From Burkholderiales bacterium (GTDB lineage Bacteria > Pseudomonadota > Gammaproteobacteria > Burkholderiales > Burkholderiaceae_C): a stretch of DNA of 64,000 bases. The stretch is taken from NCBI GenBank assembly GCA_021414305.1, contig JAIOOS010000027.1:124001-188000 (forward strand). Direction: 5' to 3'. The notes under the pieces were generated by a model, which had not been told where the DNA came from, did no database searches, and worked only from the letters and a program-made list of their open reading frames with translations. A program made the translations under genes and the position numbers. Of this stretch, positions 1-64,000 are shown piece after piece. Positions within the stretch are counted from its first letter, which is position 1; each line of letters begins with the position of its first letter.

Positions 1-550
1 GTGCATAGACGCCAATCGCGGTGCCGATCGCCAGGCTCGCGAGCACGTCGGTCTGCCAGTGGCCGTGGACCTTGACCCGCGCGATCGCGTCGTAGACCGG
101 AAGCAGTTCGAGCGCCCAGACCGCCGGGTGCTCGCCTGCGTATTCGAGCACCAGGGGGGTGACGGCGGTGCTGATCAGCATCACCTCGCCGCTCGGGAAG
201 CTCTTGTTGCCGTGCCCCTGGAACCAGAGGTTCGGGTTGTCCGTTTCCGAGGGCCGGGTGCGGGAGAAGGTGAGCTTCATCGCCTCCGACGTGACCGCGC
301 CGATGGCCATTGCATCGACCGACTGCCAGAGCGTGCGGCCGAACCGATCGTCGCTGCCCTCCCACAGTGCGCCGCCAAGGACGAGCAGGATCGTGCTGTT
401 CTCCAGCAGAAGCTGGTTGCTTCGCTTCCAGATCCCGCTGTCATCGAACGGGACCTTGTGGTCGATTCCGCCGGCGAGCGCGGGCGACGCCTGGCCGGCC
501 AGGAAGACGACGAGGACCACTGCAAAGACGCGGATGGGGGACCGGAACAC
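1..550 (-). CDS. PAP2-superfamily phosphatase-like protein (3' end cut by window edge)
   Basis: This frame is missing from the ORF track; I read it from the reverse complement. It starts at a GTG and opens with a signal peptide (hydrophobic AVVLVVFLAG, then SPALA). The three PAP2 phosphatase motifs follow: KLTFSRTRPSE (KX6RP), SFPSGEV where PSGH is usual, and RVKVHGHWQTD (RX5HX3D). The family dephosphorylates lipid phosphates such as undecaprenyl or phosphatidyl phosphates at the outer face of the inner membrane. The Glu in place of the motif-2 His is visible in the sequence and may alter activity. An AAGGAG lies rather far (about 19 nt) upstream of the GTG, so the start is only probable. The protein continues beyond base 1. 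It is followed closely by the MFS gene on the same strand and could be its cotranscribed downstream gene. Confidence 0.75.
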   Translation of the reverse strand, partial: MFRSPIRVFAVVLVVFLAGQASPALAGGIDHKVPFDDSGIWKRSNQLLLENSTILLVLGGALWEGSDDRFGRTLWQSVDAMAIGAVTSEAMKLTFSRTRPSETDNPNLWFQGHGNKSFPSGEVMLISTAVTPLVLEYAGEHPAVWALELLPVYDAIARVKVHGHWQTDVLASLAIGTAIGVYA

Positions 551-588
551 GAGCCGAGTCTGCTGGCGGCTCCTTAAGCGCGACTTAA

Positions 589-2217
589 CTAGCGGCGAAT
601 GACATAGCGGCGGATTCGCGGCGGCTCTTCGCCCTGGTGGAAGGCCAGGCGGCGCTCGCGCAGCGCGAGGTCCGCGGCCGTGGCGCGGTGGAAGCGCCGC
701 AGGTGCTCGGTCCACGATTCGTCGACGACTTCCTCGACGAAGCGCGTCGGCTCGCCGATGTCGTTCAACAGCTGCCAGCCGATCGCGCCCTGGCTCAGGC
801 GCGCCCGCCGCGAATCCTGCATCACGAGCACGAAGGCCTCGGTGCGCAACGGATCGATCAGGTACTCGACCGTCGTGACGACGCGCCCGTCTTCCTGCGG
901 CGCCACGGTGGGCCGCGCCGCCCATCCGGCCTGGGCGGGGCTCATGTCGGCCTCCTCGTCGGCGCTGTCGGTCACGAAGCGCACCGCCAGCAGCATGACG
1001 AGGACGCCGCTGACGGCCGCGGAGACGAGCGCGGTCTGCAGCGTGCCGACGGTGGCGACCTGACCCCAAAGCGCCGCGCCGAGGGCGCTCGCGCCCATGA
1101 TCGCCATCTGATAGCTCGCCATGGCGCGCGCCCGCACCCAGTTGGGCAAGGACATCTGGGCCGAGACCGAGAGCGAGTTCGCCACGGTGATCCAGGACAT
1201 GCCCGCGGCGAGCATGGCCGGCACCGCCACCCAGGTGTTCGGCGCGATCGCCATCACCGCCGTCGCCACCGACTGGACGACGGTGCCGCCGATCACGAGT
1301 CCGTCGCGGCCATGCGACTGCCGCATGCGCGGCAGCACGAGCACGGCGACGATCGCGCCGGCGCCCATGCTCGCGAGCAGCAGGGTGAAGGTTCCGGCGT
1401 CGCCACCGGGGAGCCCGCGCGCCAGCAGCGGCAGCAGCGCCAGCAGGACCGTGGAATGGAGGAAGAAGATCGAGACCCGGGTGAGCACGGCGCGCATTCG
1501 CGGCGACTGGCGGACGAACTGCACGCCGACCCGCATCGCACCGAGCAGGCGCTCTCTTCCCAGGGGATTGGGCTGGTGCTCGTGGCGCCAGCGCAGGATC
1601 ACCAGCGCCGAGAGCAGCGACAGCACGGCATTGAGCGCGAACACCCAGACGCTGCCGGCGCTGGCGATCAGCGCGCCCGCCACCAGTGGCCCGACGATGC
1701 GGGACAGGTTCATCGCCACGCCGTTGAGGGCCAGCGCCGCGGCGAGCTGCGTTCGCGGCACCAGGTCGGGCACGATCGCCGCGAACACCGGCCAGCGCGA
1801 TGCCAGGCCGACCCCGTTGGCGAAGACGAGCAGCAGCAGCAAGGGCGCGGTCATCAGCCCCGATGCGGTGGCGGCGCAGAGGGCAGCCGCGGTCGCCGCC
1901 AGCCAGAGCTGCGTGGCCATCAGCAGCCGCCTGCGGTCGACGATGTCGGCGAGGGCGCCGCTGGGCAGGCCGAGGAGGAACACGGGCAGGGTCGAGGCCG
2001 ACTGCACGAGAGCCACCCAGATCGGCGTGCTCGTCAGGGTGGTCATCGTCCAGGCCGCCGCCACGTCGGTCATCCACATGCACAGGTTGGCGGTGAGCCA
2101 GGTGCTCCACAGCAGGCGGAAGACGGGCACGCCCAGCGGTTCGAGCGCGGTGACGGAGCGCCTCGATGCGGCGGGCCGCGGCGGGGCGGAGCCCTCCTCG
2201 GGCGGAATGGACGACAT
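589..2217 (-). CDS. MFS_3-family exporter with C-terminal monooxygenase-like domain
   Basis: A 542-residue major facilitator protein of the EntS/MFS_3 type. Residues 25-415 are about twelve hydrophobic segments with typical loop motifs such as LPSGALADIVDRRR (the MFS loop-2 signature). After residue 430 comes a soluble tail of about 110 residues, beginning RVVTTVEYLIDP and ending in the basic RYVIRR. In this family the tail often resembles an antibiotic-biosynthesis-monooxygenase or dimeric alpha/beta-barrel fold. The protein probably exports a small hydrophobic or siderophore-like compound across the inner membrane; the substrate cannot be told from sequence. The ATG start lies about 80 bases from the divergently read molybdoenzyme operon, so the two probably share a promoter region. 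Confidence 0.85.
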   Translation of the reverse strand: MSSIPPEEGSAPPRPAASRRSVTALEPLGVPVFRLLWSTWLTANLCMWMTDVAAAWTMTTLTSTPIWVALVQSASTLPVFLLGLPSGALADIVDRRRLLMATQLWLAATAAALCAATASGLMTAPLLLLLVFANGVGLASRWPVFAAIVPDLVPRTQLAAALALNGVAMNLSRIVGPLVAGALIASAGSVWVFALNAVLSLLSALVILRWRHEHQPNPLGRERLLGAMRVGVQFVRQSPRMRAVLTRVSIFFLHSTVLLALLPLLARGLPGGDAGTFTLLLASMGAGAIVAVLVLPRMRQSHGRDGLVIGGTVVQSVATAVMAIAPNTWVAVPAMLAAGMSWITVANSLSVSAQMSLPNWVRARAMASYQMAIMGASALGAALWGQVATVGTLQTALVSAAVSGVLVMLLAVRFVTDSADEEADMSPAQAGWAARPTVAPQEDGRVVTTVEYLIDPLRTEAFVLVMQDSRRARLSQGAIGWQLLNDIGEPTRFVEEVVDESWTEHLRRFHRATAADLALRERRLAFHQGEEPPRIRRYVIRR

Positions 2218-2299
2218 GGGGAAAGATTACCCGCCTTTGCGCCGCGGCATTGCTACGATCGCCGGCGCGCGAGCAACCCCGCTCGCCCCGGAGCCCCGC

Positions 2300-5224
2300 T
2301 TGTTCAAATTCTTCTCGCGAGGGCCGTCCCACGACCCGCTCGCGCCGCCGGTGCCCGGCGCAGTGACCGACATCAAGACCACGACCTGCTACATGTGCGC
2401 CTGCCGCTGCGGCATCCGCGTGCACCTGCGCGACGGCGAGCCGCGCTATATCGACGGCAACCCGAACCATCCGATCAACCGCGGCGTGATCTGCGCCAAG
2501 GGCGCCGCGGGGATCATGAAGCAGGTGTCGCCGGCGCGGCTCACCCGGCCGCTGCTGCGCAAGCCCGGCAGCGAGCGCGGCGCCGGCGAGTTCGAGCCGA
2601 TCTCGTGGGAGCGCGCCTTCGCGATCCTCGAAGAACGCCTCGCGAGGATCCGCGCCACCGACCCGAAGAAGTTCGCCCTCTTCACCGGCCGCGACCAGAT
2701 GCAGGCCCTCACCGGTCTGTTCGCGCGCCAGTTCGGCACGCCCAACTACGCGGCGCACGGAGGCTTCTGCTCGGTGAACATGGCCGCCGGCATGATCTAC
2801 ACCATCGGCGGCAGCTTCTGGGAATTCGGCGGGCCCGATCTCGAGCGCGCGAAGCTGTTCGTGATGATCGGCACCGCCGAGGACCACCACTCGAACCCGC
2901 TGAAGATCGCGATCTCGAAATTCAAGCGCCAGGGCGGCCGCTTCATTTCGATCAATCCGGTGCGCACCGGCTACTCGGCAATCGCCGACGAGTGGATCCC
3001 GATCAAGCCGGGCACCGACGGCGCGCTTTTCATGGCCCTGCTGCACGAGCTGATCGGCAGCGACCGGATCGACCACGCGTTCCTCAAGCGCTTCACCAAT
3101 GCGCCGCAGCTCGTGCTGGTCGAGACCGGCTGCGACCGCGAAGGCATGTTCGCCCACGACCCCGACCCGGCGAAGGGCGCGCCGGGCGACGGCCGGCATC
3201 CGCACAACAAGCTTGTCTTCGACAAGAGCGACGGCACCATCAAGGCGGCCTACCCCGAAGGCATCGCTCCGGGCTGCGACCCCGCGCTCGAGGGCCACTA
3301 CACGCTGGCCGACGGCCGCCGGGTGGCGCCCTCGTTCCAGCTTCTGCGCGAGCGGGTCGCGCCGTGCACGCCCGAGTGGGCCTCGGCCATCACCGGCATT
3401 CCGGCGGCGCGCATCGTCAAGCTCGCCCACGAGCTCGGCGCCGCAGCGTTCGAGCAGGCGTTCGAGCTGCCCATTCCCTGGACCGACGCGTGGGGCGCGA
3501 AGCACGCGACGACGCAGGCGCGGCCCGTCGCCTTTCACGCCATGCGCGGGCTTGCGGCGCACTCGAACGGCTTCCAGACGGTGCGCGCGCTGGCGGTGCT
3601 GATGAGCGTGCTCGGCACGATCGACGCGCCCGGCGGCTTTCGCCACAAGGCGCCTTACCCGCGGCACATCGTGCCGAACTTCCGCGCCTTCAATTCGCCC
3701 GACATGATCAAGCCGAACACGCCGCTGAACGCGGCGCCGCTCGGCTTTCCGGCCCATCCCGAGGAGCTGGCCATCTGCGAGGACGGCTCGCCGATGCGCA
3801 TCGACCACGCGTTCTCGTGGGAGCACCCGCTCTCGGCGCACGGCCTGATGCACACGGTGATCACCAACGCCACCCGCGGCGACCCGTACCGGCTCGACAC
3901 GCTCATGATCTTCATGGCCAACATGGCCTGGAACTCGACCATGAACACGATGGCCGTGCGCGAGATGCTCAACGCCAAGGGGGACGACGGCGAGTTCAAG
4001 CTCCCCTTCCTCGTCGTCTGCGACGCGTTCCAGAGCGAGACCGTCGCCTTCGCCGACCTGGTGCTGCCCGACACCACCTACCTCGAGCGCCACGACGTGA
4101 TGAGCATGCTCGACCGGCCGATCTCGGAGTTCGAGGGCCCGGCCGATTCGGTGCGCGTGCCGGTGCTGCCGCCGCTCGGCGAATGCAAGCCCTTCCAGGA
4201 GGTGCTCGTGGAGCTGGCGTCGCGCCTGAAGCTGCCGGCCTTCACCGGCGCGGGCGGCGAGCGCAAGTTCAAGGACTACCCCGACTTCGTCGTCAACTAC
4301 GAGCCGCAGCCGGGCATCGGCTTTCTGATGGGCTGGCGCGGCGCCGACGGCAGCCAGCACCTGCGCGGCGCGCCCAACCCGAAGCAGTGGGAGATGTACG
4401 CGAACAACGACTGCGTCTTCAGCTACCACCTGCCCGAGACGATGCACTACATGCGCAACTGGAATCGCGAGTACCTCGACTTCGCCAAGGACAAGGGCTG
4501 GCGGCAGAAGAACGACGTCGTCCAGCTCGCCCTCTACAGCGACACGCTGCAGTCGTTCCGCCTCGCGGCGAAGGGCCAGACCGCCGGCCGGCAGCCGCCC
4601 GAGCACCTGCGCGAGCGCATCGCCACCTACTTCGACCCGCTGCCGTTCTGGTATGCGCCGCTCGAGGACGCGGCCGTCGACACCGAGGCCTACCCGCTCA
4701 ACGCGATCACGCAGCGGCCGATGGCGATGTACCACTCGTGGGACTCGCAGAACGCCTGGCTGCGCCAGATCCACAGCCACAACTACCTGCACGTCAATCC
4801 GCTCACCGCGCGAAAGGCGGGCATCGCCGACGGCGGCTGGTGCTGGGCCGAGAGCGCCTGGGGGCGCGTGCGCTGCATGCTGCGCTACAGCGAAGCGGTC
4901 GAGCCGGGCACCGTGTGGACCTGGAACGCGATCGGCAAGGCCGACGGCGCCTGGCAGCTCGCGCCGGGCGCCGACGAGGCGCGCAAAGGCTTCCTTCTCA
5001 ACCACCTGATCAACGACGAGCTGCCGTACGGCGCAGGCGGCACGATCAGCAATTCCGATCCGGTCACCGGCCAGGCAAGCTGGTATGACGTGCGCGTTCG
5101 CCTCGTGCCCGCCGAGCCCGAGCCGCTCGAGGCGAGCTCGCCGCAGATCGCGGCGACGCCGGCGCCGCCGGGCGTGCGCGGCGCGGGAACGCGAGCGGGG
5201 TCCACCGGGCGGGGCAAGCCATGA
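2300..5224 (+). CDS. soeA: molybdopterin oxidoreductase catalytic subunit, probable sulfite dehydrogenase SoeA
   Basis: A 974-residue complex-iron-sulfur molybdoenzyme of the DMSO reductase family. The N-terminal [4Fe-4S] motif TTTCYMCACRCG has its fourth cysteine in GVICAKG. GGFCSVNMAAG probably supplies the Mo-ligating cysteine. A C-terminal molybdopterin dinucleotide-binding region includes NPLTARKAGI. There is no twin-arginine signal, so the enzyme should face the cytoplasm. Together with a four-cluster ferredoxin-like subunit and a DmsC-type anchor this is the layout of SoeABC, which oxidises sulfite to sulfate and feeds quinone. A polysulfide/thiosulfate reductase or formate dehydrogenase relative cannot be excluded. 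I place the start at TTG 2300, six bases after a GGAG; the track's upstream extension is antisense to the MFS gene. ATG 2209 is an alternative start. Confidence 0.7.
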   Translation: MFKFFSRGPSHDPLAPPVPGAVTDIKTTTCYMCACRCGIRVHLRDGEPRYIDGNPNHPINRGVICAKGAAGIMKQVSPARLTRPLLRKPGSERGAGEFEPISWERAFAILEERLARIRATDPKKFALFTGRDQMQALTGLFARQFGTPNYAAHGGFCSVNMAAGMIYTIGGSFWEFGGPDLERAKLFVMIGTAEDHHSNPLKIAISKFKRQGGRFISINPVRTGYSAIADEWIPIKPGTDGALFMALLHELIGSDRIDHAFLKRFTNAPQLVLVETGCDREGMFAHDPDPAKGAPGDGRHPHNKLVFDKSDGTIKAAYPEGIAPGCDPALEGHYTLADGRRVAPSFQLLRERVAPCTPEWASAITGIPAARIVKLAHELGAAAFEQAFELPIPWTDAWGAKHATTQARPVAFHAMRGLAAHSNGFQTVRALAVLMSVLGTIDAPGGFRHKAPYPRHIVPNFRAFNSPDMIKPNTPLNAAPLGFPAHPEELAICEDGSPMRIDHAFSWEHPLSAHGLMHTVITNATRGDPYRLDTLMIFMANMAWNSTMNTMAVREMLNAKGDDGEFKLPFLVVCDAFQSETVAFADLVLPDTTYLERHDVMSMLDRPISEFEGPADSVRVPVLPPLGECKPFQEVLVELASRLKLPAFTGAGGERKFKDYPDFVVNYEPQPGIGFLMGWRGADGSQHLRGAPNPKQWEMYANNDCVFSYHLPETMHYMRNWNREYLDFAKDKGWRQKNDVVQLALYSDTLQSFRLAAKGQTAGRQPPEHLRERIATYFDPLPFWYAPLEDAAVDTEAYPLNAITQRPMAMYHSWDSQNAWLRQIHSHNYLHVNPLTARKAGIADGGWCWAESAWGRVRCMLRYSEAVEPGTVWTWNAIGKADGAWQLAPGADEARKGFLLNHLINDELPYGAGGTISNSDPVTGQASWYDVRVRLVPAEPEPLEASSPQIAATPAPPGVRGAGTRAGSTGRGKP

Positions 5225-5991
5225 TCGCGTGGCTGAAGGATCTGTTCGCAGCGCCGGCGGCGATCGTCGACGCCGCGACCATCGGCACCGACCACGGCCC
5301 GTCGACGACGCTGGCCCGCCAGCTCGCGCTGGTGATCGACCTCAACGTCTGCGTCGGCTGCCACGCCTGCGTGACCTCTTGCAAGGAATGGAACACCTCG
5401 GGCTCGGCCGGGCCGCTGGCCGACGAGAACGCCTACGACGCGAACCCGACCGGCACCTTCTTCAACCGGGTGCAGACCTACGAGGCGGGCATCTTTCCGG
5501 GCACCGACACGATCCATTTCCCGAAGAGCTGCCTGCACTGCGAGGAGCCGCCCTGCGTGCCGGTGTGCCCCACGGGCGCGAGCTACAAGCGGGCCGAGGA
5601 CGGCATCGTCCTCGTCGACTACGACAAGTGCATAGGCTGCAAGTACTGCGCATGGGCCTGCCCGTACGGCGCCCGCGAGATCGACGAGGCGCGGCAGGTG
5701 ATGACCAAGTGCACGCTGTGCGTCGACCGCATCCACGACCCCCAGCTGGCGCCGGAAGACCGCAAGCCCGCCTGCGTGAAGGCCTGCCCCACGGGGGCGC
5801 GCCTGTTCGGCGACGTCAAGGACCCGGACTCGGAGGTCTCGATCGCCATCCGCGAGCGCGGCGGCTATTCGCTGATGCCCGAGTGGGGCACGAAGCCGGC
5901 GAACCAGTACCTGCCGCGCCGGGTCACCGAGGTCGCGGGTACGCCGGCGGGGCCGGTCGTGCCGCCTTCCGCGCCGACCGCCGAGTCGTGA
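5221..5991 (+). CDS. soeB: four-cluster iron-sulfur subunit, probable SoeB
   Basis: A 256-residue electron-transfer subunit with four cysteine clusters in the DmsB/NrfC pattern: CVGCHACVTSCKEWN near residue 43, CLHCEEPPCVPVCPTGA near 104, CIGCKYCAWACPYGA near 139 and CTLCVD...ACVKACPTGA near 164-190. Each should hold a [4Fe-4S] cluster and pass electrons from the molybdenum subunit to the membrane anchor. There is no export signal, consistent with a cytoplasmic complex. Its ATG overlaps the stop of the catalytic gene (ATGA), so the two are translationally coupled. Confidence 0.75.
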   Translation: MIAWLKDLFAAPAAIVDAATIGTDHGPSTTLARQLALVIDLNVCVGCHACVTSCKEWNTSGSAGPLADENAYDANPTGTFFNRVQTYEAGIFPGTDTIHFPKSCLHCEEPPCVPVCPTGASYKRAEDGIVLVDYDKCIGCKYCAWACPYGAREIDEARQVMTKCTLCVDRIHDPQLAPEDRKPACVKACPTGARLFGDVKDPDSEVSIAIRERGGYSLMPEWGTKPANQYLPRRVTEVAGTPAGPVVPPSAPTAES

Positions 5992-6923
5992 ATCCCGCCC
6001 TCTCGGTCGTCTTCTTCACGACCCTTGCCGGGGCCGCGCAAGGGCTCGTCGTCGCGCTCGCACTCGCCGCGCTCGGCGGCCTGGCCGTCGGCGCCGGCTT
6101 CACAGCGGCGATGCTCGCCACGGCCGCCACGCTGCTCGTCGTCGGCCTCGGCTGCTCGTTCCTCCACCTCGGGCGCCCCGAGCGCGCCTGGCGCGCGGCG
6201 ACCATGTGGCGAACCTCGTGGCTCTCGCGCGAGGTGATCGTGCTGCCCGCGTTCATCGCCGTCGTCGCCGTGTGGTGGGGCGCGGTGCAGGCAGGCGCCA
6301 CGCCGGCGTGGACGCGGTTCGCCTTTCCCGGCACTGCCCTCGCGCTCGCCGCGCTGCTCTGGCTGTGCACGGCCATGATCTACGCGTGCCTGCGCTTCAT
6401 CGAGGAATGGGCGCATCCGCTGACGCTCGCCGGCTTCGTCCTCATCGGCCTGTCTTCGGGCTTCCTGCTCGCGACCGCCGCGGCCGAGGCCGCGGGCGAA
6501 GGCGCGCTGGCGCACTGGACCGGCCCCGCCGCCCTCGTCGCCACTGTCCTGGCCGGCGGCGCCCGCCTGCTGGCGCTGCGCCGCAACGCCCGCATCCGCC
6601 ATCGCTCGACGCTGCAGTCGGCCACCGGCATCGCCGCGGCGCGGCTGGTGCAGACGTCGATGGGCATGTCGGCCGGCTCGTTCAACACGCGCGAGTTCTT
6701 CCATCGCGCCTCGGTCGCCGGAATGCGGCGCGCCCGGACCCTGCTCCTCGTTCTCGGCTTCGCGCTGCCGGCGATCCTGGCCGCGATCGGCCTCGCCACC
6801 ACGACGTCCTGGCCATGGCTCGCCGCGGCGATCGTGCAGCTGCCGGGACTGATCGTCGACCGCTGGTTCTTCTTCGCCCAGGCCAGGCATCCGCAGAACC
6901 TGTACTACCAGGTCGTCTCCTGA
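5988..6923 (+). CDS. soeC: DmsC-type membrane anchor, probable SoeC
   Basis: A 311-residue polytopic membrane protein, about eight hydrophobic helices, of the DMSO reductase anchor (DmsC) type. It would bind quinone and receive electrons from the iron-sulfur subunit. Typical features are the GCSFLHLGRPERAWRA loop and the conserved GMSAGSFNTREFFHRASVAG stretch. The start is a GTG that overlaps the preceding stop codon (GTGA); the track shows only a longer, antisense-contaminated frame (5085-6923). All three genes of the operon overlap by four bases. Confidence 0.75.
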   Translation: MNPALSVVFFTTLAGAAQGLVVALALAALGGLAVGAGFTAAMLATAATLLVVGLGCSFLHLGRPERAWRAATMWRTSWLSREVIVLPAFIAVVAVWWGAVQAGATPAWTRFAFPGTALALAALLWLCTAMIYACLRFIEEWAHPLTLAGFVLIGLSSGFLLATAAAEAAGEGALAHWTGPAALVATVLAGGARLLALRRNARIRHRSTLQSATGIAAARLVQTSMGMSAGSFNTREFFHRASVAGMRRARTLLLVLGFALPAILAAIGLATTTSWPWLAAAIVQLPGLIVDRWFFFAQARHPQNLYYQVVS

Positions 6924-6931
6924 GACCGCAA

Positions 6932-6949
6932 GCGATACCAAGGTATCGC
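6932..6949. repeat. perfect 18-bp palindrome between soeC and the MBL gene
   Basis: GCGATACC-AA-GGTATCGC has eight-base perfect arms with a two-base spacer. It starts nine bases after the soeC stop and about 78 bases before the next start codon. No T-run follows, so it is more likely an operator or an mRNA 3'-end hairpin than a classical terminator. Confidence 0.55.
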
Positions 6950-7026
6950 CCGACACCATCGTCTGATGTGTGCCCGCGGCGCTTCTGGTGTGATGCGCAC
7001 CGAACTCCATCCCGGAGGTGAGCATC

Positions 7027-8076
7027 ATGGCAAGACTTCTCATCGCGCGCCTGGCACAGGCCGCGTTCCTCGTCGTCGGTGGCTGGGTGCTTGCGCCGGT
7101 GGCGCACGCGCAATCCGGCGTGGCGACCGAAGCACCCTACCCGAACATGCCGTCGATTCCGGCCATCGGAGTCAGAACGGCGAAATACCTCGATGTCCCC
7201 GCTTCGGCTCAGGGGCCTGCCGTCGACCCCGCCAAGGGCTATCGCCTGCAGAACTTCGGCAGCGGCCTCTACATGGTGACTGACAACCAGATCCAGTCGA
7301 TGTTCCTCGTCTACGACCACGGTGTCGTCGTGATGGACGCACCCCAGGCCTACGCGTCGAGCCTGCGGCGAGCGATCGCCGAGGTCACCGACAAGCCCGT
7401 CACGCACCTTGTCTACAGCCATTCGCACGCTGATCACATCGGTGGCGCCAAGGCGCTCGGCGAGGTCCCGGTCATCATCGCGCACGACGAGACGCTTCGA
7501 TTGCTAAAGCGCGACGCGGACCCGAACCGGCCGCTGCCCACGCTCACCTTCCCCGAGAGGTACACGCTGCGCGTAGGGGAGCAGGTGCTCGAGCTCTCGT
7601 ACCACGGCCCCGGGCACGTGCCCGGGAACATCTTCATCTACGCCCCCAGGCAGAGCGTCCTGATGGCGATCGATCTGGTGTTTCCCGGCTGGATCCCGTG
7701 GCGTCGGTTCGCCGTGGCGCAGGACGTTCTCGAAGCCTTCGCCCGGGTCGAGGAAATCCGGACCATGGATTGGGACTTCATCGTCGGCGGCCATGTCACC
7801 CGCGCCGGCACGCATGCCGATGTCGAGCGGCAGGCCGAGTTCTACCGGGACATCAAGCAGGCGGCAGCGACGGCCCTGGCCACGACCAAGGTCGGCGAGG
7901 GCATGAACCCCTTGGACAAGGGCAACCCCTGGGCGCTGTTCGACGACTACATCGACCGCGTCGCGGCGCAATGCGTCAACGCGCTTGCACCCAAGTGGTC
8001 GAAGCAGCTGGCCGGCTTCGACGTCTTCATCTGGGATCAGTGCTACTCGATGGAGCAGACCTTGCGCATCGACTAG
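7027..8076 (+). CDS. periplasmic metallo-beta-lactamase-fold hydrolase
   Basis: A 349-residue protein with a signal peptide ending around VAHAQ, so it is probably periplasmic. The MBL-fold zinc motif HSHADH lies near residue 135, followed by GHVPGN, AIDLVF and GGHVT, which would supply the remaining metal ligands. The family hydrolyses esters, lactones, thioesters or sulfate esters, and I cannot assign a substrate. The start is ATG 7027 because GGAGG lies eight bases upstream; the track's GTG at 7018 overlaps that ribosome-binding site. The gene is convergent with the MOSC fusion gene, only 13 bases apart. It follows soeC on the same strand after about 100 bases containing the palindrome, so cotranscription is uncertain. 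Confidence 0.8.
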   Translation: MARLLIARLAQAAFLVVGGWVLAPVAHAQSGVATEAPYPNMPSIPAIGVRTAKYLDVPASAQGPAVDPAKGYRLQNFGSGLYMVTDNQIQSMFLVYDHGVVVMDAPQAYASSLRRAIAEVTDKPVTHLVYSHSHADHIGGAKALGEVPVIIAHDETLRLLKRDADPNRPLPTLTFPERYTLRVGEQVLELSYHGPGHVPGNIFIYAPRQSVLMAIDLVFPGWIPWRRFAVAQDVLEAFARVEEIRTMDWDFIVGGHVTRAGTHADVERQAEFYRDIKQAAATALATTKVGEGMNPLDKGNPWALFDDYIDRVAAQCVNALAPKWSKQLAGFDVFIWDQCYSMEQTLRID

Positions 8077-8089
8077 AGGAAGGCGGCGC

Positions 8090-9853
8090 TCAGAGGTCGA
8101 GCACAACGTCGCCCAGCGGCCGGCAGCAGCAGATCAGGACATTTCCCCGGGCCGGCGGATCCAGCGGCTCGGGCTCGTACGACACCGCGCCCGAGACCAG
8201 GCCGCTCTCGCAGTTGTGGCAGACGCCGCTGCGACACGACCAACGGACGGGCACGTCGCACGCCTCGGCCAGCTCGAGAAGGCTCCCGTCGGCCGGCCGC
8301 CAGCGCGTCGCGATGCCGCTGCGAGCGAAAGAGATCATCGGTCCCGTGCCGGCGGCCCCTGGCGGCGGGTGCGGCGCCTGGAACGCAGCGCCGACCACGC
8401 CGGGTGCCAGTGCGGGCCCGCCGCCGAAGACTTCCGAGTGGATGCGGTTCGCAGCCACGCCCCAGGCCGCCAGGCCCTTGCTCAACTCGGCGAGGAACGG
8501 CGGCGGCCCGCAGACATAGAAGTCGCCCTCGTGCGGCACGCCCAGGCGTTCGAGCGCCTCGAGTCCCACCCGACCTGTCGCGTCGTAGTCGCGACCTTGC
8601 TGGTCGCCTTCCGCCGGGCGGCTGTACCAGACCTGGCTCCGTCCGTGAGCAAGCCTGCCGAGGAGCTGTCGCGTCTCGACGGCAAACGAGCGGGAGGGGC
8701 CGTCGCGGGTCCCGTGCAGCCACCAGACCTCCCGCAGTGTCGCCTCCGCCACCAGGGCGTGAAGCATGGCCAGCACCGGCGTTGCGCCGATTCCCGCGCT
8801 CAGCAACACCACCGGGCCTTCCCCGGGCTGCAGCGTGAAGTTGCCTCTCGGTTCGCTCACGTCGAGGACATCGCCTTCGCGGACACTGCCGGTCAGGTGG
8901 CGCCCTGCCGCGCCGCCGGGCTCGAGCTTCACGCTGATGCGGTACTGCTGATCGGACGGCGGGCCGGAAAGCGAATAGCTGCGAAAGAGCACGGAGCCGT
9001 CCTCCTGCGCTCGCAGGCGAAGGACGACGAACTGGCCGGCGACCGGCACCGTGAGCGGCTTGCCGTCCGTCGGCCGCAGCGCGAAGGAAACGACGTCAGC
9101 GCACTCGCGTTCGGTGTGCACGACCCTGAGCGACCGGAAACCCGGCATTGCCGTCCGGGCAGCCGCTGCCGGCATCAGGCCGGCGTTGCCCGTCGCCCCT
9201 GGATGTTCGTCCTGGCTCCTGGCCAGCGCTTCGAACGATCGCCGCCAGCCCGGGGACAGCGCTGCAATCCTCAGCACCCGTTCCAGCAGCTCGCGAGGAT
9301 GACGATTCGAGTAGAGCAGGCCGTTGACCATGGCAACGGTCATGCGCTCCGGCCCCTTCTCGATCGCGACGATCGGGTCACCCGCGGCGACCTCGCCTTC
9401 CTCCAGCACCCGGAGATAGAAACCCGGCCGCCCGCTCGACGTCAGCAGAGCCGCCATCTGCGGCTCGTCCATTCGCAGCCCCACGCGATAGCACGTGGTC
9501 CGCGGCTGCGTGACTTCGAACAAGGCGGCGCCGATCCGGTAGCGGTCGCCGATGCAGACCTCGTCGTCGGCCATTCCCTCGACGGTGAAGTTCTCGCCGA
9601 ACTGCCCATGCACGAAATCGCCGCGGCCCAGCCGCTCCTGCCAGTATCGATACGAATCGATCTGGTAGACGAAGACGGCGCGCTGCTCGCCCCCGTGGCC
9701 GCCGAGATCGCCTTGCCCGTCGCCGTCCACGTTGAGCCTGCGGACGCGGCAGGGTCCCTGCACTGGCGCCTTCCAGATCCCGGTGTGCACGGTCCTTCCG
9801 CGCCACTCGATGTCGCGCGGCAGTCCGACGTTGACCGAAAGCAGGCGGGCCAT
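8090..9853 (-). CDS. MOSC / ferredoxin-reductase / [2Fe-2S] ferredoxin fusion protein
   Basis: A 587-residue three-part protein. Residues 1-225 are a YiiM-like MOSC domain (LGGHGGEQRAVFVYQ, GENFTVEG, QPRTTCYRVG); MOSC domains bind molybdenum cofactor or sulfur through the conserved cysteine. Residues 250-480 form an FNR-type flavin/NAD module (RSYSLSG for FAD, LSAGIGATPVLAML for the nucleotide). The end is a plant-type ferredoxin with CRSGVCHNC and a later CCC. The whole resembles a self-contained electron chain from NAD(P)H through flavin and [2Fe-2S] to a Moco centre. Reduction of N-hydroxylated compounds is a plausible but unproven role, by analogy with YiiM. The start could also be GTG 9868. 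The start region abuts the tRNA-Pro terminator hairpin. Confidence 0.85.
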   Translation of the reverse strand: MARLLSVNVGLPRDIEWRGRTVHTGIWKAPVQGPCRVRRLNVDGDGQGDLGGHGGEQRAVFVYQIDSYRYWQERLGRGDFVHGQFGENFTVEGMADDEVCIGDRYRIGAALFEVTQPRTTCYRVGLRMDEPQMAALLTSSGRPGFYLRVLEEGEVAAGDPIVAIEKGPERMTVAMVNGLLYSNRHPRELLERVLRIAALSPGWRRSFEALARSQDEHPGATGNAGLMPAAAARTAMPGFRSLRVVHTERECADVVSFALRPTDGKPLTVPVAGQFVVLRLRAQEDGSVLFRSYSLSGPPSDQQYRISVKLEPGGAAGRHLTGSVREGDVLDVSEPRGNFTLQPGEGPVVLLSAGIGATPVLAMLHALVAEATLREVWWLHGTRDGPSRSFAVETRQLLGRLAHGRSQVWYSRPAEGDQQGRDYDATGRVGLEALERLGVPHEGDFYVCGPPPFLAELSKGLAAWGVAANRIHSEVFGGGPALAPGVVGAAFQAPHPPPGAAGTGPMISFARSGIATRWRPADGSLLELAEACDVPVRWSCRSGVCHNCESGLVSGAVSYEPEPLDPPARGNVLICCCRPLGDVVLDL

Positions 9854-9875
9854 CGATGCCACTCTCACAAAGTCA

Positions 9876-9908
9876 AATGGGCTAGCAGCTCATCGCTGCT
9901 AACCCATT
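9876..9908 (-). terminator. hairpin downstream of tRNA-Pro, probable terminator
   Basis: Read on the minus strand, AATGGGTTAGCAGC-GATGA-GCTGCTAGCCCATT forms a 14-bp stem with one G.U pair, followed by TTGACTTT. It lies nine bases after the tRNA 3' CCA. It probably ends the thrS-to-tRNA-Pro transcript, although its T-tract is weak and the next gene starts only about 23 bases later. Confidence 0.55.
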
Positions 9909-9917
9909 GATTTCGCT

Positions 9918-9994
<77 letters not shown>

Positions 9995-10048
9995 TTCGGC
10001 GGGATTATAGGCGGCGGGGGCTCGCGGCCCGGTACCTCGGCACCCCGT

Positions 10049-10501
10049 TCAGGGCACGAGCAGGCCGCGAATCGAAATGAGCTCCTGACGCACCTGCGCC
10101 GCGGAGAGCGTGAAGAGCGGCAGGTCCGACGCCGCGGCCTCGCCTTCTTCGCCGGCCGGCAACTCGATCTCGGTCGCGATGCCGGTGGCGATGGGCTCGC
10201 TGCCGCGGGCGGCATGCGCTTCGGCCGCGGCGGCGGCCCGGTGCGCGCCGGCGTCGGCGAGTCGGTTGCGGGCGCCGCTGATCGTGAATCCCTGCTCGTA
10301 GAGAAGCTCGCGGATGCGCCGGATCAGCAACACCTCGTGGTGCTGGTAGTAGCGGCGATTGCCGCGCCGCTTCATCGGTTTGAGCTGGGTGAACTCCTGC
10401 TCCCAATAGCGCAGCACGTACGGCTTGACGCCGCAAAGCTCGCTCACTTCGCCGATCGTGAAGTAGCGCTTGGCAGGGATCGGCGGGAGGGATTTCTCCA
10501 T
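10049..10501 (-). CDS. MerR-family transcriptional regulator (ihfA-linked type)
   Basis: A 150-residue regulator with an N-terminal MerR winged helix-turn-helix: FTIGEVSELCGVKPYVLRYW, then the second-wing RRGNRRYY. The C-terminal half is Ala-rich and lacks the cysteines of metal-sensing MerR proteins, so the ligand is unknown. It sits between ihfA and tRNA-Pro at the end of the translation operon, a position conserved in betaproteobacteria. It is probably cotranscribed with ihfA, the gap being about 33 bases. Confidence 0.9.
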   Translation of the reverse strand: MEKSLPPIPAKRYFTIGEVSELCGVKPYVLRYWEQEFTQLKPMKRRGNRRYYQHHEVLLIRRIRELLYEQGFTISGARNRLADAGAHRAAAAAEAHAARGSEPIATGIATEIELPAGEEGEAAASDLPLFTLSAAQVRQELISIRGLLVP

Positions 10502-10534
10502 GAAATCAACAAGATCAGGAGATAAACCTCGACT

Positions 10535-10900
10535 TTACTCGAACTCATCCGCCGGTGGCGTGTCGCCTTGCACGACTCCCTTCAGTTTGTGACTTGCGTG
10601 AAATGTCACGACGTGGCGGGCCTTGATCGGGATCGCCTCGCCGGTTCGCGGATTGCGTCCGGGCCGGGGCGCCTTGCGCCGGATGTTGAAGTTGCCGAAG
10701 CCCGACATCTTGACGTCGTCGCCTTCGAGCAGGGTCTTGTGGATCAGGTCGAAGAAGGCCTCGACCATGTCCTTCGACTCGCGCTTGTTCAGGCCCAGGC
10801 GCTCGAACAGAAGCTCCGCGAGCTCGGCCTTGGTGAGCGTGGGCGTCACCAGGGTCGGCTGCAGGCTGCGGGGCGCGGGCGGGTCGGAACGGGTGGCCAT
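10535..10900 (-). CDS. ihfA: integration host factor alpha subunit
   Basis: A 121-residue HU/IHF-family DNA-bending protein; it pairs with IhfB and bends DNA at specific sites. The core begins [38 protein letters not shown] carries the DNA-intercalating arm, followed by [18 protein letters not shown]. About 20 residues precede the usual IHF-alpha start ([18 protein letters not shown]), a modest extension. The track shows the gene as the tail of a false 718-codon frame; I start at the ATG about 15 bases after the pheT stop. The operon position after pheST is shared with E. coli. Confidence 0.93.
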
Positions 10901-10914
10901 GAGGGGGGTACTGG

Positions 10915-13350
10915 TCACTGCGCCCGCAGGCGAACGCCGAGGCGCGACGCGAGCGAGGCGAGCACGCCGGCAACGACGCTCTCGATCCGCTCGTCGGTCA
11001 GCGTCTGCGCGTCGTCGCGCAGCTCGAGGCGAAGCGCCAGGCTGCGCTCGTCGTCGGCGATGCCCGGTACCGGGGTCTTGGGCTCGTAGATGTCGAACAG
11101 CGTCGAGGCGCGCACGACGCCGGCGGCGCCGGCCTCCACCGCGGCCATCAGCGCCTGGTGGGTGACGCTCTTCTTCGCCACGACGGCGAGGTCGCGCAGC
11201 GCCGGCTGCTGCTTCGGCAGCGGCACGAAGGTCGGGACCGCGCGGCCCATCAGCGCCTCGGCCTCGAGCTCGAACACAACGGCGTTGCCGGGCAGTTCGT
11301 AGGCCTGGCGCCAGCGCGGGTGCAGCTCGCCGACGAAGCCGACCCGCCGGCCCTCGACCTCGATCGCAGCGCTGCGCCCGGGATGCAGCGCCGGATGCGA
11401 TGCCGGAACAAAAGCCGGCCGCAGCGGCGCGAACAAGGCCTCGAGGTCGCCCTTGACGTCGAAGAAGTCGACGGTGCGCTCCGGCTCGCCCCACTGCAGC
11501 GGCGTCGCGGCGCCGAAGGCGAGACCGCCGACCCTGAGGGGCTGGCGCACGCCGGCGACCGACGCGCCGCCGGCCACGGCCGTGGCGTCGCGCAGGTAGA
11601 CCTTGCCGAGCTCGAACAGGCGCAGGCGCGTCGCCTTGCGCGCCAGGTTGACCTTCAACGCATCGACCAGGCTGCCGATCAGCGTCGAGCGCATCACCGA
11701 CAGGTTCTGGGCGATAGGGTTGATCACGCGCACGAGCGCGCCATGGGCGGAGAAGTCGCGCTCCCAGCGCTCGTCGACGAAGCTGAAACCGATGGTCTCC
11801 TGCCAGCCGAGGTCGGCGAGGGCCTGGCGCAGCCGAGCCGGCGGTCGCCGCGACTCGCTGGGCAGATGCGCGACCAGCGTGCCGCGTGGCGCCGCGGCAT
11901 CGAGGCGCTCGTAGCCGATGAGCCGGATCACTTCCTCGATCAGGTCTTCCTCGATCACGAGGTCGAAGCGCCAGCTCGGCGGCACGACCTCGATCCGGCC
12001 CGGCGAGCTGGTCCAGGCGAAGCCGAGACGGTTCATCGCCGACTCGCAGTCGGCCTGGGTCACGGGCATGCCGATCACCTTGGCGGCGCGGGCGACGCGC
12101 AAGGTCAGCGGCGACAGGGTCGGCAGCCTGACCACGTGGTCGTCGACCGGCCCGCAGCGGGTTTCGCTGCCGCCGCAGATCTCGACGATCAGCGCCGTGA
12201 TCCGCTCGATGTGCTCGACCGTCGACGCCGGGTCGACGCCGCGCTCGAAGCGGTGTCCGGCGTCGGTCGAGAACTTGTAGCGGCGCGAGCGCCCGGCGAC
12301 CGACTCGGGCCACCAGAACGCGGCCTCGACGTAGACGTTCCTCGTCGCATCCGACACCGCGGTGCGGGCGCCGCCCATGATGCCGGCGAGCGATTCGACA
12401 TGGCTGTCGTCGGCGATGACGCCGACCTTCCCGTCCAGCTCGACCGTCGCTCCATTGAGCAGCTCGAGGGTCTCGCCCGGACGGGCCCAGCGAACCGTGA
12501 GGCCGCCGTCGATGGTGTCGAGGTCGAAGATGTGCGAGGGCCGGCCGAGCTCGAACATCACGTAGTTCGAGATGTCGACCAGCGGCGCGACCGTGCGCTG
12601 CCCGCAGCGCGCGAGCCGCTCGGCCATCCACGCGGGAGTCTTCGCCTTCGTGTCGACGCCGCGAACGATGCGCCCGGAAAACCGCCCGCACAGGTCGGGC
12701 GCCTCGACCGCGACCCGCAGCGCCGAGTCGTCGCCCACCGGCACGGGAGCGATGCGTGGCGCCTTCAGCGGCGCCCCGGTCAGGGCTGCGACCTCGCGCG
12801 CGACGCCGAAAACGCTCAGGCAGTGGCCGAGGTTGGGCGTGAGCTTCAGCGTGAAGATCGTGTCGTCGAGCCGGAGGTACTGGCGCAGGTCGATCCCGAC
12901 CGGCGCGGCATCGTCGAGGATCAGCAGGCCGCCGTGGTCCTCGGAGAGCTTGAGCTCGCGCGCCGAGCAGAGCATGCCTCGGCTTTCGACGCCGCGGATC
13001 GTGCCGACCTCGATGCGAAACGACTTGGCGCCCTCGCCTTCACCCGCCGGCGGCAGCTCGGCGCCGACGCGCGCGAGCGGCACCTTGATGCCGGCGCGCA
13101 CGTTCGGCGCGCCGCAGACGATCTCGAGCCGTTCGCCGCCGCCGGCATTCACCTGACAGACGCGCAGCTTGTCGGCGTTCGGATGCCTGGCGACCTCGAG
13201 CACCTCGGCGACGACGACGCCGTGGAACGGCGGCGCCGCCGGCCGCAGGTTCTCGACCTCTAGCCCGCCCATGGTCAGCCGCTCGGCCAGCTCGGCGGTC
13301 GAGAGCGGCGGATCGCAGAACTCGCGCAGCCAGGATTCGGGGAACTGCAT
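10915..13350 (-). CDS. pheT: phenylalanine--tRNA ligase beta subunit
   Basis: An 811-residue PheT of normal length. Domain order: N-terminal B1 region ([12 protein letters not shown]), an EMAP/tRNA-binding domain with [20 protein letters not shown] near residues 65-85, the B3/B4 and B5 regions ([19 protein letters not shown]), the catalytic-like core (RLIGYERL) and a C-terminal ferredoxin-fold anticodon-binding domain ([12 protein letters not shown]). With PheS it forms the alpha2-beta2 enzyme that charges tRNA-Phe. The gap to pheS is only about seven bases, and the ihfA start follows the stop by about 15 bases. Confidence 0.97.
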
Positions 13351-13357
13351 GTCGGGC

Positions 13358-14404
13358 TCAGGCTGCGAACTGGCGCAGGAAGCGCAGGTCGCCGTCGAAG
13401 AAGAGGCGCAGGTCGTCGATGCCGTAGCGCAGCATCGCCAACCGGTCGATGCCCGAGCCGAAGGCGAAGCCGATCACGCGCTCCGGATCGAAGCCCATGT
13501 TGCGCACCACCTGCGGATGCACCTGGCCCGAGCCCGAGACTTCCAGCCAGCGGCCGGCGAGCGGCCCAGTCTCGAACATCAGGTCGATCTCGGCGCTCGG
13601 CTCGGTGAACGGGAAGTAGCTCGGCCGGAAACGCAGCTTGAGCTGGTCGGTCTCGAAGAAGGCGCGCATGAAGTCGAGGTACACCGCCTTCAGGTCGCGA
13701 AAGCTCACGCTCTCGCCGAGCCAGAGCCCTTCGACCTGGTGGAACATGGGCGAGTGCGTCGCGTCGCTGTCGACGCGGTAGGTGCGTCCGGGGGCGATCA
13801 CGCGCACGTCGGGCATAACCGCGGCGCCGGCGTGGCGACGCGCATGCGCCTGCGCATGGCGGATCTGCATCGGCGAGGTGTGCGGGCGCAGGTTCAGCCA
13901 GTTCCCGTCGTCGTCTTTCAGGTCGACGTAGAACGTGTCCTGCATCGACCGCGCCGGATGATTTTCCGGGTTGTTGAGGGCGGTGAAGCTGTACCAGTCG
14001 GTCTCGATCTCCGGGCCGTCGGCGATCTCGAAGCCCATCGAGGCGAAGATCGCCTCGATGCGCTCGAGCGCCTGGCTGATGGGATGGATGCCGCCCGTGC
14101 CGCGGCTGCGCCCCGGCAGGGTGACGTCGAGCGACTGCGCGGCGAGCTGCGCTTCGAGTTGAAGGCTGGCGAGCTCGGCGCGGCGCTCGGAGAGCGCCGC
14201 CTCGATCGCCTGCTTTGCCGCGTTGATCTGGGCGCCGCGCGCCTTCTTCTCTTCGGCGGAAAGCGTACCGAGCGCCTTGAGCTGCTCGGTGACCCTGCCC
14301 TGCTTGCCGAGGTAGCGCGCCTTGGCGTCCTCGAGCTCGGCGCTCGCCGACGCGCGGGCGAAGTCCGCCCGCGCGCTTTCGACTACGGCAGCGAGGTCGC
14401 TCAT
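13358..14404 (-). CDS. pheS: phenylalanine--tRNA ligase alpha subunit
   Basis: A 348-residue catalytic subunit. It has the N-terminal coiled-coil arm (residues 5-90) and class II motifs including [25 protein letters not shown] and the motif 3 arginine in [17 protein letters not shown]. It forms Phe-AMP and transfers Phe to tRNA-Phe. I start at the ATG giving [12 protein letters not shown], which has a GAGGG about eight bases upstream; the track's longer start at 14518 runs into rplT. It is the fifth gene of the thrS-led operon. Confidence 0.96.
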
Positions 14405-14420
14405 CGACGCCCTCGCAGGT

Positions 14421-14777
14421 TCACGACAGGTGCGGGCGAACCTTCTCGACGATGCTGCCGAACGCGGCAGGATCGTTGACGGCCATGTCGGCCAGCACCT
14501 TGCGGTCGATGCCGACACCCGCCTTCTTCAGGCCGGCCATGAACTTGCTGTACGTGACACCGAGGCCGCGGGTGGCGGCGTTGATGCGCGCGATCCAGAG
14601 CTGGCGGAACACGCGCTTCTTGGTGCGGCGGTCGCGATAGGCATATTGCCCAGCGCGCATGACCGCCTCTTTGGCGATGCGGAAAACGTTCTTGCGGCGG
14701 CCGCGAAAGCCCTTGGCGAGAACGAGGATCTTCTTGTGGCGTGCACGTGCGGTGACGCCGCGTTTGACGCGAGGCAT
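14421..14777 (-). CDS. rplT: 50S ribosomal protein L20
   Basis: A 118-residue L20 of normal length, starting [16 protein letters not shown] and containing [33 protein letters not shown] and the C-terminal half [10 protein letters not shown]. It binds 23S rRNA early in large-subunit assembly. In E. coli, L20 also represses its own operon by binding mRNA upstream of rpmI. A structured segment in the equivalent place here is listed separately. It lies 41 bases after rpmI. Confidence 0.98.
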
Positions 14778-14818
14778 GGAATAACTCCTTCAGAAGTGGT
14801 GTGAGTGCGACGAACCGA

Positions 14819-15022
14819 TCAGAGGCCGGCGAACGGCAGCATCTGCGCCATGTGACCCATGTTCGTGTCGTGCACGCCGGCCGAGCCGCGCAGGTGGCGC
14901 TTGGTCTTGGTCGACTTCTTCGTCAGGATGTGGCGCTTGAACGCCTGGCCGCGCTTGACGGTGCCGCCCGGGCGCACCCGGAACCGCTTCGCAGCGCTCT
15001 TCTTGGTCTTCATCTTCGGCAT
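14819..15022 (-). CDS. rpmI: 50S ribosomal protein L35
   Basis: A 67-residue, very basic L35 starting [20 protein letters not shown] and containing [14 protein letters not shown]. Position between infC and rplT is the universal bacterial arrangement. An AGGAAGAGAAG-type purine-rich ribosome-binding site precedes the ATG. Confidence 0.97.
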
Positions 15023-15048
15023 GACTTCTCTTCCTTCTTCGTTTGCTC

Positions 15049-15091
15049 CTGCAGGCGCCGCCGGGGTCCCCGTCGTCTTGCAAGCCTGCAG
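15049..15091 (-). promoter_or_regulatory. structured rpmI leader, candidate L20 operator
   Basis: The 121 bases between infC and rpmI can fold on the minus strand: outer arms CTGCAGGC/GCCTGCAG enclose an inner CGGGG-A-CCCCG hairpin. It ends about 27 bases before the rpmI start. The place matches the E. coli L20 autoregulatory site, but I see no direct proof of L20 binding. No T-run follows, so it is not a standard terminator. Confidence 0.4.
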
Positions 15092-15143
15092 TCGCTTCTG
15101 CTCGACCGGGCAGCGAGGCCCGATCGGTTTGCTCTGTTCTCTT

Positions 15144-15692
15144 CTACTTCCGCTTCGGCGCCAGCACCATGATCATCTGCCGGCCTTCAAGCTTGGGCAT
15201 GTGCTCGACCACCGAGACATCCGCCAGCTCGTCGCGAATGCGCTCGAGAAGGCGCATGCCGATGTCCTGGTGGGTGATCTCGCGGCCGCGGTAGCGCAGC
15301 GTGACCTTGCCCTTGTCGCCGTCTTCCTCGATGAAGCGGCGCAGATTCCTCATCTTGATCGCGTAGTCGCCCTCGTCGGTGCCCGGGCGGAACTTCACTT
15401 CCTTGACTTCGATGACCTTCTGCTTCGCCTTCGCCTCGGCCGCGCGCTTCTGCTCCTGGTACTTGAACTTGCCATAGTCCATCAGCCGGCACACCGGCGG
15501 ATCGGCCTGGGCGACGATCTCGACGAGATCCACGTCCTGCTCGCCGGCCAGCCGCAGGGCCTCGGCGATGGGGACGATGCCCAGCGGTTCGTTTTCAGGT
15601 CCGTTGAGACGGACTTCAGGAGCGAGGATTTCCCGGTTGAGCCTGTGCTTGCGCTCGGCGTTCGGGGTGCGTCGGTCTAGAAAAGTAGCGAT
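15144..15692 (-). CDS. infC: translation initiation factor IF-3 with AUC start codon
   Basis: A 182-residue IF-3; the track gives only the last 129 residues because the gene does not begin with ATG, GTG or TTG. Reading back in frame gives (I)[20 protein letters not shown], then [21 protein letters not shown] and [14 protein letters not shown]. The start is ATC at 15692-15690, eight bases after an AAAGG. IF-3 binds the 30S subunit and discriminates against non-AUG starts. Its own rare start codon makes infC translation sensitive to IF-3 level, as known for the E. coli AUU. The gene lies 92 bases after thrS and before rpmI. Confidence 0.93.
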
Positions 15693-15753
15693 GTCAAAGG
15701 CCTTTCACTGAACCTCAAGGCACAGAGGCTCAAAACAACAAAAGCGCGCCTCG

Positions 15754-15779
15754 CGGCCGGAAGATGCACCTTCCGGCCG
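15754..15779 (-). terminator. strong hairpin between thrS and infC, possible partial terminator
   Basis: On the minus strand CGGCCGGAAG-GTGCAT-CTTCCGGCCG is a perfect 10-bp stem five bases after the thrS stop. About nine bases later comes TTTTGTTGTTTT. The distance to the T-run is longer than in a textbook terminator, so it may attenuate, stabilise or help process the thrS-infC mRNA. Confidence 0.45.
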
Positions 15780-15784
15780 GGCCC

Positions 15785-17704
15785 TCACAGTTTCTGGGCG
15801 ATGTCGGCGGCGATCTTCCTGGCGAAGTCGTCGACGGACATCACTCCGAGGTCGTGGTTGCCCCGGGCGCGCACGGCAACGGTCCCGTTTGCCTTTTCCT
15901 TGTCGCCCACGACGAGGATGTACGGGACCTTTTGCAACGAATGCTCGCGTATTTTATACGTGATTTTCTCGTTCCGCAAATCCGAGGCCACTCTAAGTCC
16001 TTGTTTTTGCAGAGATTTGGCCACTTCCCGGGCGTAGTCGGCGGAACTTTCCGAGATATTGAGGACGCTTGCCTGCACCGGCGCCAGCCAGGCAGGCAGC
16101 GCGCCGGCATGGTGTTCCAGCAGGATGCCGATGAAACGCTCGAAGCTGCCGACGATCGCCCGGTGCAGCATCACCGGGAAGGCGCGGCCGCTGGTGTCGG
16201 TCACGTAGTCGCCGCCGAGGCGTTCGGCGGTGTTGTAGTCGACCTGCATCGTGCCGAGCTGCCATTGCCGGCCGAGCGCGTCTTTCAGCGTGTATTCGAT
16301 CTTCGGGCCGTAGAAGGCGCCGTCGCCGGGGGCGACGACGAATTCGCAGCCGGAGCGGCGCAGCGCTTCCATCAGGGCGTATTCCGCCTTGTCCCAGAAG
16401 TCGTCGCTGCCGACCCGGTTTTCCGGCCGCGTCGCCACCTTGTAGATGATGTCGGTGAAGCCGAAGTCCTTGTAGACCGCCTTCAGCTCCTCGGTGTAGG
16501 CGACGCATTCGTCGAGGATCTGGTTCTCGGTGCAGAAGACGTGGCCGTCGTCCTGCGTGAAGCCGCGCACGCGCATGATCCCGTGCATCGAGCCGCTCGG
16601 CTCGTTGCGGTGGCACTGGCCGAACTCGCCGTAGCGGATCGGCAGGTCGCGGTAGCTGCGCAGCTGCGACTTGAAGATCAGCACATGGCCAGGGCAGTTC
16701 ATCGGCTTCAGCGCGTATTCGTGCTTCTCCGACTCCGTGGTGAACATGTTCTCCCGGTAGTTCTGCCAGTGCCCCGTCTTCTCCCACAGGCTCTTGTCGA
16801 GGAGCTGCGGGCCTTTCACCTCCTGGTAGCCGGTGTCGCGGTAGACCTGGCGCATGTACTGCTCGATCACCTGCCAGACCGCCCAGCCCTTGGGATGCCA
16901 GAACACGACGCCCGGCGCGACCTCGTCGATGTGGAACAGGTCGAGCTCGCGGCCGAGCTTGCGGTGGTCGCGCTTTTCCGCCTCTTCGAGCATGTGCAGG
17001 TGCTGCTGCAGCTCGTCCTTGGTCGCCCAGGCCGTGCCGTAGATGCGCTGCAGCATCTCGTTGCGGTGGTCGCCGCGCCAATACGCGCCGGCCACCTTCA
17101 TCAGCTTGAAGTGACGCAGCTTGCCCGTGCTCGGCACGTGGGGACCGCGGCAGAGGTCCTCGAATTGGCCTTCGCGGTAGAGCGAGACGTCCTCGTTCGA
17201 CGGGATGCTCGCGATGATCTCGGCCTTGTAGGCTTCCCCCATGGCGTTGAAATGCGCCACCGCCTCGTCGCGCGGCAGCACGCGCCGCGTCACCGGCTCG
17301 TCCTTCTTCGCCAGCTCCGCCATCTTCGCCTCGATCGCCGCCAGGTCCTCGGGCGTGAACGGCCGCTTGTACGAGAAGTCGTAGAAGAAGCCGTTCTCGA
17401 TCACCGGGCCGATCGTCACCTGCGCTTCGGGAAACAGCTCCTTGACCGCGTACGCCAGCAAGTGCGCTGTCGAGTGGCGGATCACCTCGAGGCCGTCGGC
17501 GTCCTTGTCGGTGACGATCGCCAGCCGCTCGTCCTGGTCGATCACGAAGCTCGTGTCGACGACGCGGCTCTCGGCGCCGCGGCCGACGCGGCCGGCGAGC
17601 GCCGCCTTGGCCAGGCCGGCACCGATCGATGCGGCGACCTCGGCCACCGTGACCGGACCGGGAAACTCGCGCCGCGAGCCGTCGGGAAGTTCGATCGAAA
17701 CCAT
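15785..17704 (-). CDS. thrS: threonine--tRNA ligase
   Basis: A 639-residue class II synthetase of normal length. It has an N-terminal TGS domain ([14 protein letters not shown]), an editing domain with [16 protein letters not shown] near residue 75, and a catalytic core containing [26 protein letters not shown] and TQDDGHVFC; Cys and His of these motifs hold the catalytic zinc. The C-terminal anticodon-binding domain is also present. I start at MVSIELP, not at the track's upstream MFSERPI, because the family begins there. It leads the operon thrS-infC-rpmI-rplT-pheS-pheT-ihfA-merR. A terminator-like hairpin and a short Thr-containing reading frame lie directly upstream and suggest attenuation control. 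Confidence 0.97.
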
Positions 17705-17718
17705 GATGGGTCTTTCAG

Positions 17719-17747
17719 AAAACAAAAAGCGCGGCCGGGGCCGCGCT
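17719..17747 (-). terminator. rho-independent terminator immediately before thrS (attenuator)
   Basis: On the minus strand AGCGCGGCC-CC-GGCCGCGCT is followed directly by TTTTTGTTTT. The T-tract ends only about 14 bases before the thrS ATG, so RNA polymerase must pass it to reach the operon. An upstream segment (minus GGCCGCCGC, 17796-17788) can pair with its left arm with one bulged C, giving a possible antiterminator. Confidence 0.75.
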
Positions 17748-17795
17748 GCATTGGACGAGAGGAAGAATGAATGCGATGTCGGGACGCGCGGCGGC

Positions 17796-17834
17796 CTACA
17801 CCCAGCGGAGGGCGCGGGTAGTTCGCGGTGTCAT
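17796..17834 (-). CDS. putative thrS leader peptide, [12 protein letters not shown]
   Basis: A 12-codon frame, too short for the track: ATG-ACA-CCG-CGA-ACT-ACC-CGC-GCC-CTC-CGC-TGG-GTG-TAG. Three of twelve codons are Thr, two of them adjacent. AAAGG lies ten bases before this ATG. In-frame ATGs also exist at 17843 and 17870, giving up to 24 residues (MDHFKSEKGMSV before this point). The TAG overlaps the first base of the segment that could act as antiterminator arm. I infer that ribosome stalling at the Thr codons when charged tRNA-Thr is scarce would free that arm and prevent termination before thrS. Three Arg codons are interleaved, so an Arg effect is an alternative. No homologues were checked. 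Confidence 0.55.
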
Positions 17835-17892
17835 AACCGACATGCCTTTCTCGCTCTTGAAGTGGTCCATGGGTCGATTGTAAGTCAGGCTC

Positions 17893-19086
17893 CTAGAACG
17901 GAAGGATCTTGAAGTTCGCGACCCGCTCCACGAACCAGAGCCCGGCGATCGCCATCGCCAGGAACGAGCCACCGCAGATCACGACCGGGCGATAGCGTTG
18001 CCAGTGGCGCAGGCCGAACAGCACCGCGGTCGCGGCGACGACGATCATCAGCTGCCCCGCCTCCAGGCCGAGGTTGAACTGGAGCAGAGCCCAGGCGAAG
18101 TCGGCCGTCGGCAGGTTGAGCTCGGCGAGCACGCTGGCGAAGCCGAAACCATGGATCAGGCCGAAGAAGAAGGTCACGACCACGCGGCGCACGGGAAAGA
18201 CCGGCCAGACGTTGTCGATCGCCGCCAGCACGATGGTCACCGCGATCGCCGGCTCGATGAACCACGACGGAAGCGACACCAGCTTGAGCGCGGCGAGCGC
18301 CAGGGTGATCGAGTGGGCGACGGTGAAGGCGGTGACGATGCCCACCACCGGCAGGATCGCCTGCGAGAGCCGCTCGACCGGCTGCCAGCGTCCGCCCTCG
18401 CCCCGGCGCATCACCGCCGGCAGCAGCAGGCAGAGCAGGAACAGCACGTGGTCGTAGCCGCCGAGGATGTGGCGAATGCCTTCCTGGAGGAACTGCCAGC
18501 GCCACGGCGCCTCGCCCGCTTTGCCGGAGGCGTCCGCGCTCGCGCCGCTGGCGGCGGTCGCTGCCGCGGTGCCCGCGGTCGCCGAGCGCGACGGGTCGAG
18601 CACCGAGAGCGCGACCGGCTCCCCCGGCCGCTCCACCTTGGCGATGCCGCGATGCGTCGGGTCGACCTCGGCGAAGAGCGCATAGCGAATCACCGGCGGC
18701 GCCGGGAGCGTGCAGCTCGACGACAGGTGCAGCACCGCGTACGCGCCATCGTTGCGCCGCTCGAGCGCCCGCTCGCCGGGCCGCAGCTCGCAGCCCTCGA
18801 TCGCCAGGCGCGCCGTCGCGTAGGCCTCGATCCGCGGCCACGCCGCCTTGATCTCGCCCCAGGTCAGCTTGCCGTCGCCGTCGGCATCGAGATCGAGGGC
18901 AATGTCGAGGTCGCGCAGGGCGATGTCCCAGCGCAGCGCGAGCGCGCCGGGCTTCGCCTCGATCTGCAGGTACGAGTCGCTCGACTTGTGCGCCTGCGCG
19001 CCGCCCGCGAGAAGCACGAGCGCGAACGCCAGGCCGGCGCGTCGCGCCGCCCTCCCCGCCCGCGCGAGCCGCTCAGAGCAGCGCAT
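17893..19086 (-). CDS. HupE/UreJ-like membrane protein with N-terminal EF-hand-like motif
   Basis: A 397-residue protein with a signal peptide (ending GGAQA). Its periplasmic N-terminal half includes DLDADGDGKLTWGE, a calcium-binding EF-hand-like loop, near residue 68. About six transmembrane helices follow, beginning at GIRHILGGYDHVLFLLCLLL, the HupE/UreJ_2 hallmark; SFLAMAIAGLWFVERV is near the end. HupE/UreJ proteins are linked to nickel or other metal handling, but this subgroup is uncharacterised. Its start overlaps the end of the TPR gene (about 14 bases), so it is the last gene of the DUF4331 cluster. The stop lies only about 22 bases before the putative thrS leader. Confidence 0.8.
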   Translation of the reverse strand: MRCSERLARAGRAARRAGLAFALVLLAGGAQAHKSSDSYLQIEAKPGALALRWDIALRDLDIALDLDADGDGKLTWGEIKAAWPRIEAYATARLAIEGCELRPGERALERRNDGAYAVLHLSSSCTLPAPPVIRYALFAEVDPTHRGIAKVERPGEPVALSVLDPSRSATAGTAAATAASGASADASGKAGEAPWRWQFLQEGIRHILGGYDHVLFLLCLLLPAVMRRGEGGRWQPVERLSQAILPVVGIVTAFTVAHSITLALAALKLVSLPSWFIEPAIAVTIVLAAIDNVWPVFPVRRVVVTFFFGLIHGFGFASVLAELNLPTADFAWALLQFNLGLEAGQLMIVVAATAVLFGLRHWQRYRPVVICGGSFLAMAIAGLWFVERVANFKILPF

Positions 19087-20239
19087 CGATCCGCCGGTCG
19101 TGCAGGCCGAGCGAGGCCTTCAGCCGCTTCGCTTCGGCGAGGGCCGCGGCGTCGCCACTCGCCCGGGCCGACTCGGCGAGCAGCAGCACGTCGAGCGGCT
19201 CGCGCTGCTGCTCGACGTTGCCGCGGGCCAGCGACAGCGCTCGCCCGGGCGCGGCCTCGACATACAAGGCGAACATCGCCTGCTCGCGGCCATGGAACTT
19301 CTTCGCCTCCGGGCGCTGGTTGGCGAGCGCGATGCGCTCGCGCATCTCGGCCACGTCGGCCGGCGCCGCCGCGGTCTTGGCCCGCGTGCCGGCGATCGCG
19401 AGGCGCAGCACGACCGCGTCGGTGCGCGGCTCGCCCTTCAGGGTCGCCAGGGCTTCGGCCGGCCGGCCCTGGGCGATCAGGAAGTCGGCGTAGGCGATCG
19501 CCGCATAGGTGTCGGGGCCGAGCGCGAGCACGCGCCGGTAGGCGGCGTCGGCGGCGGCGCCGCGGCCCTCGCGCTGCTCGAGCTCGGCGAGCGAGGTCAG
19601 GAGCCAGCCTTGGGTCGCTGGAGGCAAGCTCCTCTCGGCGAGCAGGCCTTCGAAGCTCTTGCGCGCCTTCGCGACGTCGCCGCGCAGGGCGGCGTTCTCG
19701 GCGAGGCAAGCGTCTGCATGCAAGGCGGCTCCCGAGGCGGCGACACGCCGGCACGACTCGTCCGATTCGGCGTAGCGACCCTGCACGCGAAGCACGGTCG
19801 CGAGCGTCAGCCAGGCCTGCGCCTGTCGATCCGCACCGGGGCGCGCGAGCAACTGGCGCAGGGTCGCCACCGCCGCGTTGAACTCGTGCAGGTACTGCTG
19901 CAGGGTCGCGCGCATCAGCAGCACCTCGTCCGGCGCGGTCGCCGCATCGGGCCAGGGACGCAACGCGGCGAGGGCGAGCCCGGCGAAGCGGGGATCGCCA
20001 GCCTCTCGCGCGCGGTCGAGCTCGCGGCTGGCGACGCGGACCGCGAGCGCGGCGTCGTCGGGCCGGGCGGCGAGCTCCTTGCGCAGGCGCTTGTCGTCCG
20101 CGCGGTTGCCCGCGGCAGCGGGCAGGACCTCGATCACCTCGTCGTCCCGCGTGGGAACGATGGGCTCGGCGCGAACGCCGGCCGCAAAAAGCAGAAGACC
20201 GGCCGCCAGGGCGCCGGTCGCAAGTGAGTTCATCCGCAT
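19073..20239 (-). CDS. secreted tetratricopeptide-repeat protein
   Basis: A 388-residue protein with a signal peptide (LAAGLLLFAAGVRA then EPIV), so it is probably periplasmic. From residue 100 on it is Ala/Leu-rich helical repeat with TPR-like units, e.g. QAWLTLATVLRVQGRYAESD and AAADAAYRRVLALGPDTYAA. Such proteins serve as assembly scaffolds. I start at MRMNSLATG rather than at the track's upstream start, since the signal peptide begins there. The gene lies between the small lipoprotein and the HupE-like gene, and is translationally coupled to the latter. Confidence 0.8.
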   Translation of the reverse strand: MRMNSLATGALAAGLLLFAAGVRAEPIVPTRDDEVIEVLPAAAGNRADDKRLRKELAARPDDAALAVRVASRELDRAREAGDPRFAGLALAALRPWPDAATAPDEVLLMRATLQQYLHEFNAAVATLRQLLARPGADRQAQAWLTLATVLRVQGRYAESDESCRRVAASGAALHADACLAENAALRGDVAKARKSFEGLLAERSLPPATQGWLLTSLAELEQREGRGAAADAAYRRVLALGPDTYAAIAYADFLIAQGRPAEALATLKGEPRTDAVVLRLAIAGTRAKTAAAPADVAEMRERIALANQRPEAKKFHGREQAMFALYVEAAPGRALSLARGNVEQQREPLDVLLLAESARASGDAAALAEAKRLKASLGLHDRRIDALL

Positions 20240-20283
20240 CGCGGTCCGATCGTAAGGGAGGCGCGAACGCCTCCCTTCGATCT

Positions 20284-20529
20284 TCAATCCACCTTCTGCG
20301 GTTCGCTGGTCTCGTCGGTCGGGCCGGTGACCGCGGCCGTGTCCACCGGCTCGAGCATGTCGGCCGAGGAAGCGACCAGCTTCTTCAGGTAGTCGATGAA
20401 GCCGTCGATCGATGCGCTGGCGCTCGCCGGCACCTCGCTCGTCGCCGGCGGCGCGTTGTGATCGTTGCCGCCGCAAGCGGCGACGAGCGCGGCCCCGAAC
20501 AGCGCCGCCACGATTGCTTTGGTTCGCAT
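20284..20529 (-). CDS. small lipoprotein of the DUF4331 cluster
   Basis: An 81-residue protein starting MRTKAIVAALFGAALVAACGG. The lipobox VAAC near residue 19 predicts lipid attachment. The mature part is short, acidic and without recognisable domain (DGFIDYLKKLVASSADMLEP). The track's 129-residue version starts inside the neighbouring gene; the ATG here has a GGAGCCCT region upstream. It lies 13 bases after the DUF4331 gene and 44 before the TPR gene, so it is almost certainly cotranscribed. Confidence 0.7.
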   Translation of the reverse strand: MRTKAIVAALFGAALVAACGGNDHNAPPATSEVPASASASIDGFIDYLKKLVASSADMLEPVDTAAVTGPTDETSEPQKVD

Positions 20530-20542
20530 GGCAGGGCTCCTT

Positions 20543-22162
20543 TCAGCGTGCGCCGGGAATCGGCGTGCCGAGGTACGGGAACGCCGGCAACAGCGGACCC
20601 GCGGCCTTGACCTTCGCGCCGGCCTGGTCGACCCCGTCGTGAAGATTGAAGGCCGCCGCGCCGAGAGGCACATTGCCGGGGTTGCAGGTCGCGCCGAGCT
20701 TGTAGGTGTCGGCCATGCCGTTGGCCACGCACAGGCCGCCCATCACCGCCACCAGCGAGATGTCGACGACGTCGTCGCTCGGACGCCGGCCGTTCGGATA
20801 GCCGGCGAGGTCGCCGCCCGGTCCCGCCAGCAGGCCGCCGAGCAGGCCGAGCCGGTTCTGCATCGCCTCGGGCGTCGCCGCGATCGCGGTGTTCAGGCGC
20901 AGCATCTCGGAAGCGACGCCGGTCGCAGGCGAGTTGCCGAAGGCCTTGGGCTGGGTCACGCCGGAGATGCCGGTGAGGAAGGTCGTCACGAGGTCGGTGC
21001 GCGGAAAGTTCTTCGGCGCGATGTTCGGCGTGGCGAGCGCGATCTCGACCAGCGCCGGCAGCGTCGGGTTGGTGACGTAGGTCGCGAACTGGCCGTCGTC
21101 CTTCGGCTTCGCGTTGTTGAACTTGTCCTTGTCGGGCAGGCCGATGATCACCTCGTTGATCAGCGGATGGCCGAGGCGCGAGACCTGCGTCCACGCGCCG
21201 CCGGCGATCGCCGAGGTGGCGTAGCCGCTCTTGGGCGCGTTGCTCAGCAGCGACCCCTGGCGCAGGCTCGCCGTCGTCCAGCCGCCGATCACCGGATCGG
21301 CGCCGCCGGCGGCGACGAGGCAGCTCGTCGGCACCTCGATCTCGAGCGCGGTCACGTTCTTGTCGGCGAGATCGTCGGCGCCGGCGTCCTTCTGCGCCGG
21401 GTCGAGCAGGAACGCCGCTTCGGCGGCGCTGAAGTCGGCGGCGCCCGGCACGTTGATCAGGTCGAAGATCACGCCGAGATTGACCGCGAACGGATCCTTG
21501 CGCTGGCCGACGAAGACCTTGCCCGGCGTGCTGCAGCCCGGGATGTTGACGCTGTAGACGTGCTGCGCGGCATAGGCGGCGTAGTTGGGAATCGTCTTCA
21601 CGCCGATGTTGTCGGACGGCTTGGCGAAGGTGGCGCTGCCGCCGCTGGCATTGGTCACGGCGCCGCGCGTGCCGGTGCGGCGGTCGCCGCGGACGACGTC
21701 GACGGTGAAGGTCTCGTTGACGTTGAGCGCGGCGGCGTTGGGCGCGGTCACCTGGCCGGCCTGGGTGAGCGGGATCGCGACGTTGCTGCCGCCGATCGGC
21801 AGCGTCACGCCCTTCAGCGCATTGTTGAAGCGGAACTGGAAGGTGATGTCTTCCTTGCCGTCGCCGTTGTTGTCGATGTGGATCTCGTAGAGCGCGTTCG
21901 AGTCGAGCTTGAAGTAGTTCGGTCCGCCGTACGAATCCTGCAGCGGCAGGTAGTTGGCCACCAGCGTGACGAAGCCGGCGCGGCCGGTCTCGTAGCTGTT
22001 GAACATGTAGAAGTCGGTGCCGTCGACCTTCGGCGTGGCCGTGATCGCCGGCGCTTCCCGGTGGCTCGACGCGTGGGCCGGCAAGCCGGCGAGTCCGTAC
22101 AGTGCACCGACGGCGGCCACGATCGGCAGCAGGCGGGCGCGATGCGCTTGATTGGGTTTCAT
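20543..22162 (-). CDS. DUF4331 secreted protein
   Basis: A 539-residue protein with a signal peptide ending LPAHA, followed at once by SSHREAPAITATPKVDGTDFYMF, the DUF4331 N-terminal signature. It contains a calcium-type loop (DNNGDGKEDI near residue 97) and the family's late segments DVVDISLVAVMGG and ending FPYLGTPIPG. Function of DUF4331 is unknown; members are exported, often with a small lipoprotein, a TPR protein and a HupE-like membrane protein, as here. It is the first gene of that cluster, and its upstream 200 bases are shared with the divergent DUF1223 gene. Confidence 0.85.
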   Translation of the reverse strand: MKPNQAHRARLLPIVAAVGALYGLAGLPAHASSHREAPAITATPKVDGTDFYMFNSYETGRAGFVTLVANYLPLQDSYGGPNYFKLDSNALYEIHIDNNGDGKEDITFQFRFNNALKGVTLPIGGSNVAIPLTQAGQVTAPNAAALNVNETFTVDVVRGDRRTGTRGAVTNASGGSATFAKPSDNIGVKTIPNYAAYAAQHVYSVNIPGCSTPGKVFVGQRKDPFAVNLGVIFDLINVPGAADFSAAEAAFLLDPAQKDAGADDLADKNVTALEIEVPTSCLVAAGGADPVIGGWTTASLRQGSLLSNAPKSGYATSAIAGGAWTQVSRLGHPLINEVIIGLPDKDKFNNAKPKDDGQFATYVTNPTLPALVEIALATPNIAPKNFPRTDLVTTFLTGISGVTQPKAFGNSPATGVASEMLRLNTAIAATPEAMQNRLGLLGGLLAGPGGDLAGYPNGRRPSDDVVDISLVAVMGGLCVANGMADTYKLGATCNPGNVPLGAAAFNLHDGVDQAGAKVKAAGPLLPAFPYLGTPIPGAR

Positions 22163-22365
22163 GTCTGTCCTCGCTCCTGGGTCATGGATGTCGGGAGCCG
22201 TGCAGCCGGTTCTCCCGCCCGACTTTTCGCCTCAAGCGAACCGTCTGTTGCCCGTGTACGCGCCGATCCCGCGTTCGGATGCGCGCGGATCGAATCGCGG
22301 ATTTCGCGTAAGGTCGAAACGAGTACTGCCGACCAAGCGCCAATGCCCGCAGCGAAAGCCCCACC

Positions 22366-23136
22366 ATGAATTCATCTCGCCTCGACTCCCTCGCCGCTTT
22401 CCTTCCGGGCATGACGCTTGCCACCGCGGCCGCGCTCGCGACTGCACCAGTTCTGGCCGGCGAGGCGTGCATGGCACGCAGCGGCGCGACTTCGGCGCCA
22501 GTGGTCGAGCTCTACACCTCCGAAGGATGCAACTCCTGCCCACCGGCCGACCGTTGGCTCTCGAAACTGAAGAGCGACCCGAGCGTCGTCGCCCTCGCCT
22601 TCCATGTCGACTACTGGGACCGTCTCGGCTGGAAAGACCGCTTCGCCAGCGCCGCCTTCACCAGCCGTCAGGCGGAGCAGCAGGCGAGCAACGGCGCACG
22701 CTTCAGCTACACGCCGCAGGTCGTCGTCGACGGCCAGGATCGCAAGGACTGGCCCGGCATCGCCACGCCGATCGGCAAACGCGCCGCGTCGCCGGTGGAC
22801 GTGGTGCTGACGCGCGACGGCGACCGCGTCACCGCCAGCGTCGCCGCTACGTCACGTGCGCCGAAGCGCCTGGCCGCTTACTGGGCGGTCACCGAGCAAG
22901 GCCACGTCAGCGCCGTCAAGGCCGGCGAGAACCGCGGCGTGACCCTGGAGCACGACTACGTGGTGCGCGACTACAAGACCGTGCCCGCGTGGACCGCAAG
23001 CACGACCGCGCCGCAGACGGTCGCCTTCCAGCTTCCGGCGCAGACCGACGCGACGCCGCATCCGCGCGCGGTCAACCTCGTCGTCGTCGACGCCGACACC
23101 GGGCGACCGGTGCAGGCGGTGAAGATCGGCTGCTGA
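22366..23136 (+). CDS. DUF1223 thioredoxin-like secreted protein
   Basis: A 256-residue protein with an N-terminal hydrophobic signal segment (ATAAALATAPVLAGEA). VVELYTSEGCNSCPPADRWL carries a thioredoxin-like CxxC, followed by FHVDYWDRLGWKD and the cis-Pro-like YTPQVVVDG. This is the DUF1223 family, thought to have a thioredoxin fold in the periplasm; no reaction is established. It is divergent from the DUF4331 cluster (about 200 bases between the starts) and convergent with the SDR gene, 9 bases apart. Confidence 0.85.
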   Translation: MNSSRLDSLAAFLPGMTLATAAALATAPVLAGEACMARSGATSAPVVELYTSEGCNSCPPADRWLSKLKSDPSVVALAFHVDYWDRLGWKDRFASAAFTSRQAEQQASNGARFSYTPQVVVDGQDRKDWPGIATPIGKRAASPVDVVLTRDGDRVTASVAATSRAPKRLAAYWAVTEQGHVSAVKAGENRGVTLEHDYVVRDYKTVPAWTASTTAPQTVAFQLPAQTDATPHPRAVNLVVVDADTGRPVQAVKIGC

Positions 23137-23145
23137 TCGAAGGCT

Positions 23146-24051
23146 TCAGGCCGGGGCGCGCAGCGCGGCGCGCAGCTCGGCGCCGATCTCCGGCTTGCCG
23201 GCGAACGGATCGGTCGGGTTGCGCGCCTGCACCACATCCTCGAGCCGCGTCTGCACGCTGCCCAGCGCCTTCGGATGGCTGTAGATGTAGAAGCGGTCGG
23301 CCTCGATCGCGTCGAAGACGAACTGGGCGACGTTCGCGGCGCTGATCTTGCCGTGGCCCACCGCCTTCTCGCTCATCGCCTTGCCGATGAGCTGGCTGCG
23401 CGTCGGCTTCGCCGCGGGCGCGTTCGCGGGCCGATTGCGCTCGCTCGCGGAGATGCCGGTCGGCACGAAGAACGGGCACAGCACCGAGGCGCTGATCTGG
23501 TCGGTGACCAGGCGCAGGTCCTGGTACAGCGTCTCGCTGAGCGCGACCACGGCATGCTTGCTGACGTTGTAGACGCCCATGTTGGGCGGATTAAGCAGGC
23601 CGGCCATCGACGCGGTGTTGACGATGTGCCCCTCGTAGGTCGCGTCCTTCGCCGCCGCGGCTAGCATCATCGGCGTGAAGACGCGCACGCCGTGCGCCAC
23701 GCCCATGATGTTGACGCCGATGACCCACTCCCAGTCGGCGAGCGTGTTCTCCCAGATCAGCCCTCCGGCGCCGACGCCGGCGTTGTTGAAGACGAAGTGC
23801 GGCGCGCCGAAGCGCTTCTCGACCGCCTGCCCCAGCGCTTCGACATCGGCCGCCTTGCTGACGTCGACGCGCTGCGCCAGGACCTTGGCGCCCAGCCCTT
23901 CGATCTCGGCGGCGGCGCGCTCCAGCGCGTCGGCCTGGACGTCGGCCATGACGACGTTCATGCCGCGCTGCGCGGCGATGCGCGAGGTCTCGAGGCCGAA
24001 GCCCGAGCCGGCGCCGGTGATGACGGCCGTGCGGCCGCTGAACTGCTTCAT
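23146..24051 (-). CDS. short-chain dehydrogenase/reductase
   Basis: A 301-residue classical SDR: NAD(P)-binding TGAGSGFG near residue 11, NNAGV near 90, catalytic Ser in NTASMAG, and YNVSK as the YxxxK pair. It would oxidise an alcohol or reduce a ketone; the substrate is unknown. I start at MKQFSGRTAVITG; the ATG overlaps the stop of the GST-like gene (ATGA), so the track's 544-codon version is wrong. It is the last gene of the long acyl-CoA block. Confidence 0.9.
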   Translation of the reverse strand: MKQFSGRTAVITGAGSGFGLETSRIAAQRGMNVVMADVQADALERAAAEIEGLGAKVLAQRVDVSKAADVEALGQAVEKRFGAPHFVFNNAGVGAGGLIWENTLADWEWVIGVNIMGVAHGVRVFTPMMLAAAAKDATYEGHIVNTASMAGLLNPPNMGVYNVSKHAVVALSETLYQDLRLVTDQISASVLCPFFVPTGISASERNRPANAPAAKPTRSQLIGKAMSEKAVGHGKISAANVAQFVFDAIEADRFYIYSHPKALGSVQTRLEDVVQARNPTDPFAGKPEIGAELRAALRAPA

Positions 24052-24986
24052 GGACTTTCCTTCTTCAATGCCTTGACGTGAAAACCGATGCGCGGGAAGT
24101 GGACGTGGACCGTGCCCGCCCGGGCATCGACCCGCTCGACGACGACCTCGGAGGCGTCGAGGCCGACCAGGCTGCCGACGACCTCGTCGTGGGCATAGTC
24201 GGCCGGCGTCACGCCGACCATCGTGCCGGCGGCCAGGCCCGCTTCGGCATCGACGCCGCAAGGCGCGAACGCGGTCGTCGCGTGCGCCAATGCGATGGCC
24301 TCGGCGCTCGTCATCGGCTCCGGGCTGCCGTGGCCGAAGGCAGTGACCCGCTCGTACCAGACGTCGACGCGTCGGTAGTTCTCGAGATGCGCCGCCACCG
24401 GCGGAGCGCGGCGCACGAACCAGATCGACTGCACCGCGGCGAAGTCGGCGATCGAGGGCAGCGCGCCCAGGAGGAACGGCCGGTCGTCGGCGAGCAGGTG
24501 CTCGAGGCGGCCGAGGTAGTCGTGGAAGGCGGCGGCCTGGTCGTGCAGCGGCGCCCGGCGAAACGCCGGCGACATCGCCGCGCGGTCGGCGCCGAAGGCC
24601 TTCACCGCTTCCGGCGGCAGGCCGGCGAAGAGGTGGGTCACGCCCGCCGGTTGCATGGTGAACGGCACCGCTGTCCAGAAGAACGACTGGTCGGCCCACT
24701 GGGCGACGATCGCCGCGAGGCCGTGCGTCGACTCCGGATAGAGCGGCGGCTCGGGCACGCGCCGGTCGATCACCCGGCACATCAGGGCCGAATCGCAGTA
24801 GATGTCGGCGCCGATCTGCATGAACGGCGTGCGGCGGTAGCCCCCGGTCAGGGCGACGACGTCGGGCTTGGGCAGGATGCTGGGCACCGTCACCGAGCGC
24901 CAGCGCATCTGCTTCATGCCGAGGACGAGGCGCACCTTCTCCGAGAACGGAGAAGTCGCGTAGTGATGCAGAACGATGTCGTCCAT
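24048..24986 (-). CDS. glutathione S-transferase-like protein
   Basis: A 312-residue protein. The N-terminal thioredoxin-fold domain reads VLHHYATSPFSEKVRLVLGMK, with a Ser-Pro-Phe where glutathione binds, and ends in CDSALMCRVID. The helical C-terminal domain includes LLADDRPFLLGALPSIADFA. After residue 230 a GST-atypical tail of about 80 residues ends in HVHFPRIGFHVKALKKESP. Function within the block is unclear; detoxification or isomerisation of a CoA-pathway intermediate is only a guess. The start at MDDIVLHHY is six bases after the desaturase stop. Confidence 0.8.
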   Translation of the reverse strand: MDDIVLHHYATSPFSEKVRLVLGMKQMRWRSVTVPSILPKPDVVALTGGYRRTPFMQIGADIYCDSALMCRVIDRRVPEPPLYPESTHGLAAIVAQWADQSFFWTAVPFTMQPAGVTHLFAGLPPEAVKAFGADRAAMSPAFRRAPLHDQAAAFHDYLGRLEHLLADDRPFLLGALPSIADFAAVQSIWFVRRAPPVAAHLENYRRVDVWYERVTAFGHGSPEPMTSAEAIALAHATTAFAPCGVDAEAGLAAGTMVGVTPADYAHDEVVGSLVGLDASEVVVERVDARAGTVHVHFPRIGFHVKALKKESP

Positions 24987-24991
24987 GGCTG

Positions 24992-26068
24992 TCAATGCCC
25001 CGTAGCGAGAGCGGCGCCGCGCGGCCTTCGCGCGGCGAAGACGAGCCCCAGGGTCTCGCCGAGATCGCGCACCTCGGCGCCGGCGAGCGCCCCCTTGTCG
25101 CGCAGCAGACGGTGCAGTCGCGGCAGGTGGTAGTGCGGCACGGCAGGGTACAGGTGGTGCTCGAGGTGGTAGTTCACGTGATGCGGGAACAGCGCCACGC
25201 GGCCGAGAAGGTTGACGGCGCCGCCCCAGGTGCGGTTGGTCCGCGCCGCGGTCAGCGGCGAACTGAAGTCGGTAGTCGCGCCGTGCTCGCAGATCGCGCG
25301 CAGGCGCAGGATCGGCTGCAGCACGGTGAGCATCGGCAGCAGCCAGAGCACGGCGTACAGCGCGAGCCCGTGCAGGCCGGCGACCGCCAGGCAGGCGAGC
25401 GGCAGCGCGAGCTGGAAGGCGATCACCGCGCGCCGGTCGGCACGCGCCGCGGCGCGCAGTTGCGGCGAGGTGTCGTCGAGCGGCCGGGCGGCGCGGTTGG
25501 TCGCGTCGTTGATCGCCGGCGCGCCGAAGAAGTAGGCGAAGGTCTTCCAGGCGTTGAGGCCGAGCAGGTCCTCGGCGAGCTTCTTCCACAGGTAGGCGCG
25601 GCCGCGCGGGTAGCCGCCATGGATCGCCGTGTCGGGGTCCTCCTCGGTGTAGAGGTTGTTGTGATGCAGGCGATGGACGACGCGATAGGTGCACATCGAG
25701 ATCGCGCCGGCCATGCCGATCGCCCGGCCGACCGCGTCGTTGAGCGCGCGGTTCGCGAACAGCCGGTAGTGCGCCGACTCGTGCGCGAGGATGAAGAGCG
25801 CGTGCTGCTGCACGCCAACGACCACGACCGACAGCGCTATCCAGGGGCTGGGCCAGGCCCAGGCGCCGAAGGCCACCGCTGCGATGATGATGGCCAGGGT
25901 CTGCAGCACGGCCAGGGCCGAGCGCCGGTCGTCGAGCCGGGTCAGCGGCGCCAGCTCCTCGGCCGAGAGAATGCGCCGCGCCGCAGCGTTGCCGGAACCG
26001 ACCACCGTCGAGGCCAGCGGCCGCAGGTCGTCGCGAAACTCCTCGCCGGCCGGGCGCGTCGGGTCCAT
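24992..26068 (-). CDS. membrane fatty acid desaturase
   Basis: A 358-residue integral membrane di-iron desaturase. The three histidine boxes are present: HESAH near residue 95, HRLHH near 132 and HLEHH near 277, plus hydrophobic pairs between them (LAIIIAAVAFGAWAW and LALYAVLWLLPML). It would insert a double bond or hydroxyl group into a lipid chain using O2. It lies 7 bases after the CurA-like gene and 5 before the GST-like gene, so it is part of the same transcript. Confidence 0.9.
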   Translation of the reverse strand: MDPTRPAGEEFRDDLRPLASTVVGSGNAAARRILSAEELAPLTRLDDRRSALAVLQTLAIIIAAVAFGAWAWPSPWIALSVVVVGVQQHALFILAHESAHYRLFANRALNDAVGRAIGMAGAISMCTYRVVHRLHHNNLYTEEDPDTAIHGGYPRGRAYLWKKLAEDLLGLNAWKTFAYFFGAPAINDATNRAARPLDDTSPQLRAAARADRRAVIAFQLALPLACLAVAGLHGLALYAVLWLLPMLTVLQPILRLRAICEHGATTDFSSPLTAARTNRTWGGAVNLLGRVALFPHHVNYHLEHHLYPAVPHYHLPRLHRLLRDKGALAGAEVRDLGETLGLVFAARRPRGAALATGH

Positions 26069-26075
26069 CGCGCGT

Positions 26076-27098
26076 TCAGTCCAGCCGCACCAGCTGCTTG
26101 CCGAAGTTGCGGCCCTTGAGCAAGCCGAGGAAAGCCTCCGGCGCCGCCTCGATGCCTTCGGCGATCGTCTCGCGGTACTTCAGCTTCCCGGTCGCGACGA
26201 GCGTGCCGAGCTCCTTCAGCGCTTCCGGCCAGACCTCCATGTGCTCGCTGACGATGAAGCCCTCGACCCGCAGCCGCGACTGCAGGATCAGCTGCGGCTG
26301 CTGCAGCGGGATCGGCTGGCCGTCGTAGCCGCTGATCATTCCGCACAGGGCGATCCGGCCGAACGCGTTCATGCGCGCCAGGGTCGCGTCGAGGATCGGG
26401 CCGCCCACGTTCTCGAAGCAGCCGTCGACGCCGTCGGGCGTCGCTTCCTTCAGCGCCGCGTACAGCGACTTCGCGTCGGCGTGCGCCTTGTAGTCGACGC
26501 AGGCGTCGAAGCCCAGCTCGCCGATGACGTAGGCGCACTTCTCGGCCCCGCCGGCGAGGCCCACCGCCCGGCAGCCGCGCGCCTTGGCGAGCTGGCCAAC
26601 GACGCTGCCGACCGCGCCGCTCGCCGCGCTGACGACGATCGTCTGACCGGCCTTCGGCTCGCAGATCTTCACCAGGCCGTACCACGCGGTCACGCCCGGC
26701 ATGCCGACCGCGCCGAGGTACGCCGACAGCGGAATCCGGCTGGTGTCGGCCTTGCGCAGCGCGCCGGGCTGGCTCGCGTCGACGATCGCGTACTGCTGCC
26801 AGCCGCCCATGCCGACGACGCTGTCGCCAGGCTGGTAGTTCGAATGCCGCGACGCGACCACCTCGCCCACCGTGCCGCCGCCCATGACCTCGCCGAGCGG
26901 CTGCGGCTTGGCGTAGCTCTTGGCGTCGTTCATGCGGCCGCGCATGTACGGGTCGAGGCTCAGGAACCGGTTGCGGACGAGCACCTGCCCCTCGGCGGGC
27001 TCGCCGAGCGGCGCCTCGACCAGCTTGAAGTTGCTCCTGCTCGCCTCGCCCTCGGGTCGCGAGACGAGGTGGATCTGCTTGTTGATCCGGTCCGTCAT
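26076..27098 (-). CDS. NADP-dependent oxidoreductase, CurA/MDR family
   Basis: A 340-residue zinc-independent medium-chain dehydrogenase/reductase. The N-terminal part reads RFLSLDPYMRGRM and the nucleotide-binding domain VVSAASGAVGSVVGQLAKARG. FENVGGPILDATLARM and LCGMISGYDG are typical of the CurA and leukotriene B4 dehydrogenase group, which reduces alpha,beta-unsaturated ketones with NADPH. No zinc-ligand cysteines are seen. It sits in the beta-oxidation block and may reduce an enone intermediate. Confidence 0.9.
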   Translation of the reverse strand: MTDRINKQIHLVSRPEGEASRSNFKLVEAPLGEPAEGQVLVRNRFLSLDPYMRGRMNDAKSYAKPQPLGEVMGGGTVGEVVASRHSNYQPGDSVVGMGGWQQYAIVDASQPGALRKADTSRIPLSAYLGAVGMPGVTAWYGLVKICEPKAGQTIVVSAASGAVGSVVGQLAKARGCRAVGLAGGAEKCAYVIGELGFDACVDYKAHADAKSLYAALKEATPDGVDGCFENVGGPILDATLARMNAFGRIALCGMISGYDGQPIPLQQPQLILQSRLRVEGFIVSEHMEVWPEALKELGTLVATGKLKYRETIAEGIEAAPEAFLGLLKGRNFGKQLVRLD

Positions 27099-27116
27099 GG
27101 CCTGGTCTCCTTCTGT

Positions 27117-27554
27117 TCAGTCGGATGCTTCGCTGCGCTGGATGCGCTTGCCGCCCGCGGGCAGGCCTCTCAGGAACTTGAAGGTACCGGTTGCGTGCGC
27201 GATCAGCTCGCCCTCGGCGTCGACCACCGAGGCTTCGCAGAACGCCATCGACGCGGTGCGGTGCAGGCGCTTGCCGGTGGCGACGATGCGTCCCAGCCCG
27301 GGTCGCATGAAGCTCGTCTTCATCTCGATCGTGACGATGCCCGAGCGCTCGGCCTCGCCGTCAGGGCCCGGGCTGCGCGCGGCATGCGCCATCGCCACGT
27401 CGAGCAGGGTCATGGTCACGCCGCCGTGGGCCACGCCCCAGGAGTTGTTCAGCTCGTCGCGCAGCTGCAGCGCGATCTCGGCTTCGTCCCGCTCGAAGCG
27501 GAGCAGCTCGAAGCCGAGCAGCGTGACGAAGGGGATCTCGGTACGAAATTCCAT
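27117..27554 (-). CDS. PaaI-family hotdog thioesterase
   Basis: A 145-residue hotdog-fold protein. NSWGVAHGGVTMTLLDVAMA near residue 40 is the PaaI-type active-site helix with its HGG motif, and MKTSFMRPGLGRIVATGK forms the following strands. It probably hydrolyses an acyl-CoA thioester. It starts MEFRTEIPFVTLLG, 6 bases after the SDR stop, and precedes the CurA-like gene. It is one of two PaaI-type proteins in this block. Confidence 0.87.
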   Translation of the reverse strand: MEFRTEIPFVTLLGFELLRFERDEAEIALQLRDELNNSWGVAHGGVTMTLLDVAMAHAARSPGPDGEAERSGIVTIEMKTSFMRPGLGRIVATGKRLHRTASMAFCEASVVDAEGELIAHATGTFKFLRGLPAGGKRIQRSEASD

Positions 27555-27560
27555 GCGCGC

Positions 27561-28352
27561 TCAGGCGGCGATGATCGCCGAGACGCCGCCGTCGATCGGC
27601 AGGACCTGGCCGGTGATGTGCTTGCCCGCCTGCGAGGCGAACAGCAGGGTCGCCCCCTTCAGGTCGTCGTCGTCGCCGATCCTGAGCAGCGGCGCGTGGC
27701 CGGCGAGGCTCGCGGCGCCGATGCGCTCGATCGTGCCCTTGGTCATCTTGCTCGGGAACATGCCAGGCGCCAGCGCGTTGACGTTGATGTTGTACTTGCC
27801 CCATTCGCCCGCCAGGGTGCGGGTGAAGTTCACCACCGCCGCCTTGCTGGTGTTGTAGGCCACCATCGACATGTCGGCGCTGTTGCCCGCCAGGCCGGCG
27901 ATCGAGGCGATGTTGATGATCTTGCCGCTCTTGCGCGGGATCATGCTGTGCTTGCCGATCGCCTGGCTCATCAGGAAGATCGAGCGGATGTTGAGGTTCA
28001 TCACCTTGTCCCACGCCTCGAGCGGGTGATCCTCGGCCGCCGCGCCCCAGGTGGCGCCGGCGTTGTTGACCAGGATGTCGACCTGGCCCAGCCGCGAGAT
28101 CGCTTCCTGGGTGACGCGCACGATCTCGCTCGGCTGGCTCATGTCGGCAGCGGTCCAGATCGCCTCGATGCCCTGTGCCTTCAGGTGCCCGGCCGACTCC
28201 TCGAGGTCGGCGGCCTTGCGCGAGGTGAGCATCACGCGGGCGCCGGCCTCGCCGAGCGCCTCGGCGATCTGCAGGCCGAGGCCGCGCGAGCCGCCGGTGA
28301 CGAGCGCGGTCTTGCCGTTGAGGTCGAACAGCTTGCGGACGTTGGTGCTCAT
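27561..28352 (-). CDS. SDR-family oxidoreductase
   Basis: A 263-residue classical SDR with TGGSRGLG near residue 18, NNAGATWG, the catalytic Ser in NIASIAG, YNTSK and the C-terminal ITGQVLPIDGG. It resembles 3-ketoacyl reductase and gluconate-dehydrogenase types. Start at MSTNVRKLFDLNG has AGGAG eight bases upstream; the longer track frame is antisense. It belongs to the acyl-CoA block. Confidence 0.92.
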   Translation of the reverse strand: MSTNVRKLFDLNGKTALVTGGSRGLGLQIAEALGEAGARVMLTSRKAADLEESAGHLKAQGIEAIWTAADMSQPSEIVRVTQEAISRLGQVDILVNNAGATWGAAAEDHPLEAWDKVMNLNIRSIFLMSQAIGKHSMIPRKSGKIINIASIAGLAGNSADMSMVAYNTSKAAVVNFTRTLAGEWGKYNINVNALAPGMFPSKMTKGTIERIGAASLAGHAPLLRIGDDDDLKGATLLFASQAGKHITGQVLPIDGGVSAIIAA

Positions 28353-28393
28353 GGTCTTCTCCTTGACGTTGAATGGGGCGCGGCCAGCCGCGC

Positions 28394-28597
28394 TCAACCG
28401 CCGGGCGCGTCGGCCATGCGCGAGCGGATGTAGATCAGCACGACGCCGGCGACCGCGAGGAGGATGCCCGCGATCGAGACGCCCCAGCCGTAGTCGAGAC
28501 CGCCGCGCGACAAGGCGACGCCCATCGCGAAGAGCAGCAGGCCGCCATAGATCAGCCCCCAGATCAGGGCGCCGAGACGGCCGGGCGAGAGCCTCAA
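28394..28597 (-). CDS. small two-helix membrane protein
   Basis: A 67-residue protein of unknown function with two hydrophobic stretches, IWGLIYGGLLLFAMGVAL and VSIAGILLAVAGVVLIYI, and a basic loop end (RSRMADAPGG). The proposed TTG start overlaps the acyl-CoA dehydrogenase stop (TTGA), the same coupling style as elsewhere in the window. The track's longer version is antisense to, and out of frame with, the dehydrogenase. It may be a membrane tether or a small accessory protein. Confidence 0.55.
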   Translation of the reverse strand: MRLSPGRLGALIWGLIYGGLLLFAMGVALSRGGLDYGWGVSIAGILLAVAGVVLIYIRSRMADAPGG

Positions 28598-30465
28598 AAC
28601 GAATCCTCGGCCAGGGTCCGGCAGGTGTCGTCCCGGCTTTCCACGACGCCCAGCCAGGCGCCGATCTTCGGCAGCTCGTAGTGGAAGAAGTAGCGGCAGG
28701 CGGCGAGCCGGCCTCGCTGGGCCGCGTCGTCGGCCGAGGCGGCGGCGCAAAGGGCGACATCGAGCCAGATCCAGGCGAGGACGACGTGGCCGAAGGCCTG
28801 CAGGTACGGCGTCGCGTTGGCGAGCGCCTCCTGGGGCGAGCCGGTCGACCAGGCGGCGCGTGTGGCCGCCACGAGGCTGTCGGTCGCGCCGACGAGCGCC
28901 TCGGCGTGCGCCGCCAGCGCGGCGACGCCACGCGCCCTGGCGGTGGTCGCGGCGATCGTCTCCCGCAGCAGCGCCAGGCCGGCGCCGCCGTCCATCACCA
29001 CCTTGCGGCCGAGCAGGTCGAGCGCCTGGATGCCGTGCGTGCCCTCGTGGATCATGTTCAGGCGGTTGTCGCGCCAGTACTGCTCGACCGGGAAGTCACG
29101 GGTGTAGCCGTAGCCGCCCAGAACCTGGATCGCCAGGCTGTTCGCCTCGAGGCACCACTCGCTCGGCCAGCTCTTGGCGATCGGCGTCAGCACTTCGAGA
29201 AGGAGGTGCGATCGCGCCTTCGCGGCCTCGTCCCCCGTGTGCAGCTCATCCACAAGGCGGGCGCAGTACAGCTCGAGCGCGAGCGCGCCCTCGCAGTAGC
29301 TCTTCTGCGCCAGCAGCATGCGCTTGACGTCGGCGTGCTCGATGATCGGCACCTGCGGCTTGCTCGCGTCCTTGCCGCCCGGGCCGGTCGGCCGGCCCTG
29401 CGGGCGAGCCTTCGCGTACTCGAGCGAGGTCTCGTAGCCGGCGTAGCCGAGCATGGTCGCGCCGAGGCCGACGGCGATCCGCGCCTCGTTCATCATGTGG
29501 AACATGCAGCGCAGGCCCTCGCCCGGCCGGCCGACGAGGTAGCCCACGGCGCCGGCGCCGGCGCCGTCCAGTCCTCCGCCCGAGCCGCTACCGTCGAGCC
29601 CGCCGCCGCGAACCCGGTGCTTGCCCTCGCCGAAGTTGAGCAGCGTGTTCGGGATGCCGCGGTAGCCGAGCTTGTGGTTGAGGCCGGCCAGCGCGACGTC
29701 GTTGCGCTCGCCGGTCAGCGCGCCGCTCGCGTCGACCAGCTTCTTCGGCACGATGAAGAGCGAGATGCCGCGCGTGCCGGGCACGAGCTTGCCGTCGTCG
29801 TCGGGAATCTTCGCCAGCACCAGGTGGACGATGTTCTCGGCCAGCTCGTTCTCGCCGTTCGAGATCCACATCTTGTTGCCGCGCAGGCGATAGCGCGGGC
29901 CGAGCGGGTCGCCTTCGAAGCCGGCGCCGTCGGGCGTGGCGCGGGTGGCGATGTCGGAAAGGCTCGAGCCGGCCTGGGGCTCCGAGAGGCACATCGTGCC
30001 GGTGAAGCGGCCGGCGAACTCGTTCTTCGCGAACACTTCCTTCTGCATCGCGGTGCCGTGCGCCATCAGCAGGTTGGCGTTGCCACTGGTCAGCATGCCG
30101 CCGCCGCCGATGGCGATGCCCGCCTTCGAGAAGAAGCTGTTCGCCGCCATCTCGACGACGCAGGGAAGCTGCATCCCGCCGATCTCGTAGTCCTGTGCCG
30201 CGGCGAGCATGCCCGACTCGAAGTAAGCCTTGGCCGCTGCGTGACTCGATTCGGGCAGATGCACCTTGTCGCCGTCGAACCAGGGCTCCTCGGTATCGGC
30301 GACGCGATTGAACGGCGCGTACTTCTCGCGCGCGATCTTCTCGCAGGTGTCGAGCACGGCGTCGAAGGTCTCGCGCGAATGCTCGGCGAAGCGCGGGCGG
30401 GCGCGCAGCGATTCGACCGCGAGCCAATCGTGAAGCAGGAAGTCGACCGTTCGCCGGTAGCTCAT
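28594..30465 (-). CDS. acyl-CoA dehydrogenase with C-terminal extension (DmdC-like)
   Basis: A 623-residue flavoprotein, about 200 residues longer than ordinary acyl-CoA dehydrogenases, as in the DmdC/AidB-like class with an extra C-terminal domain. Flavin and substrate motifs: CLSEPQAGSS, MWISNGEN, LGGYGYTRDFPVEQYWRD, and the catalytic Glu in IHEGTHGIQALDLLGRK. It makes 2-enoyl-CoA and passes electrons to ETF. Near residues 287-306 sits a Gly/Ser-rich doubled motif (GGGLDGSGS/GGGLDGAGA) that looks like an insertion. I start at MSYRRTVDF, which overlaps the hotdog gene stop (ATGA). Confidence 0.9.
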   Translation of the reverse strand: MSYRRTVDFLLHDWLAVESLRARPRFAEHSRETFDAVLDTCEKIAREKYAPFNRVADTEEPWFDGDKVHLPESSHAAAKAYFESGMLAAAQDYEIGGMQLPCVVEMAANSFFSKAGIAIGGGGMLTSGNANLLMAHGTAMQKEVFAKNEFAGRFTGTMCLSEPQAGSSLSDIATRATPDGAGFEGDPLGPRYRLRGNKMWISNGENELAENIVHLVLAKIPDDDGKLVPGTRGISLFIVPKKLVDASGALTGERNDVALAGLNHKLGYRGIPNTLLNFGEGKHRVRGGGLDGSGSGGGLDGAGAGAVGYLVGRPGEGLRCMFHMMNEARIAVGLGATMLGYAGYETSLEYAKARPQGRPTGPGGKDASKPQVPIIEHADVKRMLLAQKSYCEGALALELYCARLVDELHTGDEAAKARSHLLLEVLTPIAKSWPSEWCLEANSLAIQVLGGYGYTRDFPVEQYWRDNRLNMIHEGTHGIQALDLLGRKVVMDGGAGLALLRETIAATTARARGVAALAAHAEALVGATDSLVAATRAAWSTGSPQEALANATPYLQAFGHVVLAWIWLDVALCAAASADDAAQRGRLAACRYFFHYELPKIGAWLGVVESRDDTCRTLAEDSF

Positions 30466-30935
30466 GCTGCGGACCTCAGCGCCGGCGCCATCTCGGCCGC
30501 GGCGCCCGCCATCCGCACGATCGTGCCCTGCGCGACGGCGCAGAGCTTCTCGACGCCGTCGGCGATGGCGACGACGTCGCACTGGCAAACCGCCTGCGAC
30601 TTGCCGACGTGCACGGTGCGCGCCCGCGCCAGCAGCCGCTCGCCGATCGCCGGCCGCAGGTAATTGATCTTGTACTCGCCGGTGACCACGGCCACCTGCA
30701 GTGCGCTGCCTGCGGCGAAGGTGATGGCGTTGTCGGCGAGGTAGCTCACGACGCCGCCGTGGGCGAAGCCATTCTGCTGTTTGAGCTGCGGCGTGATCGC
30801 CAGGCCGAGCTCGCAGCGGCCGGCGCCGAGCACGCCGAGCTCGGCGCCGATGAGCACGCTGAACGGCTGCGTCGCCAAGATCCCGCGCCCCATCGCCAGC
30901 AGCGGATCGACCTCGGTGCCGGGCTGTGCGCTCAT
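30462..30935 (-). CDS. PaaI-family hotdog thioesterase
   Basis: A 157-residue hotdog-fold protein. QQNGFAHGGVVSYLADNAIT near residue 50 is the PaaI-type motif and GEYKINYLRPAIGERL follows. It would cleave acyl-CoA thioesters, perhaps to relieve CoA trapping in the pathway. It lies 13 bases after the thiolase stop and overlaps the acyl-CoA dehydrogenase start by four bases. Confidence 0.87.
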   Translation of the reverse strand: MSAQPGTEVDPLLAMGRGILATQPFSVLIGAELGVLGAGRCELGLAITPQLKQQNGFAHGGVVSYLADNAITFAAGSALQVAVVTGEYKINYLRPAIGERLLARARTVHVGKSQAVCQCDVVAIADGVEKLCAVAQGTIVRMAGAAAEMAPALRSAA

Positions 30936-30948
30936 GGCCGCTCCCCCG

Positions 30949-32124
30949 TCAGAGCACCTCGAACACGCCGGCCGCGCCCATGCCGCCGCCGATGCACATC
31001 GTGACGACGACCTTCTTCGCGCCGCGCCGCTTGCCTTCGATCAGGGCGTGGCCGGTCAGGCGCTGGCCGCTGACGCCGTAGGGATGGCCGACGGCGATCG
31101 CGCCGCCGTTGACGTTGAGCCGGTCCATCGGGATGCCGAGGGTGTCGGCGCAGTACAGCACCTGCACCGCGAAGGCCTCGTTCAGCTCCCAGAGGTCGAT
31201 GTCCGCGACCGTCAGGCCGAGGCGCTTCAGCACCTTGGGCACGGCGAAGACCGGGCCGATGCCCATCTCGTCGGGCTCGCAGCCGGCGACCGCGAAGCCG
31301 AGGAAGCGGCCGAGCGGCTTCAGGCCGCGCTGCTCGGCGAGCTTCTCGTTCATCACCACCACCGCGCCGGCGCCGTCGCTGAACTGGCTGGCGTTGCCGG
31401 CGGAGATGACGCCGCCGGGGATCGCCGGCTTGATGTCCTTGATGCCGTCGTAGGTGGTGCCGGCGCGGATGCCTTCGTCGTGCGCCACGGTGACTTCCTT
31501 CGTGCGCAGGCCCATCACCGCATCGGCGACGCCGGCGAGCACGGTGATCGGCGCGATCTCGGCCTCGAAGCGGCCGGCGTCACGCGCCGCGGTCGCCTTC
31601 TGCTGGCTGGCGGCGCCGTACTCGTCCATGCGCTGGCGCGCGATGTTGTAGCGCTTGGCGACCTGCTCGGCCGTCTGCAGCATGTTCCAGTAGATGGTGG
31701 GCTTGTGCTCCAGCAGCCACGAGTCGGCGAGCATGTGCTTGTTCGCCTCGTTCTGCACGCAGGAGATGCTTTCCACGCCGCCGGCGACGACGATGTCGTT
31801 CTCGCCGGCGATGATGCGCTGCGCGGCCATGGCGATCGTCTGCAACCCGCTCGAGCAGAAGCGGTTCACCGTCATCCCGCTGGTCGTGATGGGCAGGCCG
31901 GCGCGCAGCGCGATCTGCCGGGCGATGTTGCTGCCGGTCGCGCCCTCGGGCGTGGCGCAGCCCATGATGACGTCGTCGACCTCGGCGCCCTCGATGCCGG
32001 CGCGCTCGACCGCGTGCTTGACGGCATGGCCGCCCAGCGTCGCGCCGTGGCTCATGTTGAAGGCGCCCTTCCAGCTCTTGGCGAGCGGGGTGCGGGCGGT
32101 CGAGACGATGACGGCACTGGTCAT
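30949..32124 (-). CDS. acetyl-CoA C-acyltransferase (thiolase)
   Basis: A 391-residue type II thiolase of normal length. The acylated cysteine is in [10 protein letters not shown] near residue 88. The C-terminal [16 protein letters not shown] holds the catalytic His, and [14 protein letters not shown] the second Cys. It cleaves 3-ketoacyl-CoA with CoA to release acetyl-CoA. It is next to the FadB-type gene, forming a beta-oxidation pair. The upstream gap (about 58 bases) carries the CCCTCTCCCGC inverted repeat. Confidence 0.93.
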
Positions 32125-32140
32125 GATGAGCTCCGGAGTG

Positions 32141-32179
32141 GCTCCCTCTCCCGCTTGCGGGAGAGGGCTGGGGTGAGGG
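32141..32179. repeat. REP-like inverted repeat between fadB-type and thiolase genes
   Basis: CCCTCTCCCGC-TT-GCGGGAGAGGG (32144-32167) is a near-perfect hairpin, followed by the direct tail CTGGGGTGAGGG. This exact kind of intergenic palindrome is common and dispersed in many proteobacterial genomes. I see a single copy in this window. It could shield the 3' end of the upstream message. Confidence 0.6.
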
Positions 32180-32182
32180 TAT

Positions 32183-34276
<2,094 letters not shown>

Positions 34277-34325
34277 GGAAAACCCCTCGCGTTGAATGCA
34301 CCGGCCGGACGCCGGAAAGGAAAAA

Positions 34326-34339
34326 AGAACGTTCGTTCT
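34326..34339 (-). promoter_or_regulatory. palindrome upstream of fadB-type gene, candidate TetR-type operator
   Basis: AGAACG-TT-CGTTCT has perfect six-base arms and sits about 50 bases before the start of the 3-hydroxyacyl-CoA dehydrogenase gene. Such GAACGxxCGTTC palindromes resemble operators of TetR-family regulators of fatty acid catabolism. No regulator gene is in this window. Confidence 0.4.
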
Positions 34340-34413
34340 ATTCTAGGCCGCGGCCCTCGGCGCGCGTTGTCCCAGCGGCGACAACGTGGCCTTCGGCCAG
34401 GCCTTGCGAACGG

Positions 34414-35130
34414 CTAGACCTCGAGCCACTCCTTGCGGATCTCGGCATTGGCGCGCAAGGCGTCGGGCGTGCCTTCGAAGACGATCGCGCCGTGCCCCAT
34501 CACATAGCAGCGCTCGGAGATCTCGAGGGCGATCGTCAGCTTCTGCTCGACCAGCAGGACCGAGACGCCGCGCGTCTTCAGCGTCTTCAGGTAGCCGGCG
34601 ACGAGCTCGACGATCTTCGGCGCCAGGCCCTCGGTGGGCTCGTCGATCATGATCAGGTCGGGGTCGCCCATCAGCGTGCGGCAGAGCGTGAGCATCTGCT
34701 GCTCGCCGCCGGAAAGGACCCCGGCCTCCGTGTGCTGGCGCTCCTTCAGGCGCGGGAACATGCCGTACATGTCGTCGAACGACCAGCGCGGCGCCTTGGC
34801 GCCCGCCTTCTTCGTCTTCTCGCCGAGGCGCAGGTTCTGCTCGACCGTGAGCTTGGGGAAGATGTCGCGGTTCTCCGGCACGTAGCCGATGCCGCGGTGG
34901 GCGATGTCGAAGGCCTTGTGGCCGAGGATCTCCTGGCCGCGGAAGGTGACCGAGCCCTCGCCCGTGACCAGGCCCATGATCGTGCGCACCGTGGTCGAGC
35001 GACCCGAGCCGTTGCGGCCGAGCAGGCTGACGATCTCGCCCTCGCCCACCGTCATGTCGACGCCGTGCAGGATGTGGCTCTTGCCGTAGTAGGCATGCAG
35101 GCCGGAAAGGCGGAGCATGTCAGTGGCCAT
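34414..35130 (-). CDS. livF: branched-chain/organic-acid ABC transporter ATPase (LivF type)
   Basis: A 238-residue LivF-type ATPase. Walker A reads LLGRNGSGRSTT: the invariant Lys is Arg (codon CGC in the DNA). The signature LSGGEQQM, Walker B LIMIDEPTEG and the switch region LLVEQKL are otherwise intact. In Liv transporters LivF and LivG form the nucleotide-binding pair. The Arg could lower ATP hydrolysis or be tolerated in this subgroup; LivG has a normal Walker A Lys. It overlaps the end of livG by about 11 bases and is the last transporter gene. Confidence 0.85.
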   Translation of the reverse strand: MATDMLRLSGLHAYYGKSHILHGVDMTVGEGEIVSLLGRNGSGRSTTVRTIMGLVTGEGSVTFRGQEILGHKAFDIAHRGIGYVPENRDIFPKLTVEQNLRLGEKTKKAGAKAPRWSFDDMYGMFPRLKERQHTEAGVLSGGEQQMLTLCRTLMGDPDLIMIDEPTEGLAPKIVELVAGYLKTLKTRGVSVLLVEQKLTIALEISERCYVMGHGAIVFEGTPDALRANAEIRKEWLEV

Positions 35131-35902
35131 GGCCTGCCCCTGCCGCCTGCGCGTCGGCGAGGGCCGAGCCGAGGTAGGCCTCCTGCACGCGCGCGTTGCC
35201 GCGCACCTTCTCCGGCACGTCGAAGGCGATCACCTCGCCGTAGACGAGCACGGCGATCTTGTCGGCGAGGCCGAACACCACGCCCATGTCGTGCTCCACC
35301 GTGAGCAGCGTCTTGCCGACCGTGACCTCGCGGATCAGCTCGATGAAGCGCGCGGTCTCGCTCTTGCTCATGCCGGCGGTGGGCTCGTCGAGCAATATCA
35401 CGGAGGCACCGCCGGCGATGGTGATGCCGATCTCGAGCGCGCGCTGCTCGGCGTAGGTGAGGTTCATCGCCAGCGTGTCGCGCTTGCGGTCGAGCTTGAT
35501 CATGTGCAGCAGCGCCTCGGCCCGTTCGTTCGCGTCCTTCAGGTCGGCGAGGAACTTCCAGAACGCGTACTTGTAGCCCAGCGACCAGAGCACGCCGCAG
35601 CGCAGGTTCTCGAACACCGAGAGGCGACTGAAGATGTTCGTGATCTGGAAGCTCCGCGCCAGGCCGAGCCGGTTGATCTCGAACGGCGTGAGGCCGTCGA
35701 TGCGCTTGCCGTTGAGCAGGATCTCGCCGCTGGTGGCGCCGAACCGGCCGCTGATGAGGTTGAACAGGGTCGACTTGCCGGCGCCGTTCGGGCCGATGAT
35801 GCCGACCCGCTCGCCGGCCGCCACCGCGAGCTCGGCACCGCGGATGATCTCGGTCTTGCCGAAGCGCTTGTGCAGCTTCCTGAGCTCGAGCGCGTAGGTC
35901 AT
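35120..35902 (-). CDS. livG: branched-chain/organic-acid ABC transporter ATPase (LivG type)
   Basis: A 260-residue LivG-type ATPase. Walker A is GPNGAGKST (intact), LivG-type RSFQITNIF follows, and LLDEPTAGMSKSE is Walker B. The ATP-binding pair powers import through LivH/LivM. I start at MTYALELRK; the ATG overlaps the livM stop (TGATG). The ABC signature in this protein (LTYAEQRALEI) is the relaxed LivG form. Confidence 0.9.
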   Translation of the reverse strand: MTYALELRKLHKRFGKTEIIRGAELAVAAGERVGIIGPNGAGKSTLFNLISGRFGATSGEILLNGKRIDGLTPFEINRLGLARSFQITNIFSRLSVFENLRCGVLWSLGYKYAFWKFLADLKDANERAEALLHMIKLDRKRDTLAMNLTYAEQRALEIGITIAGGASVILLDEPTAGMSKSETARFIELIREVTVGKTLLTVEHDMGVVFGLADKIAVLVYGEVIAFDVPEKVRGNARVQEAYLGSALADAQAAGAGHGH

Positions 35903-37194
35903 CAGGCCGGCTCCCTGCGCTTGATCTCGGCCTCGATCTCTTCCTGGGCGTGGCTCCAGACGCGAACGAACCCGCGCCGCACCCACTCGAGCAGGCCCAG
36001 GCCGATGGCGAGCACGGCCAGCGGCGCGGCCCAGCTCAGCGCGCTCTGGGTATCGAGCGGGACGCCGACGAAGCTGAACTTCGAGCTGGCTCCGGCGTTG
36101 AGCTGGATGTGATAGATCATCTCGATGATCGCCGAGGCGCCGGCGACCACCAGCGCGCCTGCGAGGAGCAGGCCGGCGTACGGCCGCAGCAGCGGCCCGA
36201 ACTTGCCGAACTTGGCGACGCGCAGGTTCATCATGATCAGGCTGGCGATGCCGCCGGGCGCATACATCACCATGAACAGGAACACCAGGCCGAGGTAGAG
36301 CAGCCAGGCCTTGGTCACCTCCGAGAGCAGCACCGAGGCCAGCACCAGCAGCACCGCGCCGATCATCGGCCCGAAGAAGAAGGTGGCGCCGCCGAGGAAG
36401 GTGAACAGCAGGTAGCCGCCGGAGCGCACCGCGCTCAGACCGTCGGACGCGTTGACGATCTCGAAGTTGATCGACGCCAGCGCGCCACCGATGCCGGCGA
36501 AGAAGCCGGCGATGATGAAGCCGAGGTAGCGCACCCGCTGGGTGTTGTAGCCGATGAACTCGACCCGCTCCGGGTTGTCGCGCACCGCGTTGAGCATGCG
36601 CCCGAGTGGCGTCTTGGTCAGGGCGAACATCAGCGCCGTCGAGATGAAGCAGTAGGCAGCGATCAGGTAATAGACCTGGATCTGCGAGCCGAAGGTGAGG
36701 CCGAGAAAGGGCGTGCCATAGACCCGGTTGGTGGTGACGCCGCCCTCGCCGCCGAAGAAGCCGGGGAACATCAGCGACATTGCCGCCACCAGCTCGCCGA
36801 TGCCGAGCGTGATCATGGCGAAGGTGGTGCCCGACTTCTTGGTCGTGACGTAGCCGAACAGGGCGGCGAAGAACAAACCCGAGAGACCTCCCACCAGGGG
36901 AATCACGACCAGCGGCAAGGGCACCTGCCCTTTGGTCGCCAGGTTCATGGCGTGGACGGCGATGAACGAGCCGAGACCGGTGTAGACGGCGTGGCCGAAG
37001 CTCAGCATGCCGCCCTGGCCGAGCAGGATGTTGTAGCTGAGGCAGATGATGGTCAGGTAGCCCATCTGCGTGAGCATGCTGATCGCCAGGCTGCTGCGAA
37101 ACACGTGCGGCAGCACCGCGAGCAGCAGCGCGAACAGGAGCCAGATCGCGTACGGCCCGAGTTTTCGCCTGGGCGCGAGAGCCACGGTGCTCAT
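35902..37194 (-). CDS. livM: Liv-type ABC transporter permease (LivM type)
   Basis: A 430-residue inner-membrane permease with about ten hydrophobic segments. The conserved SYNILLGQGGMLSFGHAVYTG loop and the NPERVEFIGYNTQRVRYLGF EAA-like loop mark it as LivM. It pairs with LivH to form the channel. Its start overlaps the livH stop by one base (TGATG). Length is close to E. coli LivM. Confidence 0.92.
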   Translation of the reverse strand: MSTVALAPRRKLGPYAIWLLFALLLAVLPHVFRSSLAISMLTQMGYLTIICLSYNILLGQGGMLSFGHAVYTGLGSFIAVHAMNLATKGQVPLPLVVIPLVGGLSGLFFAALFGYVTTKKSGTTFAMITLGIGELVAAMSLMFPGFFGGEGGVTTNRVYGTPFLGLTFGSQIQVYYLIAAYCFISTALMFALTKTPLGRMLNAVRDNPERVEFIGYNTQRVRYLGFIIAGFFAGIGGALASINFEIVNASDGLSAVRSGGYLLFTFLGGATFFFGPMIGAVLLVLASVLLSEVTKAWLLYLGLVFLFMVMYAPGGIASLIMMNLRVAKFGKFGPLLRPYAGLLLAGALVVAGASAIIEMIYHIQLNAGASSKFSFVGVPLDTQSALSWAAPLAVLAIGLGLLEWVRRGFVRVWSHAQEEIEAEIKRREPA

Positions 37195-38141
37195 CAGCCC
37201 TCCCGCTTTCCGAGCAGGCCCTTGGGCCGGAAGATCAGGATCAGCACCAGGAACAGGTACGGCAGGATGGGCGCGACCTGCGCCACGCTGAGGCTGAGCA
37301 GCTCCCAGCCGAAGGTCTGGTCGGTGATCTTGAAGCCGAGCGCCCCGAGCAGGGTCGCCAGCGACTGGTCGATCGCGACCGCGAAGGTCTGCACCACGCC
37401 GATCAGGAGCGAGGCGAGAAAGGCGCCCGCGAGCGAGCCCATGCCGCCGACCACGACGACGACGAACACGATCGAGCCGACGGCGCCAGCCATCGCCGGC
37501 TCGGTGACGTAGGTGTTGCCGCCGATCACCCCCGCCAGTGCCGCGAGCGCGGCGCCGCCGCCGAACACGAGCATGAAGACGCGGGGCACGTTGTGGCCGA
37601 GTGCCTCGACCGTCTCGGGATGGGTGAGCGCCGCCTGGATCACCAGGCCGATGCGGGTGCGGGTGAGCAGCAGCCAGACCGCGAGCAGCATCAGCAGCGC
37701 AAGCAGCATGATGAACGAGCGCGACTTCGGGAACTGGGTGCCGAAGAGCGTGAACAGCGGCCCCTGCAGCTGCGCCGGCAGCACGTAAGGAACGGTCGCG
37801 CGACCCCAGACCAGCTGCACCACCTCGAGGATGAGGTACGAGAGGCCGAAGGTCACGAGCAGCTCGGGCACGTGGCCGAACTTGTGAACGCGGCGCAGGC
37901 TGTAGCGCTCGAACGCGGCGCCGAGCAGGCCGACCAGGAGGGGCGCGATCAGCAGCGCCGGCCAGAAGCCGATCGCCACCGAGATCGTGTAGGCGAAGTA
38001 GGCCCCCAGCATGTAGAAGCTGGTGTGCGCGAAATTGAGCACGCCCATCATGCTGAAGATCAGCGTGAGACCCGAGCTCAGCATGAACAGCAGCAGCCCG
38101 TAGCTGAGCCCGTTCAGGAGCGAGATGACGAAGAATTCCAC
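37194..38141 (-). CDS. livH: Liv-type ABC transporter permease (LivH type)
   Basis: A 315-residue polytopic permease with eight or so hydrophobic segments. Conserved LivH features are SSGLTLIFSMMGVLNFAH near residue 22 and VVVVGGMGSLAGAFLASLLIGVVQTFAV near 240. It precedes livM and follows livK after a terminator-like hairpin, so part of the transcript may stop between livK and livH; substrate-binding proteins are often made in excess this way. Confidence 0.92.
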   Translation of the reverse strand: MEFFVISLLNGLSYGLLLFMLSSGLTLIFSMMGVLNFAHTSFYMLGAYFAYTISVAIGFWPALLIAPLLVGLLGAAFERYSLRRVHKFGHVPELLVTFGLSYLILEVVQLVWGRATVPYVLPAQLQGPLFTLFGTQFPKSRSFIMLLALLMLLAVWLLLTRTRIGLVIQAALTHPETVEALGHNVPRVFMLVFGGGAALAALAGVIGGNTYVTEPAMAGAVGSIVFVVVVVGGMGSLAGAFLASLLIGVVQTFAVAIDQSLATLLGALGFKITDQTFGWELLSLSVAQVAPILPYLFLVLILIFRPKGLLGKREG

Positions 38142-38178
38142 GTCGGGTCCGAGGGGTGGCGGGAAAGGGTGTGGGGCT

Positions 38179-38217
38179 AAAAAAACAGCCGGTGGGCGAC
38201 TCGCATCACCCGCCGGC
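38179..38217 (-). terminator. hairpin with T7 tract between livK and livH
   Basis: On the minus strand GCCGGCGGGTGA pairs with TCGCCCACCGGC (one mismatch, one G.U pair), with a short loop, followed closely by TTTTTTT. It lies just after the livK stop and would let most transcripts end there, with read-through into livHMGF. Confidence 0.65.
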
Positions 38218-38239
38218 GTGTCGGAGGCTCAGCGCGAGG

Positions 38240-39475
38240 TCAGGGCGACGGACGCTTCATGTCGCAGGACGTCGGCGTGCTCGCGACATACGGCTCCAGA
38301 TACTTGACCGGGGCGAAGGTGAAGCCGGTGTTCTCGACGCTGTAGCTGTTCTTCGCGTCGACCTTCTGCCACTTCGAGATCCACAGGCCCTGCTGCATCT
38401 GGTGGTCGGTCTTCCTGATCTGGCTGTCGCCGTTGAAGCCCTTGAAGCTGAGGCCTTCCATCGCGCCCGCGACCTTCATCGGATCGGTCGACTTGGCCTT
38501 GGCCATCGCCTCGCCGAGCAGGACGATCGCGTTGTAGATCGAGAAGGTGTACATGTCGTCGTTGTACTTCTTCTTGTAGGCGTCGACGAGCTGGCGAACC
38601 TCGCCGCCGTAGTTCGAGTGGTTATAGGCGATCTGGTAGACCTCGAGATCGCCGCCCGCGGCCAGCGCCGTGGGGGTGCCCGAGACGCCGGCGTAGTAGG
38701 CGAAGATCGGCACCTTCAGGCCGGAATCGTTGAGGGCCTTGATCAGGAGCGTCATGTCCTGGCCCCAGTTGCCGGTGACGATGGCGTCGGCGCCCGACTG
38801 CTTGATCTTGGCGACGTACGGGGCGAAGTCCTTCACCTGCCCGAGCGGGTGCAGGTCGTCGCCGACGATCTTGGCGTCGGGGCGGTTGCGCGCCAGGCCT
38901 TCCTTGAAGTACTTGGCGACCTGCTGGCCGTGCGAGTAGTTCTGGTTGATCAGGTAGACCTTGGTGACCTTGGGCTGGTCCTTCATGAACGCGGTCAGCG
39001 CCGCCATCTTCATCGACGTGTCGGCGTCGAGGCGGAAGTGCGAGAAGGTGCACTTCTCGTTGGTCAGCACCGGGTCGACCGCCGCGTAGTTGAAGTAGAC
39101 GATCTCCTTGCCCGGATTGCGCTCGTTGTGCTTGGCGACGGCGTCGGCCAGCGGCACGGCGACGTTCGAGCCGTTGCCCTGGGTCACGTAGCGAAAGCCC
39201 TGGTCGGCGGCGGCCTTGAGCAGGTTGAGCGCTTCCTGCGGAGAGCTCTTGCTGTCCATGCCCACGACTTCGAACTTGACGCCGGCCGGGTTCTTGGCGG
39301 AGAAGTGCTCGGCGACGAGCTGCCAGGTGCGCAGCTGGTTCTGGCCGACGTTGGCGAACGGACCGGAGAGGCCCTCGATCATGGCGATCTTGACCGTCTC
39401 GCCCTTCTGGGCAAAAGCGCCGGACGCGGCCGCGGCCATGAGGCTGGCGGCAACGAGCTTGTGTGCGAATTTCAT
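38240..39475 (-). CDS. livK: periplasmic substrate-binding protein (Liv/FcbT-like type I)
   Basis: A 411-residue periplasmic binding protein of the type I fold. A signal peptide ends GAFAQ, then VKIAMIEGLSGPFANVGQNQ. It is related to branched-chain amino acid or aromatic/organic acid binding proteins. VVGMDSKSSPQEALNLLKAA and TVGNWGQDMTLLIKAL-like segments follow the usual pattern. I start at MKFAHKLVAASL with AGGAGA about nine bases upstream. Given the acyl-CoA genes downstream, the substrate may be an organic acid rather than an amino acid. It is the first gene of the 39.5 to 23.1 kb block. Confidence 0.9.
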   Translation of the reverse strand: MKFAHKLVAASLMAAAASGAFAQKGETVKIAMIEGLSGPFANVGQNQLRTWQLVAEHFSAKNPAGVKFEVVGMDSKSSPQEALNLLKAAADQGFRYVTQGNGSNVAVPLADAVAKHNERNPGKEIVYFNYAAVDPVLTNEKCTFSHFRLDADTSMKMAALTAFMKDQPKVTKVYLINQNYSHGQQVAKYFKEGLARNRPDAKIVGDDLHPLGQVKDFAPYVAKIKQSGADAIVTGNWGQDMTLLIKALNDSGLKVPIFAYYAGVSGTPTALAAGGDLEVYQIAYNHSNYGGEVRQLVDAYKKKYNDDMYTFSIYNAIVLLGEAMAKAKSTDPMKVAGAMEGLSFKGFNGDSQIRKTDHQMQQGLWISKWQKVDAKNSYSVENTGFTFAPVKYLEPYVASTPTSCDMKRPSP

Positions 39476-39527
39476 CGGAAAAGATCTCCTGGTCGGCTGT
39501 TTTCTGAGGCGCAACGAGAGTACAAGT

Positions 39528-39540
39528 TTTGCTGGGCAAA
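39528..39540. promoter_or_regulatory. palindrome in the livK upstream region
   Basis: TTTGC-TGG-GCAAA, extendable to GTTTTGC...GCAAAC, lies about 53 bases before the livK start. This is a plausible operator half-site pair. The same gap (39476-39707) also has a GCCCGT-CCGGAG-ACGGGC hairpin at 39631-39648, ahead of yciB. I see no certain promoter. Confidence 0.3.
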
Positions 39541-39707
39541 CCCATGAGGGAATGCCCGGAACGGCCTTGGCGCCAGCTGTCGCCAAGGCGACTCCGGTGC
39601 TTGGCCCACCGCCACGCAAGGTCTCGCAGCGCCCGTCCGGAGACGGGCTATAGACTCCCCCGCCAAACGACCGGCCCCTTCAGCTCACCTGCCCGCGAAT
39701 CCCGCCG

Positions 39708-40382
39708 ATGCTCCTCGACTTCCTGCCGATCGTCCTGTTCTTCGTCAGCTACTTCGTGGCCAACGCCAATGCCGAAGCGGCGGCGCGGTTCGCCACCGAG
39801 CATCTCGGCGCCATCGTCTCGGGCGGCGTCGTCGCCTCGGATGTCGCCCCGGTGCTGCTCGCGACCGTGGTGGTCTGCGCGGCGACGCTGCTGCAGATCA
39901 CGGCCCAGCTGGTGATGCGCAAGAAGGTGCATACGCTGCTCTGGGTCACCTTCGCGCTCGTCACCGTGCTCGGCGGCCTGACCGTCTGGTTCCACAACCC
40001 GACCTTCATCAAGTGGAAGCCGAGCGCCGTCTGCTGGGCGATGGCGCTGGTGCTGCTGGTCAGCCAGCTGATCGGCAAGAACCTGCTGCGCACGCTGGTC
40101 GGAAAGCAGTTGCAGCTGCCCGACGTGGTCTGGCAGCGGCTCGGCTTCGCCTGGATCCTGTTCCTCACGCTGACCGGCGTGGCCAACCTGTACGTGGCCT
40201 ACACCTTCTCCACCTCCACCTGGGTCAGCTTCAAGGTCTTCGGCCTGACGGCGCTCAACCTGCTGTTCATCGTCGTCCAGGGCTTCTACATCTCCCGCTA
40301 CCTGGACGACGAGGAGCCGGCGCCGGCGCCGGCGCTGGCCCGGGGCGACAAGGCCGTGGCGGCGGAATCGAGGCCGGGTTGA
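39708..40382 (+). CDS. yciB: septation protein A / YciB-family inner membrane protein
   Basis: A 224-residue membrane protein of five or so helices, starting MLLDFLPIVLFFVSYF, with the family's NPTFIKWKPSAVCW and GKNLLRTLVGKQLQLPDVVWQRL. YciB is needed for normal envelope and division behaviour. An Ala-rich acidic tail of about 20 residues is extra. The following bolA and ppiC genes make the order common in Burkholderiales. Its stop overlaps the bolA TTG. Confidence 0.93.
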   Translation: MLLDFLPIVLFFVSYFVANANAEAAARFATEHLGAIVSGGVVASDVAPVLLATVVVCAATLLQITAQLVMRKKVHTLLWVTFALVTVLGGLTVWFHNPTFIKWKPSAVCWAMALVLLVSQLIGKNLLRTLVGKQLQLPDVVWQRLGFAWILFLTLTGVANLYVAYTFSTSTWVSFKVFGLTALNLLFIVVQGFYISRYLDDEEPAPAPALARGDKAVAAESRPG

Positions 40383-40645
40383 GCGTCTCCGCCGCAGACA
40401 TCGACACCGCGCTGCGCGAGGCCCTGGCGCCGACGGCGCTCGAGGTCCAGGACGACAGCCACCTCCATGCCGGCCACGCCGGGGCGCGGGAGGGGCGTCA
40501 CTTCAGCGTGCGGATCACGAGCGCCGGCTTCGAAGGCCTGAGCAGGGTGGCCCGGCATCGCCTCGTATATGATGCCCTGCACTCCCTGATGCCGCGCGGG
40601 ATCCACGCCCTCGCCATCGACGCCCGAGTCCCGGACGAACCCTGA
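40379..40645 (+). CDS. bolA: BolA-family protein
   Basis: An 88-residue BolA-type protein with TALEVQDDSHLHAGHAGARE and HFSVRITSAGFEGLSRVARHRLVYD, the BolA core; GIHALAIDARVPDE closes it. BolA proteins partner monothiol glutaredoxins in iron-sulfur trafficking. Only a longer spurious frame is in the track. The TTG start at 40379 overlaps the yciB stop codon (TTGA), so translation is probably coupled. Confidence 0.88.
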   Translation: MSVSAADIDTALREALAPTALEVQDDSHLHAGHAGAREGRHFSVRITSAGFEGLSRVARHRLVYDALHSLMPRGIHALAIDARVPDEP

Positions 40646-40727
40646 TCCCCCCGCGCTCTCCGCCGCGTCTGCCCGCGCTCCGCAGGGCTCCGTTCCCAAC
40701 CCGTCAAAGCCCGAAAGGCTCCCGTTC

Positions 40728-41552
40728 ATGATGAAGAAGCGTTTTCTCGCCGCCAGCGTTGCACTGGCCGCATTCGCCGCCGCCGGGCTCGCCCCGTTCG
40801 CCGCCCAGGCCCAGAACATCGCCGTCGTCAACGGCAAGCCGGTGCCGAAGTCGCGCGCCGATGCGGTGATCACCCAGGTGCAGAAGCAGGCGGCGCAGCG
40901 CGGCCAGCAACTCCCGCCCGACATCGACAAGCTGGTGCGCGACAAGGTCGTCACCGACGAGATCCTGGTCCAGGAGGCCGAGCGCCGCGGCCTCGCCGCC
41001 TCGAGCGACTTCAAGCAGCAGATGGAGATCGCCCGGCAGAGCATCCTGATCAGCCTGCTCGCCACCGACGTGGACAAGAAGGCGGTCGTCACCGACGCCG
41101 AGGTCCAGGCCGAGTACGACAAGTTCAAGGCCCAGGCCAGCGGCACCGAATACCGCGTTCGCCACATCCTGGTCGAGAAGGAAGACGAAGCCAAGGCGAT
41201 CGTCGCCCAGCTCAAGGCCGGCGCGAAGTTCGAGGACCTGGCGAAGAAGAACTCCAAGGATCCGGGCTCGGCCGAGAACGGCGGCGACCTCGATTTCGCC
41301 AACGCCGGATCCTACGTGCCCGAGTTCTCGCAGGCCATGGTCAAGCTGACCAAGGGCGCCTACACCGAGGTGCCGGTGAAGACCCAATTCGGCTACCACA
41401 TCATCAAGCTCGAGGACACGCGCGAAGCGAAGTTCCCGCCGCTCGCCGAAGTGAAGCCGCAGATCCAGCAGCGCCTCGCGCAGCAGAAGGCCACCGCGTT
41501 CCGCGACGAGCTCCGCGCCAAGGCGAAGACCGACTACAAGTTCAGCAACTGA
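40728..41552 (+). CDS. periplasmic peptidyl-prolyl isomerase (PpiC/SurA parvulin type)
   Basis: A 274-residue protein with a signal peptide ending FAAQAQ. An N-terminal helical chaperone region follows, and then the parvulin domain at residues 135-235: YRVRHILVEKEDEAKAIV, LAKKNSKDPGSAENGGDLDF and FGYHIIKLEDTR. It catalyses prolyl cis-trans isomerisation and assists folding of outer-membrane proteins. It starts MMKKRFLAASVAL and lies 82 bases after bolA, in the usual yciB-bolA-ppiC order. Confidence 0.93.
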   Translation: MMKKRFLAASVALAAFAAAGLAPFAAQAQNIAVVNGKPVPKSRADAVITQVQKQAAQRGQQLPPDIDKLVRDKVVTDEILVQEAERRGLAASSDFKQQMEIARQSILISLLATDVDKKAVVTDAEVQAEYDKFKAQASGTEYRVRHILVEKEDEAKAIVAQLKAGAKFEDLAKKNSKDPGSAENGGDLDFANAGSYVPEFSQAMVKLTKGAYTEVPVKTQFGYHIIKLEDTREAKFPPLAEVKPQIQQRLAQQKATAFRDELRAKAKTDYKFSN

Positions 41553-41555
41553 CCT

Positions 41556-42227
41556 TCAGGCGAGGATCCGGCCCGCCTCGATCCGGAGCTGCTGATCGCA
41601 GCGGGCGGCGATGGTGCTGTCATGGGTGACCAGCACCAGCGTCGTTCCGGCCTCGCGGTTCAGCTCGAACATCAGCGCCATCACGGTCTCGCCGGTGGCG
41701 AAGTCGAGGCTGCCGGTGGGCTCGTCGGCCAGCAGGAGCGCCGGCTTGACGACGAAGGCGCGGGCCAGGGCGACGCGCTGCTGCTCGCCGCCCGAGAGCA
41801 CGCGCGGATAGTGGCGCAGCCGTTCGCCGAGGCCCACGTGCTTCAGCATCTCGGTCGCCAGCGCCCGCGCGTCGGGGCGGCCCTGCAGCTCGAGGGGAAG
41901 CATCACGTTCTCGAGCGCATTGAGGTTGGCCAGCAGCTGGAAGCTCTGGAAGACGAAGCCCACGCGCTCGGCGCGCACCGCGGCGCGCGCATCCTCGTCG
42001 ATCGCGAACAGGTCGATGCCCGCCAGCCGCACCGTGCCTTCGCTCGGCGTGTCGAGGCCGGCGATGATCGACAGCAGCGTGCTCTTGCCCGAGCCCGAGG
42101 CGCCGACGATCGCGACCGAGCGCTCGCGCGCCAGGGTGAAATCGATGTCGTGGAGAATCGTCAGGGTGCCGGTCGAATCCTGGACGCGCTTGGTCAGGCG
42201 CTCGACGGCGATGATGGGTTCGGACAT
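41556..42227 (-). CDS. ybbA: ABC transporter ATPase, LolD/YbbA type
   Basis: A 223-residue ATPase: Walker [30 protein letters not shown], signature LSGGEQQR, Walker [13 protein letters not shown] and H-loop THD. This is the MacB/LolD/YbbA branch that powers mechanotransmission rather than transport. I use [11 protein letters not shown] as start; the track's longer frame overlaps the divergent gene. Its divergent position next to a tesA-like esterase matches the YbbA-TesA pair of E. coli. No permease partner (YbbP) is in the window on this strand. Confidence 0.88.
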
Positions 42228-42249
42228 GGATGAGGCTGGAGTTCTTCTC

Positions 42250-42912
42250 GTGAGGGCGCGTCGCCGCTGGCTCGCGCACTGTAGCGCGGCCTTCCTCGCC
42301 GCCGCGGGGCTCGCCGGATTGCCCTCGTTCGCCGTTGCCGCCACCGGCGCGAAGGCGCACACCATCCTGGTCGTCGGCGACAGTCTCTCGGCCGAATACG
42401 GCCTGCAGCGAGGCAGCGGCTGGGTCGCGCTGCTCGAGGCGCGGCTGGCGCGCGAGCGGCCGGGCACCGGCGTCGTCAACGCCAGCATCAGCGGCGACAC
42501 CACCGCGGGCGGAATCGCCAGGCTGCCCGCCTTGCTGCGCCAGCACAAGCCGACGGTTGTGGTGCTCGAGCTCGGCGGCAACGACGCGCTGCGCGGCCTG
42601 CCGATCGAGACGACGCGCAGCAACCTGGTCGAGATGGCCAAGCTCGCCAAGGCCGCCGGTGCCCGGCTCCTGATCCTCGGGATGCAGATTCCGCCCAACT
42701 ACGGCCGCAGCTACGGCGAGCGCTTCGCGGCGATGTTCGACGAGGTCTCGCGCAGCCAGGGCGCGGCGCTGGTGCCGTTCCTGCTGAAAGGCGTCGCCGA
42801 CATCCCGCAGGCGGAGACGATGTTCCAGGCGGACCGGATCCATCCGCTGGCGAAGGCGCACCCGATCATCCTGGCCAACGTCTGGCCGGTGCTCGAACCG
42901 CTGCTCAAGTAG
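42250..42912 (+). CDS. tesA: periplasmic arylesterase / lysophospholipase TesA-like (SGNH hydrolase)
   Basis: A 220-residue SGNH hydrolase. Its blocks are ILVVGDSLSAEYGL (nucleophile Ser), NASISGDTTAGG, ELGGNDALRGL (Asn oxyanion hole) and the C-terminal DRIHPLAKAH (Asp-His). A signal peptide (LAAAGLAGLPSFAVA) sends it to the periplasm. I start at GTG 42250 with GGAG eight bases upstream; ATG 42226 is an alternative. It hydrolyses acyl esters or thioesters. The divergent ATPase gene starts 22 bases away. Confidence 0.9.
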   Translation: MRARRRWLAHCSAAFLAAAGLAGLPSFAVAATGAKAHTILVVGDSLSAEYGLQRGSGWVALLEARLARERPGTGVVNASISGDTTAGGIARLPALLRQHKPTVVVLELGGNDALRGLPIETTRSNLVEMAKLAKAAGARLLILGMQIPPNYGRSYGERFAAMFDEVSRSQGAALVPFLLKGVADIPQAETMFQADRIHPLAKAHPIILANVWPVLEPLLK

Positions 42913-42922
42913 CGGCTCGCCG

Positions 42923-42940
42923 CCCGGGGCCGGCCCCGGG
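42923..42940. terminator. GC-rich palindrome at the tesA / DUF6600 convergence
   Basis: CCCGGGGCC-GGCCCCGGG is a perfect 18-base palindrome between two convergent stop codons, extended by GCCG/CGGC arms. No T-run follows on either strand, so bidirectional termination is only likely, not certain. Confidence 0.4.
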
Positions 42941-42948
42941 CCCGGCGG

Positions 42949-45288
42949 CTAGCGCTGCTTCTCGCCCTTCTCGTTCCGATCCGGCCGGTCGGGCTTGTCG
43001 GCCCGTTCCGCCTTCGCGGGCTTGTCCTCGTGGCGCGGCGCGGGAGGCGGCGAAGCGGCCGGGGCCGGTGCGACCCGCGGCTCGGCGGCGCGGGCCGGCT
43101 GCGGGGCGGCGCGCGCGGGCAGCTCGGCGGCACGCGGCGGCATCGCAGCGCGCGCCGCTTCCTGCGCCTTCTCCCGGTCGACCGGTCGGGCGAGCACCCG
43201 CGGTGCGTCGGCCGGGCGCTCGATCTGCCGCACGGTCGGCGGCGGACGCGGCGCATCCGCGGCGCGCGGCTCGGCCCCGCGTCCCGAGGGCGGCGCGACC
43301 GGCGCGGCGCCGGTGACGGGAGGCGGCGGCACCGAGCCGGGACGGCCATGCGATTCGTCCGGCGTGCCGCGACGGCCGCCGCGCGTTCGATCGTCGGCTA
43401 CGGCCTGACGCGGCACGGCCGGCGTTGCCTGCTGGACGTTCGGCGCCGGCGGCGCGACCTGGGCATTCGGCGACGCCGGCGGCGCGCCGGGCGAAGCCTG
43501 CACGTTCGGCGCCGGCGGGGCATTCGGCTGCGGCGGACGCTGCTCGCCGGGTCGTTGCCCCTCGGCCCGACCGGATTCGGGACGCTGCCCGTCGGCCCGA
43601 CCGCCTTCCGGCCGGCCCTGCGGCGGCACCGCCTGCGCGGGTACCGCCTGCGTCGGCCGACCGGCCATCGCCGGCGAGCCCGGACGAACCGGCGCCGTGC
43701 CCGGCGCCGCGGCTGGCGTTCCCTGCGGCGCCGTCGCGCCGCCCTGGGGCGCAGCATTGCCTTGCGGCGCCGCGCCGGCCTGCGGCGACGTGCCGGGACC
43801 CTGCCCTCGCTCCTGGCCGGGACGGCCGCCGAACGCGCCCGGCGCCCGCCCTTCGAACGGCGGCCGGGTGATCGCGACCTTGCCTCCAGGCGGCCTGGCC
43901 GGCGCGGGCGGCGCCGCGACCGGCGGCGCGTTCATCGCCACCACCGGCTTGGCGTCGCTGACCAGCGCGCGAGCCTGCGGATCGTTGCGGAAGCGCGCCG
44001 CTTCGGCGGCGACCGGCTGCCGGCCGGTGAGCACGCTCGCCGGCACCACCGTCACCGCATGCGGGAACTTGCGGTTGGCGAAGTCGCGCCGATCGGCGGC
44101 GCCGTTGGTGTTGTTGACGATGGTCGTGATCTGGGTGACGTTGGTGACGTGGGTGACATTGATGTTGCGGACGTAGCGCGGGCTGCTGTAGCGATACGAA
44201 GGCACATAGACCTCGCGCGGCGCCAGCGGGAACCAGCCGACCGGCGGCGCGCCGCGGCCGCCGCCACCGATTGCGATCGACACGCCACCGACCCAGGCCA
44301 CCAGCGCCGGCGCATAGACCGGACGGGCGACGTAGGTCCCCGGCACCCAGCACCAGCGGCTGCGGTAGTTGACCCATCGTCCGTAGTGGAACGGGGCGAA
44401 GCCCCAGGGCGCGTCATCGACCCAGGTCCAGCCCCACGGCCGCACGTAGGCCCAGTGGCCGGCGCTGTAAGGCGCCCAGCCGACGGCGACGGCGCGCGGT
44501 GTCCAGATCGGGCCGTAGTCGGCGGTCTGCTCCCACTGGCCATAGCGGTCGAGGTCTTCGGCGCCGGTCATCTCCGGCGAGACGTAGCGCACCGCGGCGG
44601 TCGGCCGCACCTCGGCCCGGTCGCGCTCGGCGTTCCAGGCGGCGAAGGCGTCGCGCGCAGGCTCGACCATGTTGTATTGCGCGGCGCCGCTGGCGTCGAG
44701 CCAGAACTGCGCGTGCTGGCCGGCGGTCAGCGGCAGGGCGCTGTTGCGGCCTTCGAAGACCGCCTGCCCGGCATCGACCGTGAGGTCGCTGGTCTGCTCG
44801 AACCGATCGAAGCGGTAGCGGCCGACGCCCTGGGCGCGGAAGCGCCCCTCGTCGGTGTCGAGCACGAACTCGGCGACCGAGGGCGCGTTGCGCAGCCGCG
44901 CCGCGACGCTGCCCGAATGCAGGTGGACGTTGAAGACGTTGTCGTCGAGCAGCACGACCTCGAGCTCGCTCGCCGAGTCCAGGCGCAGCGTCGTCGAGCC
45001 GAGCGCCAGCTCGGCGTGCGCGCCGTTGTCGGTGGCGATCCGGTCGCCTGTGGTGAGCGGGCGATTGCGCGCGACCGCGACCCATTCGTTCGACTCGGGG
45101 CTGAACAGCCAGACCTGGCCGCTCATCTCGCTCAGCCGCGCCACCCGGTCGGGCGGATCGACGTCGGCGCCGCCCTGGGCGCGCGCCGCGAGCGAGGCGC
45201 CGAGGCAGAGCAGCGCCGAGAGGGCGACGGCGAGCATGCGGGTCCAGGACCCTGAAACGTTCGTCGCCACTGCGATGGTTCTTTTCAT
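42949..45288 (-). CDS. FecR-domain / DUF6600 secreted protein with proline-rich tail
   Basis: A 779-residue exported protein. A signal peptide (ALLCLGASLAARAQ) is followed by a FecR-like domain, residues 50-230 (GQVWLFSPESNEWV, LALGSTTLRLDSASEL, LPLTAGQHAQFWLD). Next is the DUF6600 repeat region with Trp/Tyr-rich motifs (WAYVRPWGWTWVDDAPWGFA, FHYGRWV), residues 290-390. The rest, from about 450, is low-complexity Pro/Ala/Gln/Arg, ending DRNEKGEKQR. It probably sits in the envelope; function unknown. I start at MKRTIAVATN with GGAG upstream. It follows def on the same strand after about 167 bases. Confidence 0.8.
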   Translation of the reverse strand: MKRTIAVATNVSGSWTRMLAVALSALLCLGASLAARAQGGADVDPPDRVARLSEMSGQVWLFSPESNEWVAVARNRPLTTGDRIATDNGAHAELALGSTTLRLDSASELEVVLLDDNVFNVHLHSGSVAARLRNAPSVAEFVLDTDEGRFRAQGVGRYRFDRFEQTSDLTVDAGQAVFEGRNSALPLTAGQHAQFWLDASGAAQYNMVEPARDAFAAWNAERDRAEVRPTAAVRYVSPEMTGAEDLDRYGQWEQTADYGPIWTPRAVAVGWAPYSAGHWAYVRPWGWTWVDDAPWGFAPFHYGRWVNYRSRWCWVPGTYVARPVYAPALVAWVGGVSIAIGGGGRGAPPVGWFPLAPREVYVPSYRYSSPRYVRNINVTHVTNVTQITTIVNNTNGAADRRDFANRKFPHAVTVVPASVLTGRQPVAAEAARFRNDPQARALVSDAKPVVAMNAPPVAAPPAPARPPGGKVAITRPPFEGRAPGAFGGRPGQERGQGPGTSPQAGAAPQGNAAPQGGATAPQGTPAAAPGTAPVRPGSPAMAGRPTQAVPAQAVPPQGRPEGGRADGQRPESGRAEGQRPGEQRPPQPNAPPAPNVQASPGAPPASPNAQVAPPAPNVQQATPAVPRQAVADDRTRGGRRGTPDESHGRPGSVPPPPVTGAAPVAPPSGRGAEPRAADAPRPPPTVRQIERPADAPRVLARPVDREKAQEAARAAMPPRAAELPARAAPQPARAAEPRVAPAPAASPPPAPRHEDKPAKAERADKPDRPDRNEKGEKQR

Positions 45289-45455
45289 GTTGAGCTCCGG
45301 TACCCGCCGCCTGCGCGGCCGCCTCGCCGACGGGCGAAGCGTCTTTCCTGAACGCTGCGTGCCTCGGCCCTGCCGACCGCAGCCCGCCTCCGACACGTTC
45401 CTTTACACGCCGCGGCGTCGTCCCACCCCGCTTCCGGGCAAGGACGGTGCCTGCC

Positions 45456-45992
45456 TCATTCGTCGCTTTCCGGGTCGAGCGCCGGAAACAGCACGCTGGT
45501 GAACCCGAACCGGCTGAAGTCGCGAATCCGCATCGGATAGAGCTTGCCGAGCAGGTGGTCGCATTCGTGCTGCACCACCCGGGCGTGGAAGGCGTCGGCC
45601 TCGCGCTCCAGCGGCGCGCCCTCGAGATCGAAGCCTCGGTAGCGGATGCGGGCCCAGCGGGGCACCACGCCGCGCATGCCGGGCACCGAGAGGCAGCCTT
45701 CCCAGCCCTCCTCCTCCAGGTCGCCGAGCGGCTCGATGCTCGGGTTGAGAAGCACCGTCTCGGGCACCGGCGGCGCATCGGGATAGCGGTCGTTGCGCCT
45801 GAAGCCGAAGATCACCAGCGCCAGGTCGACGCCGATCTGCGGCGCGGCGAGGCCGGCGCCGTTGACCGCGTGCATGGTCTCGAACATGTCGGCGACGAGG
45901 GCGCGCAGCTCGGGCGTGCCGAACTCCCGCACCGGCGCAGCGACGCGCAGGAGCCGCGGGTCGCCCATCTTCAGGATCTCGCGCACCGTCAT
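45456..45992 (-). CDS. def: peptide deformylase
   Basis: A 178-residue deformylase with all three metal motifs: [11 protein letters not shown] near residue 41, EGCLSVPG with the Cys ligand near 88, and QHECDHLLG with the two His and the Glu near 131. It removes the formyl group from nascent proteins. The start, [15 protein letters not shown], overlaps the end of the epimerase-like gene (ATGA), so it is the downstream gene of the propionyl-CoA operon. This is an unusual place; a second def copy elsewhere is likely. Confidence 0.93.
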
Positions 45993-46474
45993 GCCGACTT
46001 CCTCAGCGCCGCCACCACCTCGGGCGGCGCCTGAACCAGCTCGATCAGGACGCCCTCGCCGGCGATCGGAAACTCCTCGCTCGCCTTGGGATGGAGGAAG
46101 CAGACGTCGTGGCCCGCCGCCCCGGCGCGGATGCCGCCGGGGGCGAAGCGCACGCCGCGCGACGCCAGCCAGGCCACCGCCGCAGGCAGGTCGTCGATCC
46201 AGAGGCCGATGTGGTTCAGCGGCGTCGCGTGCACGGCCGGCTTGCCCTCGGGATCGATCGGCTCCATCAGGTCGACCTCGACCCGGGTCGGGCCGCTGCC
46301 GAGCGCGCAGATGTCCTCGTCGACGTTCTCGCGCTCGCTGCGAAAGCTGCCGGTGACCTCGAGGCCCAGCATCTCGACCCACAGGGTGCGCAGCGCCGCC
46401 TTGCTGCGCCCGCCGATCGCGACCTGCTGGATGCCGAGCACGGCGAAGGGCCGCTCGCTGGCGGTCGCCGTCAC
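45989..46474 (-). CDS. VOC-family protein, methylmalonyl-CoA epimerase-like
   Basis: A 161-residue vicinal-oxygen-chelate protein. [23 protein letters not shown] and [12 protein letters not shown] match the metal-binding His and Glu of methylmalonyl-CoA epimerase. The first ligand motif, IDH in typical epimerases, reads IQQ here, so Gln replaces the His. With pccA and mcm next door, epimerisation of (S)- to (R)-methylmalonyl-CoA is the natural role, but the changed ligand leaves doubt. The GTG start overlaps the pccA stop (GTGA) and the end overlaps def. Confidence 0.75.
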
Positions 46475-48519
46475 GCCTTCGCTCCCGCGCTCTCGAACTC
46501 GAGGATGACGTCGTCGACGGCGAGGCTCGCCCCCTTCTGCGCCACCACCCGCGCGACCACGCCGGCATTGGCGGCGACCAGGATGTTCTCCATCTTCATG
46601 GCCTCGATCACCGCCAGCCGCTCGCCGGCGCGCACCGCCTGGCCGGCCGCGACGGCGACGTCGACCAGCAGGCCCGGCATCGGCGAGAGCAGGAAGCGCG
46701 ACAGGTCGGGCGGCGGCTTGAACGGCATCAGCGCCTGCAGCTCGGCGGCGCGCGGCGCCAGCACCCGCATCTCGACCTGGGCGCCGCCGTGGGCGACGCG
46801 ATAGGCGAGGCCGACCCGCTCGACCTGGGCGTGGAACGGCTTGCCGTCGGCCAGGCCTTCGGTTGCGACGTCGCGCAACGCGCTGGTGAGCGAGAGGCGG
46901 CGCGGCCGGCCGGCAATCGTCACCAGGTAGACGTCGCCCGCGACCTGCACGGTCGCCGGCGTCACGCTGCGCTTGCCGGCGGCGTCGACCTGCACGGCGA
47001 CGAACTCGTCGCCGATCCTGAGGCCGTGCCCCGGCAACTGGCCCGAGATGCCGGCCGAGCGCGAGAGAAGCCGGCGATTGGTCGCCACCGCCAGGGCAAG
47101 CAGGAAGTCGGGATCGGGATGCGCCGTCTGCGCCGGATCGAAGCCGTGCGCGAACTCCTGGGCGATGAAGCCGGTGTCGAAGTCGCCGGCGGCAAAGCGG
47201 GGATGCGCGAGCAGCGCCGACTGGAAGGCGATGTTGCTGGCGACGCCGCGGACGGTGAAGCCGCCGAGCGCGTTCTGCATGGTGGCGATCGCCGCCGCGC
47301 GGTCGACGCCGACGGCGATCAGCTTGCAGATCATCGAGTCGTAGTGGATCGGGATCTCGCCGCCCTCGTAGACGCCGGTGTCGACGCGCACGCCCGTGGC
47401 GCCCAGGCGCGGCTCGCCGGCGAAAAGGGTCTGCGGCGGCGGTCGGAACGTCACCAGCCGGCCGGTGCTCGGCAGGAAGCCGCGCTGCGGATCCTCGGCG
47501 TTGATCCGGCACTCGATCGCCCAGCCCCGCCGCGGGATCTGCGCCTGCGTGAAGGCGAGCTTCTCGCCCGCGGCGACGCGGATCATCTGCTCTACAAGGT
47601 CGAGCCCGGTGATCGACTCGGTGACCGGGTGCTCGACCTGCAGCCGCGTGTTCATCTCGAGGAAGAAGAAACTCTTGTCCTTGCCGACGACGAACTCGAC
47701 CGTGCCCGCCGACTGGTAGTTCACCGCCCTGGCCAGCGCGACCGCCTGCTCGCCCATCGCCTTGCGGGTGGCGTCGTCGAGGAACGGGCTCGGCGCCTCC
47801 TCCACCACCTTCTGGTGCCGGCGCTGGATCGAGCACTCCCGTTCCCAGAGGTAGACGCAGTTGCCGTGCGCGTCGCCGAGCACCTGGATCTCGATGTGCC
47901 GCGGCTGCTCGACGAACTTCTCGATGAAGATCCGGTCGTCGCCGAACGCCGCCTTGGCCTCGTTGCGACAGGAGACAAAGCCTTCCTTGGCCTGCACGTC
48001 GTCCCAGGCGACGCGCAGGCCCTTGCCGCCACCGCCGGCCGACGCCTTGATCATCACCGGGTAGCCGATCGTCCTGGCGATCGCGACCGCGGACTCGGCG
48101 CTCTCGATCGCCTCGTTGTGGCCGGGGATGGTCGACACCTTCGCCGCCATCGCCAGCTTCTTCGAGGCGATCTTGTCGCCCATCGCCGCGATCGAGGCGT
48201 GCTTCGGGCCGATGAAGACGATGCCCTCCTCCTCGACCCGGCGGGCGAACACCTCGTTCTCGGAGAGGAAGCCGTAGCCGGGATGCACCGCCTCGGCGCC
48301 GGTCTGCTTGCAGGCGGCAATGATCCTGTCCATGGAGAGGTACGAGTCGCGGCTCGCGGCCGCGCCGATCAGCACCGCTTCGTCGGCAAGCTCGACATGC
48401 AGCGCATCCCGGTCGGCCTCCGAGTAGACGGCGACGGTGCCGATGCCGAGGCGCTTCGCGGTCTTGATGACGCGGCAGGCGATCTCGCCACGGTTGGCGA
48501 TCAGGATCTTCTTGAACAT
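46471..48519 (-). CDS. pccA: acyl-CoA carboxylase biotin-carboxylase/biotin-carrier subunit (probable PccA)
   Basis: A 682-residue subunit. The biotin carboxylase begins [21 protein letters not shown]-grasp motifs are [13 protein letters not shown] and [14 protein letters not shown]. After the middle BT-like domain comes the biotinyl site EAMKMEN, about 46 residues from the end. Propionyl-CoA carboxylase is inferred from the neighbouring epimerase and mutase genes; acetyl- or methylcrotonyl-CoA specificity cannot be excluded. It lies downstream of pccB, but a gene on the opposite strand lies between them. Confidence 0.9.
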
Positions 48520-48698
48520 GCGTGGTGCGTTCTCCGGGCTCGGAGTATGCCGAAGCGCCGGGTGGTGCCGTCCACGGGGCTGCCGCCGAAGGCCCCGAAT
48601 GGCCCGTCGTCGCGGCGGCGATGGTCCTTTTGGCCGATGCCGTGCGCCCGACGGGTCGGCACGATGCCCACCTTCGCCACTCTGCCTGGAACGACGCC

Positions 48699-49739
48699 AT
48701 GCTTTCCCGACTGCTCCGCCCGGTGCCGCTGATCCTGCTCACGCTCGGCGCCATCCTGATGATCGCCATGACGCCGGCCGACGCCGCCGACACCGCGCGC
48801 CGGCTGAAGATCGACCTCGAGGTGCGGCGCGACGGCAGCGTCCAGCAAGGCGCCGAGCAGGGCCGCGGCAAGCTCGTGCAGCAGCTCACGCTGACGGCGG
48901 TGCTGCACTCCGACGGCACGCCGATGGTGAACAACCCGCTCGACCCCGAGGACGGCAAGCGCCAGTTCGAGCGCGCCCAGCGCAGCCAGCAGAAGGTGCA
49001 GGCGGCGCAGGCGCGGGTGGGCAATGCGCCCGCTCCCGCGCCCGACATGGCGGGGATGCAGGCGCGCGCCCAGCAGCTCATGGCCAAGTGCGGCCAGGAC
49101 CGCGAGTGCCTGATGCGCGAGGCCTCGGCGATGAGCGCGGCCCAGGCCGCCGGCGGCGATCGCGCGACCCAGGCTCGGCTGCAGGCCTACGGCCAGGCCG
49201 CCGCGGCCTGCGAACGGCAGCAGGGCAAGGCGCGCGACGCCTGCCAGGCCGAGGCTCGGCGCAAAGCGGGCGGCGGCGAGGACGAGCCCGACGACGTGGT
49301 CGAGACGCCCTATCTGATGTTTACAGGCCGCGCCGCCTGCCGCCTGGAAGCGACCGTGAAGATCGACAACCGCGTCGAAGGCAGCTTCAACGACGTGCAG
49401 GGCGTGGTGCCCTTCACCGAGACGACGCAGGCGCAGCAGGCGCGCCGCGACGAGGTGCTGTGCCCGATGCTGCAGGTCGTGCTCGACCAGCGCAACGGGC
49501 GCCTGTGGACGCACGTGATGGCGGTCGATTCCGCGAACGGCGTCAACGTGCGCAGCGAGAAGGGCCGCGCGCCGCAACGCAGCGAAGGACCGGTGTCGCT
49601 GCGCTGGATGGAAGCAGGCCCCTGGATCCAGCAGCGCCTGAGCAACCTCAGCGCCGGCGGCGAAGACCGCGTCCAGGTGCCGGTCGCCGGTGGCGGCCAG
49701 GCCGAGGCGGTGCTGCGCTGGCGCTTCGAGCCGCTCTGA
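48699..49739 (+). CDS. secreted hypothetical protein on the opposite strand to pccA/pccB
   Basis: A 346-residue protein that I do not recognise. A hydrophobic signal segment ([25 protein letters not shown]) sends it outside the cytoplasm. The mature protein has an Ala/Gln-rich helical stretch ([17 protein letters not shown]) and a four-Cys region ([26 protein letters not shown]) that could form disulfides. The C-terminal half is beta-rich, e.g. [20 protein letters not shown]. The start [10 protein letters not shown] is 180 bases from pccA, so the track's start at 48522 is unlikely. It converges on pccB. Confidence 0.75.
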
Positions 49740-49742
49740 ACT

Positions 49743-49771
49743 GCGGACCGTGGCCTGCCAGCCCGGTCCGC
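49743..49771. terminator. hairpin between the convergent unknown gene and pccB
   Basis: GCGGACC and GGTCCGC, 15 bases apart, form a seven-bp stem between the two stop codons. No T-run follows on the plus strand, so this is a weak terminator candidate. Confidence 0.35.
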
Positions 49772-49784
49772 GCGCGCCGCCGGC

Positions 49785-51317
<1,533 letters not shown>

Positions 51318-51332
51318 GAGCGTCCTTCTTCT

Positions 51333-52367
51333 TCAGGCGTGACCATTGTCCGCGTCCGGCTCGCCGGCAAAGGCGCGCAGCAGTCTCCGCGCCGCGACCG
51401 AGACCGGCAGCCGGCCGGCGTCGACGCCCTCCAGCATCGCCGGCAGCATGCGCTGCACCGCGGGGTGCGCGCGAAATCGCTCGGCGAGACCGGCGTCGAC
51501 GCGCTCCCACAGCCAGGCGCGCGACTGCGTCTCGCGCCGCCGGGCGATCGCGCCGCTGGCGCTTCGCTCGGCGGCCCAGGCCGCCGCCGCCGCCCAGACC
51601 GCGCCGACCTGAGCGGCGTCGATCGCACTGGTCGCCAGCACGCGCGGCCGCCCGGCCGCGCCCTCGCGCGGGCTAGCCATCCGCATCGCCGATTCGAGCT
51701 GGCCGACCGCGCGCGCCGCCGCCGCCGGATCGAGGTCGGCCTTGTTCACGACCACCAGGTCGGCGAGCTCGAGCACGCCCTTCTTGATCGCCTGCAGGTC
51801 GTCGCCGGCGTTCGGCAGCTGCATCAGGATGAACAGGTCGGTCATGCCGGCGACCGCGGCCTCGCTCTGGCCGACGCCCACGGTCTCGACAACGACGAGG
51901 TCGTAGCCGGCGGCCTCGACCACCCGGATCGCCTCGCGCGTCGCCGCGGCCACGCCGCCGAGCGTGCCGCCGCTCGGGCTCGGCCGGACGAAAGCGCGTT
52001 CGTGCACCGAGAGCCGCTCCATGCGCGTCTTGTCGCCGAGGATCGAGCCGCCCGAGAGCTTCGAGCTCGGGTCGACCGCGAGCACCGCGACACGGTGACC
52101 CTGGGCTATCAACACGAGGCCGAGGGTCTCGATGAAGGTCGACTTGCCGACCCCCGGAACGCCCGAGATGCCGACGCGCAAGGCCGGCGCGGCCGGCACC
52201 GGCAAGGCGGCGAGCAGCGCATCGGCGCGCTCGCGATGGTCGGCGCGGGTCGATTCGAGCAGGGTGATCGCCTTGGCGACTGCCCGGCGCTGGCGCTCGC
52301 CGCTGGCCGCCGAGACGTCGTCGCACAGGCTCTGGTCGGCGGCTGCCAGGGTCGCCATCGCGCTCAT
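51333..52367 (-). CDS. meaB: methylmalonyl-CoA mutase-associated GTPase MeaB/ArgK
   Basis: A 344-residue G3E-type GTPase chaperone. P-loop [29 protein letters not shown], then [10 protein letters not shown] and NKADLDP for guanine recognition. MeaB loads and protects the B12 cofactor of the mutase. It sits 16 bases after mcm and before pccB in one operon. Confidence 0.95.
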
Positions 52368-52383
52368 CGTCGCGCCGTCGCCT

Positions 52384-54543
52384 TCAATGCGCGGCGACCG
52401 CCTGGCGAATCTGCTCGAGGACGTCTTTGGCGCTCACCGGGATCGGCGTGCCCGGGCCGTAGATGCCCTTGACGCCGGCGTCGTAGAGAAAGGCGTAGTC
52501 CTGCTGTGGGATCACGCCGCCGACGAAGACGACGATGTCGCCGCCGCCCTGCGCCTTCAGCGACTCGATGATCGCCGGCACCAGGGTCATGTGGCCGGCG
52601 GCGAGCGTCGAGACGCCGACCGCGTGGACGTCGTTCTCGATCGCCTGTCGCGCGCACTCCTCGGCGGTCTGGAACAGCGGGCCGATATCGACGTCGAAGC
52701 CGAGGTCGGCGAAGGCGCTGGCAACGACCTTGGCGCCGCGATCATGGCCGTCCTGGCCGAGCTTGGCGATCATCACCCGCGGCCGGCGCCCTTCTTCCTC
52801 GGCGAACTCGGCGATCTCGCGCTTGAGCTGGTCCCAGCCCTCGGCGCTATCGTAGGCCGCCGCGTAGACGCCGGAGACCTTCTGCGTGTCGGCGCGGTGC
52901 CGGCCCCAGGCCGCCTCGAGCGCATCGCTGACCTCGCCGACCGTGGCGCGCAGCCGCATCGCCTTGATGGATAGGTCGAGCAGGTTGCCGGTGCCGGCCT
53001 TCGCGCTATCGGTGAGCGCCGCCAGCGCCGCGTTCACCGCGACGGAGTCGCGCGCCGCGCGCACCGCCTTCAGGCGCGCGACCTGGCTGTCGCGCACGGC
53101 GTGGTTGTCGATCGAGCGCGCGTCGATCTCGGCCTCTTCGTCGAGCTTGTACTTGTTGACGCCGACGATCGTGTCCTGGCCCGAATCGATTCGCGCCTGC
53201 TTCTCGGCGGCGCTCGCCTCGATCTTCAGCTTCGCCCAGCCGCTCTGCACCGCGTGGGTCATGCCGCCCATTGCCTCCACCTCCTCGATGATCGTCCAGG
53301 CGGTGTCGGCCATCTGCTGGGTCAGCGCCTCCATCGCATAGCTGCCGGCCCACGGGTCGACGATCGAGGTGATGTGCGTCTCTTCCTGGATCACGAGCTG
53401 GGTGTTGCGCGCGATCCGGGCGCTGAACTCGGTGGGCAGGGCGATCGCCTCGTCGAGCGCATTGGTGTGCAGGCTCTGCGTGCCGCCGAACACCGCGGCC
53501 ATCGCCTCGATCGTGGTGCGCACGACGTTGTTGTACGGGTCCTGCGCGGTGAGCGACCAGCCCGAGGTCTGGCAGTGCGTGCGCAGCATCGAGCTCTTGG
53601 CCTGCTTCGGCTTGAACTCCTGCATGATCCGGTGCCACAGGCCCCGAGCGGCGCGCAGCTTGGCGATCTCGAGGTAGAAGTTCATCCCGATCGCCCAGAA
53701 GAAGCTGAGCCGGCCGGCGAAGGCGTCGACATCCAGCCCCTTGGCGATGGCGGTGCGCACGTACTCGCGGCCGTCGGCCAGGGTCAGGGCGAGCTCGAGC
53801 GCCTGGTTCGCGCCGGCCTCCTGGATGTGATAGCCCGAGATCGAGATCGAGTTGAACTTCGGCATGCGCGTGGCCGTGTACTCGATGATGTCGCCAACGA
53901 TCCGCATGCTGGGCGCCGGCGGATAGATGTAGGTGTTCCTCACCATGAACTCTTTCAGGATGTCGTTCTGGATCGTTCCTGAAAGCTTGTCCTCGGCGAC
54001 GCCCTGCTCCTCGGCGGCGACGATGTAGCCAGCGAGGATCGGCAGCACCGCGCCGTTCATCGTCATCGAGACGCTGACGGTGTCGAGCGGAATCCGGTCG
54101 AACAGGATCTTCATGTCCTCGACCGAATCGATCGCCACGCCGGCCTTGCCGACGTCGCCGGTGACGCGCGGGTGGTCGCTGTCGTAGCCGCGGTGCGTCG
54201 CCAGGTCGAAGGCGACGCTGATGCCCTGCGCGCCGCCGGCGAGCGCCTGGCGGTAGAAAGCGTTCGACTGCTCGGCGGTCGAGAAGCCTGCGTACTGGCG
54301 GATCGTCCATGGCCGCACCGCATACATCGTCGCCTGCGGCCCGCGGATGTAGGGCGGGAAGCCGGGCAGCGTGTCGGTGGCAGGCAGGCCCTTCAGGTCG
54401 GCCGCGGTGTAGAGCGGCTTCACGACGATGCCCTCGGGCGTCTTCCAGGCGACGGCGTCGAGATCGCCGCCGGGCGCGGAACGCCGTGCGGCAGCACGCC
54501 AGGCGGCCAGCGCGGGGGAGTCGTCGTCGGCAGTAGTCGTCAT
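52384..54543 (-). CDS. mcm: methylmalonyl-CoA mutase
   Basis: A 719-residue single-chain mutase. The N-terminal TIM barrel has [22 protein letters not shown] and [14 protein letters not shown]; the C-terminal B12 domain has the cobalt-binding DGHDRG ([15 protein letters not shown]). It interconverts (R)-methylmalonyl-CoA and succinyl-CoA. I start at [15 protein letters not shown]; the track's earlier start would run into the divergent folA region. It leads the operon mcm-meaB-pccB. Confidence 0.96.
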
Positions 54544-54605
54544 CGCTGGGCGGATCTCGCGGTGGAGACGGCGATTATCGCGGCGCGGCGGCGACAATCC
54601 CGGGC

Positions 54606-55109
54606 ATGCCCAAACCCCTGGTCAGCCTAATCTCCTCGGTCGCGCGCGACGGTGGCATCGGCCGCGCCAACGATCTGCTGGTCCGACTGCCGGGCGACCT
54701 GCCGCGCTTCAAGCAGCTCACGATGGGCGCGCCGATCGTCATGGGCCGCAAGAACTGGGATTCGCTGCCCCGCCGCCCGTTGCCCGGCCGACGCAACATC
54801 GTCGTCACGCGCGACCCCGCGTGGCATGCCGACGGCGCCGAACGCGCCGCTTCGCTCGAGGAAGGCCTGGCCCTCGCCGGCGACGTGCCGCGGGTCTTCG
54901 TGATCGGCGGCGCCGAGATCTTCGCCCTCGCCCTGCCGCTGGCCGACGAGCTCGAGCTGACCGAGATCGACGCCGAGTTTCCCGCCGACACCTTCTTTCC
55001 GCCGTGGAACCGGGCCGATTTCAGGCAGACTGCGCGCGAGGCGCACGCCACGCCGGAGGGCTTGCGCTACAGCTTCGCCACGTATCGAAGAAACGCATCG
55101 GGAGAGTAG
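54606..55109 (+). CDS. folA: dihydrofolate reductase
   Basis: A 167-residue reductase: [25 protein letters not shown] carries the folate-site region, [23 protein letters not shown] the NADPH-binding loop, and [18 protein letters not shown] the second nucleotide motif. It makes tetrahydrofolate. It is divergent from mcm, 62 bases apart, and followed at once by the DUF4337 gene. Confidence 0.96.
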
Positions 55110-55111
55110 GA

Positions 55112-55687
55112 ATGTCAGGCAAGGGCTTTCACGTCCACGGTCCGCACGACCACGAGGTCGAGCATCAGTCGCACGCCGAGCCGCACGGGATGGCGGGGCG
55201 GCTCGCGGTAGCCACGGCGATCATCGCCACGGTGGGCGCGCTGTTCGCCTACATGGGCGGGCTGAAGCAGGTCAATGCCAGCCTGTACAAGAACGAGGCG
55301 GCGATCAAGAAGACCGACGCGGCCGACAAGTGGGCCTACTACCAGGCGAAGAACAACCGGCAGAACATCTCCGAGCTCGCGGTCGACCTCGTGCCCGACG
55401 GGCGCAAGGACTACTACCGCGGCGAGGCGGCGCGCTACAAGGCCGAGAAGGCCGAGGCGCAGAAGGAAGCCGAGAAGCTCGAGGCGGAGTCGAAGGAGTG
55501 GGACGAGAAGAGCGAGCACGAAATCCACGAGCACCATCGCTGGCAGCAGGCGACCACGGCGCTCTCGATCGCGATCGCCATGGCGGCGATCGCCCTGCTC
55601 ACCCGGAGCCGCCGCCTGCAGATCGGCGTCTACGGGCTGACGGCCATCGGTGTCGTGCTCGGCGTGCTCGCCGCGATCCACATCTGA
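55112..55687 (+). CDS. DUF4337-type membrane protein
   Basis: A 191-residue protein with His-rich N-terminus (HVHGPHDHEVEHQSHAE), one transmembrane segment (VATAIIATVGALFAYMGG), a Lys/Glu-rich coiled coil (RYKAEKAEAQKEAEKLEAESKEWDEKSE) and two further helices at the end. This matches DUF4337, whose function is unknown. A GGGAGAG ribosome-binding site precedes the ATG, three bases after the folA stop, so it is cotranscribed with folA. It converges on the PEP-CTERM gene within four bases. Confidence 0.82.
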   Translation: MSGKGFHVHGPHDHEVEHQSHAEPHGMAGRLAVATAIIATVGALFAYMGGLKQVNASLYKNEAAIKKTDAADKWAYYQAKNNRQNISELAVDLVPDGRKDYYRGEAARYKAEKAEAQKEAEKLEAESKEWDEKSEHEIHEHHRWQQATTALSIAIAMAAIALLTRSRRLQIGVYGLTAIGVVLGVLAAIHI

Positions 55688-55690
55688 GTC

Positions 55691-56377
55691 TTACGCGCGC
55701 GCCTTGAGGGCGCGGCGTCGCTGCAAGGCGACCGCCATCGCGCCGAACAGGAACATCGCCCACGTCTCCGGCTCCGGCACCGGCGCGGCGACCGACGAGA
55801 TGGCGCCGACCGCGTCGATGTCGGCACCGACGGTCCCGCCGCTGCCCTGGCCGCCCTCGTTCGTGTCGTCGGTCAGCTTGACGAAGCGGAACTGATCGCT
55901 GATCCCCCAGCCGAAGCTGTCGATGTCGATGCCGCGGGTGGAGCCGAACACCTTGCCGACGTCTACCCAGACGATGCCGTCCTTGCTGATCCAGACGAAG
56001 GTGTCCTCGACGTCGGGGCCGACCTCGAAGATCCAGAGGTCGTCCGCGGAGCTGCCGCTCCCGGTCAGGCGGTTGTCGACGAACTCGACGATCAGCGTGC
56101 CGCCGTCGCCGAGCGAGACGAACGAGCAGCTCGCGGTGCTGGCGCAGCTGTTGACGCCCGCGTAGTTCGGAGCGCCGAGCGAGTTGTCGGGCCCCTGGTG
56201 CGGCGCCGACGGGCCGGGGATGGGCGGCAGATAGGAGGTGACCTTGTCGGCGAACGACGCGGCGCCGTCCGGAAACTCGACCCCGCCGATGATCTCGGCT
56301 TGCGCCGCTCCGCAGGCGAGCATGAGAGCGGACCCGGCGGCGGCGGCCGCGAGCAGGCGACGAGCGAGTGTCTTCAT
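55691..56377 (-). CDS. PEP-CTERM sorting-domain protein
   Basis: A 228-residue exported protein. A signal peptide (LMLACGAAQAE) precedes an exposed domain with SLGDGGTLIVEFVDNRLTGSG, DVEDTFVWISKDGIVWVDVG and DSFGWGISDQFRFVKL. The end is the canonical sorting signal VPEPETWAMFLFGAMAVALQ followed by RRRALKARA. Such tails are cut by an exosortase (EpsH-type) that this genome should encode elsewhere. Role probably extracellular or biofilm-related. The next gene, ntrC, is 129 bases downstream on the same strand. Confidence 0.9.
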   Translation of the reverse strand: MKTLARRLLAAAAAGSALMLACGAAQAEIIGGVEFPDGAASFADKVTSYLPPIPGPSAPHQGPDNSLGAPNYAGVNSCASTASCSFVSLGDGGTLIVEFVDNRLTGSGSSADDLWIFEVGPDVEDTFVWISKDGIVWVDVGKVFGSTRGIDIDSFGWGISDQFRFVKLTDDTNEGGQGSGGTVGADIDAVGAISSVAAPVPEPETWAMFLFGAMAVALQRRRALKARA

Positions 56378-56505
56378 GGGATCTCCGGAGTTGGCGTCAT
56401 TCGAGGGAACGAACCGAGACTAGGAGATGAGACCGTGTCGCGGAGCCCCGCATTCGCGGGGTGGCTCGGGCCGCTGCGGCGCCGGCGCGAAGCCGGTCGC
56501 CGGCC

Positions 56506-58035
<1,530 letters not shown>

Positions 58036-58087
58036 GCGGACGGAGGCGCTGCGGATGGGAGCAAGGGGTGCGATCGCAAGGGGGTCA

Positions 58088-59194
58088 TCAGGCGAGAGGA
58101 ATCACGATCTTGAAGACCGTGCGGCCGGGCTCGCTTTCGAATTCGACGGTGCCATGGTGTTGCTGGATGAATGTCTGCGCTAGCGTGAGTCCGAGTCCCG
58201 AGCCGCCCTCGCGGCCCGACACGAGCGGAAAGAAGACCCGCTCGCCCAACGCCTGGGGAACTCCCGGGCCGTTGTCCTCGATATGCAATTCCAGTGCCAG
58301 ACGATAGCGTTGCTTGCCGAGGGTCATCTGCCGCGCAACGCGCGTGCGCAGGACGATCTTCGCGTCGCCGATCTCGATCCGTTCGGCGAGCGCCTCGGCG
58401 GCGTTGTGGGCGATGTTGAGCACCGCCTGGATCAGCTGTTCGCGATCGCCGCGAAACTCGGGGATCGAGGTGTCGTAGTCGCGCTCGGTCGTGAGGCCGT
58501 TCGGGAACTCGGCGTCGATCAGCGCCCGCACCCGCTCGCACACCTCGTGGATGTTGACGTTGCCGACGACGTGCGGCTTCCTGTGCGGCGCGAGCAGGCG
58601 ATCGACCAGCGACTGCAGCCGGTCGGCCTCGTTGATGATGACCTGCGTGTATTCGGTGAGCGAGCGCGACTCGATCTCCATCTCCAGCAGCTGCGCCGCG
58701 CCGCGAATGCCGCCGAGCGGGTTCTTGATCTCGTGGGCGAGGTTCCTGATCAGCTCCTTGGTCGCCTGGGCCTGCTCGAGCGCCCGCTCCTCGCGCTCCT
58801 GGCGCGTCTGCTGCTCGATCTCGACGACCTCGAACACGACGTCGCGCGAGCTGTCGATCTGGTTGACGATGACCCGCACCGGCAACGTCTCGCCATGGGT
58901 CGCGCCGGGGCGCTTGAGCTGCGCGTCGAGCCGGCTGGTCGCGAACGCGTTGTTGCTGACGGCCGCCACGGTCGCCTGCAGCGTCTGCGCATCGGCGAAC
59001 CAGTCGAACGCCGAGCTGCGCGACATGCTGCGGCGCGAGAGGCCGAGCGCGTTCTCGAACGACGAGTTGGCGAAGATGCATTCGCCCTCGGGCGTGACCA
59101 CGGCGACCATCGTCGCCAGCAGGTCCAGCGCGGCGTAGCTTGCCGCTTCTTCGGCGCGAGGGGCCCGGGCGGCAGGCGGGCCGGCGGCGGTCAC
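58088..59194 (-). CDS. ntrB: nitrogen regulation sensor kinase NtrB
   Basis: A 368-residue soluble histidine kinase. A PAS-like N-terminal region (residues 25-135) precedes the phospho-acceptor His in NLAHEIKNPLGGIRGAAQLLE near residue 153, followed by the N box QAVLNIAHNAAEAL and G boxes EDNGPGVPQ and GGSGLGLTLAQ. It phosphorylates and dephosphorylates NtrC under PII control. Its ATG overlaps the DUF4124 stop (ATGA), tying it to the glnA operon. Confidence 0.95.
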   Translation of the reverse strand: MTAAGPPAARAPRAEEAASYAALDLLATMVAVVTPEGECIFANSSFENALGLSRRSMSRSSAFDWFADAQTLQATVAAVSNNAFATSRLDAQLKRPGATHGETLPVRVIVNQIDSSRDVVFEVVEIEQQTRQEREERALEQAQATKELIRNLAHEIKNPLGGIRGAAQLLEMEIESRSLTEYTQVIINEADRLQSLVDRLLAPHRKPHVVGNVNIHEVCERVRALIDAEFPNGLTTERDYDTSIPEFRGDREQLIQAVLNIAHNAAEALAERIEIGDAKIVLRTRVARQMTLGKQRYRLALELHIEDNGPGVPQALGERVFFPLVSGREGGSGLGLTLAQTFIQQHHGTVEFESEPGRTVFKIVIPLA

Positions 59195-59721
59195 AACGGC
59201 AGGACGGGCGCGGCCGGCAGCTTCTGGAGCTCGCGCCGGATCGCGGCGATGTCGGCTTCCTTCCGGGCGATCGAGGCGCTGAGCTGCGCCACCCGGTCGA
59301 CGTACTTCTGGTAGTTCTGCTCGTTGCCCAGGCGCTCGGGCTGGCCGTTGTTGAATTCCTTCTTCAGGACCGCCAGGCGCTCTTCCTCGGTCTTGAGCTC
59401 GCTCTCGAGAATGCGCCGGGCGTCGCTGTCGCGGGCCCGCTGCGCCGCGGGATCGACCCGCGCCGCGCCGCTGCCGGCGGTGGCGGCGGGAACGGCGGTG
59501 CCCGAGGGGCGCGGCTTCGTCATCTGGATCACCGTGACCGGCGCGCCTTCGAGCTTCTTGCAGCCGAGCTTCTCGGCCTCCTTGGCGGAAATCGTGTTCT
59601 TGTAGTCGTTGTTCGGGCAGCGGTAGGTCACCGTGCCTTCATCGGCCGCCAGCGCACCGCTGCCGGCGCCGCAGGCGAGCGCAAGGATCAGGACGCGGGG
59701 ATTCGTGAAGGGCAGTCTCAT
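59191..59721 (-). CDS. DUF4124-type secreted protein
   Basis: A 176-residue protein with a signal peptide (LACGAGSGALAA) and a DUF4124-like start, VTYRCPNNDYKNTISAKEAEKLGCKKLEG, with a conserved Cys pair. The rest is a charged helix with coiled-coil character (ELKTEEERLAVLKKEFNNGQ) ending KLPAAPVLPL. Function unknown. Its position between glnA and ntrB is frequent in Burkholderiales. Confidence 0.85.
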   Translation of the reverse strand: MRLPFTNPRVLILALACGAGSGALAADEGTVTYRCPNNDYKNTISAKEAEKLGCKKLEGAPVTVIQMTKPRPSGTAVPAATAGSGAARVDPAAQRARDSDARRILESELKTEEERLAVLKKEFNNGQPERLGNEQNYQKYVDRVAQLSASIARKEADIAAIRRELQKLPAAPVLPL

Positions 59722-59817
59722 GTCGTCGTCTCCAGCCCGTTCAACGCGCGCCAGGTGCTCGCGCCGACAGGCCGGACCCGATTGTCACGCAGCGAGCGGC
59801 TTCGCCAGAAGGACGGC

Positions 59818-59838
59818 GGGGACGGCCCTGCCGTCCCC
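59818..59838 (-). other. GC-rich hairpin between glnA and DUF4124
   Basis: GGGGACGG-CCCTG-CCGTCCCC is a perfect eight-bp stem with a five-base loop, about 55 bases after the glnA stop on the minus strand. No T-run follows. It may block 3' decay so that glnA mRNA outlasts the ntrBC part, or act as a weak terminator. Confidence 0.45.
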
Positions 59839-59892
59839 TGCCCTTTGTCACGCAATCCTCGTCCGGCGGGCTGGCCCTGCCGGGTCGATCGC

Positions 59893-61308
59893 CTACAGCG
59901 AGTAATACATGTCGAACTCGACCGGGTGGGTGGTCATGCGGAAGCGCGTGACTTCCTGCATCTTCAGGTCGATGTAGGCGTCGATGTAGCTGTCGGTGAA
60001 GACGCCGCCCTTGGTCAGGAAGGCGCGGCCCTTGTCGAGGTACTCGAGCGCCTGCTCGAGGCTCGAGCAGACGGTCGGGATCTTCGCGTCTTCCTCGGGC
60101 GGCAGGTGGTAGAGGTCCTTGCTGGCGGCCTCGCCCGGGTGGATCTTGTTCTCGACGCCGTCCAGGCCGGCCATCAGCAGGCCGGTGAAGGCCAGGTACG
60201 GGTTGGCCAGGGGATCCGGGAAGCGCGCCTCGACGCGGCGGCCCTTCGGATTGGCGACGTACGGAATGCGGATCGACGCCGAGCGGTTCTTCGCGCTGTA
60301 GGCCAGCTTGACCGGCGCCTCGAAGCCCGGAACCAGCCGCTTGTAGCTGTTCGTGCCGGGGTTGGTGATCGCGTTCAGCGCGCGGGCGTGCTTGATGATG
60401 CCGCCGATGTAGAACAGCGCGAACTCCGACAGGCCCGCGTAGCCGTCGCCGGCGAACAGGTTCTTGCCGTCCTTCCAGACCGACTGGTGCACGTGCATGC
60501 CCGAGCCGTTGTCGCCGACGATCGGCTTGGGCATGAAGGTCGCCGTCTTGCCGTACGAGTGGGCGACGTTCTGGATCACGTACTTCTGCAGCTGCAGCCA
60601 GTCGGCGCGCTGGATCAGGGTCGAGAACTTGGTGCCGATCTCCATCTGCGCCTGCGCCACCTCGTGGTGGTGGACCTCGACCGGAATGCCGAGCGATTCG
60701 AGGATCAGGCACATCTCCGAGCGCATGTCCTGGTACGAGTCGACGGGCGGGGTCGGGAAGTAGCCGCCCTTGACCGAAGGCCGATAGCCGGAGTTGCCGT
60801 GCTCGTACTCCTTGCCCGTGTTCCACGAGGCCTCTTCCGACTCGATCTTGCAGAAGCAGCCCGACATGTCGACCTGCCAGCGCACGCTGTCGAAGATGAA
60901 GAACTCGGGCTCGGGGCCGAAGTAGGCGGTGTCGCCCAGGCCCGAGGCCTTCATGTACGCCTCGGCGCGCTTGGCGAGCGAGCGCGGGTCGCGCTCGTAG
61001 GGCTTGCCGTCGCCCGGCTCGACCACGTCGCAGGTGAGGATCAGCGTCGGCTCTTCGAAGAAGGGGTCGATGTTGGCCGTGTTCGGGTCCGGCATGAGCT
61101 GCATGTCGGAGGCTTCGATGCCCTTCCAGCCGGCGATCGACGAGCCGTCGAAGGCGTGGCCGCCGGTGAACTTCTCTTCGCTGAAGGCCGAGACCGGCAC
61201 CGTGACGTGCTGCTCCTTGCCGCGGGTATCGGTGAAGCGGAAGTCGACGAACTTGACTTCGGCTTCCTTCACCAGGTTCATCACGTCGGCGACGGTCTTT
61301 GCCATCAA
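59893..61308 (-). CDS. glnA: glutamine synthetase (type I)
   Basis: A 471-residue GSI enzyme of standard length. Markers are [17 protein letters not shown], the ammonium/glutamate site region [19 protein letters not shown]-binding [16 protein letters not shown] and [18 protein letters not shown]. The adenylylation site is [10 protein letters not shown], with Tyr near residue 400. It makes glutamine from glutamate and ammonia. It is controlled by the sigma-54/NtrC sites upstream, as listed, and by adenylylation. Confidence 0.98.
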
Positions 61309-61400
61309 TATTCTCCGGAGAGTTGGGTCTTGCAGTTGGGGTGGGAGGCGACTTCGACGGGCCGACAGAGAGCATCAGCCCCAAAACCGCGCATCAAAAT

Positions 61401-61419
61401 TTAGCAGAAAGCATGCCAA
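61401..61419 (-). promoter_or_regulatory. sigma-54 promoter of glnA
   Basis: On the minus strand TTGGCATGCTTTCTGCTAA fits the -24/-12 consensus (TGGCAY-N5-TTGCW): GG and GC are separated by exactly ten bases. It lies about 95 bases before the glnA start, giving a short leader. NtrC would activate it. Confidence 0.8.
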
Positions 61420-61458
61420 TGACAACGCCCCGGCGGCGCTGCGTCGGTGCATGGAAAC

Positions 61459-61475
61459 GCACCTTGGAGATGCAC
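61459..61475. promoter_or_regulatory. NtrC-type binding site upstream of glnA
   Basis: Minus strand TGCATC-TCCAA-GGTGCG matches the NtrC consensus TGCACC-N5-GGTGCA at ten of twelve half-site bases. It is about 40 bases upstream of the sigma-54 -24 element. A further GGTGCG copy lies about 20 bases away. Confidence 0.65.
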
Positions 61476-61486
61476 AAACACGGTCG

Positions 61487-62293
61487 TCAGCGCACCAATT
61501 CGGGGCCCAGATCGGCCGCGCGAGCCTTCAGCCCATCGAGCAGGGATCGGTAGGCGGCCTCGAGCCGCAGCGGGTCGCCCTTGACGCCGAGCTCGATGTG
61601 CCGGCCCCACTCGGGATGATCGACGCTCGGCAGGCTGAAGACCTTGATGCCGGGAAAGCCGGCCTCAATTTCCTCCATCAGCGGCGTCAGCGCCGCTTCC
61701 ATCGCCCCGAAGACGATCACCGAGCGCTCGCGCGGACCGGCGCTCGCATGCAGCCCGGGGTAGACCGTGTCGAGCACCCATTCGATCATCGGCCAGGCCA
61801 TGACCGGAAAGCCGGGCACGAAGAACACGCCGCCCTCGCCCTTGCGGACCGAGAAGCCGGCGATCTTGTTGTACGGGTTGGGGATGATCCCGGCGCCCTC
61901 GGGAAAGACCGCCATGTTGAGCCGGTGCCGGTTGTCGTCGCGGTCGGGCTCGTAGGGCTTGCCCTGCTCGCGCGCCACGTCCCTCATCCGCTCGAGCACG
62001 AAGTCGCGCGCCTCGGGATGCAGCGCCAGCGGCACGCCCAGCGCCGCGGCGGCGCACTGCCGCGTGTGGTCGTCGGGCGTGGCGCCGATGCCGCCGCAGG
62101 AGAACACGGCGTCGCCGCTGGCGAACGCGTCCTTCAGGTCGGCAGTGATGCGCTCGCGCTCGTCGCCGACATAGCGTGCCCAGGAGAGCGAAAGCCCGCG
62201 CGCGGCGAGCAGCTCGATCACCTTGGGCAGGTGCTTGTCGGCGCGCTTGCCCGAGAGGATCTCGTCGCCGATGATGATGAGGCCGAAGTTCAT
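61487..62293 (-). CDS. CinA-type molybdopterin-binding domain protein
   Basis: A 268-residue protein of the competence/damage-inducible CinA N-terminal (MoCF_biosynth) family: MNFGLIIIGDEILSGKRADKH at the start, VFSCGGIGATPDDHTRQ near residue 65, then the family's FFVPGFPVMAWPM. The nicotinamide-deamidase C-terminal domain of full CinA is missing. Possible role in pyrophosphate cleavage of NAD derivatives or ADP-ribose. Its start overlaps the EI24 gene end by four bases (ATGA), so the two form an operon. Confidence 0.88.
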   Translation of the reverse strand: MNFGLIIIGDEILSGKRADKHLPKVIELLAARGLSLSWARYVGDERERITADLKDAFASGDAVFSCGGIGATPDDHTRQCAAAALGVPLALHPEARDFVLERMRDVAREQGKPYEPDRDDNRHRLNMAVFPEGAGIIPNPYNKIAGFSVRKGEGGVFFVPGFPVMAWPMIEWVLDTVYPGLHASAGPRERSVIVFGAMEAALTPLMEEIEAGFPGIKVFSLPSVDHPEWGRHIELGVKGDPLRLEAAYRSLLDGLKARAADLGPELVR

Positions 62294-63171
62294 GCAGCGA
62301 GGCCGCCCGGCGGCGGCGAGGGCGAAAGGCGCAGCGGCTCGGCCGCCTGCGGCAGGGCGGTCGCCGCCGCGGCCTCGGCGACGCGCAGGTCGCGCAGCGC
62401 GGCGAGCAGGTAGTGCGCGAACCAGAGCGCCGAGAAGGCGAACACCAGCGTGTAGAGCCAGATCGAGACCAGGATCAGGACCGGCGCGAACACCAGGGTC
62501 AGCGCGCTCACCGCCCAGAGCAGCGATGGCGCGGCGCCCAGGTAGCCGGTGAGCACGCCCATGCCGAACAGCGGCCAGCGATGCGCCGCCATCAGTTGCC
62601 GGCGCTCCTCGCGGCTGGCATGCAGGGCGAGCACGTCGAAGGCGAACACGCGGTAGGTGAGCCAGCCCCAGATCAGCGGCGGGACCACCAGCACCAGCGG
62701 GGGAATGAACCAGAGCGGGATGCTCGCGACCAGCGCCGCCAGCGCCACCAGCGTGCAGCCGAGCGACCAGAACAGGCTTTGCAGGAAGCCCGCGCCCTCG
62801 CGCCGCTCGAGCCGGGTGAACCGGCGCAGCTCGACCAGGCGAACCATCGCCGGCGTCATCAGCCAGGCGACGAGCACCAGCGAGGCGACAACGCAGACCG
62901 GCACCGCCAGAGCGACGATCACCAGCGGCGCGAACACGCTCTGGAAGCCGCCGCCGCCGACCGACGCGAGCCAGCCGAAGAACGACGCGAGCAGCGACCA
63001 TTGCTCGAGCGAGCCGCGCACCGCGTCGACCGCCGGCTCCCAGAAGAAGTAGCCGAGCAGCCCGACGCCGCCGCCGACGACCAGCAGCGGCGCCAACGAG
63101 AGCGCGATCACCTTCGGGTGCAGGCAGTACGCGGCGGCGCGCCAGAACGCATCGAGCAGCGATCGGGTCAT
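62290..63171 (-). CDS. EI24/CysZ-family membrane protein
   Basis: A 293-residue polytopic protein with about six hydrophobic segments, starting MTRSLLDAFWRAAAYCLHPK. Tail is Ala/Pro-rich (AATALPQAAEPLRLSP). The EI24-like family includes sulfate permease CysZ but is mostly uncharacterised. The start is the first ATG that has a clean N-terminus; the longer track version runs into the intergenic region. It is upstream of the CinA-like gene. Confidence 0.85.
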   Translation of the reverse strand: MTRSLLDAFWRAAAYCLHPKVIALSLAPLLVVGGGVGLLGYFFWEPAVDAVRGSLEQWSLLASFFGWLASVGGGGFQSVFAPLVIVALAVPVCVVASLVLVAWLMTPAMVRLVELRRFTRLERREGAGFLQSLFWSLGCTLVALAALVASIPLWFIPPLVLVVPPLIWGWLTYRVFAFDVLALHASREERRQLMAAHRWPLFGMGVLTGYLGAAPSLLWAVSALTLVFAPVLILVSIWLYTLVFAFSALWFAHYLLAALRDLRVAEAAAATALPQAAEPLRLSPSPPPGGLAA

Positions 63172-63388
63172 CGCCGGCGGCTCCCGATCGAGGCGGAAAA
63201 AGGCATGTCCCGAGTGTAGCGAGCGACCCCCGACGGGCCGACGCGGGCGGGCCGGCCGCGGTGCCCGGCCCGAGGGGCGGCGAACCGCCCTCGACACGTG
63301 CCAACTCGTAACGGTTTTTCCGCACGGACCGCGCGCCGCCCGACCTGCGGCGGCCCACGGCGGCGACGCCGCTACCTATCATTTCCCG

Positions 63389-64000
63389 ATGCTGCAGCTG
63401 CAATCGACGTCCCTGCTCGTGGCCGCCTCGGCCAGCCTTGTCATCGCCAGTGCGGCAGCGGCGGCGATCGGCGTCCGGCAGAAGCAGCGCCGCGGCGTCT
63501 GGTGGTGGATCGCCGCCAACCTCGGCCTGGCGGGCGCGCTTGCCGCGCACGCGCTCGAGGACCAGAACGAATTCCTTGCGCCGCTTGCCGCGGTGCTCGC
63601 CCTGCAATGGCCGGTGGTCACGCTGGTCGGCATGCGCCGCTTCTTCGCCCGCGGCGCCAGCACCCTGCCGCCGTGGGCCGACGCCCTCGTGCTCGGCTCG
63701 TCGCTGCTCGGCGTGCTCGCCGGCTGGTATCTGCCCTGGAGCGCCGCGGTGCAGAGCCAGGTGCTGGTCGGGGCGATGCTCACCGCCACCGTCTACGCCG
63801 CCCTCGCCCTCTGGCGCCTCGAGGATTTCGCGACCACGCCGACCCTGCACGGACTGCTGGTCGCCCTGGTCGGCAGCGCACTGGTGCAGGCGGCCTGGTG
63901 GGCGATCGCCTCGTTCCTGCTGGTACCCGAGGCGACAGGCCTCGACCTGGCGCTCGGCGCCTGGCTCGCCCCGGCCGCCGTCGCCCTGCTCATGCCGCAA
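63389..64000 (+). CDS. membrane protein, possible sensor N-terminus (3' end beyond window)
   Basis: An open frame of 204 codons that runs off the right edge and is missing from the track. It starts MLQLQSTSLLVAASASLVIAS and has six or so hydrophobic segments (e.g. WWWIAANLGLAGALAAHALE, WADALVLGSSLLGVLAGWYL). This six- to eight-helix N-terminus resembles the membrane sensor part of diguanylate cyclases or histidine kinases, but no catalytic domain is visible. The 217 bases before it, shared with the EI24 gene, contain a GGGCGG-CGAA-CCGCCC hairpin and no clear promoter. Confidence 0.6.
   Translation, partial: MLQLQSTSLLVAASASLVIASAAAAAIGVRQKQRRGVWWWIAANLGLAGALAAHALEDQNEFLAPLAAVLALQWPVVTLVGMRRFFARGASTLPPWADALVLGSSLLGVLAGWYLPWSAAVQSQVLVGAMLTATVYAALALWRLEDFATTPTLHGLLVALVGSALVQAAWWAIASFLLVPEATGLDLALGAWLAPAAVALLMPQ

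Follow-up and report, generated by a model that had tools for sequence, protein, structure and literature searches.

The window analyzed here, a 64,000-nucleotide stretch of a Burkholderiales bacterium contig (JAIOOS010000027.1), carries a thrS leader element on its minus strand, between hupE (17893-19086; HupE/UreJ domain) and thrS (17704-15785). In the order of the transcript, the element consists of a -10 box, a Shine-Dalgarno (SD) region, a leader frame, a segment designated segment 2, a pyrimidine tract and a terminator, followed by the thrS ATG, with a cluster of translation genes farther downstream:

17877-17882, minus strand: promoter-like -10 box TACAAT, 48 nt 5' of the leader ATG
17845-17858, minus strand: SD region of the leader, AAGAGCGAGAAAGG, with the core AGAAAGG at 17851-17845; near-invariant among family members
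17796-17834, minus strand: leader frame of 12 codons plus the stop TAG (17798-17796); a frame closing after 10-23 codons is present in 139 of 139 loci
17786-17792, minus strand: segment 2, GCCGCGC, 5' strand of the predicted antiterminator, a few nt past the leader stop; perfect 7-bp complement of segment 3
17754-17765, minus strand: pyrimidine tract CTTCCTCTCGTC, complementary to the leader SD region according to duplex energies and the predicted fold
17740-17746, minus strand: segment 3, GCGCGGC, left arm of the terminator shared with the predicted antiterminator
17728-17747, minus strand: intrinsic terminator AGCGCGGC-CCCG-GCCGCGCT, 8 bp with the loop CCCG
15785-17704, minus strand: thrS, threonyl-tRNA synthetase (ThrRS), ATG at 17704; TGS, tRNA_SAD, class II core and anticodon-binding domains
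10535-15692, minus strand: infC, rpmI, rplT, pheS, pheT and an HU/IHF family gene (Pfam IF3, L35, L20, PheRS alpha and beta, Bac_DNA_binding)

Layout of the leader

The leader frame reads ATG ACA CCG CGA ACT ACC CGC GCC CTC CGC TGG GTG TAG (17834-17796), with Thr codons at positions 2 (ACA, 17831-17829), 5 (ACT, 17822-17820) and 6 (ACC, 17819-17817). A preliminary description of this DNA, which proposed a Thr-responsive transcription attenuator, had placed the frame and its stop at 17796 correctly. The frame stays open farther 5', to an ATG near 17861, and the start was taken as the ATG at 17834 because the SD sequence, the core of which lies 10 nt 5' of this ATG, and conservation favor it. 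The terminator of 8 to 9 bp that had been noted ahead of thrS corresponds to the 8-bp hairpin at 17747-17728, with the U-rich tail TTTTGTTTTC directly 3' of it (17727-17718). The antiterminator segment originally suggested, GGCCGCCGC with one bulge, can pair with the left arm of the terminator, but the better match is the perfect, all G-C, 7-bp pairing of GCCGCGC with GCGCGGC. The GGU before the leader ATG was considered as a mimic of the tRNA-Thr anticodon loop and discarded, the flanking stem not being conserved and position 33 being C in many species.

Distribution and threonine codons in Burkholderiales

The near-invariant pattern AAGAGCGAGAAAGGC-N5-GGTTATGACACCGCGAACTAC is common to the thrS upstream regions of about 20 further genera in this family. 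When genome contigs were scanned for the motif GGTTATGACACCGCGAAC, at least 119 loci matched, nearly all in Burkholderiales, including Burkholderia, Paraburkholderia, Cupriavidus, Variovorax, Acidovorax, Comamonas, Rhodoferax, Massilia, Janthinobacterium, Undibacterium and others. Of the 119 matches listed, 116 have thrS downstream in the same orientation, and no thrS match was found within the stretch examined in the remaining 3. Two metagenome-assembled contigs labelled Chitinophaga pinensis (L133) and Alphaproteobacteria (L042) carry the betaproteobacterial leader with thrS downstream and are probably misassigned. An unselected sample of 201 genomes of the family contained the leader motif, at one mismatch at most, in 152 genomes; it was missing from 49, and a reversed control pattern was nearly absent from the same sample. 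Most statistics given below refer to a set of 139 thrS leader loci that includes Burkholderia, Cupriavidus, Comamonadaceae and Oxalobacteraceae, in which the distance from the leader ATG to the thrS ATG is 116-306 nt.

The leader frame is strongly enriched in threonine. Among 122 distinct frames, Thr accounts for 23.3% of the leader residues from position 6 onward (the part fixed by the search pattern being excluded), compared with 1.2% and 4.5% Thr codons in the other two frames and 4.6% Thr in ThrRS. Codon 6 specifies Thr in 93 of the 122 frames and does so with all four codons (ACG 33, ACA 25, ACC 21, ACT 14). This enrichment with synonymous variation is as expected from selection at the level of decoding. 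Certain lineages, such as Hydrogenophaga (MTPRTQELLLLAR), retain Thr codons 2 and 5 only.

A sequence-independent test was applied to short ATG frames upstream of thrS in 49 other families of the order, with at least four (strict) or at least three (loose) Thr per five codons. The strict threshold was reached in 7 of the 49 families versus 0.00 in shuffles, and the loose one in 12 versus 0.68. No other amino acid scored in more than one family (Ser) on the strict measure; on the looser one Val also scored, probably owing to upstream tRNA genes. Leaders of these families, such as MFRTSTTTQS, MQLNRTTTTS, MSFRTTTTGTLNQG, MFKRTTTTRISR, MAVRTTTTHP and MVPPTTTLGAFTA, have kept the Thr codons in RNA that has diverged in sequence. 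Conservation of the leader Thr codons in relatives, on which the preliminary description had staked its proposal, is thereby observed, with the codons kept, enriched and synonymously variable. The heptamer CGAACTA is read in frame as CGA-ACT (Arg-Thr) in 16 of 16 occurrences across eleven families, ten of them in addition to the window's own. In these frames CGA-ACT forms the start of the Thr run (for example, L166, L184, L199, L211 and L247), and the remainder of the peptide differs.

A further set of families (f6, f13-f15, f19-f22, f24 and f47; for example, L168 and L182-L186) has thrS terminators with the common core GTGCGGC...GCCGCAC, and several of these lack an obvious Thr-rich frame; they possibly employ another sensing element or an unrecognized start codon. 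Outside the order but within the same class, a Thr triplet frame was found in 1 of 29 thrS leaders, the weak candidate MSTTTAQR (L269), with one further leader (L274), a tRNA read-through, set aside from this count; the element therefore appears confined to Burkholderiales. As judged from these comparisons, the arrangement of the leader ahead of thrS has been kept across the family and, in sequence-diverged form, in other families of the order, far beyond chance expectation.

The strongest competing explanation is an operator of the E. coli type, in which ThrRS would bind tRNA-like structures in its own mRNA and repress translation, the terminator and the frame being secondary. Such an operator is classically exemplified by E. 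coli thrS, and the nucleotide conservation of the leader, including an invariant GGTT just 5' of the ATG, exceeds what Thr codons need; a 2010 attenuator survey also cites ThrRS as self-regulating. Yet enrichment of Thr codons in the leader frame only, with synonymous variation, is unexpected for an RNA operator, as is their persistence in families where the RNA diverges; the conserved parts are the SD region, the open reading frame and the terminator/antiterminator pair, and inspection of the predicted fold of the window revealed no tRNA-like arm. Such an operator is accordingly considered very improbable as the explanation of the leader.

Promoter and terminator sequences were also compared. 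A TANAAT box, searched between -120 and -10 relative to the leader ATG, is present in 94 of the 139 loci (shuffles: mean 9, maximum 18), and its position peaks sharply at -50 to -48, the box of the window being at -48. A consensus scan found no good -35 box in the window, the -35 region being poor. Since the -10 box peak lies 5' of the leader, the transcription start, predicted near 17870, is placed upstream of the frame, as attenuation requires and as the original proposal presupposed. A terminator between the leader stop and thrS was found in 137 of the 139 loci, compared with 10% of shuffles. In Oxalobacteraceae and Cupriavidus leaders (for example, L043, L076 and L079), a conserved TTTTTTTTCGTCTG, longer than the usual U-tract, follows right after the terminator hairpin.

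This arrangement also bears on the idea that the upstream frame works solely by translational coupling or reinitiation, with the terminator insulating thrS from the preceding gene. Reinitiation after a short leader frame can boost translation of the gene that follows (PMC4833913), and the terminator of the window does lie between hupE and thrS. However, it is positioned between a dedicated promoter and thrS and would turn off the very gene that it was supposed to insulate; 65-267 nt separate the leader stop from thrS; and the gene 5' of the leader is not the same in all species, being hupE in the window but a tRNA gene in Burkholderia and Cupriavidus, whereas the leader and the terminator persist. 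This explanation appears even slightly less plausible than an operator, and attenuation through the leader peptide is retained as the preferred reading.

Pairing, coevolution and folding of the predicted switch

The duplex of segments 2 and 3 has a mean energy of -14.74 kcal/mol in native combinations versus -13.03 kcal/mol when segment 3 is taken from another species (z -8.7). No difference between native and swapped combinations was seen for the controls, segment 2 with segment 4 (z 0.4) and the leader end with segment 3 (z -0.5). The letters that form this duplex vary by group: Comamonadaceae mostly pair TTCGCGC with GCGCGGA, Oxalobacteraceae pair CTAGTCG with CGGCTAG, and in Burkholderia the partner of CTAGTCGAGG is GCGGCCCCTCGAA, a left arm together with its loop. 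On these pairing energies, segments 2 and 3 have coevolved, which bears out the covariation of stem pairs that had been suggested as a check. Pairing of segments 1 and 2 (CGCGAAC with GTTCGCG) is plain in Comamonadaceae; segment 1 is invariant, which leaves the swap test no variation to work on.

The leader was then folded as exposed by the polymerase before the right arm of the terminator is made, with the ribosome at codon 5, at the stop codon, or absent. Compared with free RNA, stalling at codon 5 added 4.26 bp between the left arm and upstream RNA (40 shuffles: mean -0.51, maximum 0.01); compared with a ribosome that has reached the stop codon, the gain was 3.49 bp (mean 0.87, maximum 1.45), so that the contrast between the two conformations, the folding of which had been recommended at the outset, exceeds all 40 shuffles. 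In these simulations, stalling exposes the antiterminator pairing and completion of the peptide masks segment 2, which is also masked in the predicted fold of the free RNA. In the window, the number of paired bases in the left arm and loop is 2 for the free RNA, 10 with the ribosome stalled and 5 with it at the stop codon, and the terminator is predicted to form once the right arm is present. The GCCGCGC:GCGCGGC helix itself appears in the stalled-state fold of a sister locus (L004), and in the window the arm takes part in a helix that is slightly longer and contains a bulge. When the right arm has been made, most species, the window included, have an equilibrium fold that favors the terminator rather than the antiterminator; because the finished terminator is the more stable fold, the choice must be kinetic, as is usual for attenuators.

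A further pairing involves the leader SD region and the pyrimidine tract, which are paired in the predicted fold of the window. Across 130 loci this duplex has an energy of -13.06 kcal/mol in native, -11.68 in swapped and -10.45 in shuffled combinations. By analogy, such pairing may keep translation of the leader to roughly a single round: in the trp leader of enterobacteria, sequestration of the ribosome-binding site by downstream RNA has been proposed, and the thrS leader is likely alike in this respect. A chance coincidence of a Thr-containing frame and an unrelated terminator, with which a single window having 3 Thr in 12 codons (not an extreme number) would be compatible, is contradicted by the order-wide conservation and by every shuffle control and can be dismissed as negligibly probable.

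Relation to known systems and proposed mechanism

The Rfam search recommended in the preliminary description gave no match to any family for the window at the gathering score, and the leader searched up to an E-value of 10 gave weak chance matches only; neither Thr_leader (RF00506) nor the T-box model was matched. Matches to RefA9 and to the Burkholderia RNAs ncS16 and ncS025 were rejected as weak and at chance level, the latter two being far below threshold; ncS16, moreover, lies within the 3'UTR of ompA in B. cenocepacia and is not this leader. In the main texts of open-access papers, no published description of a thrS leader-peptide attenuator was found. A survey of premature terminators mentions threonyl-tRNA synthetase for E. 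coli only, and an Rfam-based survey that covers Burkholderia and Ralstonia is restricted to the four amino-acid leaders then in Rfam.

The class of leader-peptide attenuators is well known, and the thrS leader of Burkholderiales appears, on comparison of sequences and predicted structures, to be a new addition to it. It resembles the E. coli trp, his, thr, leu and pheA attenuators (Rfam Trp_leader, His_leader, Thr_leader RF00506 and Leu_leader) in having a leader rich in the regulated amino acid, a stop codon shortly ahead of segment 2, helices 2:3 and 3:4 that exclude each other and a terminator as the default. Unlike them, it belongs to another lineage, serves a synthetase rather than biosynthesis (Thr_leader being the leader of a biosynthesis operon) and matches none of them in sequence or by covariance model. 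A parallel in a synthetase operon is E. coli pheST, attenuated via the leader peptide PheM within the same thrS-infC-rpmI-rplT-pheST-ihfA neighborhood; there a Phe-rich leader precedes pheS, whereas here a Thr-rich leader precedes thrS at the head of the cluster. E. coli ThrRS represses its own translation by binding tRNA-like arms in the thrS mRNA, which is likewise an autoregulatory leader of thrS in proteobacteria but acts on translation, the elements found here being those of transcription attenuation. In Bacillota, thrS is under T-box control, also with thrS-infC-rpmI-rplT operons (PMC12452182). The T-box shares with the Burkholderiales leader the gene, the signal (tRNA-Thr charging) and transcription antitermination, but binds uncharged tRNA directly, without a leader peptide.

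Taken together, the anatomy, the conservation, the selection on Thr codons, the coevolution of segments 2 and 3 and the predicted switch, all established by computation, support the leader-peptide attenuation first suggested for this locus. Of the features that define an attenuator, those open to computation appear to include the following: an SD sequence with a short frame for which translation is predicted, enrichment in the relevant codons, a near-universal terminator and a maskable antiterminator. The element is thus best explained, with a probability of roughly 0.87, as a ribosome-mediated transcription attenuator coupling thrS transcription to the supply of charged tRNA-Thr. In the proposed mechanism, the polymerase would start near 17870 and transcribe the leader, and a ribosome would translate the 12-codon frame. 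With plentiful charged tRNA-Thr, the ribosome would reach the stop and cover segment 2 (17792-17786), the terminator at 17747-17728 would form, and transcription would halt before thrS. With charged tRNA-Thr scarce, it would stall at codon 2, 5 or 6, leaving segment 2 free to pair with segment 3 and allowing read-through into thrS, a response that would be expected upon threonine starvation. Without translation, upstream RNA would sequester segment 2 and the terminator would form by default.

The near-invariance of GGTTATGACACCGCGAAC in the family and the in-frame CGA-ACT exceed what is needed for Thr codons; this could reflect the 1:2 pairing, a pause at the CGA codon that sets the timing or some second function of the RNA. 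It is conceivable, if rather unlikely, that the leader does more than attenuate in cis, with CGA before ACT acting as a slow timing codon, or with the released RNA or peptide acting in trans. The trp leader of alphaproteobacteria is reported to act in trans.

The reach of the control beyond thrS involves the genes from infC to the HU/IHF gene, which follow on the same strand and are possibly co-regulated by thrS read-through if they are co-transcribed; control of the whole thrS-infC-rplT-pheST operon, as put forward in the preliminary description, finds no support in this analysis. A strong, perfect hairpin, GGCCGGAAG/CTTCCGGCC, lies just 3' of the thrS stop (15755-15778, minus strand), and a U-rich stretch begins some 12 nt farther on. 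The hairpin was not scored as a terminator by the terminator scan but may terminate or stabilize the thrS end and limit read-through into infC. As judged from the reading frame, the start codon of infC appears to be the rare ATC (15690-15692, minus strand), preceded by GTGAAAGG and in frame to 15144, which gives an IF3 of about 182 aa compared with the listed 129-aa GTG frame; a rare start codon of this kind is linked to IF3 self-regulation in E. coli.

The leader yields direct and simple predictions for RNA-seq and reporter tests. If the proposed mechanism is true, it represents a third independent solution for the control of thrS, beside the translational autocontrol of E. coli and the T-box of Bacillota, and an unannotated regulatory RNA family in hundreds of genomes, including those of Burkholderia, Cupriavidus, Variovorax and Janthinobacterium. 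In the Burkholderiales that carry the leader, ribosome stalling through a shortage of charged tRNA-Thr very probably increases thrS transcription, and initiation factor 3, L20 and PheRS may fall under threonine control as well, provided that read-through reaches their genes.
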